NCBI GenBank assembly: GCA_012271015.1
Contig: JAAXHD010000189.1
Span: forward strand, 1-45,911
Length of the DNA: 45,911 nucleotides
Source of the DNA: Candidatus Poribacteria bacterium
Lineage (GTDB): Bacteria > Poribacteria > WGA-4E > WGA-3G
Reading direction: 5' to 3'
Below are positions 1 through 45,911 of this stretch, piece after piece. The notes under the pieces are model-generated. The model did not search any database. It was not told the DNA's origin and worked only from the letters and a program-made list of their open reading frames with translations. The position numbers and the translations under genes were made by a program. Position 1 is the first letter of the stretch; every line of letters begins with the position of its first letter.

Positions 1-803
1 GCATCAAGCGGAATTTGTCCTAAGAACGCGACTCCGAATCGTTCGCTCGTGTTCTTACCGCCATCTGCCCTAAAGATCTCTGTCTTTTCATTACAGTGCG
101 GACAGAGGAAATAGCTCATGTTTTCAATGATACCGAGGATAGGGACACCCAGACGTTCAAACATAGCAACGCCGCGTCGGACATCAGCAAGAGCAACATC
201 TTGTGGGGTCGTAACAATGAGTGCGCCGGTGAGTGGAAGTGCCTGTGTTAAAGAGAGGGCGACATCTCCTGTCCCCGGTGGGAGATCGATGATGAGATAA
301 TCGAGTTCGCCCCAGTCTACGTCCCCGAGAAGTTGGCGGATGGCACCGTGTAACATCGGTCCTCGCCAGATCATCGCCTGCTCTTCCGGGACCATAAACC
401 CAATCGACATGAGTTTAATGTCGTGACGAACGAGCGGGATAATCTTACGTTCTGGGCTGGTCTTGGGTTGTTCTTGAATACCCATCATCGTTGGGATACT
501 GGGACCGTAGGCATCTGCATCCAGCAAGCCAACCGCTGCTCCTGTATTCGCCAAGGAGATCGCGAGATTCGTGGCGACAGTGGATTTCCCTACGCCGCCC
601 TTTCCACTGGCAACGGCGATTTTATACCTAATATTTGGCAGTGTTATATTCTGTTGCTGTTGCTGCTGCGGGGGTGCTGGTTGTCGGGGTTGCCGTCCAG
701 AAATCTGTGAACCTGTAACTACCTTTAGGTCGGGGTGCGCTTTCGTTGCAGAATCTGAGGGAGGTTCTGGGTGTTTTTTCTCGCCTTTTTTTAGAAATCT
801 CAT
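1..803 (-). CDS. mrp: Mrp/NBP35-type iron-sulfur cluster carrier ATPase, C-terminus cut by window edge
   Basis: This is a cytoplasmic P-loop ATPase of the Mrp/ApbC/NBP35 family, which in characterised members carries and delivers Fe-S clusters. Translating from the ATG at 803 gives a charged, Gln/Pro-rich N-terminus of about 55 residues. It is followed by a deviant Walker A ([11 protein letters not shown]), then [10 protein letters not shown], the family motif [10 protein letters not shown], and the CPHC (CxxC) cluster-binding pair near residue 244. The usual N-terminal MIP18/DUF59 domain is absent and a low-complexity linker with a run of Gln sits in its place. About 267 codons are visible and the frame is open at base 1, so the end is missing. 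No neighbour shares its direction. The family call is secure; the client Fe-S proteins are unknown. Confidence 0.93.
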
Positions 804-922
804 TTTGCGCTCCTATAGTTTGTTTATTGGATATTCAGAAGTTGTTGGGTCAATATCAATAATAGCGTACTGCATAGCGGGATGTCAACACTGCTTAGTG
901 TGACAGCAGAATACAAAATAGT

Positions 923-952
923 TTAACATTTTTTCCGATAATTTTGTATAAT
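923..952 (+). promoter_or_regulatory. Sigma-70-like promoter upstream of the ThuA gene
   Basis: A TTAACA box (923-928) and a perfect TATAAT box (947-952) are separated by 18 bases, facing the ThuA gene. The predicted leader is about 110 bases. This is a consensus match only. Confidence 0.42.
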
Positions 953-1071
953 ACGTATACGAAAAAAGCGCACTCTCCGATTAAATCCCAGAATCTAATT
1001 CGTAAAGCAAGGGATTACCGATTCATTATCAGGAGACCTTGTGCACCGCCCTATCACAAAGGAGTTTTTCT

Positions 1072-1737
1072 ATGAACATTCTGATGTTACGGCATTCCGC
1101 TGGCTTTGAACATACTTACTTACCGAATGCAGAGGTCACACTGAAGGAACTTGGTGCGGCAAATGGTTGGAACGTCACCACCACGCACCGATGCGACCGA
1201 ATTACCGCTGAAAATCTCGAAAACCAAGACATCCTTGCATTCGCGACGACAGGCAACCTTCCGTTTGATGACGCTCAAAAAGAGGCACTGTTGAGTTTCG
1301 TACGGAACGGCAAAGCCTTCTTTGGCATCCACAACGCGACAGATACCTGCTACGATTGGCCTGAATACGGTGAGATGCTCGGTGGCTATTTCGCGGGACA
1401 CCCCTGGCATCAAGAAGTGAACGTGATCGTAGAAGACGGGAACCATCCAGCAACCCGTATGCTGGGCAGCAGTTTTAAGGTCGTCGATGAAATCTACACG
1501 TTCAAAGATTGGGATCGTTCCAAAACACGGGTCCTGATGCGTTTGGACAACGACTCTATCGATCTCTCTCGCGGCAACCGTGAGGACCACGATTACGCAC
1601 TCGGCTGGTGCCATACCTACGGAACAGGACGCGTGATGTATACGGCACTCGGACACCCCGATGCCCTTTGGAGCGAGAAATGGTTCCACGAACACATCAT
1701 AGGATGTATCAAATGGGCGGGCGGATTGGAAGATTAG
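1072..1737 (+). CDS. ThuA domain protein (trehalose-utilisation-like)
   Basis: A 221-residue single-domain protein of the ThuA family, which has a class I glutamine-amidotransferase-like fold. The biochemical role is not settled, but the family is usually linked to carbohydrate metabolism. Family signs include the GIHNATD segment, the FAGHPWHQEVNV segment, HPATRMLG, DEIYTF and the closing GRVMYTALGHPD. The ATG at 1072 is chosen because AAAGGAG lies just upstream (1058-1064); the longer frame from TTG 1039 lacks such a site. It stands alone, but the next genes (Gfo/Idh/MocA oxidoreductase and TIM-barrel isomerase) are the classic companions of ThuA in sugar or polyol catabolic clusters. The substrate cannot be read from the sequence. 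Confidence 0.88.
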   Translation: MNILMLRHSAGFEHTYLPNAEVTLKELGAANGWNVTTTHRCDRITAENLENQDILAFATTGNLPFDDAQKEALLSFVRNGKAFFGIHNATDTCYDWPEYGEMLGGYFAGHPWHQEVNVIVEDGNHPATRMLGSSFKVVDEIYTFKDWDRSKTRVLMRLDNDSIDLSRGNREDHDYALGWCHTYGTGRVMYTALGHPDALWSEKWFHEHIIGCIKWAGGLED

Positions 1738-1761
1738 TTGCTACCCAATCTATGCTGGCTG

Positions 1762-1790
1762 CCGGTTGTCAGCGATCAGCCGTCAGTCAG
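1762..1790. repeat. Heptamer-type CAGCCGTCAGTCAG repeat tract
   Basis: A short tract made of reiterated TCAGC/TCAGT units (GTCAGCGATCAGCCGTCAGT) lies just after the ThuA stop codon. Related tracts occur at 10793, 26150, 26263, 32165 and 36142. Confidence 0.6.
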
Positions 1791-1840
1791 ATTCGCTTAC
1801 ATGAAGATTAAAGATTTAATTTCGTAATTCCTGACGAATA

Positions 1841-1866
1841 TGGTGCGGTTGCAAGCCGCACCTACC
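1841..1866. repeat. REP-like palindrome (GGTGCGGTTGCAAGCCGCACC)
   Basis: An inverted repeat TGCGGTT-GCA-AGCCGCA followed by CCTACC. It belongs to the same style of palindrome plus CCTACx tail seen at 12098, 14351, 22330, 23750, 26232, 26330 and 28343. Confidence 0.6.
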
Positions 1867-1938
1867 AGACTTGGGAAACTATAGTATTACCGAAATATTT
1901 TATGAACCTTCATGGAAGCGCGCCTAATTAATTTTTAG

Positions 1939-2940
1939 TCAACTGGATATAACACCAGTCGCTCGCAGGAGCGTTTCCTGTACCAACAGTTCATGTGATA
2001 CTGGACGATCAGGCGGTTGTGTTCCGGCAATGGTCGCTAAAAATGCATCAAGTTCGAGTTCATAGGTGCGTTGACGGCTCTCTCCATCTATCTCAACAAC
2101 CTGCTCGCCCTGCGAGTATCCGTCCTTTGCTTCCTCCAAACAGAGTCGAACATTCAACCCCGGCTCAAAGGGTTCAACGATGATAGCACTCCCCTTGCTT
2201 CCATAGACTTCAAACCGGCGCGCAACCGGTCTCGGTTCCAAAGCGGAAATCGAGATAAATGCCATTGCCTTTTCAAATTCATACACAGTTAGGGTATTAT
2301 CTTTGAAAGGTTCAAGCGAACCGCCATCGTTTCTGAGGAAAGAAGTAACCTTTTCCGGTCGTCCGAGAAGCCAGAGGACTTGGTCGAGTACATGTCCACC
2401 CAAATCAAAAAAGATACCACCGACGTGTTGGCTGATACGCGCCCGTGATTCGTGTGGAATATTGGTTGACATGTGTGCGCGAAGAGAAAAAACATCGCCT
2501 AAAAATCCAGATTTCACCCACTCGGCGACCTGTTTAAAGGCGGAGTGATACCGCAACATATAGCCCATCTGTAGGTGTAGGGATTTCTCTTGGGCGGTAT
2601 TGATGACGCGCTGCCACTGCTCCCAGTTCTCACCAGCGGGTTTGTCGTACCAGACGTGTTTGCCAGCGTTTACAATCTGCTCGGTCTGATCCAAACTCTC
2701 GGCGTTGTTCCCTTCAGAAGCAACGGCTACGATCGTATCATCGTCCAACATTTCCGCGGCATCCGTAAACCAGTGAACATTAGCAAACGTCTCCCCGTTC
2801 ACTTGAAGTTTTTCACGTTGTTGTGCGTCGGGTTCAAATACACCTGCGACTTCAACGTCAGGATTGACAAGCATTGCCTGCAATTTCCCACGGGCGTGTC
2901 CGTGTTTGGTTCCGTACTGTGCCATCCGTATTTTCGCCAT
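1939..2940 (-). CDS. Gfo/Idh/MocA family NAD(P)-dependent oxidoreductase
   Basis: A 333-residue protein of the glucose-fructose oxidoreductase/inositol dehydrogenase family. Members oxidise or reduce sugars and polyols using NAD(P). The N-terminal Rossmann half starts with AQYGTKHGHARGKL (residues 7-20), an unusual variant of the dinucleotide-binding glycine motif. The family Lys-Pro motif is seen as DKPAGENWEQW (about residues 99-109). The C-terminal half carries the expected GGIFFDLGGHVLDQ helix. The ATG at 2940 has GGAG eight bases upstream. A strong promoter precedes it and it is divergent from the sugar isomerase operon, so the two may serve one pathway. The substrate is unknown. Confidence 0.9.
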   Translation of the reverse strand: MAKIRMAQYGTKHGHARGKLQAMLVNPDVEVAGVFEPDAQQREKLQVNGETFANVHWFTDAAEMLDDDTIVAVASEGNNAESLDQTEQIVNAGKHVWYDKPAGENWEQWQRVINTAQEKSLHLQMGYMLRYHSAFKQVAEWVKSGFLGDVFSLRAHMSTNIPHESRARISQHVGGIFFDLGGHVLDQVLWLLGRPEKVTSFLRNDGGSLEPFKDNTLTVYEFEKAMAFISISALEPRPVARRFEVYGSKGSAIIVEPFEPGLNVRLCLEEAKDGYSQGEQVVEIDGESRQRTYELELDAFLATIAGTQPPDRPVSHELLVQETLLRATGVISS

Positions 2941-2986
2941 AGTTCATCTCCAAAATCTGAAATTTGCAACGAAGTGCTATCTGGCT

Positions 2987-3014
2987 ATTATACGAACACA
3001 AGATGGAAAGTCAA
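2987..3014 (-). promoter_or_regulatory. Promoter of the Gfo/Idh/MocA gene
   Basis: Read on the minus strand, TTGACT (3014-3009) and TATAAT (2992-2987) are separated by 16 bases. The box pair lies about 50 bases before the start codon at 2940. Confidence 0.6.
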
Positions 3015-3030
3015 GGAATATTTACCGAAT

Positions 3031-3059
3031 TTGACAAAAACGCATTACCCCTTTAGAAT
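3031..3059 (+). promoter_or_regulatory. Promoter of the isomerase operon
   Basis: TTGACA (3031-3036) and TAGAAT (3054-3059) are separated by 17 bases. The predicted transcript would begin near 3066. That leaves a leader of about 20 bases before the ATG at 3088 and excludes the long upstream extension of the open frame. Confidence 0.6.
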
Positions 3060-3087
3060 AGAGAAAAAAATGAAAGTAGGACAGAGA

Positions 3088-3897
3088 ATGAAAATCGCAA
3101 TATGCAACGAGATGTTTGAAAATTGGAAGATCGAGGATGTTTTCAGCTATACCGCTGAACTCGGTTACGAGGCGGTCGAGATCGCACCGTTTACGTTAGC
3201 TGATTCGGTTTTAGACATCAGCGAGACCGAACGGACACGTATCCGTAAGGCGGCAGAAAGTGTGAAGGTAGAGATTGCAGGACTTCATTGGCTACTCGTT
3301 TCACCCCCCGGACTATATATTAACCATCCGGACGCAGATATTCGGAAAGAAACGCGGGACTATTTCCTCGCGCTGATTAACCTATGCGCCGACTTAGATG
3401 GCAAAGTGATGGTGATCGGTTCACCACAGCAACGAAATGTGATGGAGCCGCTCTCGTTTGAAGAGGCGTGGGAATACGCGCGGGCGACGTTCTCAGAAGG
3501 TGCTGAACTGGCGGGCGAAAGAGACGTGATGTTATGCATGGAACCGCTATCGAGTGACCAGACGAACTTTATCACAAACCCCGACAAAGCGGTCGAGATG
3601 GTGAAGGATGTCAATCACCCAAATTTCCAGATGATCCTGGATGTATGTAGCACTGCAAAAGAAGGGTTGGATATGCCAACGCAAATTCGTAACCATGCGC
3701 CACACGTCGCGCATTTTCATTCCAACGACGATAACGGCTATCTACCCGGTTCTGGCAATGTAGATTACCCACCGATCATCGAAGCTTTAAAAGAAATTAA
3801 TTACAGTGGCTACGTCTCAACAGAGGTTTTCGACTTCAATCCGGATCCACAGACGATTGCGAAACAGAGTATTGAGTTTGTGAAGTCGCTGCTATAG
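3088..3897 (+). CDS. Sugar phosphate isomerase/epimerase, xylose isomerase-like TIM barrel
   Basis: A 269-residue AP endonuclease 2/xylose isomerase-like TIM-barrel protein, probably a metal-dependent keto-sugar isomerase or epimerase. Likely metal ligands are E152 (in MEPL), D185 (in MILDV), H211 (in HFHSND) and E246 (in STEVFDF), the pattern of this superfamily. The start at 3088 is preferred over 3070 because AGGA sits 6 bases before it and a promoter lies immediately upstream. Its stop codon is followed after 9 bases by the next gene, whose Shine-Dalgarno overlaps the end of this one, so the two form an operon. The precise sugar is unknown. Confidence 0.9.
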   Translation: MKIAICNEMFENWKIEDVFSYTAELGYEAVEIAPFTLADSVLDISETERTRIRKAAESVKVEIAGLHWLLVSPPGLYINHPDADIRKETRDYFLALINLCADLDGKVMVIGSPQQRNVMEPLSFEEAWEYARATFSEGAELAGERDVMLCMEPLSSDQTNFITNPDKAVEMVKDVNHPNFQMILDVCSTAKEGLDMPTQIRNHAPHVAHFHSNDDNGYLPGSGNVDYPPIIEALKEINYSGYVSTEVFDFNPDPQTIAKQSIEFVKSLL

Positions 3898-3906
3898 GAG
3901 AGGAAG

Positions 3907-5475
3907 ATGAACAGGACCATTCATGAATGCTATGAGGCGTATATTACGCTCAGAAACGAAATGGGACGATGGCTGAAACAGAGTATGCTGCTCGACCCAC
4001 CAGGTCCAAACGACGGTGGCGAAGACGAGGCGAACTATGCGCTTGCATGGTTCCCACATTATTTAATCACGGGTGATGCGACCGTCCTACAACATTTTGA
4101 TACACTGAAGGCGGCACTGCTCGGTTGGGTGAAGCGAGACTGCTTTCATGGATACGAGCCGAAGGCGGAAGCGCATCATGGACCGGAACCGTTTCTGCTT
4201 TTCTTGCCTCGCTATATCGGTCTGGTACCGGAGGATACGGAAGCGACTTCGCTCTTGACGGATGCGGCGGAACATATCGGGAATTGGGTGTCAGAGATCC
4301 CGCCTTGGTACGACTACGACCGCGACACGTTTATCGGGTACACCATTGGTAGCCGAGATGTGACAAACGATGAAAAGAACGCGTATGAAATGGCGGAACA
4401 TTTTCGATTCATCCACATAGCAATTGCGGCGTATCGTGTGACGGGTGAGGAACGCTACCTGACGTGGGCAGTGCGGTATGGAAGAAAACGCGCCGAACGG
4501 CTCATTGTGGCACCGGATCCGATGCCGTTGCTTTGGACGCTTGACGGAGAAGGGCTTGACGAAGCCGCCGTCAACGAGAAGAATCTACAGCGACTCGTGG
4601 CAAGTACGCACCACATCCCAGGTGACCCACTGGCTGGTATTGAGGTGTTGTTGGCTTCTGGTACCATCTATGCCTTGGGTGACCTCTATCTGCTCTCTGG
4701 GGAAGATATTTTCAAAACGGCAGCAAAGCGGATTGTAGAGCCGTTAGTGCCATCATTGAGCGATCCGTTTAACGACCCCGCGGCGGCGGCACTCAGCTAC
4801 TACCGTTGGACTTTTGGGGATACTGGATTTGATGAGCAGATCCGCGCCGGATTCGGGGAACTTCCTGACGAACCCCCAGAACTGCTGGCATTGATTTTCC
4901 CGCAAGAGATACGCCGCCGGGAACCCGGTGTGGGTAAACGGGCAGACATGGCATATTGGGGTGAATGGTCTGATGATGGTTCTGTGAAACCGATTCAGGA
5001 ACCGTCAACTGCCACTTTCACACTTGCCTATCAAGTAACAGGGGAGATCGGTTACGCACTGCGAGCGTTGCGAAGTGCAGCGACGCGTTTACATATTGCG
5101 AGACGGGTGTTGCGGGGTGGTAGGGAACACGCCGACATGGGCGGCGCGGTGTGCTCGGTTGCGGCTGGACATGGACGGAATTGGGGACAAGGTGCGGTCA
5201 CAGCGTGCTATGGTCCTCTGCTTCTCGGCACGCGTGAAGTCCAAAGTGAAGTCACACAACTTTTGGAGGTCCGACACGCGGACAGACACAGCCATCCACC
5301 GACGCTTCTCTCTTTGGTGCGTCCCATTATCGGAACAGAAAAAAGGGCTGAGGTAGTCTTCTACAACGGTGGAGATTCACCACTCACGTTTTCATGGCGA
5401 TTGCAAACTGGTGAAGAGTCAGTGTGGAATAAAACAACGCTCGATGCAGGTGAAATAAAGCAGGATTCAGTCTAA
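3907..5475 (+). CDS. Uncharacterised 522-residue protein, possible alpha/alpha-toroid
   Basis: I do not recognise a named family. The protein lacks a signal peptide and starts at ATG 3907 with GGAGAGGAAG directly before it. It is rich in Trp, Tyr, His and acidic residues and repeats helix-like patterns such as ALAWFPHYLITGD, HIAIAAYRVTGEERYLTWAV and TLAYQVTGEIGYALRAL. The recurring (Y/F)x(I/V)TG(D/E)xxY element is typical of six-hairpin (alpha/alpha) toroids of glycosidases and sugar epimerases. The last 50 residues (VFYNGGDSPLTFSW) look like a small beta domain. Coupling to the isomerase gene suggests a role in sugar or glycan breakdown. The fold is inferred and the function unknown. Confidence 0.8.
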   Translation: MNRTIHECYEAYITLRNEMGRWLKQSMLLDPPGPNDGGEDEANYALAWFPHYLITGDATVLQHFDTLKAALLGWVKRDCFHGYEPKAEAHHGPEPFLLFLPRYIGLVPEDTEATSLLTDAAEHIGNWVSEIPPWYDYDRDTFIGYTIGSRDVTNDEKNAYEMAEHFRFIHIAIAAYRVTGEERYLTWAVRYGRKRAERLIVAPDPMPLLWTLDGEGLDEAAVNEKNLQRLVASTHHIPGDPLAGIEVLLASGTIYALGDLYLLSGEDIFKTAAKRIVEPLVPSLSDPFNDPAAAALSYYRWTFGDTGFDEQIRAGFGELPDEPPELLALIFPQEIRRREPGVGKRADMAYWGEWSDDGSVKPIQEPSTATFTLAYQVTGEIGYALRALRSAATRLHIARRVLRGGREHADMGGAVCSVAAGHGRNWGQGAVTACYGPLLLGTREVQSEVTQLLEVRHADRHSHPPTLLSLVRPIIGTEKRAEVVFYNGGDSPLTFSWRLQTGEESVWNKTTLDAGEIKQDSV

Positions 5476-5487
5476 TCCCTGAAGTTC

Positions 5488-6294
5488 TTAATTCCCGAAG
5501 TTCTGAGCAATAAGCGTTAAATCAAGAATATTAACGGTGCCATCGGCATTTACATCAGCCTTCGGATCCGTCTGTCCAAAACGAGAGGCGACAAAGACGA
5601 GATCTAAGATATTCACAGCGTCATCGGCATTTACGTCATAAGGTATCTCGGTCGCGAGCAGATTTGAACGGACCAATTCAAAGACAATATCCTGATCGGT
5701 TTCAAATTTAACGGGTCCGAAATTTGGTGCGAGCCACTGGTAGGAGGTTGAACGACTTGTCCCTAAGGCGATAGTCGTTTTTGTGCGCGCTCGAATCTTT
5801 AAACAGTTCTCGAATGTTCCTGCCGGTGTGACGACATCCTCAACAGCGACAACTTCGTTTACACTAGAGATTGTAACGGCACCGACTAAATTGGCTTCTG
5901 TTTCTCCTTGTGTTTCCCATATTTCACCGAGTTGAAGCATCGGGGGGAAAAATATGGTAGGTGGTGAGAATTCCACACGCGCTACTCCGAAGGCATCCCC
6001 AAGTTCGGCGACAATTCTGTGGAGTTTCATACCTTTTTCGTCCACCTGAAAGAGGAAAGTGCTTGTTCTGACGGTGCTTGTACCTAATACCTCTGTTGTG
6101 ATCTCAAGGATACGGACCTGTTCACCGTTGACAGATTCATCGGTCGCTTCAATTGTATAAGTGGTGCGTTCAGCACCATCTGTGCTCTCCAAAACCCAAG
6201 TATTCCCGATATCAGCAGGGTAATAATTCTGAGCATCCGCCATGTTGGCGAAAGCACAGAGCAGAGCAACAAGCAGGACGGTATTTCTGATCAT
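5488..6294 (-). CDS. Secreted protein with N-terminal NYYP domain and C-terminal dockerin-like repeats
   Basis: A 268-residue exported protein with a signal peptide (about residues 1-21, cleavage near ADA-QNYY). A beta-rich domain follows (about 22-215) and begins NYYPADIGNTWVLES, which is shared with the two upstream paralogues. It contains one Cys in VVTPAGTFENCLKI and the motif YQWLAPNFGPVKFE. The C-terminus holds two dockerin type I-like calcium-loop repeats: DVNADDAVNILDL (220-232) and DVNADGTVNILDL (247-259), each followed by a helix ending FGQ or FGN. Such modules bind cohesins in cellulosomes, but in other bacteria their partners are often unknown. It is preceded by its own promoter and by the terminator of the neighbouring paralogue. 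Confidence 0.88.
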   Translation of the reverse strand: MIRNTVLLVALLCAFANMADAQNYYPADIGNTWVLESTDGAERTTYTIEATDESVNGEQVRILEITTEVLGTSTVRTSTFLFQVDEKGMKLHRIVAELGDAFGVARVEFSPPTIFFPPMLQLGEIWETQGETEANLVGAVTISSVNEVVAVEDVVTPAGTFENCLKIRARTKTTIALGTSRSTSYQWLAPNFGPVKFETDQDIVFELVRSNLLATEIPYDVNADDAVNILDLVFVASRFGQTDPKADVNADGTVNILDLTLIAQNFGN

Positions 6295-6328
6295 TTAATT
6301 CCCCTTTGTCAAAGTTAGTGCTGTTACA

Positions 6329-6358
6329 ATTATAACACAAAAAACAGCGAAATCCCAA
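6329..6358 (-). promoter_or_regulatory. Promoter of the first NYYP/dockerin gene
   Basis: On the minus strand TTGGGA (6358-6353) is followed after 18 bases by TATAAT (6334-6329), about 35 bases before the ATG at 6294. The -35 box overlaps the T-tract of the upstream terminator. Confidence 0.45.
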
Positions 6359-6390
6359 AAAAACGCCTTGATGAAAACACCAAGGCGTTT
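6357..6390 (-). terminator. Rho-independent terminator after the 652-residue NYYP gene
   Basis: On the minus strand AAACGCCTTG and CAAGGCGTTT form a 10-bp stem around a 10-base loop, and the 3' arm runs into seven T residues. It lies 25 bases after the stop codon at 6416. Confidence 0.85.
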
Positions 6391-6415
6391 GCGTAAATTA
6401 TGTTTATTGTGTCCT

Positions 6416-8374
6416 CTACTTGAGGATAACCATCCGTCGGGTCGCAGTAAAATCTGACATCTGTAGCGTATAGAAATAGATACCACTCGCTACACGCTCG
6501 CCTACAGCATTCTTACCATCCCAATACGCAGCACTCGATGGCATCATATACGAACCTGTCGGCTGCCAGCCCAAATCCAATGAACGAACCAACTGACCCG
6601 ATACATTATAGATATCTATCTGCACTTGCGTCGATTGGCTCAACTGATACGGAATCCACGTTTCTGGATTGAACGGATTCGGGTAGTTCTGCGCAAGTAA
6701 CGTGTCTTGCGGCTGCACATCGCCAACGTTCAGTTGCAGACTCAAAAACGCATTACGAATGTCACTGGTCGTCACCGTGCGTTGGAACGGACCTGAGACG
6801 ATTCTACCACGATCATCGTAAAGGGAGACTTTGAGTTTATCACCCGCTTCAACAACGCTCTTACGGTTCAGGTCTGCCCAGACGGCAGAGGAACGTCTCG
6901 CTGTGCTGGTGATGTTCTCGGAAGCAATAATGCCGGTGCGGAGGTTCTCTGCGATGAGGGTATATGCGGTTCCGGTTTCCATGCCGTGGATGTCAGAGGT
7001 AACGATGAACGCCCAGGCGCTCTTATATGTTGAGAGTGAGGGTGCGGCGGGTGCAGCATCAGCATCGCCACCAGCAACTGCGTCATCTTCTTCAGCAGCA
7101 TCATCTTCCTCAGCGGCATCGTCGGCTTCTGCGTCAGCAACTTCCTCAGCAGGTGCTTCTTTAGCGGGCGCATCTTCAACAACTGCGTCCTCAACAGGAG
7201 CATCCTCATCAGGAGCTTCTTCATCAGAAGCATCCTCAGCAACTGGTTCCTCAACAGGTGCCTCTTCGGGTTCAGGTTGTTCGGGTTGGTTGTCCCACGC
7301 ATCCCCTGTGAATTTCACCATACCTCCAGTAGGCGTATTGACGATATAACCTTTATCCCCCGTAATGCCAAAGCCATCCCCTTCATCAGCAACCGTGTAA
7401 CCGACAAAACGCTGTGTCGCCGCATCGAGTTGAATAACAGCAGTGGCGTCCAGCATTTCTGCCAACGATTTGGCTGTATAGGGCTCTGCGGGCATCAACG
7501 GAATCGAAATCATGTTTAACCCCGGTTCAAGTGTTATATCAAAACCAGGCCCCTCCACGACGGGTTCCGGCATCGGCTCCTCTGCGACCGGCTCTTCAGG
7601 GGCTTCCTCGGTAGGTGGTGTTTCCTCAACAGCTGGCACGTCTTCTGCAGATGGTGCGTCATCGTCTATAGGCGCATCTTCTGCAGATGGTGCGTCATCG
7701 GCAGCAGGTGCCTCAACAAGATTGTAACTTTCCAATTCAAAAACGATTTCTTGAGTGACATCCATGTATTTGACGGGACCAACATCGGGTGCAAGCCATA
7801 GGAACTCATTCTCACGTACAACTGTAAGTGCCGTGACGGCTTTTCGGTTAGTTTCCACCTTAACACAGTCTTTGAATACGCCGATCGGGGTTTCAACGTC
7901 CTCGATTGCGACAACCTCTAAAGTGCTGGTAGTGGTCGCGGCTCCCACCAGTTTCAGGACTGTTTCCGTCACAATCACCCAGGTATGTCCTAATGGTAGC
8001 GCGGCGGGGAAATTCGTAACCGGTGGATCAAAAGTCGCCTCGGCGATGCCAAATGCCCCTCGGTCGAAGGCGACTTGATGTAGTAGAATCTCTCCATCTG
8101 CCTCAACAGTTACCCAGGACTTGTCAAGCGTAGCGATGTCTGTTCCGGCTGTCTCCTTGGCGATTTTCAGGATGATAAATTCCTCACCGTCAACAGTTTC
8201 GGATCCCTCAAAGGTGTAGGTGCGTCGCTCTGCCCCGTCGGCAGTCGCAAAAACCCACGTATTGCCGACCATCGCCGGATAATAATTTTGCGCTGTCGCC
8301 GTAAGTGTGAAACTACAGACGAGGCTTAACACCAAGACCGGTGTTAGCCAAGACACAAATTTGATAGTTTTCAT
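6416..8374 (-). CDS. Secreted multidomain NYYP protein with acidic linkers and T9SS-like C-terminal tail
   Basis: A 652-residue exported protein. In order it has a signal peptide (1-28), the NYYP domain (29-220), an acidic Ala/Pro/Glu/Asp linker (about 222-275), a globular segment (276-360) with GLNMISIPLMP and GDKGYIVNTPTGG, and a second acidic linker (about 363-445). A domain with CNA/FlgD-like features follows, then a C-terminal beta domain (559-652) starting LAQNYPNPFNPETWIPY and ending SGIYFYTLQ...RRMVILK. That tail resembles the FlgD Ig-like/type IX sorting tails of Bacteroidetes and Ignavibacteria. The ATG at 8374 has GGAG upstream; a longer frame begins at TTG 8404. The linkers are encoded by near-perfect DNA repeats and are likely to vary in length between strains. 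Confidence 0.88.
   Translation of the reverse strand: MKTIKFVSWLTPVLVLSLVCSFTLTATAQNYYPAMVGNTWVFATADGAERRTYTFEGSETVDGEEFIILKIAKETAGTDIATLDKSWVTVEADGEILLHQVAFDRGAFGIAEATFDPPVTNFPAALPLGHTWVIVTETVLKLVGAATTTSTLEVVAIEDVETPIGVFKDCVKVETNRKAVTALTVVRENEFLWLAPDVGPVKYMDVTQEIVFELESYNLVEAPAADDAPSAEDAPIDDDAPSAEDVPAVEETPPTEEAPEEPVAEEPMPEPVVEGPGFDITLEPGLNMISIPLMPAEPYTAKSLAEMLDATAVIQLDAATQRFVGYTVADEGDGFGITGDKGYIVNTPTGGMVKFTGDAWDNQPEQPEPEEAPVEEPVAEDASDEEAPDEDAPVEDAVVEDAPAKEAPAEEVADAEADDAAEEDDAAEEDDAVAGGDADAAPAAPSLSTYKSAWAFIVTSDIHGMETGTAYTLIAENLRTGIIASENITSTARRSSAVWADLNRKSVVEAGDKLKVSLYDDRGRIVSGPFQRTVTTSDIRNAFLSLQLNVGDVQPQDTLLAQNYPNPFNPETWIPYQLSQSTQVQIDIYNVSGQLVRSLDLGWQPTGSYMMPSSAAYWDGKNAVGERVASGIYFYTLQMSDFTATRRMVILK
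7651..7701. repeat. Direct repeat inside the acidic linker
   Basis: The unit TCTGCAGATGGTGCGTCATC occurs twice, about 30 bases apart, and encodes the DDAPSAED linker repeats. Looser Asp/Ala/Glu codon repeats fill 7060-7260. Confidence 0.7.
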
Positions 8375-8376
8375 AT

Positions 8377-8685
8377 TTAAATCTCCTTTTTCAAAAGATA
8401 CCAACTTGAATAATGTTTACAACAACAAAATTGTTCCTGCGAAACTCCTGCCCGGGCAGGTAGATACACAAGTGGTTCATCAAGACGCGAATCTGCTCTG
8501 TTGGAACGCTCACGCCACCCCTCTGGTGAGATGTCATCCTGTTCTGAGACGTATCGATATCCAAACCAGACTCCGATCGCCATCACCAAAGCAACAATGA
8601 TAACAACAAATAGTGCTACTTTCCAATTCACCATACTGATTTTTTCAGGCTCCATGCAATCATACACAAAGATTATCACATTCAT
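8377..8685 (-). CDS. Possible small single-pass membrane protein
   Basis: An open frame of 102 codons from ATG 8685, ending 2 bases before the start of the 652-residue secreted protein gene. It encodes one clear hydrophobic segment (WKVALFVVIIVALVMAIGVW) followed by a charged tail with a CCC cluster near the end. Initiation could also be at the internal Met of MVNWK. No good Shine-Dalgarno is seen at any candidate. The transmembrane segment and position favour a gene, but the C-terminal third looks like chance coding over the next gene's ribosome binding site. I do not recognise the family. Confidence 0.35.
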   Translation of the reverse strand: MNVIIFVYDCMEPEKISMVNWKVALFVVIIVALVMAIGVWFGYRYVSEQDDISPEGWRERSNRADSRLDEPLVYLPARAGVSQEQFCCCKHYSSWYLLKKEI

Positions 8686-8742
8686 CAAAGGTTTTCAAGA
8701 AAAAACATCAGATTAGGACACCCATTACAGGATTTTTAAAGG

Positions 8743-9717
8743 TCAGTTGCCGAAATTTTGTGCGATAAGCACCAAATCCAAAACGTTAACAGTGCCATCG
8801 CTTGTGAGATCTGCGTCAGAATCGGATTCTCCCAAGCGAGCAGCTACGAAAGTGAGGTCCAAGATATTCACAACACCATCTCCTGTCACATCGTAAGGTA
8901 CCGTTTCAGGCATAACTTCCTCCTCAGGAAGTGTTTCGGGTGTAACATCTTCCTCCGGTGACGGTTCGGATATAGTATCTTCCGCAGGAGGTGTTTCGGG
9001 TGTAACATCTTCCTCTGTAGTTTCAGGTTCCTCAGGCACGGTTAGCAGATTGGAGCTTACCAACTTAAAGATTAAGCCATCGCTGTTTTCGTACTGAATA
9101 GGACCTATATCAGGGGCGAACCATTGATAAGTAGTTGAATCAATATCGAGGTTTAGGAATCCACCCCTAGCAGTGAGACGTAAATCTAATTGGACCTTCG
9201 CACAGTTCTGGAACGTTCCAGCGGGTGTGACGACCTCCTCAAACCCAACGACTTCCAAATCCGTGGTGCTTTTCCCAGGTATTGTGAGTCCGACTATTAA
9301 TTTTGCTTCCGCATCCGCGGCTATCTGCCATTTATCCGCTAGTTCTAATTGTAACGGAAAAAAAGTAACGGGCGTTGAAAAATCCGCAGTCAACGTAGCG
9401 ACAGCGTCTTCTAAGATGATTCTATGCAGTTTAATAGCATCGCTATCAACAGTCAAAAAGTACTGGTCAGTCTCAGACTCGCCAGTACTGAGTTCCTCAG
9501 TCGTAATTTTCAATAAGATACGCTCTTCACCGTCATCAGTTTCAGATGTCTCAAGCGTATAAGTGCTTCGTTCTACACCATCAACACTCTCTAAAACCCA
9601 CGTATTCCCGATGTCCGCTGGGTAATAATTCTGTGCTGCCGCTGTAAGCAGAAAAGAATAAGCGAAACTTATGAGCAGAACTGGCTTGAGCCAAGATAAA
9701 AATACGGTCTTTTTCAT
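8743..9717 (-). CDS. Secreted NYYP-domain protein with acidic linker and dockerin-like repeats
   Basis: A 324-residue exported protein, third of the tandem paralogues. The signal peptide spans about 1-28. The NYYP domain (29-225) has the same landmarks as its neighbours, including VVTPAGTFQNCAKV and YQWFAPDIGPIQYE. A Glu/Pro/Thr-rich linker (228-272) is built of repeated EEDVTPET units. Two dockerin type I-like repeats close the protein: DVTGDGVVNILDL (276-288) and DLTSDGTVNVLDL (303-315). The ATG at 9717 has AAGGAG at a good distance. It differs from the 268-residue paralogue mainly by the inserted linker. The ligand of the NYYP domain is unknown. Confidence 0.88.
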   Translation of the reverse strand: MKKTVFLSWLKPVLLISFAYSFLLTAAAQNYYPADIGNTWVLESVDGVERSTYTLETSETDDGEERILLKITTEELSTGESETDQYFLTVDSDAIKLHRIILEDAVATLTADFSTPVTFFPLQLELADKWQIAADAEAKLIVGLTIPGKSTTDLEVVGFEEVVTPAGTFQNCAKVQLDLRLTARGGFLNLDIDSTTYQWFAPDIGPIQYENSDGLIFKLVSSNLLTVPEEPETTEEDVTPETPPAEDTISEPSPEEDVTPETLPEEEVMPETVPYDVTGDGVVNILDLTFVAARLGESDSDADLTSDGTVNVLDLVLIAQNFGN

Positions 9718-9759
9718 ATTTCAATTCTCCTTACGCCATTTGTCACAAGCCAATAGATC

Positions 9760-9880
9760 AGGACTTACGCAAAATAAGGCATTCCGTTTATTACGATGGT
9801 AGGACCTGTAGACGTAAGTGTGAGTTAGCACCCTCTACATCGCACAAACTGACAGTTTATACTACAGTGCGTAAGTCCTA
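9760..9880. mobile_element. MITE-like element, family 1, copy 1
   Basis: About 120 bp bounded by perfect 12-bp inverted ends AGGACTTACGCA and TGCGTAAGTCCT. It has no coding capacity. The interior differs from copies 2 and 3, which share the CCTTATCAGGGGGACTTTAA segment. Confidence 0.75.
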
Positions 9881-9928
9881 TAGGTATAAAATTCCAACGA
9901 ATGCCAATTTTCAACGCCACCCATTCTG

Positions 9929-9957
9929 TTGACTTTTTCCAAGCTTCGTGTGATAAT
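9929..9957 (+). promoter_or_regulatory. Promoter of the SDR gene
   Basis: TTGACT (9929-9934) and GATAAT (9952-9957) are separated by 17 bases. The leader to the ATG at 10058 is roughly 95 bases. Confidence 0.52.
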
Positions 9958-10057
9958 ACGAGTATATTACTATATTTGTTGCAATTTTGCAAATAAAGAA
10001 TAGAGCGCAGGCTTGACTTGACTGCGTGCCAGAAAAAACAGTAAAAGGAGAATATAG

Positions 10058-10789
10058 ATGCGTTTAGAAGGACAGGTTGCGATCGTTACAGGGGGTGGAG
10101 GCGGTATTGGGAAAGCAACATGTCTCGCGTTCGCCAAAGAAGGTGCGGATATTGTCATCCCTGAAGTAAATATGGCGAATGCGGAAGCGGCTTCAGGAGA
10201 AATAGCTGCGCTCGGTAGGCAATGTCGGGTGATTAAAACGGATGTAGCGAATGGCGACTCCGTGCGTAAGATGGTTCAGGAAACACTTGACACATTCGGA
10301 CGGATCGATATTTTAGTCAATAATGCCGGTATTTTTAGTTATACGCGTATCGATGCCTGCACGGAAGCGGAATGGGATCGGATGATGGCTGTGAACCTCA
10401 AAGGTCCGTTCCTTTGTTCACAGGCAGTTATGGAAACGATGAAGACCCAACGCTCTGGACGGATCATCAATCTCGGTTCGTTGGCGGGACAGGTCGGCGG
10501 TTTGGTCGCTTCTGCTCCGTATTCCGCTTCAAAAGCGGGTGTCATGTGTCTGACGAAATCGTTGGCAGTTGTGCTTGGAGAGTACGGAATTACGGTGAAT
10601 TCCATCGCACCCGGAGTAGCGGCAACGGAGATGACGGAAAACCATCCCGATATGACAGACCGGATTCCATTAGGACGGGTCGCTGATGCTTCAGAAATAG
10701 CAACGGCTATCCTCTTTCTCGCCTCGGAAGAGGGACAGTATGTGACTGGGGCGACACTCGATGTCAACGGTGGGATACGAATGGCTTAA
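10058..10789 (+). CDS. Short-chain dehydrogenase/reductase, FabG-like
   Basis: A 243-residue classical SDR that uses NAD(P)(H) to interconvert an alcohol and a ketone. The cofactor motif TGGGGGIG spans residues 11-18, the NNAG motif 88-91, and the catalytic residues are N113, S141, Y155 and K159 (YSASK). It ends with the family's GGxxxTG-like turn and VNGG. The ATG at 10058 has AAAAGGAG at good spacing. It resembles 3-oxoacyl-ACP reductases, but there are no fatty-acid genes nearby. The adjacent aldo/keto reductase makes a sugar or small-carbonyl substrate more likely. Substrate specificity is not readable. Confidence 0.93.
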   Translation: MRLEGQVAIVTGGGGGIGKATCLAFAKEGADIVIPEVNMANAEAASGEIAALGRQCRVIKTDVANGDSVRKMVQETLDTFGRIDILVNNAGIFSYTRIDACTEAEWDRMMAVNLKGPFLCSQAVMETMKTQRSGRIINLGSLAGQVGGLVASAPYSASKAGVMCLTKSLAVVLGEYGITVNSIAPGVAATEMTENHPDMTDRIPLGRVADASEIATAILFLASEEGQYVTGATLDVNGGIRMA

Positions 10790-10792
10790 GTA

Positions 10793-10826
10793 GTTGTCAG
10801 TTATCAGTTATCGGTTGTCAGTTAAG
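10793..10826. repeat. Heptamer repeat tract GTTGTCAGTTATCAGTTATC
   Basis: Tandem 7-base units (TCAGTTA, TCAGTTA, TCGGTTG, TCAGTTA) directly after the SDR stop codon. Confidence 0.75.
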
Positions 10827-10942
10827 AGGGTTTTCGGTAACAATCCACCGTGTCCTGGATATTCCCACTTAGATTTAAGTTGTTACAAAAGCACCTCTTT
10901 ACCGACCACCGATCGTCGATAGGCATAAAAAGGAGAAAATAT

Positions 10943-11944
10943 ATGGAATATAGAACACTTGGACGCGCAGGCGTAAAAGTCTCGCCGCTCTGTCTCGGTA
11001 CAATGATGTTCGGGGGACCGACGAATGAAAAGGATTCAATTCGGATTATCCACAAGGCTTTAGACGCGGGCATTAATTTTATGGACACCGCGAACGTCTA
11101 TAACGACGGTGAATCGGAACGGATTATCGGGAAAGCCGTTCGCGAAAACCGAGAGAATTGGGTCATTGCCACGAAAGTTCACGGCAATATGGGAGATGAT
11201 GTGAATGCGGCAGGCTCACACCGGTTTCATATCATGTCGGCAGTTGAAGCGAGCCTGAAACGTCTTGACACAGACCACATCGATGTCTATTACTTACACC
11301 GCTGGGATGCCTCCACGCGAATTGCGGAATCGTTACGGGCTTTGGACGATTGCGTGCGACAGGGGAAGGTGCGTTACATTGCCTGTTCCAACTTTCAGGC
11401 GTGGCGCATCTGTGAAGCACTCTGGACAAGCGAAAAACAGGGACTGGAAGCGTTCGTATGCGTTCAACCGCTCTACAATATTGTTAACCGAGATCCTGAG
11501 GTAGAGTTGTTGCCGTTCTGTGAGCAGTATGGTGTGGGGGTTGTGCCGTATAGTCCGTTGGCACGAGGCGTACTGGCTGGAAAGTATCTGTCCGGCAAAA
11601 AGCCGCCAGCGGGTTCAAGAGCCGCTCGCAAGGATAGACGAATTTTGCAGACGGAACTCCGCGAGGAGAGTTATGAAGTTGCACAAAACCTCAAACCACT
11701 CGCAGATGCGCACGGTAAAACTTTGACGCAATTTTCATTGGCGTGGGTGTTGGCAAATCCGATCATTACCTCTGCTATCGTCGGACCCCGGACAATGAAA
11801 CAATTAGAGGATAACTTGGGGTGTTTAGATTGCACGCTAACGGAAACCGACGAGGCAACGATCAACGAATTGGTCCCACCCGGAGAACACACCGGTAAAG
11901 GGTATAACGATCCGGCGTATCCGGTGCTGGGACGGTTCGCATAA
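10943..11944 (+). CDS. Aldo/keto reductase
   Basis: A 333-residue NADPH-dependent aldo/keto reductase with a TIM-barrel fold. The catalytic tetrad is visible: D48 and Y53 (DTANVY), K78 (IATKVHG) and H119 (YYLHRWD). Other family motifs are the GxSN-like ACSNF turn, YNIVNR, YSPLARGVLAGKY and the C-terminal IVGPRTMKQLEDNL cofactor loop. The start at ATG 10943 is chosen because AAAAGGAG lies 6-13 bases upstream; the frame itself is open from 10850. It resembles the YghZ/Tas-like branch acting on aldehydes or sugars. It probably follows the SDR gene functionally, but 150 bases and a repeat tract separate them. Confidence 0.93.
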   Translation: MEYRTLGRAGVKVSPLCLGTMMFGGPTNEKDSIRIIHKALDAGINFMDTANVYNDGESERIIGKAVRENRENWVIATKVHGNMGDDVNAAGSHRFHIMSAVEASLKRLDTDHIDVYYLHRWDASTRIAESLRALDDCVRQGKVRYIACSNFQAWRICEALWTSEKQGLEAFVCVQPLYNIVNRDPEVELLPFCEQYGVGVVPYSPLARGVLAGKYLSGKKPPAGSRAARKDRRILQTELREESYEVAQNLKPLADAHGKTLTQFSLAWVLANPIITSAIVGPRTMKQLEDNLGCLDCTLTETDEATINELVPPGEHTGKGYNDPAYPVLGRFA

Positions 11945-11973
11945 GGTTGACCGTGAAATGCTATAAACATGCC

Positions 11974-11999
11974 GCCCTTACAGGGCTGAATCGTTTTTT
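11974..11999 (+). terminator. Weak terminator after the aldo/keto reductase
   Basis: A 5-bp stem GCCCT/AGGGC with a 3-base loop, followed a few bases later by six T residues. The stem is short, so the call is tentative. Confidence 0.35.
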
Positions 12000-12097
12000 C
12001 CAACGCCTTTCTATAAACATAATGAAGAAACACCCAAGCAGATAAACCTTATAGGACTCAAGAAGGGTTTAGAGGAGGCACGGTTTGGAGCTAGCCT

Positions 12098-12123
12098 CGG
12101 TGCGGTTAGAAACCGCACCTATG
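12098..12123. repeat. REP-like palindrome (GGTGCGGTTAGAAACCGCACC)
   Basis: Inverted repeat GGTGCGGTT-AGA-AACCGCACC with a CTAT tail, in the convergent intergenic region. Confidence 0.65.
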
Positions 12124-12168
12124 CGCTGGACGGGTTGGATTAAAGGGTTCAAGACAACGTTCCTTGGC

Positions 12169-13044
12169 TTACCTTAACCACGGTAAGATTCTGGAGAAAG
12201 CACGGGAATGCTCCTTGACGAGGAAGAAATTTCTTTTCGGTGAGTCAGAAAGTTTCTTACATCGCCGGAGAGAATACTTCTTGATTTCATAAAGTTGATA
12301 CCCTAAATCTGCAACGTAATTTTCTACCTCTCCGAACAGAGTACGATTCGCCTCACCAACATCTTTCAATTCCGCCATTAGAAGAGGCGCGTGCGTTTTT
12401 AAGTAGTGTTCACCACCGCGTAACACCTCTAACTGATACCCTTCTACATCAATCTTAATGAAATCCGGAACCGGGAGTTCGCGGGCGAGGCTGTCAATCG
12501 TGTCAAGCATTACGCGTTCCGATACCGCACGTCCATTGGCATACTTTAAGGAAGCGGTGCCTTCGGCAAGTCCCGCCTCAGAATAGTAGAGGGATCGCTG
12601 CTCTGCTTTGTCGCTGAGTCCCTTATTGACAACAGTAACATTTGCAAAACGATTCAGAGAGACATTCTCACGGAGATAGCCACAGGTGCGTAACGCGGGT
12701 TCAAAAGCAACGACAGTGCCAGCATCTTCAACCTGGGAGGCGAGGAGACACGTATAAAATCCGATGTTCGCTCCGATGTCCCAACAGATGTCGCCCGGCT
12801 GAATAATTTTCAGGAGCTTGGTAACGACATGCCTCTCATCATGTGTACCGTAAAAATAGAGATACCGGTGCTCAGGGTTCGCTAAATTGGCTTTCAATCG
12901 GAATCCGTACTTGCTCTCAAAAACAGCGATCGGGTCCTCAGGTGTAATCAAATCCCTTGTTAGGTTCAAGAGCAAACGCTTCCCATCAGTGATTGGACAC
13001 CACCGAAGGTAACTACGGACAAGATAATTGAGTTGCAGGTTCAT
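12169..13044 (-). CDS. FkbM family methyltransferase
   Basis: A 291-residue SAM-dependent methyltransferase of the FkbM type, which generally O-methylates sugars or polyketides. The SAM-binding motif I is DIGANIGFYTCLLAS, followed by VVAFEP, and the family motif FIKIDVEGYQLEVLRGGE. The ATG at 13044 overlaps the stop codon of the PhyH gene (ATGA), so the two are translationally coupled; a GTG two codons upstream is also possible. Pairing with a hydroxylase suggests sequential hydroxylation and methylation of one metabolite, or modification of a surface glycan. That pathway link is inference. Confidence 0.9.
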   Translation of the reverse strand: MNLQLNYLVRSYLRWCPITDGKRLLLNLTRDLITPEDPIAVFESKYGFRLKANLANPEHRYLYFYGTHDERHVVTKLLKIIQPGDICWDIGANIGFYTCLLASQVEDAGTVVAFEPALRTCGYLRENVSLNRFANVTVVNKGLSDKAEQRSLYYSEAGLAEGTASLKYANGRAVSERVMLDTIDSLARELPVPDFIKIDVEGYQLEVLRGGEHYLKTHAPLLMAELKDVGEANRTLFGEVENYVADLGYQLYEIKKYSLRRCKKLSDSPKRNFFLVKEHSRAFSRILPWLR

Positions 13045-13859
13045 CCCCACGCTTCAAGTCCCAGTAGTTTTTTGCCGAGATCCGTCAGATATGCGGTTTC
13101 GCCTGAATCATGTTCTTTTTCCGGGCGTTCGCCACTGAACCCCGCCATGCGTTCTTTCCATGCGTTGATACGGCGTTCGCGTGATTCGGGATTCGCTTCA
13201 CCTGTGGGAGACATAGTGATGTACTGTGCGACACGTGGTGCATCGGCAGTGTTGATGCCCGCACTATGCGGCAACGCGCTGTGCCAAATAACGAGATCCC
13301 CGGCTTTTCCGGGTACTGGTACAGCACCGAGTGCCACTAAATCTTGTTGCCTTGGGTCGGCATCTTCTGGAAGACTCTTTATCCACGCCTCAATTTTATT
13401 GTGGAATCCAGGGACACACGTAAACGCTCCCTGATTGGCGGCAGTATCGGTAAGATAAAGCACACCTTGGACGTGGAATCGGAAAGGGATGTCCACAGAC
13501 GCATCCCAGTGGAGACCTAAGTTTGTCCGTTCAAATTTTCCGGAAAGATTGGGCGGACTCATGCTGGCACGGTCGAAACTCACCCACAATTTCTCAGTTC
13601 CCCAAATCTCTGAGAACGCCTGATGTACACGCGGGTGTTGGCGCGTTGCCCATAGTGCGGGGTGCTGATAGATTTCTACCATGATGCTTTTACGGGGCGG
13701 GTCGGGATACCAAGTATCAGGGTCGTCGGCATTCATCTCAAGGAAGTCCCAGACGGCTTGTGCCGTATTTTGTATCAACTCTGCGGGTGCCGCATCACGG
13801 ATGACGACATAACCGTTTTCTTCCCAGAAAGCGCGATCTTCAGAACTCAAAACAGCCAC
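13041..13859 (-). CDS. Phytanoyl-CoA dioxygenase (PhyH) family protein
   Basis: A 272-residue Fe(II)/2-oxoglutarate-dependent oxygenase. The iron ligands appear as H117 and D119 in LHWDAS and H198 in ALPHSAGIN, with R209 positioned to bind 2-oxoglutarate. GTG at 13859 is the start, with AAGGAG about 8 bases upstream. It is the first gene of a two-gene unit with the FkbM methyltransferase (4-base overlap). PhyH paralogues hydroxylate diverse small molecules and are strikingly abundant in Poribacteria. The substrate is unknown. Confidence 0.9.
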   Translation of the reverse strand: MAVLSSEDRAFWEENGYVVIRDAAPAELIQNTAQAVWDFLEMNADDPDTWYPDPPRKSIMVEIYQHPALWATRQHPRVHQAFSEIWGTEKLWVSFDRASMSPPNLSGKFERTNLGLHWDASVDIPFRFHVQGVLYLTDTAANQGAFTCVPGFHNKIEAWIKSLPEDADPRQQDLVALGAVPVPGKAGDLVIWHSALPHSAGINTADAPRVAQYITMSPTGEANPESRERRINAWKERMAGFSGERPEKEHDSGETAYLTDLGKKLLGLEAWG

Positions 13860-14122
13860 TTTTAATTTCTCCTTGCGGGTAAATGAGAGACGTTGGAACT
13901 ATCAGATGCGTTCCTTAAATCCGCCCTCCATTACATTACGGGCTACGGGTTTTGATGCTATCTCAACACAAGTTGCCACTTACTCATACACATAGCACTC
14001 CAGAATCAGGTGATCTGGAACGCTAATTGTCTGAACCGGGATTCATGTGATTCAATGATTTACAAGATCATAGTCCCTTCTTGAGTGAAGACTGTTCTTT
14101 ATAGAATTACCTAAATATTTTC

Positions 14123-14305
14123 AGGACTTACGCAAAGTGTGTAAAAAAGCAATATATTTCACCCAAAAAGGCGTTATTTCAGTGATTTAACCCCCTAAAG
14201 AATCAGAATCAACGGTATGAATGCGAATCAACGGTATGAAGGTTCTCCGTATGGCATTCCCCGCCCCTTATCAGGGGGACTTTAAGAGGAACTGCGTAAG
14301 TCCTA
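14123..14305. mobile_element. MITE-like element, family 1, copy 2
   Basis: About 183 bp bounded by AGGACTTACGCAAA and TGCGTAAGTCCT. Its interior carries a duplicated GAATCAACGGTATGAA, the sequence also found inside the family 2 elements, plus CCTTATCAGGGGGACTTTAA shared with copy 3. Confidence 0.75.
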
Positions 14306-14350
14306 TATTTTATTATAGTAAAGTTTAGAATTAATTGGACACTCCACACC

Positions 14351-14375
14351 GGCGAGGTTAGAAACCTCGCCTACC
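14351..14375. repeat. REP-like palindrome (GGCGAGGTTAGAAACCTCGCC)
   Basis: Perfect inverted repeat GGCGAGGTT-AGA-AACCTCGCC followed by TACC. Confidence 0.65.
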
Positions 14376-14527
14376 GGGGAAGGGAGCATGTCTATTTATT
14401 TTTAGGATCCACTATAAACTTCATACGGGGTGAAGAAAAGGTTCAAAAACTTATTTAACCGTCTATGCAGCAACTCGGATTATTGTACAGAAACCCTCGG
14501 TTAGGAGATTTAGATATTATTAATATT

Positions 14528-14986
14528 TTACCCTAACCGGCGTAAAAAAGCAGAAAGAAAAATAACGATCAATCCTAAAACTACGGTGAGGTTGAGCCAG
14601 GGTGTTGGTTTCTTCTGAAATACATCAAAGACGGGATACGGAAATGTCAGGACAATTGCTAATGTAAATATCAAAAAGACGATAAAAAGTTTCACACCCA
14701 AGACGAGGATATAGAGTGAGTAATCTGATACAAATGATCCCGTAGCGGCAATTGCACGGGCGGCGCGAAAGAAGGTGATGAAATTATATAATCCCGATAT
14801 GAGGACGGTCAACAATGCTGTCCAGACAATACCACTGAAGCGTCTCAATGCGGACGAGACCAATGCTTCCGGTTTCGGAAACCGCTTAGCAATCGGGAGT
14901 AAGACAACGCGAAAAAAAAAGAACCCGCCTATCATCAGGACGACGGAGCCGACATGTATCCATTGCATCAAGGATTTCAAAAGCAT
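14528..14986 (-). CDS. CopD-like four-helix integral membrane protein
   Basis: A 152-residue protein with four hydrophobic segments (about 8-28, 52-72, 88-112 and 130-147). The opening LMQWIHVGSVVLMIGGFFFF resembles the first helix of CopD/YebZ-family copper-resistance membrane proteins, in which a His in that helix is conserved (here H11). The rest is too short for full-length CopD (about 290 residues), so it is better seen as a half-size relative. No strong Shine-Dalgarno precedes ATG 14986. It is a single gene lying between two copies of the same mobile repeat. Role in metal handling is only a possibility. Confidence 0.72.
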   Translation of the reverse strand: MLLKSLMQWIHVGSVVLMIGGFFFFRVVLLPIAKRFPKPEALVSSALRRFSGIVWTALLTVLISGLYNFITFFRAARAIAATGSFVSDYSLYILVLGVKLFIVFLIFTLAIVLTFPYPVFDVFQKKPTPWLNLTVVLGLIVIFLSAFLRRLG

Positions 14987-15323
14987 TTCTTGAGAATGTT
15001 TATATAATAGGACTTACGCAAAATGAGCAAATATCGGGCCTTTAGACGCAAAAAGCCGTAATTTTCGTCTTTTAAACCCCCTAAATCCCCCTTATCAGGG
15101 GACTTTAAGAGGGAATGCGTAAGTCCTATAAAAGATTTGCTGATACTGTCTAAAAGCTTTAGAATCCGATAGACACACCAGAACTTAATTGTATTTACGT
15201 CCTCTCGGATGTAGATTGAACTGACGCTAAAGTACTAAAGACCTTATGGCAGAAGGGCAGCCGGTTTCGCCTACCAACTACCCTTCTCCATTTTCTCGTT
15301 CTTATGTTCCAGCCGTTGCGATG
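14987..15323. other. Intergenic interval with MITE copy 3
   Basis: Contains the third AGGACTTACGCA element (15009-15128). The rest shows no gene, and a plus-strand frame from 15246 is only the antisense shadow of the small Cys-rich gene. Confidence 0.6.
15009..15128. mobile_element. MITE-like element, family 1, copy 3
   Basis: About 120 bp bounded by AGGACTTACGCAAA and TGCGTAAGTCCT. The interior has the CCCCCTAAATCCCCCTTATC and GGGGACTTTAAGAGG blocks. Confidence 0.78.
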
Positions 15324-15563
15324 TTACACCACTGGCTTACCACCAACAGGATTAAAGCAGTCGCGCGACTGCTTGCAAGCGTCTGGCGACACAAATTGGT
15401 CATCGGGTCCTACATCTTGCATGGTGCAATTGCACCAATAGTGCGAACCGGGATTGTTTTCAACGAGGTTCTGCAAGTTGCCGCCCGGAATATAAATCGC
15501 CTTCGTCCGAAGATACTGACATATCGGGCGATTAAAGATCGGAAGTGCTTTTCCTTGTAACAT
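15324..15563 (-). CDS. Small cysteine-rich protein at the end of the Pao operon
   Basis: A 79-residue protein I cannot assign to a named family. The ATG at 15563 has AAAGGAG at ideal spacing and begins 12 bases after the FAD-subunit gene, so it is very likely the last cistron of the aldehyde oxidoreductase operon. Five cysteines stand out: C15, the pair C44/C46 in YWCNCTMQD, C63 and C69 (ACKQSRDC). The layout suggests metal or Fe-S binding. E. coli paoABC is followed by the chaperone gene paoD; this product is far too small and unlike it. It may be an accessory or maturation factor. Confidence 0.75.
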   Translation of the reverse strand: MLQGKALPIFNRPICQYLRTKAIYIPGGNLQNLVENNPGSHYWCNCTMQDVGPDDQFVSPDACKQSRDCFNPVGGKPVV

Positions 15564-15575
15564 ATCAATACTCCT

Positions 15576-16556
15576 TTAGCTTGCAGCCATCATCGCGGCG
15601 CGGCTGACGAGATTCTGTGTTAAGGTCACCTTGTACGCGTTGTCGTTCATGGGTTGTGCGTCGATGACAGCCTCGGCACCAGCCTGCTGGCTCACCGATT
15701 CGTCGATCATTTTGCCGGTGACCGCCGCTTCAGCCTCTTTAGAACGCCAAGGCGCAGGTGCAACTCCACCGAGAACGATACTGGCGGTTTTACAGGTTTT
15801 CCCGTCCATCTCAAAAACGCCAGCAACGCTTGATAACGCGAAGTCGGGAGCACCCTTCTCACGCGCTTTTAAATAGAAACTCCTTGTATTCGGCTTCGGT
15901 GCCGGGACGCTGACCTCAACGACAATTTCGTTGGGTTCCAGCACGTTTTCCCGGAACGGATTTGCCGCCGGCAAGGTAAAGAATTCCTCAAGCGACATGC
16001 TCTTCTCGCCTTCAGGTCCGACGATTTTGACCGATGCCCCCAAGGCAATCAACGCTGGTGCGAGATCCGAAGGGTGGACAATGTAGACAGGATCGCCACC
16101 GAGGATCGCGTGATATTTGCTCAAACCATCAACAGCATAACAGATGTCTCCACCTTTTTTGAGGCAATCGGTGGCTTCATCGCGGTAGTACCAACACCGC
16201 GGACGCTGGCAGAGATTTCCGCCGAGTGTCCCGACGTTCCGAATCTGTGGTGTCGCAACGGAACCCGCCGCCTGCGACAGAACGGTATAGTGATGTTGGA
16301 TAGTCGGATGCATAGAGATGTCAGCGACAGTGGCTAACGCACCGATTCTCAAGCCTGATGCATCAGCCTCAATGCTATCCATACCGGGTAGCGTCTTGAG
16401 GTTAATGAGTGTCTTGGGAGTCTCAATATACTCTTTGAGTTCCGCAAGCAGATCCGTGCCGCCGGCGATAAGCATAACTTCACCCCATCCGCTTTCACTC
16501 AGGAGAGAAGTGACCTGCTCCAGACTGGTAGCGTTAACGTAACTGAATTTTTCCAT
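15576..16556 (-). CDS. FAD-binding subunit of a molybdenum aldehyde oxidoreductase (PaoB-like)
   Basis: A 326-residue medium subunit of the xanthine oxidase family. It shuttles electrons from the 2Fe-2S subunit through FAD. The FAD motif AGGTDLLAEL lies near residues 31-40 and TLGGNLCQ at 110-117. Cys residues C116, C121, C131 and C139 form an insertion matching the extra [4Fe-4S] site of PaoB (YagS) and 4-hydroxybenzoyl-CoA reductase, which sets it apart from CoxM-type subunits. The ATG at 16556 has GGAG upstream and follows the Mo-subunit gene by 11 bases. The electron acceptor is unknown. Confidence 0.93.
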   Translation of the reverse strand: MEKFSYVNATSLEQVTSLLSESGWGEVMLIAGGTDLLAELKEYIETPKTLINLKTLPGMDSIEADASGLRIGALATVADISMHPTIQHHYTVLSQAAGSVATPQIRNVGTLGGNLCQRPRCWYYRDEATDCLKKGGDICYAVDGLSKYHAILGGDPVYIVHPSDLAPALIALGASVKIVGPEGEKSMSLEEFFTLPAANPFRENVLEPNEIVVEVSVPAPKPNTRSFYLKAREKGAPDFALSSVAGVFEMDGKTCKTASIVLGGVAPAPWRSKEAEAAVTGKMIDESVSQQAGAEAVIDAQPMNDNAYKVTLTQNLVSRAAMMAAS

Positions 16557-16567
16557 TGCTTATCTCC

Positions 16568-18685
16568 TTATGCCTTCTCGGCAAGTGCGTCAAGGATCTT
16601 ATCGGGTGTTATCGGTAACGATCGAATCCGAACGCCAATCGCATTGTAGACGGCATTCGCAATAGCACCAGGTGTCGGAATACACGGTGGTTCACCGACG
16701 CCTGTAACCTTGCGGTGCGTATCGAAAACAATGGACTGAATTTCAGGGATCTCAAAAGTCCCAGGAACCTTATAGTCCTCAAGATTGGCATTGAGCATTC
16801 GACCCGTTTGTGGATCCATGAACCGTTCTTCGAGTATTGCTTGACCCAACCCCATGATAACACCGCCATTAATCTGGCTTTCTGTCGTCAACCTGTTAAG
16901 TGCCAATCCGCAATCCTGAACGGCGACAATTTTGATAATCCTGAGAGCTCCTGTCTGGGTATCAATTTCAACCTCAGCGAACTGTGTCCCTGCGGCACCG
17001 TTTTGGCGGAGTTCTTCGTCCCAAGTTCCACCTTCGCTAACGCTTTCCATGCCGAGTTGTCCAGTTGCCTGTTTCCACGTAATTGTCTTGGTTCTGTCAG
17101 AAACAACGTAGATAGTACCTCTACCGACCCGAAGGTCTCCCAGAGGTGCCTCAAGCAAAGGTGCGATGCGTTCAAACAACTTCTGTTTCGCTGCCGCTGC
17201 TGCGGTTTTGATAACAGGTGCTACTGATGGAGTTGTTTGACTACCACCACTACCACCAGAGGGTAATCCGGGCTGGCTATCGCCAACCTTTACACGGACA
17301 TCGGTAGTATCAAGACCGAATTCTTCGGCAACAATCATCGCAATAACTGTGCGGATACCGGTTCCAATATCTTGTGTACCTGTGACGGCTTCAACAGTGC
17401 CATCTGCGTTGATAGTGACCCGCGCTTCCGTACCGCGTCCACCGCCACCACCCCATTGTCCGCTGCCAAGTCCCATGCCGCGCTTTTTCACGCCTGTGCC
17501 GGAGCCTGGTACGCGGTTACGGCGGTGCCAGCCTATTTCTTGCGCGCCGAGGGTGTACTGTGCCTGACGCACTTCATTTGGATCATTGATACGACGAAAC
17601 TCCACTGGATCCATACCGAGTTTTTCGGCAAGTTCATCCATGAGAGAGTCCATTGCGAAGGCACCCTGCGGGTGTCCAGGAGCACGCATCGCGCGTTGAT
17701 TGCCAGCGTTGACAGCCACGTTAACCCGTTCTGCTCGACTGTTTGGTACGTGGTAGACGTAAGGTCCCGTGAAACCTGCTCCACTGGAGATGCCGCCCGT
17801 GCCATAGCCCTTCATATCGTAAGCGATAAGCCGTCCATCGCTTGTTGCCCCTGCACGGACCTGTTGAGTCATTGAAGGTCTATTTCCAGCGACCAGATGC
17901 TCGTCCTTCCGAGTCAGCATTAACTTCACTGCTTTACCAGTGATACGGGACAATTCAACCGCCGTGCGACCTTCTATGCCGGGTCCGAATTTGCTTCCAA
18001 ATCCGCCACCCATGTGTTCTGTAATGACTCTGACCTGATTTGCAGGCAATTCAAAATGTTGTGCGAAATCGTTGCGAACCCCAAAAACACCTTGTGTAGA
18101 CGCCCAAACGGTAAGATTCTGTTCATCCTCCCATTTTGCGACGTGTCCATGTGTTTCCAAACAAACGTGTGTTTGAACGGGGGTGTGATAGGTAGCCTCG
18201 ACCTCAACAGCGGCTTCAGCAAATCCGGCATTGATGTCGCCGTCTTCCCTGACATTCGGTTCGCTCTGGTTGCCCGCCCAATCCTCTCGGATTTGCGGTG
18301 CGTCTGCTGCCATCGCGTCCGCTTCTGTAACGACGGACGGTAATTCCTCTAAGTCGACATAAATGAGCCGAATTGCATCCTTAGCAATATCATCCGTTTC
18401 AGCGGCAACAGCGGCAATTTCTTGCCCTTGGTACCGGAGTTTATTACCAACTTCAATGAGCGGGATGACAGCCTTGACTCCGGGTAATGCTTCTGCCTCG
18501 CTCAGGTCAATTCCCAGAACGGTTGCGTGTGCGGTTTCAGAACGCAAGATACGTCCGTAAAGCATCCCCGGTTCATTGATGTCAAAAGTATACTTCGCTT
18601 TTCCAGTGACTTTATCCTTACCGGACAAACGGGTTACCCGTTTCCCGATGAGGCGAGATTCACTTGCTTCTCCCCATGATGCCAT
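16568..18685 (-). CDS. Molybdopterin-binding subunit of aldehyde oxidoreductase (PaoC-like)
   Basis: A 705-residue catalytic large subunit of the xanthine dehydrogenase/aldehyde oxidase family. It oxidises aldehydes or hydroxylates heterocycles with water as oxygen donor. The molybdenum-cofactor motif GGGFGSKFG is at about 226-234. The catalytic Glu lies in the C-terminal VGEPP motif (about residue 665). The start at 18685 is preferred, because AGGAGG sits just upstream; an in-frame ATG exists at 18748 but gives a 21-residue tail with no ribosome binding site. Its length is close to PaoC (732). It has no signal peptide, so it would be exported together with the Tat-tagged small subunit. Confidence 0.94.
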   Translation of the reverse strand: MASWGEASESRLIGKRVTRLSGKDKVTGKAKYTFDINEPGMLYGRILRSETAHATVLGIDLSEAEALPGVKAVIPLIEVGNKLRYQGQEIAAVAAETDDIAKDAIRLIYVDLEELPSVVTEADAMAADAPQIREDWAGNQSEPNVREDGDINAGFAEAAVEVEATYHTPVQTHVCLETHGHVAKWEDEQNLTVWASTQGVFGVRNDFAQHFELPANQVRVITEHMGGGFGSKFGPGIEGRTAVELSRITGKAVKLMLTRKDEHLVAGNRPSMTQQVRAGATSDGRLIAYDMKGYGTGGISSGAGFTGPYVYHVPNSRAERVNVAVNAGNQRAMRAPGHPQGAFAMDSLMDELAEKLGMDPVEFRRINDPNEVRQAQYTLGAQEIGWHRRNRVPGSGTGVKKRGMGLGSGQWGGGGGRGTEARVTINADGTVEAVTGTQDIGTGIRTVIAMIVAEEFGLDTTDVRVKVGDSQPGLPSGGSGGSQTTPSVAPVIKTAAAAAKQKLFERIAPLLEAPLGDLRVGRGTIYVVSDRTKTITWKQATGQLGMESVSEGGTWDEELRQNGAAGTQFAEVEIDTQTGALRIIKIVAVQDCGLALNRLTTESQINGGVIMGLGQAILEERFMDPQTGRMLNANLEDYKVPGTFEIPEIQSIVFDTHRKVTGVGEPPCIPTPGAIANAVYNAIGVRIRSLPITPDKILDALAEKA

Positions 18686-18762
18686 GCGTTTTCCTCCTAT
18701 AGCCAACTGCCCGATTGGCGCGGCAGGCTCTTGCGTCTCGCAAGTCAATCCTTGATTTCAAA

Positions 18763-19398
18763 TCACATCTTCCGTGATGCAGTTTTGACGGCATCAAAGA
18801 TGAATGGATAGGTTCCACAGCGACAAGTGTTGCCAGACAAACCGACTTTAATTTCTTCAAGTGTCGGACTTGCGTTCTCGTTCAACAGTGCTGCGGATGA
18901 GACGATGAAACCGGGTGTGCAGAATCCACACATCAGTGCGTCGTGTTTAATGAACGCGTCCTGAACAGGGTGCAAATCGTCGCCGTCTGCTAATCCCTCG
19001 ACGGTTGTGATCTGCTTGTTTTGTGCATCCATTGCGAGCATCATGCAAGCGTAGACCGACTTCCCATCTACCATGACGGTACAGCCACCACACTCACCCC
19101 GATCGCAAATTAACTTGGCACCGGTTAAGTCGATATTGCTCCCGCTTGTATCAATTCCATCACGTAAAACGGTTAAAAGCGTCGTTCGCGCTTCAACCTC
19201 GACCTGATACGATTTACCGTTGATATTGAGTTGAATTGTCGCATTAGCAACAGCATCGCCCGCTTGGGCATCAGCAGTTTTCTCACTGCCGATCAAGACG
19301 CTCGGTGCGACAGTTGCGGCAACGGTACCTGTACCTACGCCTTTCAAGAAGTTTCGGCGCGAGATGTTCGTTCCCTGCTTTTTCTCTTTTTCAGGCAT
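18763..19398 (-). CDS. Tat-exported [2Fe-2S] subunit of aldehyde oxidoreductase (PaoA-like)
   Basis: A 211-residue small subunit with two [2Fe-2S] clusters. The N-terminus carries a twin-arginine signal (SRRNFLKG, residues 13-20, then a hydrophobic stretch). The first cluster uses C98, C103, C106 and C118 (CDRGECGGC...C), the second C157, C160, C192 and C194 (CGFC...CRC). The ATG at 19398 has GGAGG at good spacing. It is the first gene of the operon, in the order small, large, FAD subunit, Cys-rich protein; E. coli has small, FAD, large, chaperone. tatA and tatC lie about 23 kb away in this window. The enzyme probably detoxifies aldehydes in the periplasm. Confidence 0.94.
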   Translation of the reverse strand: MPEKEKKQGTNISRRNFLKGVGTGTVAATVAPSVLIGSEKTADAQAGDAVANATIQLNINGKSYQVEVEARTTLLTVLRDGIDTSGSNIDLTGAKLICDRGECGGCTVMVDGKSVYACMMLAMDAQNKQITTVEGLADGDDLHPVQDAFIKHDALMCGFCTPGFIVSSAALLNENASPTLEEIKVGLSGNTCRCGTYPFIFDAVKTASRKM

Positions 19399-19482
19399 GC
19401 GGTACCTCCTTCAATTGTGAGTTCGGATTAACGTTATGTTTATCGCGTTGATTAAAAAAATCGTTATCTCTCGATTTTCCCC

Positions 19483-19511
19483 AGTATATTATATCTCACA
19501 TTTTTTATCAA
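19483..19511 (-). promoter_or_regulatory. Promoter of the Pao operon
   Basis: On the minus strand TTGATA (19511-19506) and TATACT (19488-19483) are separated by 17 bases. The predicted leader is roughly 80 bases. Confidence 0.5.
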
Positions 19512-19690
19512 GAAAAAAAACGAACGAGGCACAATTAGGTTTCGGTATTCAATTATCAGCTGTTGGAAATCGGATAAAAATATATTTTTCATTTTGCCAA
19601 CGGTAGTCCATCATAGCTGAACTGATGTGGTTGCAAACCGTATTCATTATTTTTTTACGGAAATTGATTTATAGGTAACATGAAAATTGA

Positions 19691-19720
19691 TTGGCAATTT
19701 TTGTCAGAATAGGGTATCAT
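19691..19720 (+). promoter_or_regulatory. Promoter of trxA
   Basis: TTGGCA (19691-19696) and TATCAT (19715-19720) are separated by 18 bases, about 85 bases before the start codon. Confidence 0.43.
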
Positions 19721-19804
19721 ATTAATGCACTTATCAGACTCATTCGCACGCACAATATTATCAGGCGGCATTTCGCTTACCAGATTCTAAAAAAAGGAGC
19801 TATC

Positions 19805-20131
19805 ATGGCTGGAAACACATTTGAAATTAGTGACAATACATTTGAAGGAATGGTGCTGACATCAGACACACCCGTCGTTGTTGACTTTTGGGCAGAGTGG
19901 TGCGGGCCCTGCAAAATGATTGCACCGATCTTGGAGGAGCTCGCCGGTGAGAACTCTGAGACTTTCAAAGTTGGAAAAGTAAATGTTGATGACAACCGTC
20001 AGACTGCGATGCAGTACGGCGTTCGGAGTATCCCGACACTGCTCGTGTTCAAAGATGGAAAAGTTGCGGGGCAGATCGTCGGAGCGATGCCCAAAGATGC
20101 ACTCAAGAAAAAAATATTAGACGTCCTATAA
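19805..20131 (+). CDS. trxA: Thioredoxin
   Basis: A 108-residue thioredoxin, the normal family length. It is a cytoplasmic dithiol reductant. The active site WCGPC is at residues 32-36, preceded by VVVDFWAE, and the cis-Pro loop is SIPTLLVFKDG. The ATG at 19805 is chosen because AAAAGGAG lies just upstream; the longer open frame (from 19691) runs back through the promoter. It is followed by a perfect inverted repeat and then waaA. Confidence 0.96.
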   Translation: MAGNTFEISDNTFEGMVLTSDTPVVVDFWAEWCGPCKMIAPILEELAGENSETFKVGKVNVDDNRQTAMQYGVRSIPTLLVFKDGKVAGQIVGAMPKDALKKKILDVL

Positions 20132-20156
20132 GCCGTCCCGCTCGTAATCACACCCT

Positions 20157-20200
20157 GGAGAATGGAAGATTTGTCAATCAGATTCGTCCTTCCATTCTCC
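20157..20200. repeat. Perfect 12-bp inverted repeat between trxA and waaA
   Basis: GGAGAATGGAAG (20157-20168) and CTTCCATTCTCC (20189-20200) form a perfect 12-bp stem with a 20-base loop. There is no T tract, so it is not a classical intrinsic terminator. Confidence 0.7.
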
Positions 20201-20237
20201 CACCATTTCCTATCCTTTCATCCCTCTAAGGTTCACT

Positions 20238-21554
20238 ATGTTTTGGCGACTTGTCTACAACCTGTTTGCTGTCCCCGTCATGTTTGTCGGTTTCTACGTT
20301 GCGGGGTGCTGCAATCCCAAGATTCAGGAAGGGATCAAGGGGCGGAAACGGGTATTTGCAGAACTGACAGCCCAACTCCAGACCGCTCGACAGTTGGAAA
20401 AAACAGTATGGTTTCACTTTACCTCCGTCGGCGAATTTGAACAAGCGAAACCCCTTATCGAAGCGATCTATGCAGAGACACGAATTGTTTTAACTTTCTT
20501 TTCCCCCTCCGTTGCCCCCAATGCCCGATCTTATCCGTACGCCGATGCCGCTGTTTACCTTCCATTAGATACGCCCCACAACTCGGAACGCCTGATACGT
20601 CTCATCGAACCCACGTTGATAGTTTTTTCCAAATTCGACATTTGGCCCAATCTGGTTTGGAGAGCCTCTAAACAGGACCTTCCGATCATCGTGGTTGCCG
20701 GGACGCTACACGCTGAATCGAAACGGTTGTCGCGTTTCGCGAAGCCGTTTTTTCGGAGTGTGCATCGGCATATCCGAGTGCATTGTGCGATCTCGGAAGG
20801 AGACGCCGCACGCTTTCAAGAACTCTGCTCACCTACACATGAAATTGTTGTTACTGGCGATACTCGCTATGAGCAAGTCTACCGACGAGCAACAGCAGTT
20901 GAGTCCGATACCGAATTTTTCCCCGGACAAGCGACTTTAGGGCGCGGCTTGCAAGCCCATATTGCAACGAAACGCCCGATTCTTATCGCTGGTAGCACCT
21001 ACACAGAGGACGAGAAAGTTCTGTTACCTGCATATCAACGAGTGCGGGAAAATATACCAGACACTTTTCCTCATCTCATATTGGTCCCACACGAACCGAC
21101 CCCTGAACGGATAAGTGAAATCCGTGCGGCTCTGAACCGCCAGCAATTGGCATATCTTTGTTTCTCTGAACTTATATCCGGGATAGATTTATCGGAAGTG
21201 GATATCCTCATCGTTGATAGGGTGGGGCTTCTTGCGAAGTTATATGGATTGGCAGACATTGCGTTTGTTGGTGGAAGTTTTCGCGGAAGTGTTCACAATG
21301 TGATGGAGCCTGCGGCGATGGCAAAGCCTGTTCTGTTCGGTCCGACCATCCAGAATGCCCGTGAAGCGTCTTTGCTTGTGGAACGAGGCGGTGCAAAATT
21401 GGTCCGCACTCCACAACAATTGGCAGATGCGATGACTGTATGGCTGAACGATACAGACGCGAGAGGAACAGCAGGCAGTATTGGGAAACAATTGATTGAG
21501 GAAAATCTGGGTGCGGTGGATCGAACGTTGAAGCATTTGCAGGCGTATGTGTGA
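20238..21554 (+). CDS. waaA: 3-deoxy-D-manno-octulosonic acid (KDO) transferase
   Basis: A 438-residue membrane-associated glycosyltransferase that attaches KDO to lipid A precursor (E. coli WaaA is 425 residues). It has an N-terminal hydrophobic anchor (about 5-26). The GT-30 N-domain shows WFHFTSVGEFEQAKPLI, SKFDIWPNLVW and VVAGTLHAESKRLSRF. The C-domain has PILIAGSTYTEDEK, LILVPHEPTPERI, a DIAFVGGSF element and the nucleotide-binding HNVMEPAAMAKPVLFGP. AAGG lies 8 bases before ATG 20238. Its presence argues for an LPS-bearing outer membrane. No other lipid A genes are in the window. Confidence 0.95.
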   Translation: MFWRLVYNLFAVPVMFVGFYVAGCCNPKIQEGIKGRKRVFAELTAQLQTARQLEKTVWFHFTSVGEFEQAKPLIEAIYAETRIVLTFFSPSVAPNARSYPYADAAVYLPLDTPHNSERLIRLIEPTLIVFSKFDIWPNLVWRASKQDLPIIVVAGTLHAESKRLSRFAKPFFRSVHRHIRVHCAISEGDAARFQELCSPTHEIVVTGDTRYEQVYRRATAVESDTEFFPGQATLGRGLQAHIATKRPILIAGSTYTEDEKVLLPAYQRVRENIPDTFPHLILVPHEPTPERISEIRAALNRQQLAYLCFSELISGIDLSEVDILIVDRVGLLAKLYGLADIAFVGGSFRGSVHNVMEPAAMAKPVLFGPTIQNAREASLLVERGGAKLVRTPQQLADAMTVWLNDTDARGTAGSIGKQLIEENLGAVDRTLKHLQAYV

Positions 21555-21827
21555 TGGAAAAGTCTTATAAACACGAGATCCCGAGTGCAAAGCATGCACT
21601 TAAAGACTGCACAAGGATTTGTTCGTACAGGACATGAGAATCAATAATACTCTCACTTATATTCGGTTGAAAGATGTTTAAGTCAGGAAACCTGAACCCT
21701 TGAAAACTTGAATCTTGATACAAATAATTGCCACTTAGCATCCGATATCCAGTTATATCAGCGATGCGAACGCAGGCAATCGAAAAAATAAAAGAACAGG
21801 AAAGCTGCCTAGGCAACAACGAGAATC

Positions 21828-21870
21828 GCCCGCGACGAAACCAACCGTGGGAAACGGAAAGCGCGCGGGC
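21828..21870. repeat. GC-rich nested stem-loop
   Basis: GCCCGCG (21828-21834) pairs with CGCGGGC (21864-21870), and inside it CCGT pairs with ACGG around a GGAA loop. A TGCCTAGGCA palindrome lies just upstream (21806-21815). The set could be part of a structured RNA or a DNA site. Confidence 0.45.
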
Positions 21871-22329
21871 ACAAATACAGTCAGTCCTGTGGTGATTGTC
21901 AATACTGCTTTGTGAAGCATTTTACTTAACAGGTGTAAAGTTTGAGGGGGAGGGGGTGATAGGTGTTAACTTGGAGTTAACATTACAGGGAACACGTGAA
22001 AACACAGCGCGACGGTACCCGCACAAGGAAGATATATCTCGTTGTGCCGCGGAGGAAATCGCTTTGTCACTGTGTTTATGTTGCATGTTCGTCACCTTCG
22101 GAAGATTTAAGGTAATCGGGGTGCCCAATTACGACAACAAAATTATACTATAAAATCACACTTTTTGTCAAATGTTTTTTTGAGATATCGATAAAGTTTC
22201 GTTTTTTCACAACTCTCCTGATATATGGTAGATTTTAGAATTAACATTCTATTCTTGAAGTGTAGGCGGGGAAGAAATTGAGGAAAGACCCTATCAAAAA
22301 CCCCAGCAAAAACACGCTTCGGGCGTAGG

Positions 22330-22356
22330 GTCGCGATTCGGAGATCGCTCCTACAG
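22330..22356. repeat. REP-like palindrome (TCGCGATTCGGAGATCGCTCCTACA)
   Basis: GTCGCGAT-TCGGA-GATCGC followed by the TCCTACAG tail shared with other copies. Confidence 0.6.
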
Positions 22357-22390
22357 AAGAGATGTGAACTTATTTCCATAATTCACCATA

Positions 22391-22462
22391 AATGCCGCCC
22401 CGTTGGGGCTTTCTTCGTAGGGAGCCAACCCCTCTACACAGATATCGCCCCGCTGGGGCTTT
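22391..22462. repeat. Two GCCCC-TGGGGC hairpin units
   Basis: AATGCCGCCCCGTTGGGGCT (22391-22410) and ATATCGCCCCGCTGGGGCTT (22442-22461) are near-identical hairpins 50 bases apart. Short minus-strand frames over them (KPQRGGIYG-type peptides) are repeat artefacts. Confidence 0.65.
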
Positions 22463-22676
22463 AACACAGCAGACATCGGGGTTAAAAGATTTATCACAAT
22501 TTATGAAAAATGTACCTAAAGACGCAACGAAGATAATACCTTGTATTTCAATAGCAACTTGGGTTAACAGTATCAAAAAATCGCCATTTTATCCCTTTAA
22601 CAAGTTTCGCAAATTATGCCATACGTTTGCAATGCGAATCAAATTTTTGGATTGATTTGGTTAACTGCGGGAGAAT

Positions 22677-23729
22677 TTATCGCGGAGTAGATTCCTTTCC
22701 GGATTGTGTCCGGTAGCGGATTTTTAGGATGGGACGTAGGTTTTCATCGGGTGTTTCTTTTGAAGAGAAAACGATAGGTACACTACCATCACGCAAAGCG
22801 AAGAGATACCCGTAGTTGTAATCAGGATTCACCACCCAAAAACGGACAGCGTCAGTAAGAAGTTCGCCTTTAAATGTATAATGCTTCCCCGCACCCTGAA
22901 TTTCGCACGTGCCATCAATCCGCTGGGCGACATCCTCAGAACCGTTGTAATCGCTTTCACTATCACCGTCTATGCCCGACAACATCGCTTGCGCGGGGGG
23001 GCTGTTCCATGGAAGGTTGCGGTGCAACGCGCTGTTATAGGTGAGTTCGTTATCTGCTGCTCGTTCGGAGACACCCCTGCCCTCTCGCCACGGGAGCAAA
23101 ACCCGACGGAAGATGACGGTCTGAGCGACATCTGTGTCACACTGCTGGACATGCAGGCTTATCGTTGCTTCTAAGATTTGTGTCGGTTCTCGGACACCCA
23201 TGTCCTCAAAGGCATCATACAGGTCAAAAGCGACGAAGAAGACACTGCCAGTCGGATTACACACGAGGGTCGATTCGGCACCAACATTGTTGTTTCGTGT
23301 CTTGCGATCCTTATTGACAATCAGACTGGTATCTTGCAAACCGCCAGAGAATGTAACGGTGTCCCCTGCCCCGAAAGTTATCTCGTTTACAGATGGAAGG
23401 GTTAGGACTATTTCCGTTTGAGAATTCGGAAGGGTGAGGTGATAGGTTTTCGCGACCTCTAACGGGGAAGTGAGCAGCAGGACACGGTTCAATCGTTGGT
23501 CCAGTAGTGCGTATTCCAACTCGACATCTGGGGCAATACGATAATTATTCAGGTCTTCCGCAGTCTCTGCCTGCAATTGTCCGTCAAATTGCAACTGAAT
23601 TGCGGTCTGTGATAGCGGTATCGCCTTCAGCAACTTAGGGGTATCTGCTGAATTGGCGACCAAGATGGGATAAAATAGCAGAGACAGAATTATCGGAAAC
23701 CTACAAATTACTTCGGCATAAACCTTCAA
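22677..23729 (-). CDS. Secreted DNRLRE-like domain protein
   Basis: A 350-residue exported protein with a signal peptide (about 1-27, ending VANSA). An N-terminal Ig-like region (about 30-115) is followed by a domain (about 118-345) resembling DNRLRE modules: an opening in which a depicted variable (DTSLIVNKDRKTRNNNVGAE) precedes FFVAFDLYD, then ILEATISLHVQQ and the terminal ILKIRYRTQ strand. Such modules occur in large surface proteins, but here one module forms nearly the whole protein. The start is TTG 23729 with GGGAG upstream. The ligand is unknown and there are no close operon partners. Confidence 0.72.
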   Translation of the reverse strand: MKVYAEVICRFPIILSLLFYPILVANSADTPKLLKAIPLSQTAIQLQFDGQLQAETAEDLNNYRIAPDVELEYALLDQRLNRVLLLTSPLEVAKTYHLTLPNSQTEIVLTLPSVNEITFGAGDTVTFSGGLQDTSLIVNKDRKTRNNNVGAESTLVCNPTGSVFFVAFDLYDAFEDMGVREPTQILEATISLHVQQCDTDVAQTVIFRRVLLPWREGRGVSERAADNELTYNSALHRNLPWNSPPAQAMLSGIDGDSESDYNGSEDVAQRIDGTCEIQGAGKHYTFKGELLTDAVRFWVVNPDYNYGYLFALRDGSVPIVFSSKETPDENLRPILKIRYRTQSGKESTPR

Positions 23730-23749
23730 AATAAACTCCCAAGATTATT

Positions 23750-23776
23750 ATCGCGACCGGGAGGTCGCTCCTACGA
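23750..23776. repeat. REP-like palindrome (ATCGCGACCGGGAGGTCGCTCC)
   Basis: GCGACC-GGGA-GGTCGC with a TCCTACG tail. A CCCCCCTAACCCTCCTTATC / AGGGGGGA block like that inside the family 1 elements follows at 23797-23823. Confidence 0.62.
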
Positions 23777-23874
23777 GAATAGCAGTCAGCAGTCAACCCC
23801 CCTAACCCTCCTTATCAGGGGGGAATCAGAATCGGGAATCGGAGTAATATGGGCAGGCACAAGACCTACTCCTA

Positions 23875-25077
23875 CTAAGGAACATCTGCTGTGATAAAGA
23901 CGGCATTTAGGACCTCCCGCTCTCGCTGTCCGGATGGCTTGTTGATGACCGTATCGTCAACCACGAAAGTGCTGGAGGACCCGCCATCCAGGTTAATCGC
24001 TTCGGTGGCACCGAGTTCAATGAGGATACTGGCAAGTTCATAGAGGGTTAATCCAGTGCTATATTTCGGTTGCCGTCCATCCGCAACTACTAAAAAGAGG
24101 GTGTCTGCATTATATCCAAGTGCAGTGCGCGGTTCATGACTCAGATTCAACACTGAGGCGCGTTTGCCGGGGACATGCCGCTTTTCAGCGTGATGCATCT
24201 CCACAAGCGTCTCATTGATCTTACCATTTTTAAGGAGTCGGAGCCGCCCGCCAATAGCATGTTGAACCCGATTCCATTCGGGTGGCGAGAGGGTAAGAGT
24301 CAGTGTGCCGTCTGCGCCAGCATTGAACTCAGAAACGGTTGGGTCTTTTAACCGTGTGCTTATCCAGAGCACCGCTCCATCGCTGGGAATTGGACTGTCC
24401 CCATCGCGTGAGATCCCTGCCACACGGTACGGATGTGCATAATTCGGGGTCAAAGGGAGTGAAAGTCCGCCGATTATAATTTCCGTGCCTCTGCGGCGAT
24501 GCGTACGGGTCGATTCGCCGAGTCGCGGTGTGTAAAGTGTGACTTGACATCCATCAAGCCGTCGTTGATTAACGCATTCGAGGAGTAGTGTGTGCGTACC
24601 TATTTGCACGCTTGCCTTCATTTCAACGGGAGTGCTCAGGAATTCGCCAGACTCTGTCACACCGAAACATGCCTTGGTATCCGTAGGCTGGGTGATGAGT
24701 TCACCGTCTTGAACATGCAGACTCTCTAATACACCCCCATAGCCGCGCATATCACCAAGTACACCGAACCCTCCATTCACCGCGACGAGGACACGGCGAT
24801 CGCCGCGGTGGGTGCGCCGATTCGCCATAGAACGTACGGTCTCTTTGCCGAGTACTTGGGCATTCGCAAGTGCTACCTCAAAGCGCAATGCCGATTCATG
24901 TCGGGACATCTCGGCGACATAAAGGACACACGTTTCGACATCCCAGTCGTAACGATAGATATGTAACCCTTGTGCCAAATCTGGAAACAGCGTTTTTTTC
25001 GCGCCACCGGCTTGTGCGATAGTGGCAACCGCCATCCAAAGGAACAGTAAATAGATGGTAGCACAGAATTTACGCAT
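23875..25077 (-). CDS. Phosphodiester glycosidase (NAGPA/DUF2233-like) secreted protein
   Basis: A 400-residue exported protein with a signal peptide (to about AQAGG). The C-terminal half has the phosphodiester glycosidase domain, the family of mammalian uncovering enzyme NAGPA that removes GlcNAc from phosphodiesters. Motifs seen are VAVNGGFGVLG, LFLVVADGRQPKYSTGLTLYELA and the signature INLDGGSSSTFVV. The ATG at 25077 lies within the last codons of folB (8-base overlap), so the two are translationally coupled; a longer frame starts at 25107. The likely role is in surface glycan or polysaccharide turnover. Substrate not determined. Confidence 0.88.
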   Translation of the reverse strand: MRKFCATIYLLFLWMAVATIAQAGGAKKTLFPDLAQGLHIYRYDWDVETCVLYVAEMSRHESALRFEVALANAQVLGKETVRSMANRRTHRGDRRVLVAVNGGFGVLGDMRGYGGVLESLHVQDGELITQPTDTKACFGVTESGEFLSTPVEMKASVQIGTHTLLLECVNQRRLDGCQVTLYTPRLGESTRTHRRRGTEIIIGGLSLPLTPNYAHPYRVAGISRDGDSPIPSDGAVLWISTRLKDPTVSEFNAGADGTLTLTLSPPEWNRVQHAIGGRLRLLKNGKINETLVEMHHAEKRHVPGKRASVLNLSHEPRTALGYNADTLFLVVADGRQPKYSTGLTLYELASILIELGATEAINLDGGSSSTFVVDDTVINKPSGQREREVLNAVFITADVP

Positions 25078-25429
25078 TACGAAAAATCTCGACAGCAAAA
25101 TAATCAATGGGTTGGTCTATGGGGGGATGCAATTTCTTGACGATAAGATGGATTTCATCTATAGCGAATTGTTCTAAAATCACTGTAGCGATCTGCTCAG
25201 CGAGTGCCTCAATGAGTTGGAACGACTGCTGCGTGCCGATCTCAATGATGCGCGTGACGACTTCAGAGTAATCAACAGTGTCGGCGAGTGCGTCTGTCTT
25301 GCCGGGGTTCGCAAGCGTACTATACCCCAAGGTTGCATCAATTTCATAATGGCCACCGACGTGGCGTTCCGCTTCGGGAACGCCATGGTGACCATGAAAT
25401 CGAATCCCTTTGAGGATAATCTTATCCAT
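25070..25429 (-). CDS. folB: Dihydroneopterin aldolase
   Basis: A 119-residue enzyme of folate synthesis that splits dihydroneopterin to 6-hydroxymethyldihydropterin and glycolaldehyde. The length is normal. Motifs are IRFHGHHGVPEAER near the start (with the conserved Glu), a DYSEVV segment, the QLIEALAE pterin-binding Glu and the catalytic Lys in IVKKLHPPI (98/99). It begins 2 bases after the stop of the upstream lipoprotein gene and overlaps the downstream glycosidase gene. No other folate genes are visible. Confidence 0.94.
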   Translation of the reverse strand: MDKIILKGIRFHGHHGVPEAERHVGGHYEIDATLGYSTLANPGKTDALADTVDYSEVVTRIIEIGTQQSFQLIEALAEQIATVILEQFAIDEIHLIVKKLHPPIDQPIDYFAVEIFRNA

Positions 25430-25431
25430 GA

Positions 25432-26049
25432 CTATTCTTCGGGAATCTCTCCAAAAGTATGAGCGGGTTCGATGAGGTATTTCACCTGTTTTCCGAACCT
25501 CCCATCGGTGTAATCAATTGCGCGAATTTTCCAGTCCGTACCGTCCTTTTTCAGTGCAGAAATCAGGTCGCCCTTCTGATTCCCCCAGGTATACGCGCCT
25601 CTCAAGACGGCTTCTTTCCCTCTGCTATCAATAGTGATATAGGTGATGTCAACCACCATTTTCCCGCCGCGGAGTCGGAATATTCCGTCCCATGCTTTGC
25701 TGACAGCCTTCCCGCCTTCGTTTTTTTCAAAGGTCCCCGCCCAGAAAGTCCAAGCGGTAAAAATGTCCTTACTCTCGCCGGGTAGCCACACGTCCGTTAG
25801 CGCGTCAACATCTTGGTCGCCATGGGCAACCGCGTATTCGGCATAAAGGTCCCGAATCGCCTGCTCCTCAGCAGCAAAGTCAATATCTCTACCAACAACG
25901 ACATCGGGTTGTGTTGATTCAGTAGATGTTGTTGCCGACTGGGTTGGCTTATCGGGTGCTTCTGTTTCATCATCAGTGTCACCGCCGCAAGCTATCAATC
26001 CGGCGGTAAGCAAAACGAAGATGAAATAATAAATCGCTTTCGGTTTCAT
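25432..26049 (-). CDS. Lipoprotein with NTF2/SnoaL-like domain
   Basis: A 205-residue protein with a lipobox (GLIAC, Cys at about 21), so it should be lipid-anchored. A Thr/Ser/Asp-rich linker (about 23-55) leads to an NTF2-like domain (about 58-185), as in DUF4440/SnoaL proteins: EEQAIRDLYAEYAVAHGDQDVDALTDVW, then GGKMVVDITYI and DWKIRAIDYTDGRF. ATG 26049 has GAGG upstream and is preceded by a promoter. It heads an operon with folB and the phosphodiester glycosidase. The domain often binds small ligands or acts as an accessory module; the function here is unknown. Confidence 0.86.
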   Translation of the reverse strand: MKPKAIYYFIFVLLTAGLIACGGDTDDETEAPDKPTQSATTSTESTQPDVVVGRDIDFAAEEQAIRDLYAEYAVAHGDQDVDALTDVWLPGESKDIFTAWTFWAGTFEKNEGGKAVSKAWDGIFRLRGGKMVVDITYITIDSRGKEAVLRGAYTWGNQKGDLISALKKDGTDWKIRAIDYTDGRFGKQVKYLIEPAHTFGEIPEE

Positions 26050-26106
26050 ACTGCCTCTCTCCTCTGTTGAAGGTGATAGATAAATCACGTTCACACAATT
26101 TGTTTT

Positions 26107-26135
26107 ATTGTATCACATCGTCCGATAAAAATCAA
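26107..26135 (-). promoter_or_regulatory. Promoter of the lipoprotein-folB-glycosidase operon
   Basis: On the minus strand TTGATT (26135-26130) and TACAAT (26112-26107) are separated by 17 bases. Confidence 0.5.
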
Positions 26136-26156
26136 CACAATTTTAATAGCCATCAG

Positions 26157-26356
26157 CCGTCAGTCATCAGCTGTCAGCAATTAGCCCATCAGTATTTAGA
26201 AAGATCGCGGTTAGAAACCCCTCTCAGAATAAGAAATCGCGACCCAAAGATCGCTCCTACAGCCGTCAGTCATCAGCCGTCAGCAATTAGCCAGAAAGAT
26301 CGCGGTTAGAAACCCCTCCACAATAAGAAACCGCGACCCAGAGGTCGCGTCTACAA
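26157..26356. repeat. Imperfect tandem duplication of a composite repeat
   Basis: Unit 1 (26157-26262) and unit 2 (26263-26356) each contain a CCGTCAGTCATCAG heptamer tract, AAGATCGCGGTTAGAAACCC and a REP-like palindrome (26232-26262 and 26330-26355). Unit 1 has a short extra segment. Confidence 0.75.
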
Positions 26357-26381
26357 AAACGGTTTTCATCAGTTTAAAAGA

Positions 26382-26410
26382 TTGCTTTGTAACCGATTTT
26401 GTGCTATACT
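26382..26410 (+). promoter_or_regulatory. Promoter of moaD-moaE
   Basis: TTGCTT (26382-26387) and TATACT (26405-26410) are separated by 17 bases, with a TGC extended -10 element. The start codon is at 26467. Confidence 0.48.
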
Positions 26411-26466
26411 TTTGAGTGTCATCGACAAGTTGTTAACCTCCAAAACTCCGTGGAAAAGGAATTTTT

Positions 26467-26721
26467 ATGAACGTCACAGTTAAATATTTTGCCGTATGTC
26501 ATGAAATGTTAGATAGATCCGAGGAAGAGATGGAACTTCCGGACGGTGCTACGATAAAAACGATTTTAGAACGTCTTGAGGAAGAATGGCCCGAAATCGC
26601 TGAGTTCTACGAAGTGATGCAGATGTCTGTCAATTGGGAATATGCCACGGAACACACTGAACTCGCAGAAGGGGACGAGGTTGCCCTGATTCCGCCAGTG
26701 ACGGGAGGCAACAATGTTTAA
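26467..26721 (+). CDS. moaD: MoaD, molybdopterin synthase sulfur carrier, with C-terminal extension
   Basis: An 84-residue ubiquitin-like sulfur carrier. In molybdopterin synthase its C-terminal Gly-Gly is thiocarboxylated and donates sulfur inside MoaE. The ubiquitin-fold pattern is clear (NVTVKYFAV, a central helix and EVALIPPVTGG). However, Gly80-Gly81 are not terminal: three more residues (NNV) follow because the frame continues 8 bases into moaE. Canonical MoaD ends exactly at GG. Either the tail is trimmed, as known for some ThiS/MoaD-like carriers cut by JAMM proteases, or this is a carrier with altered function, or there is a base error. GGAA is near the start. Confidence 0.92.
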   Translation: MNVTVKYFAVCHEMLDRSEEEMELPDGATIKTILERLEEEWPEIAEFYEVMQMSVNWEYATEHTELAEGDEVALIPPVTGGNNV

Positions 26722-27175
26722 GATAACTTCAGAAGTTATCACAGGCGAGGAAGTGCGTGAAGCCGTCGAGGGTCCAGATGCAGGCGCGGTCGTGCTGTTC
26801 TTCGGCACAGTTCGCAATAATACTGACGGCAGGCCGGTAGAATGCCTCGAATATGAAGCGTACCCGCCGATGGCGGAGAAGAAAATGGCAGAAATCGCGC
26901 AAGAGATTTCAGACAAGTGGGGTCTCGACCGCGTTGCAATGGTTCATCGTGTGGGGAAATTGGAAATTGGCGAGGTAAGCGTAGCAGTAGCGGTGGCATC
27001 ACCGCATCGCAAAGACGGGTTTGAAGCGTGTAAATACGCGATGGATCGTCTGAAACAGATTGTGCCTATCTGGAAGCGAGAAGTGTGGGCAGATGGTGAA
27101 GCGGAATGGGTGAAACCGGATGCTGTTTTCTTTGACGCGCCTAAGCCGCACAAAACCGCTTCACAAATTGACTAA
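26714..27175 (+). CDS. moaE: MoaE, molybdopterin synthase catalytic subunit
   Basis: A 153-residue catalytic subunit that converts cyclic pyranopterin monophosphate to molybdopterin with MoaD. Motifs are VLFFGTVRNNTDGR, the LEYEAYPPMA segment, VAMVHRVGKLEIGE, VAVASPHRKDGFEAC and the catalytic Lys in VPIWKREVW. Its ATG overlaps the end of moaD by 8 bases. Its last 35 bases overlap tail-to-tail with the M20 peptidase gene. It would supply cofactor to the Pao enzyme. Confidence 0.95.
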   Translation: MFKITSEVITGEEVREAVEGPDAGAVVLFFGTVRNNTDGRPVECLEYEAYPPMAEKKMAEIAQEISDKWGLDRVAMVHRVGKLEIGEVSVAVAVASPHRKDGFEACKYAMDRLKQIVPIWKREVWADGEAEWVKPDAVFFDAPKPHKTASQID

Positions 27176-28265
27176 AGATTGAGACCCCTTGTGGGAATTG
27201 GTCCAACGCCATCCACTCATCCACTGTATGCGCCTGTAGAATACTGCCGGGTCCGATAATGACGGTCTCCATGTGCTGTGCGAAGACAGCCGCATCGGTG
27301 CCATAGGCGACGGTCTGGGGTTCGGTTTCGCCAGTTATTTCGAGTGCTGCTTGGATAATCTCCGCATCGGGTGGTGTGCGTACCGGTGGGGCATTAATAT
27401 ACAAATCAAATATTAACCCATGCTTTTCTGCTGAATTGCGTGCGCGGTCTATCCACTCCTGTGCATTATCTCCAGGCATTGGACGGTAGTTGATACAACA
27501 CACGCTTAACGGCGAAGTAATATTCCCTGGACACTCGCCATCACTGATCGTGATATTCCAATCCGTAAAAGCCGGTGTGAATTCATCATTGAAATATCGG
27601 GTGTTGCTTGTCAATTCGTGATAAATATCCCGCATTTCTGCGAGAAAGGGAATTAACTTTAGATTCGCGTTGTCCCCTTCGCCTGTACTGCTGTGCGCGG
27701 CACGACCGTGGGCTGTGGCAGTAAAGCGGACAGTCCCTTTGTGGGCATATACCGCATAGAGTTCCGTCGGTTCACCGACAACCCCATACTTCGGGAAGCC
27801 ATGCTTTTTGAACATCTGTGACTTTTCGGCAACTGCAATTGCCCCAAGGTAGCCCACCTCTTCATCGGCGGTGATTACGACATAGAGCGGTGCCTTTAAA
27901 TCCGATGCCGAATAGTGTGACGCGACCTCAATCATACACGCGACACTGCCCTTCATATCACAACTGCCTCTGCCGTACATCTTCTCATCGGCAATCCGTG
28001 CCTCAAACGGATCCATCGACCAACCGATAGCCGGCACAGTATCTATATGTCCGAGCAGCGCAAGTCCGCGTTCACCGTTCAGCGGTCCTTTACGACCAAT
28101 GAGATTCACCTTCAGGACACCTGCTGGGTCTTTGTATTCAACCCGTTCGACTTCACAATCAATGGATTCTAACGTCTCGGTGAGAAAATCCATGACCTCA
28201 ACATTGCTGAGAGGGCTTACTGTATTATACCCAATGAGGGTTTTGGTCAATTCTTTTGCATCCAT
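27141..28265 (-). CDS. M20 family metallopeptidase, ArgE/DapE type (acetylornithine deacetylase-like)
   Basis: A 374-residue zinc hydrolase that deacylates N-acylated amino acids. The first metal His lies in LLGHIDTVPA, the bridging Asp and neighbours in YGRGSCDMKGSVA, the catalytic Glu pair in TADEEVG, and a further ligand in VVGEPT. The C-terminal His is in LQAHTVDEW. The domain order (catalytic, dimerisation lid with GRAAHSS, catalytic) is complete. The family resembles ArgE more than DapE, but arginine genes are not nearby. No good Shine-Dalgarno precedes ATG 28265. It is convergent with moaE. Confidence 0.9.
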   Translation of the reverse strand: MDAKELTKTLIGYNTVSPLSNVEVMDFLTETLESIDCEVERVEYKDPAGVLKVNLIGRKGPLNGERGLALLGHIDTVPAIGWSMDPFEARIADEKMYGRGSCDMKGSVACMIEVASHYSASDLKAPLYVVITADEEVGYLGAIAVAEKSQMFKKHGFPKYGVVGEPTELYAVYAHKGTVRFTATAHGRAAHSSTGEGDNANLKLIPFLAEMRDIYHELTSNTRYFNDEFTPAFTDWNITISDGECPGNITSPLSVCCINYRPMPGDNAQEWIDRARNSAEKHGLIFDLYINAPPVRTPPDAEIIQAALEITGETEPQTVAYGTDAAVFAQHMETVIIGPGSILQAHTVDEWMALDQFPQGVSIFSQFVKRFCAA

Positions 28266-28342
28266 AGTCAGTAATTTTACAAAAAGCGGTGAAGTTTGTC
28301 AATGAATTTTTTGGAGAAGATCGCAGCAACTTAAAGTTGGAA

Positions 28343-28369
28343 AATCGCGAGCACAGCTCGCTCCTACAG
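28343..28369. repeat. REP-like palindrome (CGCGAGCACAGCTCGCTCCTACA)
   Basis: CGCGAGC-ACA-GCTCGC plus TCCTACAG tail, close to the 3' end of rsmE. Confidence 0.62.
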
Positions 28370-29101
28370 TTGGTATTCATAAGCGGCGACGGCGAGGGCT
28401 ACAATTGCGGCAGTTTCCGTACGGAGGATGTTTCTCCCAAGTGTCGCAAGTGTACATCCGCTTTCAATAGCACTGGTGACCTCTTGATCGGAAAATCCGC
28501 CTTCTGGTCCGACAAAGAGCGCGACAGAATCCGGGCGCGATTCCCCGCGTAAAACCCTCTGGATATGTTGGACATGCGATTCCTCATCGCGATGTGGACT
28601 GAGGAGCAGGCAGAGTGAAAATTTATCGAGTTGTGCGAGAGCGGCATTAAACTCCTGCGCATTGCACAATTCAGGCAACCACGCGCGTTCGGACTGCTTC
28701 GTAGCAGAGATAAGCATACGGTGCCAACGCTCATATCGGTTTTGGCTCGGTTTCTGCAAGGCGTATTCTGAATGCAGTGGTACAATCTGTGTAACACCGA
28801 GTTCCGTCGTTTTTTGGAGAATCAACTCCATCTTATCGCTCTTGGGGAGTCCTTGAAAGAGCGTGAGTTTCGGTGAAACAATCGCGTGAAATTCGTGGCT
28901 GAGGATTCGTGCTTCGCTTGAAATCCGAGCATCGTCTGTTTCAAGAATTTGTGCTGTATACACATTCCCTTTCCCATCGATAATTCGGACAGTCTCACCC
29001 GGTTTTGTGCGAAGGACGTTGCGCAAGTGATGATGCTCCGAACCCGTAATCGTAGCAATATTATTGGAGATCTGAGAAGGAGAAACATAGAAAGTGTGCA
29101 T
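28364..29101 (-). CDS. rsmE: 16S rRNA (uracil1498-N3)-methyltransferase
   Basis: A 245-residue SPOUT-class methyltransferase that modifies U1498 of 16S rRNA. An N-terminal PUA-like part (residues 1-70) contains HHLRNVLR. The knotted SAM-binding domain shows LFQGLPKSDKMELILQKTTELGV, LFVGPEGGFSDQEV and the family end LGRNILRTETAAIVALA. The length is normal. The gene probably follows rpe in the same direction, 90 bases apart. ATG 29101 has only a distant AAGGA. Confidence 0.94.
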   Translation of the reverse strand: MHTFYVSPSQISNNIATITGSEHHHLRNVLRTKPGETVRIIDGKGNVYTAQILETDDARISSEARILSHEFHAIVSPKLTLFQGLPKSDKMELILQKTTELGVTQIVPLHSEYALQKPSQNRYERWHRMLISATKQSERAWLPELCNAQEFNAALAQLDKFSLCLLLSPHRDEESHVQHIQRVLRGESRPDSVALFVGPEGGFSDQEVTSAIESGCTLATLGRNILRTETAAIVALAVAAYEYQL

Positions 29102-29193
29102 CTTTTACTTTTAAATTTTCCTTGCGGTTCGGTGAAGTGAGTTGGTATCGTCAAGTCCCTTTCCGTTGAACCGTCCCGGCGCGTTGCTTGGGC

Positions 29194-29868
29194 CTACACA
29201 TTTTCGTCATAGGTTGCAGGGGTGCGCAACTTTTGAATAATCGCCTCCGGCTGCTGACTGCGAAAGATAGCGGTACCTGCAACGAGAATCGTTGCCCCAC
29301 ACTGAATTGTGAGGGGTGCGATCTCTGTAGTTACACCACCATCAACGGAGATGTCAGGAGGCTGTGTCATTTCCTGAACTCTATGATGTAGTGTCTCTAT
29401 TTTTTCGAGTGTATTCCGTTGAAAAGACTGACCTCCGAACCCAGGTTCAACACTCATTGGTAGGACTAAATCAATTTTTGAGAGGTAAGGTGTAACGGAT
29501 GAGACGGGTGTCTTCGGACAAAATGCTAACCCCGGCTTAAGCCCGTGTGCTCTGATGGCTGAAATTACTTCATCGGGTTTATCCGCACTTTCGATATGGA
29601 AGGTAATCAAATCTGCTCCTGCTGCTGCAAGGGCGTCGATATAGCGAAGTGGGTGCGTCACCATAATGTGGACATCAAAAGGGACATCGGTGATCTCGCG
29701 AACAGCAGCGATAAAGGGTGGACTGATAGCGAAGTTTGACACAAAGTCGCCGTCCATCACATCAAAGTGGAGCAGGTCGGCTCCAGCTGCGACGATCCGT
29801 TTCACCTCTTCGCCAAGACGACTGAAATCTGCCGCGAGTAATGAGGGCGCGATTTTAGGCGTAGGAAT
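29194..29868 (-). CDS. rpe: Ribulose-phosphate 3-epimerase with a probable ATT start codon
   Basis: Interconverts ribulose- and xylulose-5-phosphate in the pentose phosphate pathway. The conserved N-terminus (PTPKIAPSLLAADFSRLGEE) is encoded in frame upstream of the first GTG (29805), so the gene must begin earlier. Between the in-frame TAA at 29881-29883 and that N-terminus there is no ATG, GTG or TTG. An AAAGGAG site lies at a suitable distance from ATT at 29868, with ATA at 29874 as alternative. The 224-residue product matches the E. coli length. Other motifs are HFDVMDGDFVSNF, HIMVTHPLRYID, SVEPGFGGQ and SVDGGV. It is 23 bases after the PASTA gene. Confidence 0.9.
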   Translation of the reverse strand: MPTPKIAPSLLAADFSRLGEEVKRIVAAGADLLHFDVMDGDFVSNFAISPPFIAAVREITDVPFDVHIMVTHPLRYIDALAAAGADLITFHIESADKPDEVISAIRAHGLKPGLAFCPKTPVSSVTPYLSKIDLVLPMSVEPGFGGQSFQRNTLEKIETLHHRVQEMTQPPDISVDGGVTTEIAPLTIQCGATILVAGTAIFRSQQPEAIIQKLRTPATYDENV

Positions 29869-29891
29869 TTGTATTCTCCTTTAGTTGAGTC

Positions 29892-30869
29892 CTATCTATA
29901 AACCACTTCAGGCAACTTTTCACCATTTTCGTAGACGATCACCCGCGCTTTGCCAAAAACCCGTGTCCCCTTCTGCTCCAAATCAATCACGGTGCCGGGT
30001 GCATAGCGTTGATCCACCTCCGTACGTTCACTGTAGTCATCAATTATAACAATCCTGACGTGCCGTGAAAGTTTCCCTTCTTCACTAACCGTATGCGTGA
30101 AAGTTAAAGGTCTGCTGATATTTTCAGTAGTCCCCTGCACGCCACTGATTTCGAGTAGGAGGCGGTCTCCGGTTCTCACCATCACGCCGCCTGCGGGTTC
30201 GTGAGTGATAATTGCCCCTTGAGGGATTTTAGGGTGTGAACTATATTCAGCCTCAACCTTTAGTCCCACCGATTCCAGGGCAGCAAGCACATCGGCAGCG
30301 AGTTGACCTTGAAAATTCGGAAGTTGTACGACTTGTGGTCTGGGTCCGTGGCTCACTAAAAGATTTACAGGGCTACCGCGGCGTTGTCCTCCGCCTTCTG
30401 GCGGTGATTGCGCAATGACAGTATTCTGCAGATAATCTTCGGAATGAACGAAGGCGACTCGGTTCGGACGAAAACCCGCGGTTGTGAGCGATTCAAAAGC
30501 GGTGTCCCGCGATTTTCCAATGACGGAGGGAACAGGAACTAATTCAGCCCCTATGCTAACTGTGATTTCAACGGGTTGATACGATTTTATTCTAAAGTTC
30601 GCCTCTGGATTTTGTGAGACGATCTCACCTTTAGGCGCATCGCTACTCGCTTCTTGAATGGTTTTTGCAGGCTGCAACCCTGCCTCCCCAAGAATCCGCA
30701 CGGCTTCATAGTAACTTTCACCAGTAATGTTGGGAACAAGCACTTCCTCGGTTCTGACCCAACCCGGAATCACAACGAAAATGGCTAACGCTCCGACGAT
30801 ACCCAGGCAAATCAAGAGATAGAGAAAAACCTTGAATGATGCAAATAGGGTATTATTCAGACGGTTCAT
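29892..30869 (-). CDS. Membrane-anchored PASTA domain protein without kinase
   Basis: A 325-residue protein with a short cytoplasmic N-terminus, one transmembrane helix (about 13-34) and three tandem PASTA domains (about 43-107, 110-174 and 179-243), each opening with a VPN/VPS/LPN motif and including the (S/T)xxA...L..AG(F/L) helix. The last 80 residues (a beta-rich region) are not recognised. PASTA domains bind muropeptides and usually sit on PknB kinases or PBPs; this protein has neither. Position between fmt and rpe matches loci where Firmicutes and others keep stp-prkC. AAGG precedes ATG 30869. A cell-wall sensing role is inferred. Confidence 0.88.
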   Translation of the reverse strand: MNRLNNTLFASFKVFLYLLICLGIVGALAIFVVIPGWVRTEEVLVPNITGESYYEAVRILGEAGLQPAKTIQEASSDAPKGEIVSQNPEANFRIKSYQPVEITVSIGAELVPVPSVIGKSRDTAFESLTTAGFRPNRVAFVHSEDYLQNTVIAQSPPEGGGQRRGSPVNLLVSHGPRPQVVQLPNFQGQLAADVLAALESVGLKVEAEYSSHPKIPQGAIITHEPAGGVMVRTGDRLLLEISGVQGTTENISRPLTFTHTVSEEGKLSRHVRIVIIDDYSERTEVDQRYAPGTVIDLEQKGTRVFGKARVIVYENGEKLPEVVYR

Positions 30870-31199
30870 ATTTTAATTTTACCTTGCGGATTTTTAATTA
30901 TTCCTTACGGTTAAACAAGGGGGATATTATCTCCAGCGTTCGTCTCTCAAATCTTAAAGAAATTGAGGAAACACCCTATCAAAAACCCCCGATGGGGCTT
31001 AGACCTTGCGGGATAGGGCGGTTCTACACACATTTCGCCCCGGAACCAACGGTATGAATGCCTTATGGCATTCCCCGGGGGCTGCGTTTTTGGACACCTG
31101 CCTGTCTTTTTTTTACTGTGAGGTGCCTGTCGCAACCTCCCAGAAAAACTGGGCCATCCTTGAGAACTCACCTCACACGCAACTCGAATCGTCCAAACT
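30870..31199. other. Intergenic interval occupied by mobile element family 2, copy A
   Basis: About 250 of these 330 bases are the repeat at 30957-31205. The frames crossing it are repeat artefacts. Confidence 0.7.
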
Positions 31200-31205
31200 T
31201 TAGTA
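30957..31205. mobile_element. MITE-like element, family 2, copy A (left end missing)
   Basis: Homologous to copy B over most of its length: AAGAAATTGAGGAAACACCC, TTTCGCCCCGGAA, GGTATGAATGCCTTATGGCA, GTGAGGTGCCTGTCGCAACC and the right inverted end GTCCAAACTTTAGTA. The left end seen in copies B and C (ACTAAGC-GGACAATTTTTA) is absent. The right end overlaps the last two codons of fmt. Confidence 0.75.
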
Positions 31206-32141
31206 ATAATTAAAAAACTCGCCTGTTTGTAATTGATAACCGTTAATAAAATCGTGCGCTTCCATAGATTTTTTGGTCGCGGGTTGGATCTCCAACAATT
31301 GGAGTGTCCCTTCTGCTGTGGCAACGAGGAGTTTTTGTCTTTCAGCGATTTCAAGGGTTCCCGGTTGTCCAGCGAGTTCTTGTGGAAGTGGTTGACCACG
31401 AACAATTTTCAGCCGAAGTTTCTCCCGGAAGAAAGTATAAGCACCGGGCCAGATAGCTGTACCCCTGACTAAATTGTGAATCGCCGTCGCTGGTTGATTC
31501 CAATCAATTTGCCCGATTTCCTTCGTCAGTCGCGGGGCATGTGTCGCTTCTGCGTCGTTCTGTGGAACTGCCGATGGTGGTTCTCCACTCGGCATATTGG
31601 ACAAACATCGGACCAGTTGATTTGCCCCGAGCTGCGCCAACTGTTCCGTCAATGTGAAAGCAGTATCGTCATCGTGGATTGGGACTCGGTCTGTAGAGAT
31701 AATATCGCCTGTATCCTCGCCTGCATCCAGTAACATAAGCGTTACACCTGTCTCAGTTTCGCCATTAATGAGTGCCCACTGAATTGGGGCGGCACCGCGA
31801 TACTTTGGAAGCAGAGAGGGGTGCAAATTGACAGTGCCGCAAGGCGGGATATCCAAAACGGTTTGAGGAAGGATCTGACCAAAGGCAGCAACAACGATTA
31901 CATCCGGGGCGAGATGTCTAAGGGTTCGCACAAAATCCGGTTTTCTCACCTTCTCTGGTTGATAGACCGGTATAGCATGTTTTGTAGCAACTGCTTTGAC
32001 AGGTGGTGGACTGAGTCGTTTCCCGCGTCCGCTGGGTCGATCGGGTTGTGTGACGACACCGATGAGTTCAAATTTGTGGGAGATGAGTCCTTTGAGTGCT
32101 GGAACGGCAAACTCACTGGTCCCCATAAAGACAACACGCAT
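31200..32141 (-). CDS. fmt: Methionyl-tRNA formyltransferase
   Basis: A 313-residue enzyme that formylates initiator Met-tRNA. Motifs are VVFMGTSEFAVPAL at the start, QPDRPSGRGK, the catalytic NLHPSLLPKYRGAAPIQWA (Asn and His) and GVTLMLLDAGEDTGDI (catalytic Asp). A C-terminal OB-like domain runs from about 205. Length is normal. The final Tyr codon and the TAA stop (31205-31200) fall inside the inverted end of the family 2 mobile element, so the C-terminus has been reset by the insertion. A GAG is near ATG 32141. def, the usual partner, is not adjacent. Confidence 0.96.
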   Translation of the reverse strand: MRVVFMGTSEFAVPALKGLISHKFELIGVVTQPDRPSGRGKRLSPPPVKAVATKHAIPVYQPEKVRKPDFVRTLRHLAPDVIVVAAFGQILPQTVLDIPPCGTVNLHPSLLPKYRGAAPIQWALINGETETGVTLMLLDAGEDTGDIISTDRVPIHDDDTAFTLTEQLAQLGANQLVRCLSNMPSGEPPSAVPQNDAEATHAPRLTKEIGQIDWNQPATAIHNLVRGTAIWPGAYTFFREKLRLKIVRGQPLPQELAGQPGTLEIAERQKLLVATAEGTLQLLEIQPATKKSMEAHDFINGYQLQTGEFFNYY

Positions 32142-32164
32142 TTTTTTTCTCGTTATCAGGAGTC

Positions 32165-32226
32165 AGTTAAGAGATGGTTTGGTTAAATCAAATACTGCTT
32201 TAACCGAGAACCGAGAACTGACAACT
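32165..32226. repeat. Degenerate heptamer repeat tract
   Basis: GTCAGTTAAGAG at the left and ACCGAGAACCGAGAACTGAC at the right, in the short gap between fmt and the next gene. Confidence 0.5.
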
Positions 32227-32227
32227 A

Positions 32228-32794
32228 TTAGAAACGAATTTGAATGAGCGGCAAAGCGAAACCGACAGATTGCTGATTTGTCCACCTATTCAGCCCTTTA
32301 TCCAACGAGTCCTGTAGCGATCTCTTTCTATATCTTGCTATATCCGGACTGGTTTCGGACAGCCGTGTGAGAGTCTCCCCCACGGGTTCCTCACCCTCAG
32401 GCAGAAGAGGTGCTTCTGGCTCAGGCACACGCGGTGCTGACCGATCAACATGACGAGTATGCAACCAATCCCACACTCCAATAAACACAGACAATGAAAC
32501 AGTCCCGATGCCAACTATGCGATAGTCCCGCGGGGACAATTCAGGCGCAAATTGATTTTCTTGTAACATTCTTACGATACGCACTATTCCGTAGCTATGA
32601 ATAGCGGTAAAGGGTATGGAACTCAAAGTGATAATCTCAAACCGTCGCAAAGCACTTTCACTATATGCTTCTGGTTCCGTATGTCCTGTCTCCGACTCAG
32701 AAGATTCGGACTCAACTTGCGCTTTGGCATGCGGGATCACTAAAGCAAGAAAGAGTAAGTTAAACAAGAATAATCGAACACCCAACTTATACAT
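32228..32794 (-). CDS. Hypothetical exported/membrane protein
   Basis: A 188-residue protein of no recognised family. It has a signal peptide (about 1-25, ending PHAKA-Q), an acidic Ser/Glu-rich stretch (26-45), a hydrophobic segment near 55-72 and a clear one near 92-110 (VGIGTVSLSVFIGVWDWLH), then a Pro/Glu-rich loop and a polar tail ending FALPLIQIRF. The final aromatic residue suggests an outer-membrane-type C-terminal strand, but a single match is weak. GAGGG lies upstream of ATG 32794. It lies between lspA and fmt, perhaps in the same transcript. Confidence 0.72.
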   Translation of the reverse strand: MYKLGVRLFLFNLLFLALVIPHAKAQVESESSESETGHTEPEAYSESALRRFEIITLSSIPFTAIHSYGIVRIVRMLQENQFAPELSPRDYRIVGIGTVSLSVFIGVWDWLHTRHVDRSAPRVPEPEAPLLPEGEEPVGETLTRLSETSPDIARYRKRSLQDSLDKGLNRWTNQQSVGFALPLIQIRF

Positions 32795-32858
32795 TTTTAA
32801 TTATGTCCCTCTCGGTTGTTCTCTCTTGGTTTCAGATAGCCACAAAAGTGGGTAAAAG

Positions 32859-33371
32859 TTAAGTTTCTTGGTTCTGATCGCGGTTTTGAAAGAGGTAAAC
32901 AATTAACATCCCTGCCCCAATACAGACAGAAATATCAGCGACGTTAAAGGTGGGCCAAAAGAGTCCTTTGTCGGCTATGCCGAATTGAAGGAAATCGACA
33001 ACCTCCCCCAAATAGAGACGATCAATGAAGTTTCCAACAGCACCACCAAGTAGAAAACCGAGAGCAATTTGCATCCAACGGCTCTCTCTGAATCGAAGGT
33101 AATAGGCAAAAATGAAGGCTAGAGCGACAACAGTAATGAGAATAAGTAAGACCCTGTGTCCAGCGAGTACGCCAAAAGCCGCTCCTGTATTCCTATCGTG
33201 CCGAAGGTTAAAAAAACCGGGAATAATCGGAATTACCTCTGTAACCTGAGCAATATGGTTCTGCACCAGCCATTTACTTCCCCAATCCACTATCAACACA
33301 GGAATCGCCACACCGATTAAAGGTAGCAGCGTCTGCCACGTATTTTTTTTAGGATTCTGCATCGTGGGCAT
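32859..33371 (-). CDS. lspA: Lipoprotein signal peptidase (signal peptidase II)
   Basis: A 170-residue inner-membrane aspartic protease that cleaves prolipoproteins. Four hydrophobic helices are visible. The catalytic aspartates are D117 in VGNFIDRL and D146 in FNVADISV; NTGAAFG is also conserved. The start at 33371 is favoured because GGGAGG lies upstream, and this overlaps the end of the IleRS-like gene by 23 bases; a longer frame reaches 33437. The window's lipoprotein (25432-26049) is a plausible substrate. Adjacency to an ileS-type gene is a widespread bacterial arrangement. Confidence 0.94.
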   Translation of the reverse strand: MPTMQNPKKNTWQTLLPLIGVAIPVLIVDWGSKWLVQNHIAQVTEVIPIIPGFFNLRHDRNTGAAFGVLAGHRVLLILITVVALAFIFAYYLRFRESRWMQIALGFLLGGAVGNFIDRLYLGEVVDFLQFGIADKGLFWPTFNVADISVCIGAGMLIVYLFQNRDQNQET

Positions 33372-36129
33372 TCTTAAGCACCTCCCATTCCGCTTTTGCA
33401 TCCATAGGAGACAAAGATGAAAAACTGCGTTTTTCATTATTTTCCTCCTGCGTTTCTATATCGGAACTCTGCAGCGCTTGCCCGATAGTAGGTGAGAGTC
33501 GGTGCCACTTCTTCTGAAAAATGCTATGGTTACCCGTTATACCCTCTGTAGAAATGAGAGGATAAAAATGTTCCACCAAAAAAGGAGTCAAGGGTGCCAA
33601 CCGTTGCAGGAGCACAGTCCCGATTTGCGACAAGGTGGCTTGCGCAACATGTAGCGTTGCAGCAGGACGCGATTCTATGGCACGGACATAAAAACGAAGA
33701 TCTTCTCCGCAGAAATCGGTTAACAGTGTCCACATTTCATGAAAATTTCCGTCTTGATAAGCCTGCTGTACATCCTGTAAAAGTTGAGAGGCAACAGTCA
33801 TCACCAACGAATCAATCGGGAGGATTTTATCGGTAGCAGTGGTACTTACCCCTTCTATTTGCTGTGCTTCCAGATCAGTAGGTGTCTGTGCCCCGGTGCC
33901 ACCGTCCTTACTTCTTTCTTTGTCGCTCTGTCTCTGATTTTTACGTTTCTGCTGAGATGCATCTTCGGATTCTGTTTTGTTTCTACTTTGAGAATCTTGC
34001 GCGAAATGGTTGAGACAATTACAGACACTCTCCAATAGTTCCTGCCATTGCTGATACTGAACGAGATAGTCCTCTGCGACCTTGTTAAGCCGCTTAGAGT
34101 TAACCTGCTCTGTTCCCACATTCGGTGTTATTGCAACCAAGCGTGCCACATCAGCTGGATATTTGTTAAGAAATGCATCCTCAATCTGTATTTCGCCATT
34201 AATCTGCGGCATTGTGTTAAGCTTTAGTTGCTTAAAAGGTTGACTTTCTTTAATTGGCCGGCTTCTGCTAAGCGCAGCGGAGATAACACTAATCTCGGCT
34301 AACCATTTCGTCCATTTTGAATTATCTGTATCAGTTTGCGGTACAAACATAACACTGGTATGTCCACCGAGCGGTTTTTTGAAATCAGAATTGTCAATGA
34401 TCTGAAGTAAATTGGCGAAATGGCTATCAATGAGGGTAGCTTCCTTGCGAAACTCACTTGAGTTACAGTTTAGACACCGTGTATCGACAGGTAAAAGTTC
34501 CTCAACGCTCAATCGGAACCAGAATTCAAACCCGCGTTGTATAGAATTCCGGATCGCATTGAGCGTATTTTTATCAGTAAGAGGTTCATCACACTGGTCG
34601 CAAAGGAGGATCGGAAGCGGCATCCCCCATTGGCGCTGTGCTGAAACCTGCAAATCTTCGAAATTGAGAACAGCGTTTTGTACATCGCGAATATCTTTAT
34701 GTTCCGTGTCGCCGTAATTATCCCAATATTCTTGGGCGTTGAGTAGCTGGGTAGTGGCATGGTTTTCGGAAATAGAGAACACCCATTTTGAACACGGACG
34801 AAACACTGCTACTTCACTACAGCGTGGACAGTGGGGCTCATACATTTCGCCTTTTTGTGTCTTGAGGAGATAACCACATTTTTCCAATTGTGGAACAATA
34901 AATTTCTCAGCATCAAAGAGATACAAACCACACAATTGTCCCGCTTCCTCGGTGAACCTTCCGGTCTCATCAAAAACAGGCATAGTATTCATGTTTAAGG
35001 CTTGGGCAATGTCGTAACTCGGCTGATGATGTGCAGGATTTAAGGGCATAACACCGGATTTTAAGGGAGATATTGATTTGTCGCGGACAGCATCTTTCAC
35101 CACGGTCTCAGGAATTAGTGTAATCTTTAAGTCTTTTGACGGAAAAAGTGGATGTGCCACAGCGCATTGCGCGAGTTCAGAGGCTTTGATTTTTTTGACA
35201 GGTTTCGGTTTGGATTGTCTCTTTGGAAGGTGTTTGGTAAAGTGTTTGAGTTGCGGTTCCGAAAAGAGTAGGTATTCATCTTGCCATTGGGTGAGCCAAT
35301 AGGTAGTATTATCAGTAATTCCAAGCTCAACTATTCCTGCTATTTCCCAAAGGTGCGGCATTTGGAGACAGAAGAAAACATTAATGCCAAATTCCTCTAA
35401 TCCGACATTGAAAGGAAACTTTACATAGCCATTTAAGGTGTGTGTCGGTGTTTGTACGAGGTTCGCTTCATGTATCGGAACAGTGCAACTGGGACACCAT
35501 GGACTCAACTGGGGCAAGTCATGTAGATAATTAGAATCACGGAGTCGACTGATAAGGGCGATAAGCCTTGCTTCCTGTCGGGATTCGAGGGTTTTCTGTG
35601 AGGTATCCCAATCCGCAAAGATGCCGAGTTGATGAAATTTCTGTTTCTGGACCTCTAATTCCTGTTTATGTCGTGCGCGACATCGCTTTCGGAGGACAGA
35701 TAATTTAATGGGTGTTTTAGACGTTGCAGTCTCAATGACGGATTCCTCAATCCAAAGGGGGTAGGTTTCCCAGGCGGGTACATAAGTGACATGATGCCCT
35801 TGCATCAACTCTGCTTTAAGGAAGATGTCCTGACAAACTTTTCTACAAAGGGTGCTAAGGGTGAGTGCATCGACTGCGGTGGGCCTCTCGCGAAGGACAT
35901 AGGTCTCTGTCTGAGAGGAATGGCGGGACTGTGTAGCGTTCGCCTTCACTGTGTTACGTTCCACAGTGTTAGATTTTTTGTTCGCGAGGGGGTATATATT
36001 GGTGTTTCCCCAAATTTCCAGAACGGCGTTTTCCCGCTCGCGGTCTGTCAACTGCGGTTTCTTTTCCAGTTTCGTAGACTTACCCCGTTTACGCGTCGTG
36101 CTTTTTGCAGTGGAATTTCGTTTTTTCAT
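33349..36129 (-). CDS. Full-length isoleucyl-tRNA synthetase paralogue lacking HIGH and KMSKS motifs
   Basis: A 926-residue protein collinear with class I IleRS. Preserved landmarks: QGHHVTYVPAWETYPLWIE (110-128), the editing-side SPWCPSCTVPIHEANL (209-224), the block DETGRFTEEAGQLCGLYLFDA (387-407), EPHCPRCSEVAVFRPCSKW (431-449), SAQRQWGMPLPI (496-507) and an anticodon-binding helical region (about 770-860). Catalytic parts are gone: DGPP and HIGH become ERPT and LSTL (82-94), GSDQH-RGWF is TDTDNSKWTKW (599-609), and KMSKS is TMPQI (639-643). A charged 60-residue insert lies at 710-770. It keeps an intact frame and precedes lspA as ileS does. It should not aminoacylate. A repurposed tRNA-binding role is inferred. 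Confidence 0.88.
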   Translation of the reverse strand: MKKRNSTAKSTTRKRGKSTKLEKKPQLTDRERENAVLEIWGNTNIYPLANKKSNTVERNTVKANATQSRHSSQTETYVLRERPTAVDALTLSTLCRKVCQDIFLKAELMQGHHVTYVPAWETYPLWIEESVIETATSKTPIKLSVLRKRCRARHKQELEVQKQKFHQLGIFADWDTSQKTLESRQEARLIALISRLRDSNYLHDLPQLSPWCPSCTVPIHEANLVQTPTHTLNGYVKFPFNVGLEEFGINVFFCLQMPHLWEIAGIVELGITDNTTYWLTQWQDEYLLFSEPQLKHFTKHLPKRQSKPKPVKKIKASELAQCAVAHPLFPSKDLKITLIPETVVKDAVRDKSISPLKSGVMPLNPAHHQPSYDIAQALNMNTMPVFDETGRFTEEAGQLCGLYLFDAEKFIVPQLEKCGYLLKTQKGEMYEPHCPRCSEVAVFRPCSKWVFSISENHATTQLLNAQEYWDNYGDTEHKDIRDVQNAVLNFEDLQVSAQRQWGMPLPILLCDQCDEPLTDKNTLNAIRNSIQRGFEFWFRLSVEELLPVDTRCLNCNSSEFRKEATLIDSHFANLLQIIDNSDFKKPLGGHTSVMFVPQTDTDNSKWTKWLAEISVISAALSRSRPIKESQPFKQLKLNTMPQINGEIQIEDAFLNKYPADVARLVAITPNVGTEQVNSKRLNKVAEDYLVQYQQWQELLESVCNCLNHFAQDSQSRNKTESEDASQQKRKNQRQSDKERSKDGGTGAQTPTDLEAQQIEGVSTTATDKILPIDSLVMTVASQLLQDVQQAYQDGNFHEMWTLLTDFCGEDLRFYVRAIESRPAATLHVAQATLSQIGTVLLQRLAPLTPFLVEHFYPLISTEGITGNHSIFQKKWHRLSPTIGQALQSSDIETQEENNEKRSFSSLSPMDAKAEWEVLKNAHDAES

Positions 36130-36446
36130 ATTTTTCGTCCATAGTTATCAGTCGTCAGTTAAGAGGCTTTCGTTTAGCAAGGGAAATTGAAGAAATACGC
36201 AGAAACACCCAAGCAAGGGGAAATTGAAGAAACGCCCCAGCAAAAACACCCCAAGCAAAAACACCCACACTTATAATACCATTTCTAAGAGATTATATTG
36301 CATTAAGACTCATATCAAAGGTTAACAAGACTGCACAGGCTAACGGTTTCCTATGCTACAATTGGGTTTTCTCGTTAAAATCCTATTGAAGAATTTTCAA
36401 TCAGAAACGGTATAACTATTAACTTGTTTGGCATATCCGCCATCTA
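36130..36446. other. Repeat-rich intergenic interval
   Basis: Holds a heptamer tract (36142-36166), AAATTGAAGAAA / CAAGCAAAAACACCC modules (36180-36268) and the family 3 element (36272-36417). No gene is seen. Confidence 0.6.
36272..36417. mobile_element. MITE-like element, family 3
   Basis: About 145 bp with inverted ends TATAATACCATTTCTAA and TCAGAAACGGTATAA. The interior includes GCACAGGCTAACGGTTTCCT (36335-36354), which recurs at 37769. A solo right end TCAGAAATGGTATAA lies at 42858. Confidence 0.55.
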
Positions 36447-36710
36447 TCACCAGAGTATACGCCTCAAAAATTGTAAGAGAATAATCAGCACAAAAGGTGA
36501 AATGTCGATACCAAGATTCCGAGTCATCGGTCCGAGCGCGTTCCGAATCGGACCTAAAACTGGATCTACGACGCGACTCGTCCACCAATAAAGTTGTCTA
36601 ACAACCGAGTTTTGTGTGCCAAAAACAAACCAAGAAAGTATCGCATTCGCTAAAACCAGTATTGTGAAAATTTCAAGCAGTTCACTGATGAACCAAGCGA
36701 GCATATCCAT
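36447..36710 (-). CDS. yggT: YggT family membrane protein
   Basis: An 87-residue protein with two hydrophobic segments (about 5-25 and 68-84) and the family core DPVLGPIRNALGP near 47-59 (usual form: TDPILxPIRxxIP). The family is tied to osmotic tolerance and envelope or division genes. It follows proC by 30 bases, and yggS lies further upstream: the yggS-proC-yggT order is common in bacteria. The start could be ATG 36710 or 36704. Confidence 0.88.
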   Translation of the reverse strand: MDMLAWFISELLEIFTILVLANAILSWFVFGTQNSVVRQLYWWTSRVVDPVLGPIRNALGPMTRNLGIDISPFVLIILLQFLRRILW

Positions 36711-36739
36711 TGATTGAGTCCAGTTAGTTCACAAATTTA

Positions 36740-37579
36740 TTAGGTATTACCGAGTTCTTTTGCTCGGGCCGTCGCAGCGAGGATCGCTTCTGTAAGCGTT
36801 GCTCGTAAACTGCCTTGTTCTAAAGCGTGCAGTCCAGCGGCGGTCGTTCCGCCCGGTGTGGTAACACGGTTCTTGAGCACAGCCGGATGTTCCTGCGTCT
36901 CAACCAACATCTTAGCGGCACCGAAGACCGTATGGGTGGCGAGTTTCTGGGCATCTGCCCGAGATAAACCGACATGAACACCAGCATCTGCTAACGCTTC
37001 GATGAAGAGTGCAACATAGGCGGGCCCACTCCCACTCACCCCTGTGACAGCATCGAGATGGTGTTCATCCATGACTAAAGAGGTGCCACAAGCGTTGAAA
37101 ATTTGTTGTGCTATTTTAAGATGTTCCTGATTCGCTGCGCTGCCAGCCGTTAGTACGGAGATTGCAGCACCTACCGAGGCTGAGATATTTGGCATCACCC
37201 GAACGACAGGTGGAGCGTTGTCAAAGTAGGATTCGAGCGTTGTGGTCGTAACACCGGCTGCAATGCTAATGAGCCATTGTGGTGATGATAAGGCGCGGGC
37301 GACCTGTGGCAAGACATGTGGGACTGCCGGAGGCGTGACAGCACAGAAAATAATTTCAGTATTTTCTACTAAGGCGGCAATATCATTTGCCCTGTTAGTC
37401 CCATTTTCATCGCAGAGCTGCTGGACGAGGGTGTTATCAAGGTCGGTAACCCAAATTTGTTTCGCAGGAAATACTGTGTCAGTGATACTTCGGACGATAA
37501 TGCCGCCCATCTTTCCAACGCCTATTACACCTAAGTTTTTAATTATTCCTTGCGGTTCGTTCAGGTGGGTTTCGCTCAT
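36740..37579 (-). CDS. proC: Pyrroline-5-carboxylate reductase
   Basis: A 279-residue NAD(P)H-dependent enzyme making proline from pyrroline-5-carboxylate. The Rossmann motif is GVIGVGKMGG (17-26). Further motifs are VRVMPNISASVGA, VTGVSGSGPAYV and the C-terminal RVTTPGGTTAAGLHALE. The length is typical. ATG 37579 has AAGG upstream. The yggS gene lies on the same strand but 615 bases away, with a mobile element in the gap. Confidence 0.96.
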   Translation of the reverse strand: MSETHLNEPQGIIKNLGVIGVGKMGGIIVRSITDTVFPAKQIWVTDLDNTLVQQLCDENGTNRANDIAALVENTEIIFCAVTPPAVPHVLPQVARALSSPQWLISIAAGVTTTTLESYFDNAPPVVRVMPNISASVGAAISVLTAGSAANQEHLKIAQQIFNACGTSLVMDEHHLDAVTGVSGSGPAYVALFIEALADAGVHVGLSRADAQKLATHTVFGAAKMLVETQEHPAVLKNRVTTPGGTTAAGLHALEQGSLRATLTEAILAATARAKELGNT

Positions 37580-37677
37580 GACACGCCTTTCCGTAGAACC
37601 GCCCCTCCATTTTCATTACAGGCTACAGTTGCCTTAGTATTTATCTAATTAACCCAAGTCGCCACTGAAAAATAAAG

Positions 37678-37703
37678 GAAACGCTGACTTTCATAGCGTT
37701 TTT
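37678..37703. terminator. Possible bidirectional hairpin terminator
   Basis: GAAACGCT and AGCGTTTTT form a stem of about 7 bp around ACTTTCAT. The T run is on the plus strand, where no gene precedes it, so its use is uncertain. Confidence 0.3.
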
Positions 37704-37816
37704 ATGGTAGATTTCCGAATTAATCGGGTACCCTCAAACAATCCTAAGATACGTGAGTCCTTTCGGACAGGCACAGGCTAACGGTTTCCTATGCTACATA
37801 ACTAGCAACTTGGGTT

Positions 37817-38134
37817 ATACTAAGCTCCGGACAATTTTTAGAGAAATACACATTTTGAAGAAATTGAGGAAACACCCCAGCAATACGCAGAAATACCCAA
37901 GCAAAAACACCCGCTGGGGCTGAGACCTTGGGGGATATGACGTTTCTACACACATTTCGCCCCGGAATCAACGGTATGAATGCCTTATGGCATTCTCCGG
38001 GGGCTGCGTTTGTTGGTACCTTCCTGTCTTTTTTTTAGAGTGAGGTGCCTGTCGCAACCTCTGAAAAAAATAGAGGAATCCTTGAGAACTCAACTCACAC
38101 GCAACTCGAATTGCCCAAACTTTAGCAGTTATAG
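37817..38134. mobile_element. MITE-like element, family 2, copy B
   Basis: About 318 bp. The left end ATACTAAGCTCCGGACAATT and right end AATTGCCCAAACTTTAGCA are imperfect inverted repeats. The interior matches copy A closely, including the nested palindrome GAATGCCTTATGGCATTC and the GTGAGGTGCCTGTCGCAACC block. Confidence 0.78.
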
Positions 38135-38194
38135 TAAATCCATCAAAGCGATCATCATCAACCCTCTTCAACTGACGACTGAGGGCTATTTTTC

Positions 38195-38914
38195 TTAAAC
38201 CTCAAAGATGGCCCTGCCGATTCTAACGAGGTTCGCGCCTTCTTGAACGGCTACCTCAAAGTCGTTTGTCATTCCCATAGAGAGATACTTCATGGTAACT
38301 CCGGGGATTTTCTGTGCCTCTACTTTTTCAGCAAGCGATCTTAACAAAGCGAACGCGGGACGGTTTGCGTCCGGTGAAGGCGTTAACTGTCCCATTGTCA
38401 TCAACCCAACAATGTGCGTTGCCGAATATGCCTGTGCGTCTTCAATGAACTGAAGCAAATCACTGGCTGCCAATCCGTGTTTACTTGCCTCGCGAGTCGT
38501 ATTTACCTGAATTAAAACATCTGTTTGTTGTGAGCGTTGTTCAGATCGTCGCGCTATCTCTGCTAAAAGCCGCAAACTGTCAACTGAATGAATCAGTGAA
38601 AACATCTCTAATGCGGTTCTAACCTTATTCCTTTGCAAATGTCCAATAAGATGCCATTGGCATAGGTCATCATTGGGATCGCGACCCGCAGGATCTACAA
38701 ATGAATTGACTGAAGCATACTTCTGTTGCGCTTCCTGCACCCGGTTTTCACCAATGTCCGTAGCACCTGCGGCGAGAACCGTCTGAATCTCCGCCACTGA
38801 ACGCCCTTTCGTAACAGCAACGAGCGTTATTGAATCGAGCGTGCGTTCACTCCGCTCTGCAGCACTGGCAATACGTTCATTGATCCTGGAAAGATTATCG
38901 ACAATCGAGTTCAA
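38195..38914 (-). CDS. yggS: PLP homeostasis protein, YggS/PROSC family
   Basis: A 239-residue pyridoxal-phosphate-binding protein that buffers PLP and influences amino acid pools. PLP is bound by the Lys of LVAVTKGRS, and further motifs are GENRVQEAQQK, WHLIGHLQRNK, HSVDS and YLSMGMTNDFEVA. No ATG precedes the domain. TTG at 38914 is the best start, because it places the lysine at residue 36, its position in E. coli YggS, and GGA lies upstream. A longer frame begins with TTG 38944. The first 30 bases are A/T-rich and quasi-repetitive. Confidence 0.92.
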   Translation of the reverse strand: MNSIVDNLSRINERIASAAERSERTLDSITLVAVTKGRSVAEIQTVLAAGATDIGENRVQEAQQKYASVNSFVDPAGRDPNDDLCQWHLIGHLQRNKVRTALEMFSLIHSVDSLRLLAEIARRSEQRSQQTDVLIQVNTTREASKHGLAASDLLQFIEDAQAYSATHIVGLMTMGQLTPSPDANRPAFALLRSLAEKVEAQKIPGVTMKYLSMGMTNDFEVAVQEGANLVRIGRAIFEV

Positions 38915-38968
38915 TTTTTTAATTCCACAATTTTTCAATTCCAAAATTAGTTCGATTACAAGTGTATG

Positions 38969-39259
38969 TCAGGATTCAAGATTGTCTTCAAGATCGTCTG
39001 ATGATGGCGGATCTGGATTTAAAGGCTTGCTTGCGTGAAAGAGTATACCAATAACAGCGACTAAAACAGCTATACTCACAATTCCAATACCGACGACTAT
39101 TTTATGTGTTGCCTCCGTATAAACTTGCGTGACTTGGACCGCACTCACGTTTTCAGACAAAACCTCCCGATACTTGGAAGGGTGGTTACCACCTTGTATA
39201 ATAAAAACAAGCCCGATCAAACCCGTAACGAATGATAACGTTGCAAAGAGCACGCGCAT
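38969..39259 (-). CDS. Small two-helix membrane protein
   Basis: A 96-residue protein of no recognised family. Two hydrophobic helices (about 3-23 and 54-76) flank a polar extracytoplasmic loop with NHPSKYREVLSE, and an acidic Pro/Ser/Asp-rich tail ends the protein. ATG 39259 is preferred over an upstream TTG. It lies just upstream of yggS (55 bases), possibly in the same transcript. The clean topology makes it likely to be real. Confidence 0.65.
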   Translation of the reverse strand: MRVLFATLSFVTGLIGLVFIIQGGNHPSKYREVLSENVSAVQVTQVYTEATHKIVVGIGIVSIAVLVAVIGILFHASKPLNPDPPSSDDLEDNLES

Positions 39260-39525
39260 CTTCAATTCTTTCCGGCATACGCCAAATTATTACTGACAAC
39301 GAGTTAAGAAATTATTGTTCTAAACAAGTTGGAAGCCCTAAGGAAAATAACGTTATAAATTGTAGTGAGGTTTCGATTGCGGGCAATGCTGATACTGCTG
39401 TTTCTTTATGCGTGGCATTCAGGCATTTATATTAATTATTAATGATACTATATTTTTTCAAGGAATGCAAATTTTTCGTTACAAGAATTCTTTTCCCTAT
39501 TCACATCGAAATTTGTGAAATAGAC

Positions 39526-40281
39526 TTAGTTTTCGCTATTGAGTTGGATAAATGAAAGCATCCTACCCGTTCGTCCATTCTCAGCTCGATGTGAATAAAA
39601 TAGGTCGGTACGACAAGCAGTACAAAGGGGGGATATTGAGATAGAATCGAAAGGTAAACCTGCTTCAACCAACTGGTTAACATTGGCAGTCTGTAGACTC
39701 AGGTTTGTGCCATCATGGACGGTGCTGCCGAAACGCTCAGCAAATTGAGTAAGTAATTCTGCATCAACGGTATAGCAACATTTCTGGATAGAGGGACCCA
39801 AATGAACTCGGCAGTTTGTCGGAACGGTTCCGAAACTATCTTTCATTTGTGCGAGCGTGTTCACCGCGATTCGTGCGAAGGTGCCGCGCCATCCCGCATG
39901 AGCGATACCGATTGCTGGCGTTTCAACATCAAGAATGAAAATAGGAACACAATCCGCAGTAAAAATACCTAACGTCACACCCCTCTGCGTGGAGATAAGA
40001 GCGTCCGCCTCTGGCGGGTTTTCAAGAAACGCCTCTGTTGCGTTATCTACATCAATAACACGGTTACCATGAACTTGACGGCAATACCGCGGGTCCCTTA
40101 AGCCGGTTTGCTGAAAAAGGATTTTCCTGTTGGTTGCGACTGCGTTCGCGTCGTCGCCGACATGTTCAGCGAGATTCAAGGACGCGTAAGGTGCGTGGCT
40201 GACACCATCTGTACGCAGACTAATGCCAGTAGTGACAATGCCGGTTGCTTGAAGTTCTTGAATCGCGTGATACGCCTTCAT
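39526..40281 (-). CDS. pgeF: Peptidoglycan editing factor / multicopper-like laccase domain protein
   Basis: A 251-residue protein of the PgeF (YfiH) family. E. coli PgeF removes misplaced serine from peptidoglycan precursors, and other members act on purine nucleosides. The metal-binding His and Cys lie in RQVHGNRVI, LGIFTADCVPIFI and IAHAGWRGT. PSIQKCCYTV and SRAEN-like RTGRM at the end are also typical. ATG 40281 overlaps the stop of the cupin gene (ATGA), so both are translated together. It is the last gene of the tatA-tatC-zinc ribbon-cupin-pgeF run. Confidence 0.93.
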   Translation of the reverse strand: MKAYHAIQELQATGIVTTGISLRTDGVSHAPYASLNLAEHVGDDANAVATNRKILFQQTGLRDPRYCRQVHGNRVIDVDNATEAFLENPPEADALISTQRGVTLGIFTADCVPIFILDVETPAIGIAHAGWRGTFARIAVNTLAQMKDSFGTVPTNCRVHLGPSIQKCCYTVDAELLTQFAERFGSTVHDGTNLSLQTANVNQLVEAGLPFDSISISPLCTACRTDLFYSHRAENGRTGRMLSFIQLNSEN

Positions 40282-40604
40282 GATTTGTAATCGTCTCGGG
40301 GTGGACTAAAGATATCAAGGGCAACAGCGGATTCTTCAAACGCTCTCGCGCTGTGCTTCACGTTGGAAGGGATAAGGTAAGCATCACCCTTTTTGAGTAT
40401 CCGAGACTCTCCATCAATGGACAATTCAAATGTTCCCTCGAGTACCATCCCCATCTGTTCATGCGGATGGCTGTGCTCAACTACAATACTATGCGGTTGC
40501 AGATTGACAAAGGACATCATTACTTTTTCACCGTGAAGTGTCCGAATACTTGCGCCGTCAAACACCTGCTTTTCTGGTTGCTCATCAATGACAAAAAAGG
40601 GCAT
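40278..40604 (-). CDS. Cupin domain protein
   Basis: A 108-residue single cupin. Metal-binding motif 1 is HSHPHEQMGMVLEG (with the Glu) and motif 2 is GDAYLIPSNVKHSA. Cupins of this size bind a divalent metal and a small ligand, or act as sugar or keto-acid isomerases; no specific substrate can be assigned. It overlaps pgeF by 4 bases and follows the zinc-ribbon gene by 54 bases. Confidence 0.9.
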   Translation of the reverse strand: MPFFVIDEQPEKQVFDGASIRTLHGEKVMMSFVNLQPHSIVVEHSHPHEQMGMVLEGTFELSIDGESRILKKGDAYLIPSNVKHSARAFEESAVALDIFSPPRDDYKS

Positions 40605-40658
40605 CGGTTGTGAGTATCTCCTATTTAGATATGTGTTATCAGCGAATGCATAACCTTT

Positions 40659-41432
40659 CTACGGAAATGGAACATCGGGGGTGGCAGGCTCGACGTAAAG
40701 AAGCCTTTTACAGCTTGAACAGTAGACTTGTTTCTCATACTTTTGCGCCTCTTTGAGGGTCTGCGGTTGAATAGCGATGCGGCAACTGGTACAGATACCG
40801 TTTTTGCTGAGTGCCACGAACCCAGTTTTCGCTCTTGTGGCACCGGACTGATTTGCAAACTGCGCCTTCATCCAACGGTGATATTCGTCTCTGAGTCTTT
40901 TGTCGATTTTAGGAAGAAACGCCTTCCGCCGCTTTAACTTTTCATCCCTCTCTATCTCTAAGTCCTTAAGTTCTTGTTGGAGTTTCGCAGTTTCAGAAGC
41001 GGTTTTCTGCTTTTCGCGGTTTACTTCAATCTCCAATGCCGCCAGTTCTTCTTTGAGTTGATCGCTTTTCTCCATAAGAATTAAGATAGTATCTTCCGCT
41101 TCTCCGTCCACTTCATCAAGATATTCGATTTGGCGTTCAAGTGCATCATAAGCCTCGTTTGTCTTAACAACCCGTTGTTCATCTCGATATTTTTCGCGTT
41201 GCACAGCGTTCATTTCAAGTTCAGCGTTTTTGGATCGTTGTTGTGTCTCTGTCTCCGCAAGTTCCGAGGATTTTGCCGCCATATCCTCTTCAGATTGTAC
41301 GACGCCTGCTTCTAATTGTTCAATGCTGCTTGGAATCTCTTGCAGTTTCCGCTGGACTGACAACAGTTCCTGGTCCCGCTCCTGTAATTGGTATAACAAA
41401 GAGAGTTGTCCCTGTAAAGGCTCGTTAGCCAT
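40659..41432 (-). CDS. Coiled-coil zinc-ribbon protein (CdsZ/DUF164-like)
   Basis: A 257-residue protein. A long coiled coil fills residues 10-180 (heptads rich in Glu, Leu and Lys), and a C4 zinc ribbon closes it: CTSC at 214-217 and CSSC at 238-241. This matches the bacterial C4-type zinc-ribbon/CdsZ family. The molecular role is poorly known; members are linked to replication, translation or pathogenesis genes. Its ATG overlaps the tatC stop codon by one base (TAATG), so the two genes are coupled. Confidence 0.9.
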   Translation of the reverse strand: MANEPLQGQLSLLYQLQERDQELLSVQRKLQEIPSSIEQLEAGVVQSEEDMAAKSSELAETETQQRSKNAELEMNAVQREKYRDEQRVVKTNEAYDALERQIEYLDEVDGEAEDTILILMEKSDQLKEELAALEIEVNREKQKTASETAKLQQELKDLEIERDEKLKRRKAFLPKIDKRLRDEYHRWMKAQFANQSGATRAKTGFVALSKNGICTSCRIAIQPQTLKEAQKYEKQVYCSSCKRLLYVEPATPDVPFP

Positions 41433-42262
41433 TAGATTTCTACCTCCTTTTCGACGAGATATGCGAAGAAAATACCGAGTTGATACAATACAAAGAGCGG
41501 TATTGCCATCAACAACATTGAACCCGGATCGGCAGGGGTCAAGAGGGCTGACATGACACAGATACTTAATAAAGCGTAACTCTGCTTTTCACGGAAGCCC
41601 CGTGCATCAATGACACCGATGCGGGACAGGAATGCCATAACTATCGGTAACTCAAAAGCGATACCGAATCCTAAGATTAAGCGAGTTATGAAGTTAATAT
41701 ATTTTTCCAGGTCCCACATATTGGGTAACTCTGGAAGCAACTGTGCGGAGAATTGCAGCACCACCGGGGTGACAATAAAGTAGGCAAAGGCAGCACCGAA
41801 GATGAAAAATACAACAATAATTAAAAACAATGGTAGCGCGAATCGCCGTTCCTCGCGATTTAGTGCTGGAAAAACGAATGCCCAAATGTGATAAATGATT
41901 ATCGGTAGCGACAACAAAATGCCGGTGGTTATCCCCAATTTCAGGTATGCCATGATACCTTCCAAAGGCCCCACCTTCATCAGTATTGCGTCGACACTGG
42001 AAGTTCCAGACCGCAAAGCGAGTGCGAAAAACCCCAGTATCGATCCTTCAGAACCGCCTATGGCATCAATAGCATTCGCAATTAGCGTATGCATCGAAGT
42101 TCCCAGTGGAAACTTAATTACCGTTTCAATGGGCTTGCTGAAGGATAAACTTAAGACCGTAAAAACGGCGATTGCAATGGCAGAGATGATAATTCGGCGT
42201 CGGAGTTCCTCCAAGTGTTCCCAGAAAGTCATTGCAATTTCGTTAGATTCCGTAGATTCCAT
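41432..42262 (-). CDS. tatC: Sec-independent protein translocase TatC
   Basis: A 276-residue inner-membrane receptor of the twin-arginine pathway. Six hydrophobic segments are visible. The signature MTFWEHLEELRRRI near the N-terminus and the conserved FELPIVMAFLSRIGV helix are present, with SALLTPADPGSM later. A longer periplasmic loop (about 55-105) than in E. coli is notable. It follows tatA by about 27 bases. A Tat substrate encoded here is the PaoA-like subunit. Confidence 0.96.
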   Translation of the reverse strand: MESTESNEIAMTFWEHLEELRRRIIISAIAIAVFTVLSLSFSKPIETVIKFPLGTSMHTLIANAIDAIGGSEGSILGFFALALRSGTSSVDAILMKVGPLEGIMAYLKLGITTGILLSLPIIIYHIWAFVFPALNREERRFALPLFLIIVVFFIFGAAFAYFIVTPVVLQFSAQLLPELPNMWDLEKYINFITRLILGFGIAFELPIVMAFLSRIGVIDARGFREKQSYALLSICVMSALLTPADPGSMLLMAIPLFVLYQLGIFFAYLVEKEVEI

Positions 42263-42289
42263 AGTGCATGCCGTTCAGGGTATGAATCC

Positions 42290-42505
42290 TTAAGACTGTT
42301 TCGGGGGTTTGATGTTCGGATCCGGTTCTTTATCAATCTCATTTGCTGTTTTTGTTAGCTCATCTTGAAGATCGCTACCAGCACTCTTAAATTCTCGGAT
42401 AGCTTTGCCGAGTGAACGCCCCATCTCGGGCAACTTTTTCGGTCCAAAGATGACGAGTGCAACCACAAGGATTATAAAGATCTCCATTCCGCCTATTCCA
42501 CCCAT
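42290..42505 (-). CDS. tatA: Sec-independent protein translocase TatA
   Basis: A 71-residue TatA/E protein: short N-terminal membrane helix (about 7-20), the FGPKKLPEMGRSLGKAIREFK hinge and amphipathic helix region, and a charged tail. ATG 42505 follows AAGGAC and GGAGGAGG further up. It forms an operon with tatC. There is no tatB in this window. Confidence 0.95.
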   Translation of the reverse strand: MGGIGGMEIFIILVVALVIFGPKKLPEMGRSLGKAIREFKSAGSDLQDELTKTANEIDKEPDPNIKPPKQS

Positions 42506-42876
42506 GTCCTTATACCTCCTCCAATGAGACGTGGCATTTTTTTTCCTATCTATAGTATACTAAGCTTTGGACAATTTTTAGAGGGATACACATTTTGAAG
42601 AAACACCCAAGCAAAAACCCCCGCTGGGGCTGCCCTTTGCGGCAGACGAGTTTCTTTTTCTGTGAGTGCGGTTCAGGTAAGGAATTCGCAGAAAAACACA
42701 CAACCCTTTAGAAACGCAACGCAGACGCAATACGAATCGTCCAAACTTTAGTATTTATAGTATAGCAAAAAATCGCTCTATTCGCAATTATTTTTTCAAT
42801 ACAATGTGTTGGGGCTGTGGTCAGTGCGCAGGTTTTCGCTAATGAGAAAAGAATCTTCAGAAATGGTATAAGCACA
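42506..42876. other. Intergenic interval between tatA and the Res gene
   Basis: Mostly family 2 copy C (42557-42764). The remainder has a solo family 3 end (TCAGAAATGGTATAA, 42858-42872). No gene seen. Confidence 0.65.
42557..42764. mobile_element. MITE-like element, family 2, copy C
   Basis: The left end CTAAGCTTTGGACAATT and the right end ATCGTCCAAACTTTAG are inverted repeats. TATAGTATA flanks both sides (42551-42559 and 42756-42764), possibly a 9-bp target duplication. The interior is shorter than copies A and B and has ACACCCAAGCAAAAACCCCC and GCTGGGGCTGCC. Confidence 0.78.
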
Positions 42877-45441
42877 TCACCCCGTATTCAACCGAGCGGA
42901 TATTTCCAGAAATTCCTGTTCGCTGAATACCAATTGGAAGATGCCTTGTCGTCTGGGACCGTCGCAGACGACCATTCTTCCAGCGGTGTTGAATGCGCCT
43001 TCAAGTGTCTCTAATACTTTTCGTTTGTATTCAGTATCAAGGTTGCCTGAGAGATGTTCACCTTTTGTGTCGAAAATCAAGACGCGCGTTACACCTGCGA
43101 CTTCATTTGTCATGGCGACAAAATCCGGATAAATGCGCCCGCGTTTCCAGCCTTGCAAGTAGTACTCACCGCGCTGACGCGCCGCAACTCGATGCCACCA
43201 CTGCAACGCTCGTTCCTCATCAAGATAATACGCGAAGTTCTTTTCTAATTCGCTATCGAATTGCTGCTCAAAAACTGGCTCAAATAGGGTTAATTGTACA
43301 GGTTCATAATCTCTCTTTAATAGAGGTCTGTCATCAGAGCGAACCTGTATTTTGTAACTATCTACCATCCGATAGTTAGGTTCTCGTGTCTCCAAGTCAA
43401 AGCGAATTTCATCCTGATCCAATTTCCTGCGGAAGACCTGCTCTGCTTGCCTCTCGACTTCACTCTTTACGTGTTCCCGCAGGACATGCGCGAGGTAAGA
43501 ACGCCGATCATAGATGTCTTCTTCGGTTTCACCCGCTGCTCTCAAGCGTTCGTGCAGCTGCTGTGCAATACGAGCGGCTTGCCAGAGATTGGGCATAATG
43601 TCGGAGAGACGGCGTGCCAAATCAGACACACCAATCGTTCTGTGGATGTAGGTCTCTTGATTGGGATGGAAAACGGGGGTGCCCTCACCTACGTCAACTG
43701 TTGCGGATTGCCGTTGGATGTGCTGCGGTGCAGATGAGCGTGGATCGGGCGGTTGGATTGCTGACCAGTCTATATGCGGTAGGATATGCGCTTGGTAATT
43801 GAGTTGAATCCATCTATTACCCTCCCTATGTCGAACCACGGGCAGGTAGATCTCCTGATTTTGGAATCGGTCTCGGCGTTGAACAGTCTGCTGTTGGAGT
43901 TCTTGCGGTTCGCTCCCTTGACGTGAATCCGACGCGTCCATCACTTCATCGCCCAAGCCTGTCAATCCCTCCGATTCCAAACCGTTCTTAACCTGCGTGA
44001 CGACGGTGCCGACATCGACATTATTACAGTAGACGTAACACTGATCAAGTAATTCTCGACCGGTAAGTTGGGCGTGTGGTTGTCGCATCACCCGTCCGAC
44101 GAGTTGCGTAATTGCTCGCTGTGCTCGTGTATTGTCGAGCATCACCAGCAGATAAGCAAAAGGACAGTCCCAGCCTTCCATCAGCGCGGATTTCGTGATT
44201 ATCCAGCGGACTTTCGAAAATTCCGAAAGCAGATTTTCGCGTCCGAGTTCATCGTTTTCAGCGGATTTGACGCGAACCGCATTTGAAGGGACACCGAGGT
44301 TGTGTGTAAGGTACTCCCGGACATCCTCGGCATGGACATGATCATTATCCCTCTGATCCCTGCCGGTTCGCTCCACGCGCACAACAGCGATAGGACGGAT
44401 ATACCGTCCCGTGCTGTTCTCATACGATTTCGCCTCGGTATCAAGGCGTTCCAGTTCGTCAGCGGCTTGATTGAGGGTCAATTGCCACTCGGCGTTCGGG
44501 AACGATGTTACCTGTACCGGTAACTTAATCATCTCCTCTCTTTTCAGGTCGGGTCCCTCAATATCGACAAGCAGATTGCTGATACCGCGGTTCGGCGTTG
44601 CAGAGAGTTCAATTACTATGCGTGGATCAAGGCGGTTGATGGATTTGGCGAATTCTTCGTTTGCTTGCCGATTCCTCGCGCCGTAAGCTTTATGTGCTTC
44701 GTCCAGAACAACAATGGGGCGGAGCATCTTGAAGACGTTAAATAGACTCTGTTTGACAAGTCCGGCTTCCGTGTGGTACTCCAGATCGGGGTATTCGTTT
44801 AGGAGACGGGTATTTCCGAAAATATCGTCGCTGTCGGGGTAGAAACTGGGGTAGCGTCCGGAATCCCGAAACATGCGGAGGAACTCTCTGCCTTTTTGTC
44901 GGTTCGTTGCTGGAAGCATCAGTATCATGACACAGAGGTAGTTGGCGATGTCGTCTCTGTTGAAGGTATCCTCCTTTTCCAGCATTTTGACGCGTCCTGC
45001 GCTCGCTCGGTTTAACATCTTACGGTAGGGGTGTTGTTTGTCCCACAAGGCGGCTTTTGTTTGCGCGTAGATAGCTTTACTCGGCACAATCCACAACACC
45101 AGACCTCGTTGCCAAGGGAGGCGTTCCAGTGCGGCGGCAGCGAGTAGCGTTTTACCGCCACCCGTTGGTACTTTGAAACAGATATGTGGGACAGGACGGT
45201 TTGCTTCGTCGGTGCGGTCAACGTGTTCGCCTGCGGTTGCCGCGACATCGCCATTTTCTTTTAGTTTTTGCCATGCAGATTTCGGATAATTGCGTAAGTC
45301 ATCGGGGATCGGAATGTCGGTCGGTGCCTGTCTAAACATCTCGACCATCGTTTCTAACTCACGCTGTGTGTCTCCAAGTGTTTCTGACCAACGGGTCAAA
45401 GCGTCAAGAGCACGGCGTTGATATTCCTTTAATTCCAGCAT
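42877..45441 (-). CDS. Type III-like restriction enzyme, helicase-nuclease (Res) subunit
   Basis: An 854-residue protein. The superfamily 2 helicase core shows Walker A PTGGGKT (92-98), DEAH (247-250), SATPN (280-284) and the motif VI-like QLVGRVMRQP. The C-terminus holds a PD-(D/E)xK nuclease pattern: YPDF with D773 and DTK with D791 and K793. The gene starts at ATG 45441, 46 bases after the methylase stop codon, forming a mod-res pair. The Res size and architecture fit type III restriction enzymes that translocate or switch on DNA and cut away from their site. Confidence 0.88.
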   Translation of the reverse strand: MLELKEYQRRALDALTRWSETLGDTQRELETMVEMFRQAPTDIPIPDDLRNYPKSAWQKLKENGDVAATAGEHVDRTDEANRPVPHICFKVPTGGGKTLLAAAALERLPWQRGLVLWIVPSKAIYAQTKAALWDKQHPYRKMLNRASAGRVKMLEKEDTFNRDDIANYLCVMILMLPATNRQKGREFLRMFRDSGRYPSFYPDSDDIFGNTRLLNEYPDLEYHTEAGLVKQSLFNVFKMLRPIVVLDEAHKAYGARNRQANEEFAKSINRLDPRIVIELSATPNRGISNLLVDIEGPDLKREEMIKLPVQVTSFPNAEWQLTLNQAADELERLDTEAKSYENSTGRYIRPIAVVRVERTGRDQRDNDHVHAEDVREYLTHNLGVPSNAVRVKSAENDELGRENLLSEFSKVRWIITKSALMEGWDCPFAYLLVMLDNTRAQRAITQLVGRVMRQPHAQLTGRELLDQCYVYCNNVDVGTVVTQVKNGLESEGLTGLGDEVMDASDSRQGSEPQELQQQTVQRRDRFQNQEIYLPVVRHREGNRWIQLNYQAHILPHIDWSAIQPPDPRSSAPQHIQRQSATVDVGEGTPVFHPNQETYIHRTIGVSDLARRLSDIMPNLWQAARIAQQLHERLRAAGETEEDIYDRRSYLAHVLREHVKSEVERQAEQVFRRKLDQDEIRFDLETREPNYRMVDSYKIQVRSDDRPLLKRDYEPVQLTLFEPVFEQQFDSELEKNFAYYLDEERALQWWHRVAARQRGEYYLQGWKRGRIYPDFVAMTNEVAGVTRVLIFDTKGEHLSGNLDTEYKRKVLETLEGAFNTAGRMVVCDGPRRQGIFQLVFSEQEFLEISARLNTG

Positions 45442-45487
45442 GTATCCGCTTTCTTATGTTTACGGCACACGGAGTGTGCTTACTACT

Positions 45488-45911
45488 TTATCTTTCGTGC
45501 AGGGCATCGGGGAGTTGGCAGAATATAATGCCCATCCGTGTGAGTTCGCGCTGACCGATGTAATTGCCAGCGGCGTAGACGATCGCTTTTCTACCAGTTT
45601 CACGACTCACATCGCGGATGCGTTCTGCGCGTTCCAAGTTGAGGATAGCGGCGTTGCTGCGCAGCCATTCAAGGTCGGGTTTGTAGAGCAGATAGTAGTC
45701 ATTTTCGTCATCGCTGTGGAAAAGCCCGTCTCCGTTTTGTGTCTCCACTGTGTCCGCGCCTACGGAAGCACCAGCGGTGGTATATAACAGATTAGCGGCA
45801 AGTGCTGAGTATGAGGGTAATGCCTCTCCGGTAAGCATCGATTCTACCTCAATCGGTTTCCCTAAGGAGCAATAGGTAAAGGAGCCGCCTAAGCCCTCGC
45901 GGAGGGCATCA
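45488..45911 (-). CDS. Type III-like DNA methyltransferase (Mod), C-terminal part, cut by window edge
   Basis: The frame is open from base 45911 and ends at 45488 (141 codons). The visible end contains LREGLGGSFTYCSLGKPIE, MLTGEALPSY and YYLLYKPDLEWL, as in the C-termini of type III Mod and related adenine-specific methylases. The catalytic motifs (FxGxG and DPPY) lie upstream, outside the window. The gene runs into the Res gene. Recognition sequence unknown. Confidence 0.75.
   Translation of the reverse strand, partial: DALREGLGGSFTYCSLGKPIEVESMLTGEALPSYSALAANLLYTTAGASVGADTVETQNGDGLFHSDDENDYYLLYKPDLEWLRSNAAILNLERAERIRDVSRETGRKAIVYAAGNYIGQRELTRMGIIFCQLPDALHER

Follow-up and report, generated by a model that had tools for sequence, protein, structure and literature searches.

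A full-length isoleucyl-tRNA synthetase homologue without recognizable catalytic sites, retained at the ancestral ileS locus of Poribacteria

Results

The locus

The window, by which we mean the whole stretch of 45,911 nucleotides that was analysed, carries a gene for a homologue of isoleucyl-tRNA synthetase (IleRS) that we call pIleRS (pseudo-IleRS). Its parts and neighbours are listed in Table 1. The coordinates and the intact 926-aa frame given in a preliminary description of this DNA were correct, and the strand, which was missing there, is minus; a plus-strand reading of the same interval was ruled out by its many stops. The gene had also been described as occupying the place of ileS beside lspA. 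This holds, as lspA is the next gene downstream and yggT, proC and yggS lie upstream, which are the usual surroundings of ileS. Wherever the contig was long enough, the gene order yggS-proC-yggT-X-lspA-fmt was found around pIleRS, in families f1 (that of the window), f3, f4, f5 and f7.

Table 1. Position of the pIleRS gene, its domains and former motifs, and its neighbours in the window
Feature	Position	Strand	Basis or remark
lspA, downstream neighbour	32859..33437	minus	frame overlaps pIleRS 3' end
pIleRS gene, 926 aa plus stop	33349..36129	minus	ATG 36129 to stop 33349, frame open
Remnant anticodon-binding helical bundle, residues 661-878	33496..34149	minus	Pfam Anticodon_1
Former KMSKS loop region, largely deleted, residues 636-645	34195..34224	minus	alignment
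S(A)QRQWG - zinc-2 (C510, C513, C552, C555) - CP2 segment, residues 496-580	34390..34644	minus	most constrained part
Former DVWFDSG, now D568-SHFANLL (W, D, G lost)	34405..34428	minus	alignment
Zinc site 1, second knuckle PHCPRC (C434, C437)	34819..34830	minus	conservation
Former CP1 editing motif WTTTPWTLPAN, now QMPHLWEIAGI, residues 256-266	35332..35364	minus	alignment
Zinc site 1, first knuckle WCPSC (C212, C215)	35485..35496	minus	conservation
Former HIGH motif, now T90-L-S-T93	35851..35862	minus	alignment with E. coli
yggT, upstream neighbour	36447..36710	minus	ORF and synteny
proC, upstream neighbour	36740..37579	minus	ORF and synteny
yggS, upstream neighbour	38195..38944	minus	ORF and synteny

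Descent from IleRS1

The proposed homology to IleRS over the full length is far beyond chance. The TIGR00392 ileS profile matched pIleRS with 207.7 bits (E 3e-61), which does not reach its equivalog cut-off of 621.4 bits; Pfam tRNA-synt_1 and Anticodon_1 were both above cut-off, and S. aureus IleRS matched with an E value of 6e-39. Profile scores were 397 bits for IleRS1 against 237 bits for IleRS2. The AlphaFold2 model was confident and IleRS1-like (pLDDT 80, pTM 0.79), and its best PDB matches in Foldseek were the IleRS1 structures 8c9f and 8c9e (E below 1e-38), with TM-scores of about 0.5 indicating that the relative placement of the domains differs or is uncertain. In the tree, pIleRS formed one clade (SH-aLRT 100) beside IleRS1 (SH-aLRT 99), apart from both IleRS2 types of Poribacteria, and this grouping with IleRS1 was also apart from ValRS.

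With bacterial IleRS1 (E. coli IleS, S. aureus 1QU2, P. megaterium 8C9E), pIleRS shares the whole fold, the lspA-adjacent locus and a sister position in the tree, as well as residues W95, E103, R468, W470, W569, D623 and R626. It differs in having no HIGH, KMSKS, G56, W534, D536 or threonine-rich CP1 motif, and the C-terminal zinc ribbon of IleRS1, which is absent from the pIleRS of the window, is gone from all pIleRS except one fragment (G061). pIleRS is the vertically inherited IleRS1 of the Poribacteria themselves, still at the ancestral yggT-ileS-lspA locus. The word paralogue in the preliminary description should be made more precise: synteny and the tree show a native IleRS1 demoted in place and not a relocated duplicate.

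Loss of the synthetic and editing sites

Retention of residues was scored in 63 pIleRS sequences on an alignment with E. coli IleRS numbering. At H65, G67, H68, G56, W534 and D536 the IleRS residue was kept in 0/63, and so neither the class I signature HXGH nor the GXHH of IleRS2 is present at H65/G67/H68. The loss of HIGH reported earlier is real, but its replacement by LSTL was off by one residue: H65, G67 and H68 align with T90, S92 and T93 of the window protein, so that the alignment reads TLST. The change of DGPP to ERPT is likewise borne out, and the full-length fold is without GSDQHRGWF. DVWFDSG aligns with IDSHFAN, and W534, D536 and G538 were each kept in 0%. The KMSKS loop is largely deleted: 61 of the 63 sequences have gaps at K602 and M603, and 54 have one at S604.

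The editing threonines of CP1, which had not been mentioned before, are lost as well. T241, T242, T243 and N250 were retained in 0%, 2%, 0% and 0% of the sequences, whereas W245 was kept in 92% and H338 and Y343 in 97-98%. D342 is Ser in family f1 and still Asp in most members of f4 and f5. The post-transfer editing site (T241-T243, N250, D342) is therefore not intact in pIleRS. As judged from the alignment, neither the ATP/adenylate site nor the editing site of CP1 is left in pIleRS, and formation of an aminoacyl-adenylate would not be expected because every motif needed for it is absent.

Retained parts and selection

The zinc cysteines are 95-100% kept, in contrast to the key catalytic positions. 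C212 and C434 were invariant in 59 aligned sequences, and C215 and C437 were conserved in at least 90%; among the 63 sequences, C212 and C215 were kept in 100% and 95%. Many structural positions were kept in 92-100% of the 63. The CP2/zinc-2 segment contains a derived invariant Arg527 and a near-invariant Arg532, and the anticodon bundle has a lineage-specific variable insert at residues 710-768. Net charge by domain was only mildly shifted, with about +5 in the first Rossmann half of pIleRS compared to +1.6 in IleRS1.

In genus g1, the median dN/dS of pIleRS was 0.176 (maximum 0.32), compared to 0.057 for IleRS2, and pIleRS is thus less constrained than the acting synthetase. The constraint has moved, however. 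Residues 501-563 (CP2/zinc-2) were the tightest part, with a dN/dS of 0.022 against 0.098 for the IleRS2 counterpart, and the anticodon bundle was the loosest, with about 0.3 (0.28-0.52) against 0.063; CP1 was not the tightest. With such a distribution, a regulator that reads the anticodon is less likely in this genus. The marks of a pseudogene (stops, frameshifts, dN/dS near 1) were not found, with all 54 frames of family f1 open, and the earlier suggestion that selection keeps the gene is supported by the low dN/dS and by these frames. Strong purifying selection maintains the fold with its several domains as well as the two N-terminal zinc sites.

The probable acting synthetase

A second IleRS, for which a search of the window's own genome had been proposed, was found in 35/35 sister genomes, including the single-contig genomes G005, G010, G022 and G029. 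It is a functional-looking IleRS2 that lies elsewhere in the same genomes, in a separate gene and clade, and has its catalytic motifs: GVHH plus KMSKS in type A, which occurs in most families, or MHKS in type B, which occurs in f2 and f4. Together with the motif losses, its presence supports the term catalytically dead for pIleRS. IleRS2 was present in both classes sampled, and translation appears to be served by this separate, horizontally spread enzyme.

The IleRS2 query found no IleRS2 in the window's own MAG, which is 84% complete, and the neighbour gene of IleRS2 was present there as a fragment only, so that IleRS2 could not be located through it. Other ileS matches in this MAG were ValRS (C180), LeuRS (C40) and MetRS (C159). 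IleRS2 is probably missing through incompleteness; no full IleRS was found in G046 and G048 either, and we assume MAG gaps in all these cases.

Distribution and order of events

Poribacteria are a sponge-associated phylum. Orthologues of pIleRS were found in 74 of the 80 Poribacteria genomes examined, in at least seven families (f1, f3-f8) and, as one contig-edge fragment, in a second class. In a search of the genome collection, patterns specific to families f1 and f4 matched only Poribacteria records. The gene is cleanly lost between yggT and lspA in G036, G039 and G038, and is thus dispensable in some lineages. The basal G061 fragment, from the sister class, has a dead catalytic centre yet the IleRS1 C-terminal zinc ribbon, so that catalysis was lost first and the ribbon later. 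Another candidate in this genome (C251) was rejected as IleRS1; it has GKKMSKREGN and looks ValRS-like.

Discussion

We consider it probable that the native IleRS1 of Poribacteria, dead in synthesis and editing, has been kept by selection and now serves as a binding factor through CP2/zinc-2, while IleRS2 serves translation. Most likely, pIleRS is a non-catalytic protein that uses its CP2/zinc face for binding, with tRNA or the acting synthetase as possible targets. It would work by binding and not by catalysis. The working surface would consist of CP2/zinc-2, the adjoining linker and the Rossmann remnants (residues about 140-230 and 496-580), a surface that has gained the invariant or near-invariant arginines R184, R527 and R532. 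The likeliest ligand would be RNA, either the acceptor arm of a tRNA or the complex of the acting synthetase with tRNA, and pIleRS would then assist or regulate isoleucylation or translation. It is possible, and we propose it tentatively, that a GXHH IleRS2 took over from the native IleRS1 in the poribacterial ancestor and that pIleRS was recruited in place, with the CP2/zinc-2 face sensing or handling tRNA-Ile or aiding IleRS2.

By analogy, pIleRS might instead act on IleRS2, the acting enzyme, as its accessory subunit or allosteric regulator, since in trypanosomatids AdoMetDC and deoxyhypusine synthase are known to be activated by their catalytically dead paralogues (PMC5201418, PMC3663545). 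All three clean losses lie in the lineage that went from type A to type B, and none in type-A genomes. This pattern may stem from one replacement event, however, and is not independent evidence. Divided by that of neighbouring genes, the dN/dS of pIleRS was 1.81 in f4 with type B (7 pairs) and 1.27 in g1 with type A (103 pairs); the higher value for type B is based on few pairs. Against a dedicated subunit, IleRS enzymes are usually monomeric, and pIleRS stands alongside the type-B enzyme in eight of the nine f4 genomes, so that a type-A partner is not obligatory. We regard such a subunit as rather unlikely.

Much less probable is an aminoacyl transferase using Ile-tRNA. The analogy is SbzA of a Streptomyces antibiotic pathway (SB-203208 biosynthesis), which like pIleRS is derived from IleRS and exists beside a working IleRS, whose Ile-tRNA it uses (PMC6331615, PMC12945691). 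However, SbzA still has HYGH and AMSKA, charges weakly and belongs to a biosynthetic cluster, while pIleRS has neither motif and lies among housekeeping genes.

An editing-only role had been suggested in the preliminary description; in the form of a trans-acting deacylase evolved from CP1, it is less probable still. The CP1 domain is retained with H338 and Y343, and with D342 in most of f4 and f5; against this, essentially no sequence still has the threonine-rich motif or N250, Ser has replaced D342 in family f1, and the strongest constraint lies outside CP1. Continued synthetase activity from an unconventional active site would fit the whole fold, the zinc sites and the lack of another IleRS in the window's own MAG, but we find it even harder to credit: the HIGH, G56, W534 and D536 residues are kept in none of the 63 sequences, the KMSKS loop has been deleted, a separate IleRS2 occurs in all the sister genomes, and in IleRS1 the swap of HXGH to GXHH alone abolished product formation (PMC10485003). 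Least probable of all is that the gene is a pseudogene in decay, or is retained solely as a spacer for lspA expression, which would agree with evolution faster than that of IleRS2, the overlap with lspA and the loss in three genomes, but not with a dN/dS of 0.02-0.18 over most of the protein, the 54 open f1 frames, zinc cysteines common to families with only 21-35% identity, or the persistence of lspA without pIleRS in G036, G038 and G039; for genus g1 it is refuted. We reject both the pseudogene and the editing-only reading of pIleRS.

Dead class I synthetases are already known in other amino-acid families. LeuRS-I of Sulfolobaceae has a disrupted CP1 editing domain, is unable to charge tRNA and shares its genome with a functional synthetase (reviewed in PMC9437257). 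pIleRS is alike as a class I copy with disrupted CP1 editing, and such coexistence was found in all the sister genomes, the incomplete MAG of the window excepted. In contrast, LeuRS-I makes leucyl-adenylate and binds tRNA-Leu, whereas pIleRS is without the adenylate motifs, is derived from IleRS1 and remains at the ancestral locus. Our literature search returned nothing on topic for dead IleRS or Poribacteria synthetases, and no full-length, doubly dead IleRS conserved phylum-wide at its own ancestral locus was found in it.

The order of events can be given here: IleRS2 is in both classes sampled, the catalysis of IleRS1 was lost, and the C-terminal zinc ribbon was lost later. pIleRS is a clear test of what the body of a synthetase is used for once it neither charges nor edits. 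Its homology makes it easy to label the gene ileS, and predictions of gene content and resistance in Poribacteria could therefore be wrong. The GXHH motif in IleRS2 is known to confer mupirocin hyper-resistance (PMC10485003), and by analogy with the characterised enzymes the IleRS2 of Poribacteria may be antibiotic-proof.

Loss of catalysis in a retained fold

The likeness of the pseudo-IleRS of the window (pIleRS) to IleRS spans most of its length in profile, Pfam and PDB sequence comparisons. It carries the Pfam domains tRNA-synt_1 and Anticodon_1, and its top PDB sequence match is S. aureus IleRS (E 6e-39); its score of 207.7 bits against TIGR00392 is far below the equivalog cut-off of 621.4. 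A profile made from 59 pIleRS relatives scored 397 and 374 bits with structures of the bacterial type 1, IleRS1, versus 237 bits with IleRS2, the GXHH type presumed to be the acting synthetase.

We aligned 63 pIleRS with twelve real IleRS, using E. coli numbering. None of the 63 had the E. coli residue at H65, G67 and H68 of HIGH, at G56 and N61 of DGPPYANG or at W534, D536 and G538 of DVWFDSG, and the KMSKS loop was a gap in 54-61 of them. At the editing site, T241, T243 and N250 were kept in 0 of 63 and T242 in 2%, and the editing-only protein proposed in the preliminary description was thereby rejected. Retention was 92-100% at P57, W95, E103, the zinc ligands C188 and C191, W245, H338, Y343, R416, W421, S465, R468, W470, F535, W569, D623 and R626, and the eight cysteines of the two zinc sites were invariant or nearly so (59 sequences). 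Real IleRS share 68 invariant positions, of which pIleRS have lost 32 (≤10%) and kept 17 (≥90%); positions newly fixed in pIleRS include F171, R184, E245, C400, R527, R532, A572, L574 and L575. The catalytic and editing residues are thus absent while structural positions and zinc cysteines persist: pIleRS has lost the chemistry of the enzyme but kept its body. AlphaFold2 gave a confident model (pLDDT 80, pTM 0.79), whose top Foldseek matches were IleRS1, with TM-scores of about 0.5 and rmsd of about 11, so that the relative placement of the domains is different or uncertain. By every sequence criterion pIleRS is dead at both sites, and it is folded and under selection.

The acting synthetase and the probable order of events

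The gene had been taken for a paralogue. A separate IleRS is present in 35 of 35 sister genomes, including the single-contig genomes G005, G010, G022 and G029, in each case above the TIGR00392 cut-off. It is an IleRS2 of about 1050 aa, with >900 bits against the MupA and MupB models, GVHH replacing HIGH, and KMSKS intact. No IleRS2 was found in the window's own MAG (83.6% complete), G046 or G048; because all 35 sisters have one, these absences are likely, though not certainly, MAG gaps. GXHH in IleRS2 confers mupirocin hyper-resistance with little reduced activity, and the HXGH to GXHH swap abolishes activity in IleRS1 (PMC10485003). Judging from the motif, Poribacteria IleRS2 may be mupirocin-resistant. 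Most families carry type A; families f2 and f4 have a different IleRS2, type B, with NPMGVHH and MHKSWGN (L094, L095, L097, L098, L099). Replacement of this essential enzyme thus seems to have happened twice in the phylum.

In a maximum-likelihood tree from a short search (support given as SH-aLRT, no bootstrap), pIleRS formed one clade (100) and shared a branch with IleRS1 (99), apart from both Poribacteria IleRS2 types. A fragment from G061, a genome of a second class, was placed at the base of pIleRS (91), provisionally, as its branch is long and it covers 48% of columns. It has no KMSKS, DVWFDSG or GSDQHRGWF, and active-site half 2 is gone, but its C-terminal zinc ribbon of the IleRS1 kind (CERCW...CFSC) is intact; all other pIleRS have lost theirs. 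It is apparently an evolutionary intermediate. Since catalytic motifs were lost there and the ribbon kept, IleRS2 probably took over first, IleRS1 catalysis was then lost, and the C-terminal tRNA-recognition part would have eroded later.

Distribution and locus

We found pIleRS in 74 of the 80 genomes examined: 36/36 in the window's genus (g1), 18/18 in other genera of its family (f1), 8/9 in f4, 3/3 in f3, 4/6 in f5 and 2/2 in f6, as well as in f7, in f8 as a fragment, and in G061. In the two f5 genomes without it, lspA was searched for and likewise not found. Every close named database record bears Candidatus or uncultured Poribacteria in its title. The order yggS-proC-yggT-pIleRS-lspA-orf188-fmt-PASTA is identical in f1, f3 and f4, and fewer of these neighbours were detectable in f5 and f7. 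In E. coli, ileS likewise lies directly before lspA. Three genomes (G036, G039 and G038; L130, L131 and L132) had no pIleRS between yggT and lspA, only a clean gap of about 200-600 bases.

Selection and possible role

Among g1 orthologues (NG86, 97 pairs with dS 0.1-0.8), the median dN/dS of pIleRS was 0.176 and the maximum 0.32, in agreement with the preliminary description, in which selection seemed to keep the frame; IleRS2, lspA and yggS gave 0.057, 0.109 and 0.164. With this median and an open frame, the pseudogene reading was rejected. The lowest value, 0.022, was that of residues 501-563 (after SRQR, zinc-2, CP2); half 2 and half 1 of the Rossmann fold gave 0.074 and 0.086, the linker 0.077 and CP1 0.139, against about 0.3 for the anticodon bundle and 0.4-0.5 for the insert and tails. 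In g1 IleRS2 the order was reversed (active-site halves 0.02, anticodon 0.063, CP2/zinc-2 0.098). The focus of selection has therefore shifted to the CP2/zinc-2 side, away from the anticodon domain and the active site. In g20, an independent genus, CP2/zinc-2 again had the lowest value (0.057), and in one f5 pair its value was zero; f4 is an exception, with the linker below it.

We suggest that pIleRS now acts as a binding protein. To judge from the distribution of constraint and the newly gained arginines, its working face would be CP2/zinc-2 together with the linker, and the likeliest ligand would be either RNA, most naturally the acceptor arm of a tRNA, or else the acting IleRS. There are weak hints of a link between pIleRS and type-A IleRS2: all three losses of pIleRS fall in type-B genomes, and its dN/dS relative to neighbours is 1.81 in f4 (7 pairs) versus 1.27 in g1 (103 pairs), although both patterns may go back to a single event in the past. 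For g1, a regulator that reads the anticodon of tRNA-Ile is a less likely role, because constraint is lowest in the anticodon part and no zinc ribbon is left.

The nearest known kind is LeuRS-I of Sulfolobaceae, which has a disrupted editing domain, no charging activity and a functional partner gene; however, it still forms the adenylate and binds tRNA-Leu (PMC9437257). SbzA retains HYGH and AMSKA and weak charging activity (PMC12945691, PMC6331615), whereas pIleRS has neither HIGH nor KMSKS. By this comparison, pIleRS is an IleRS1 that is dead at both sites and has stayed at its locus throughout the phylum.

Coordinates of pIleRS and of features noted in the window and in related genomes
Feature	Location	Strand	Remarks
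pIleRS ORF	ATG 36129, stop 33349	minus	926 aa, no internal stops
Helix and insert in pIleRS	33826-34098		residues 678-768; very long predicted helix (678-735), then disordered, highly variable insert; in f1, none in other aligned families
188-aa protein	32228-32794		beyond lspA; in nearly all families having the pIleRS locus; dN/dS about 0.18
Short tandem repeat	36230-36266		in the yggT-pIleRS interval; 2.5 copies of a 15-base unit
pIleRS fragment, G061	L202:1-1410		contig edge, before lspA-lgt-def-fmt
IleRS2, first copy, G075	C84:54601-57114		intact
IleRS2, second copy, G075	C74:15477-17990		intact
157-aa frame, G010	L106:5412-5885		upstream of IleRS2; near-perfect repeat of about 60 aa; probably non-coding repeated DNA
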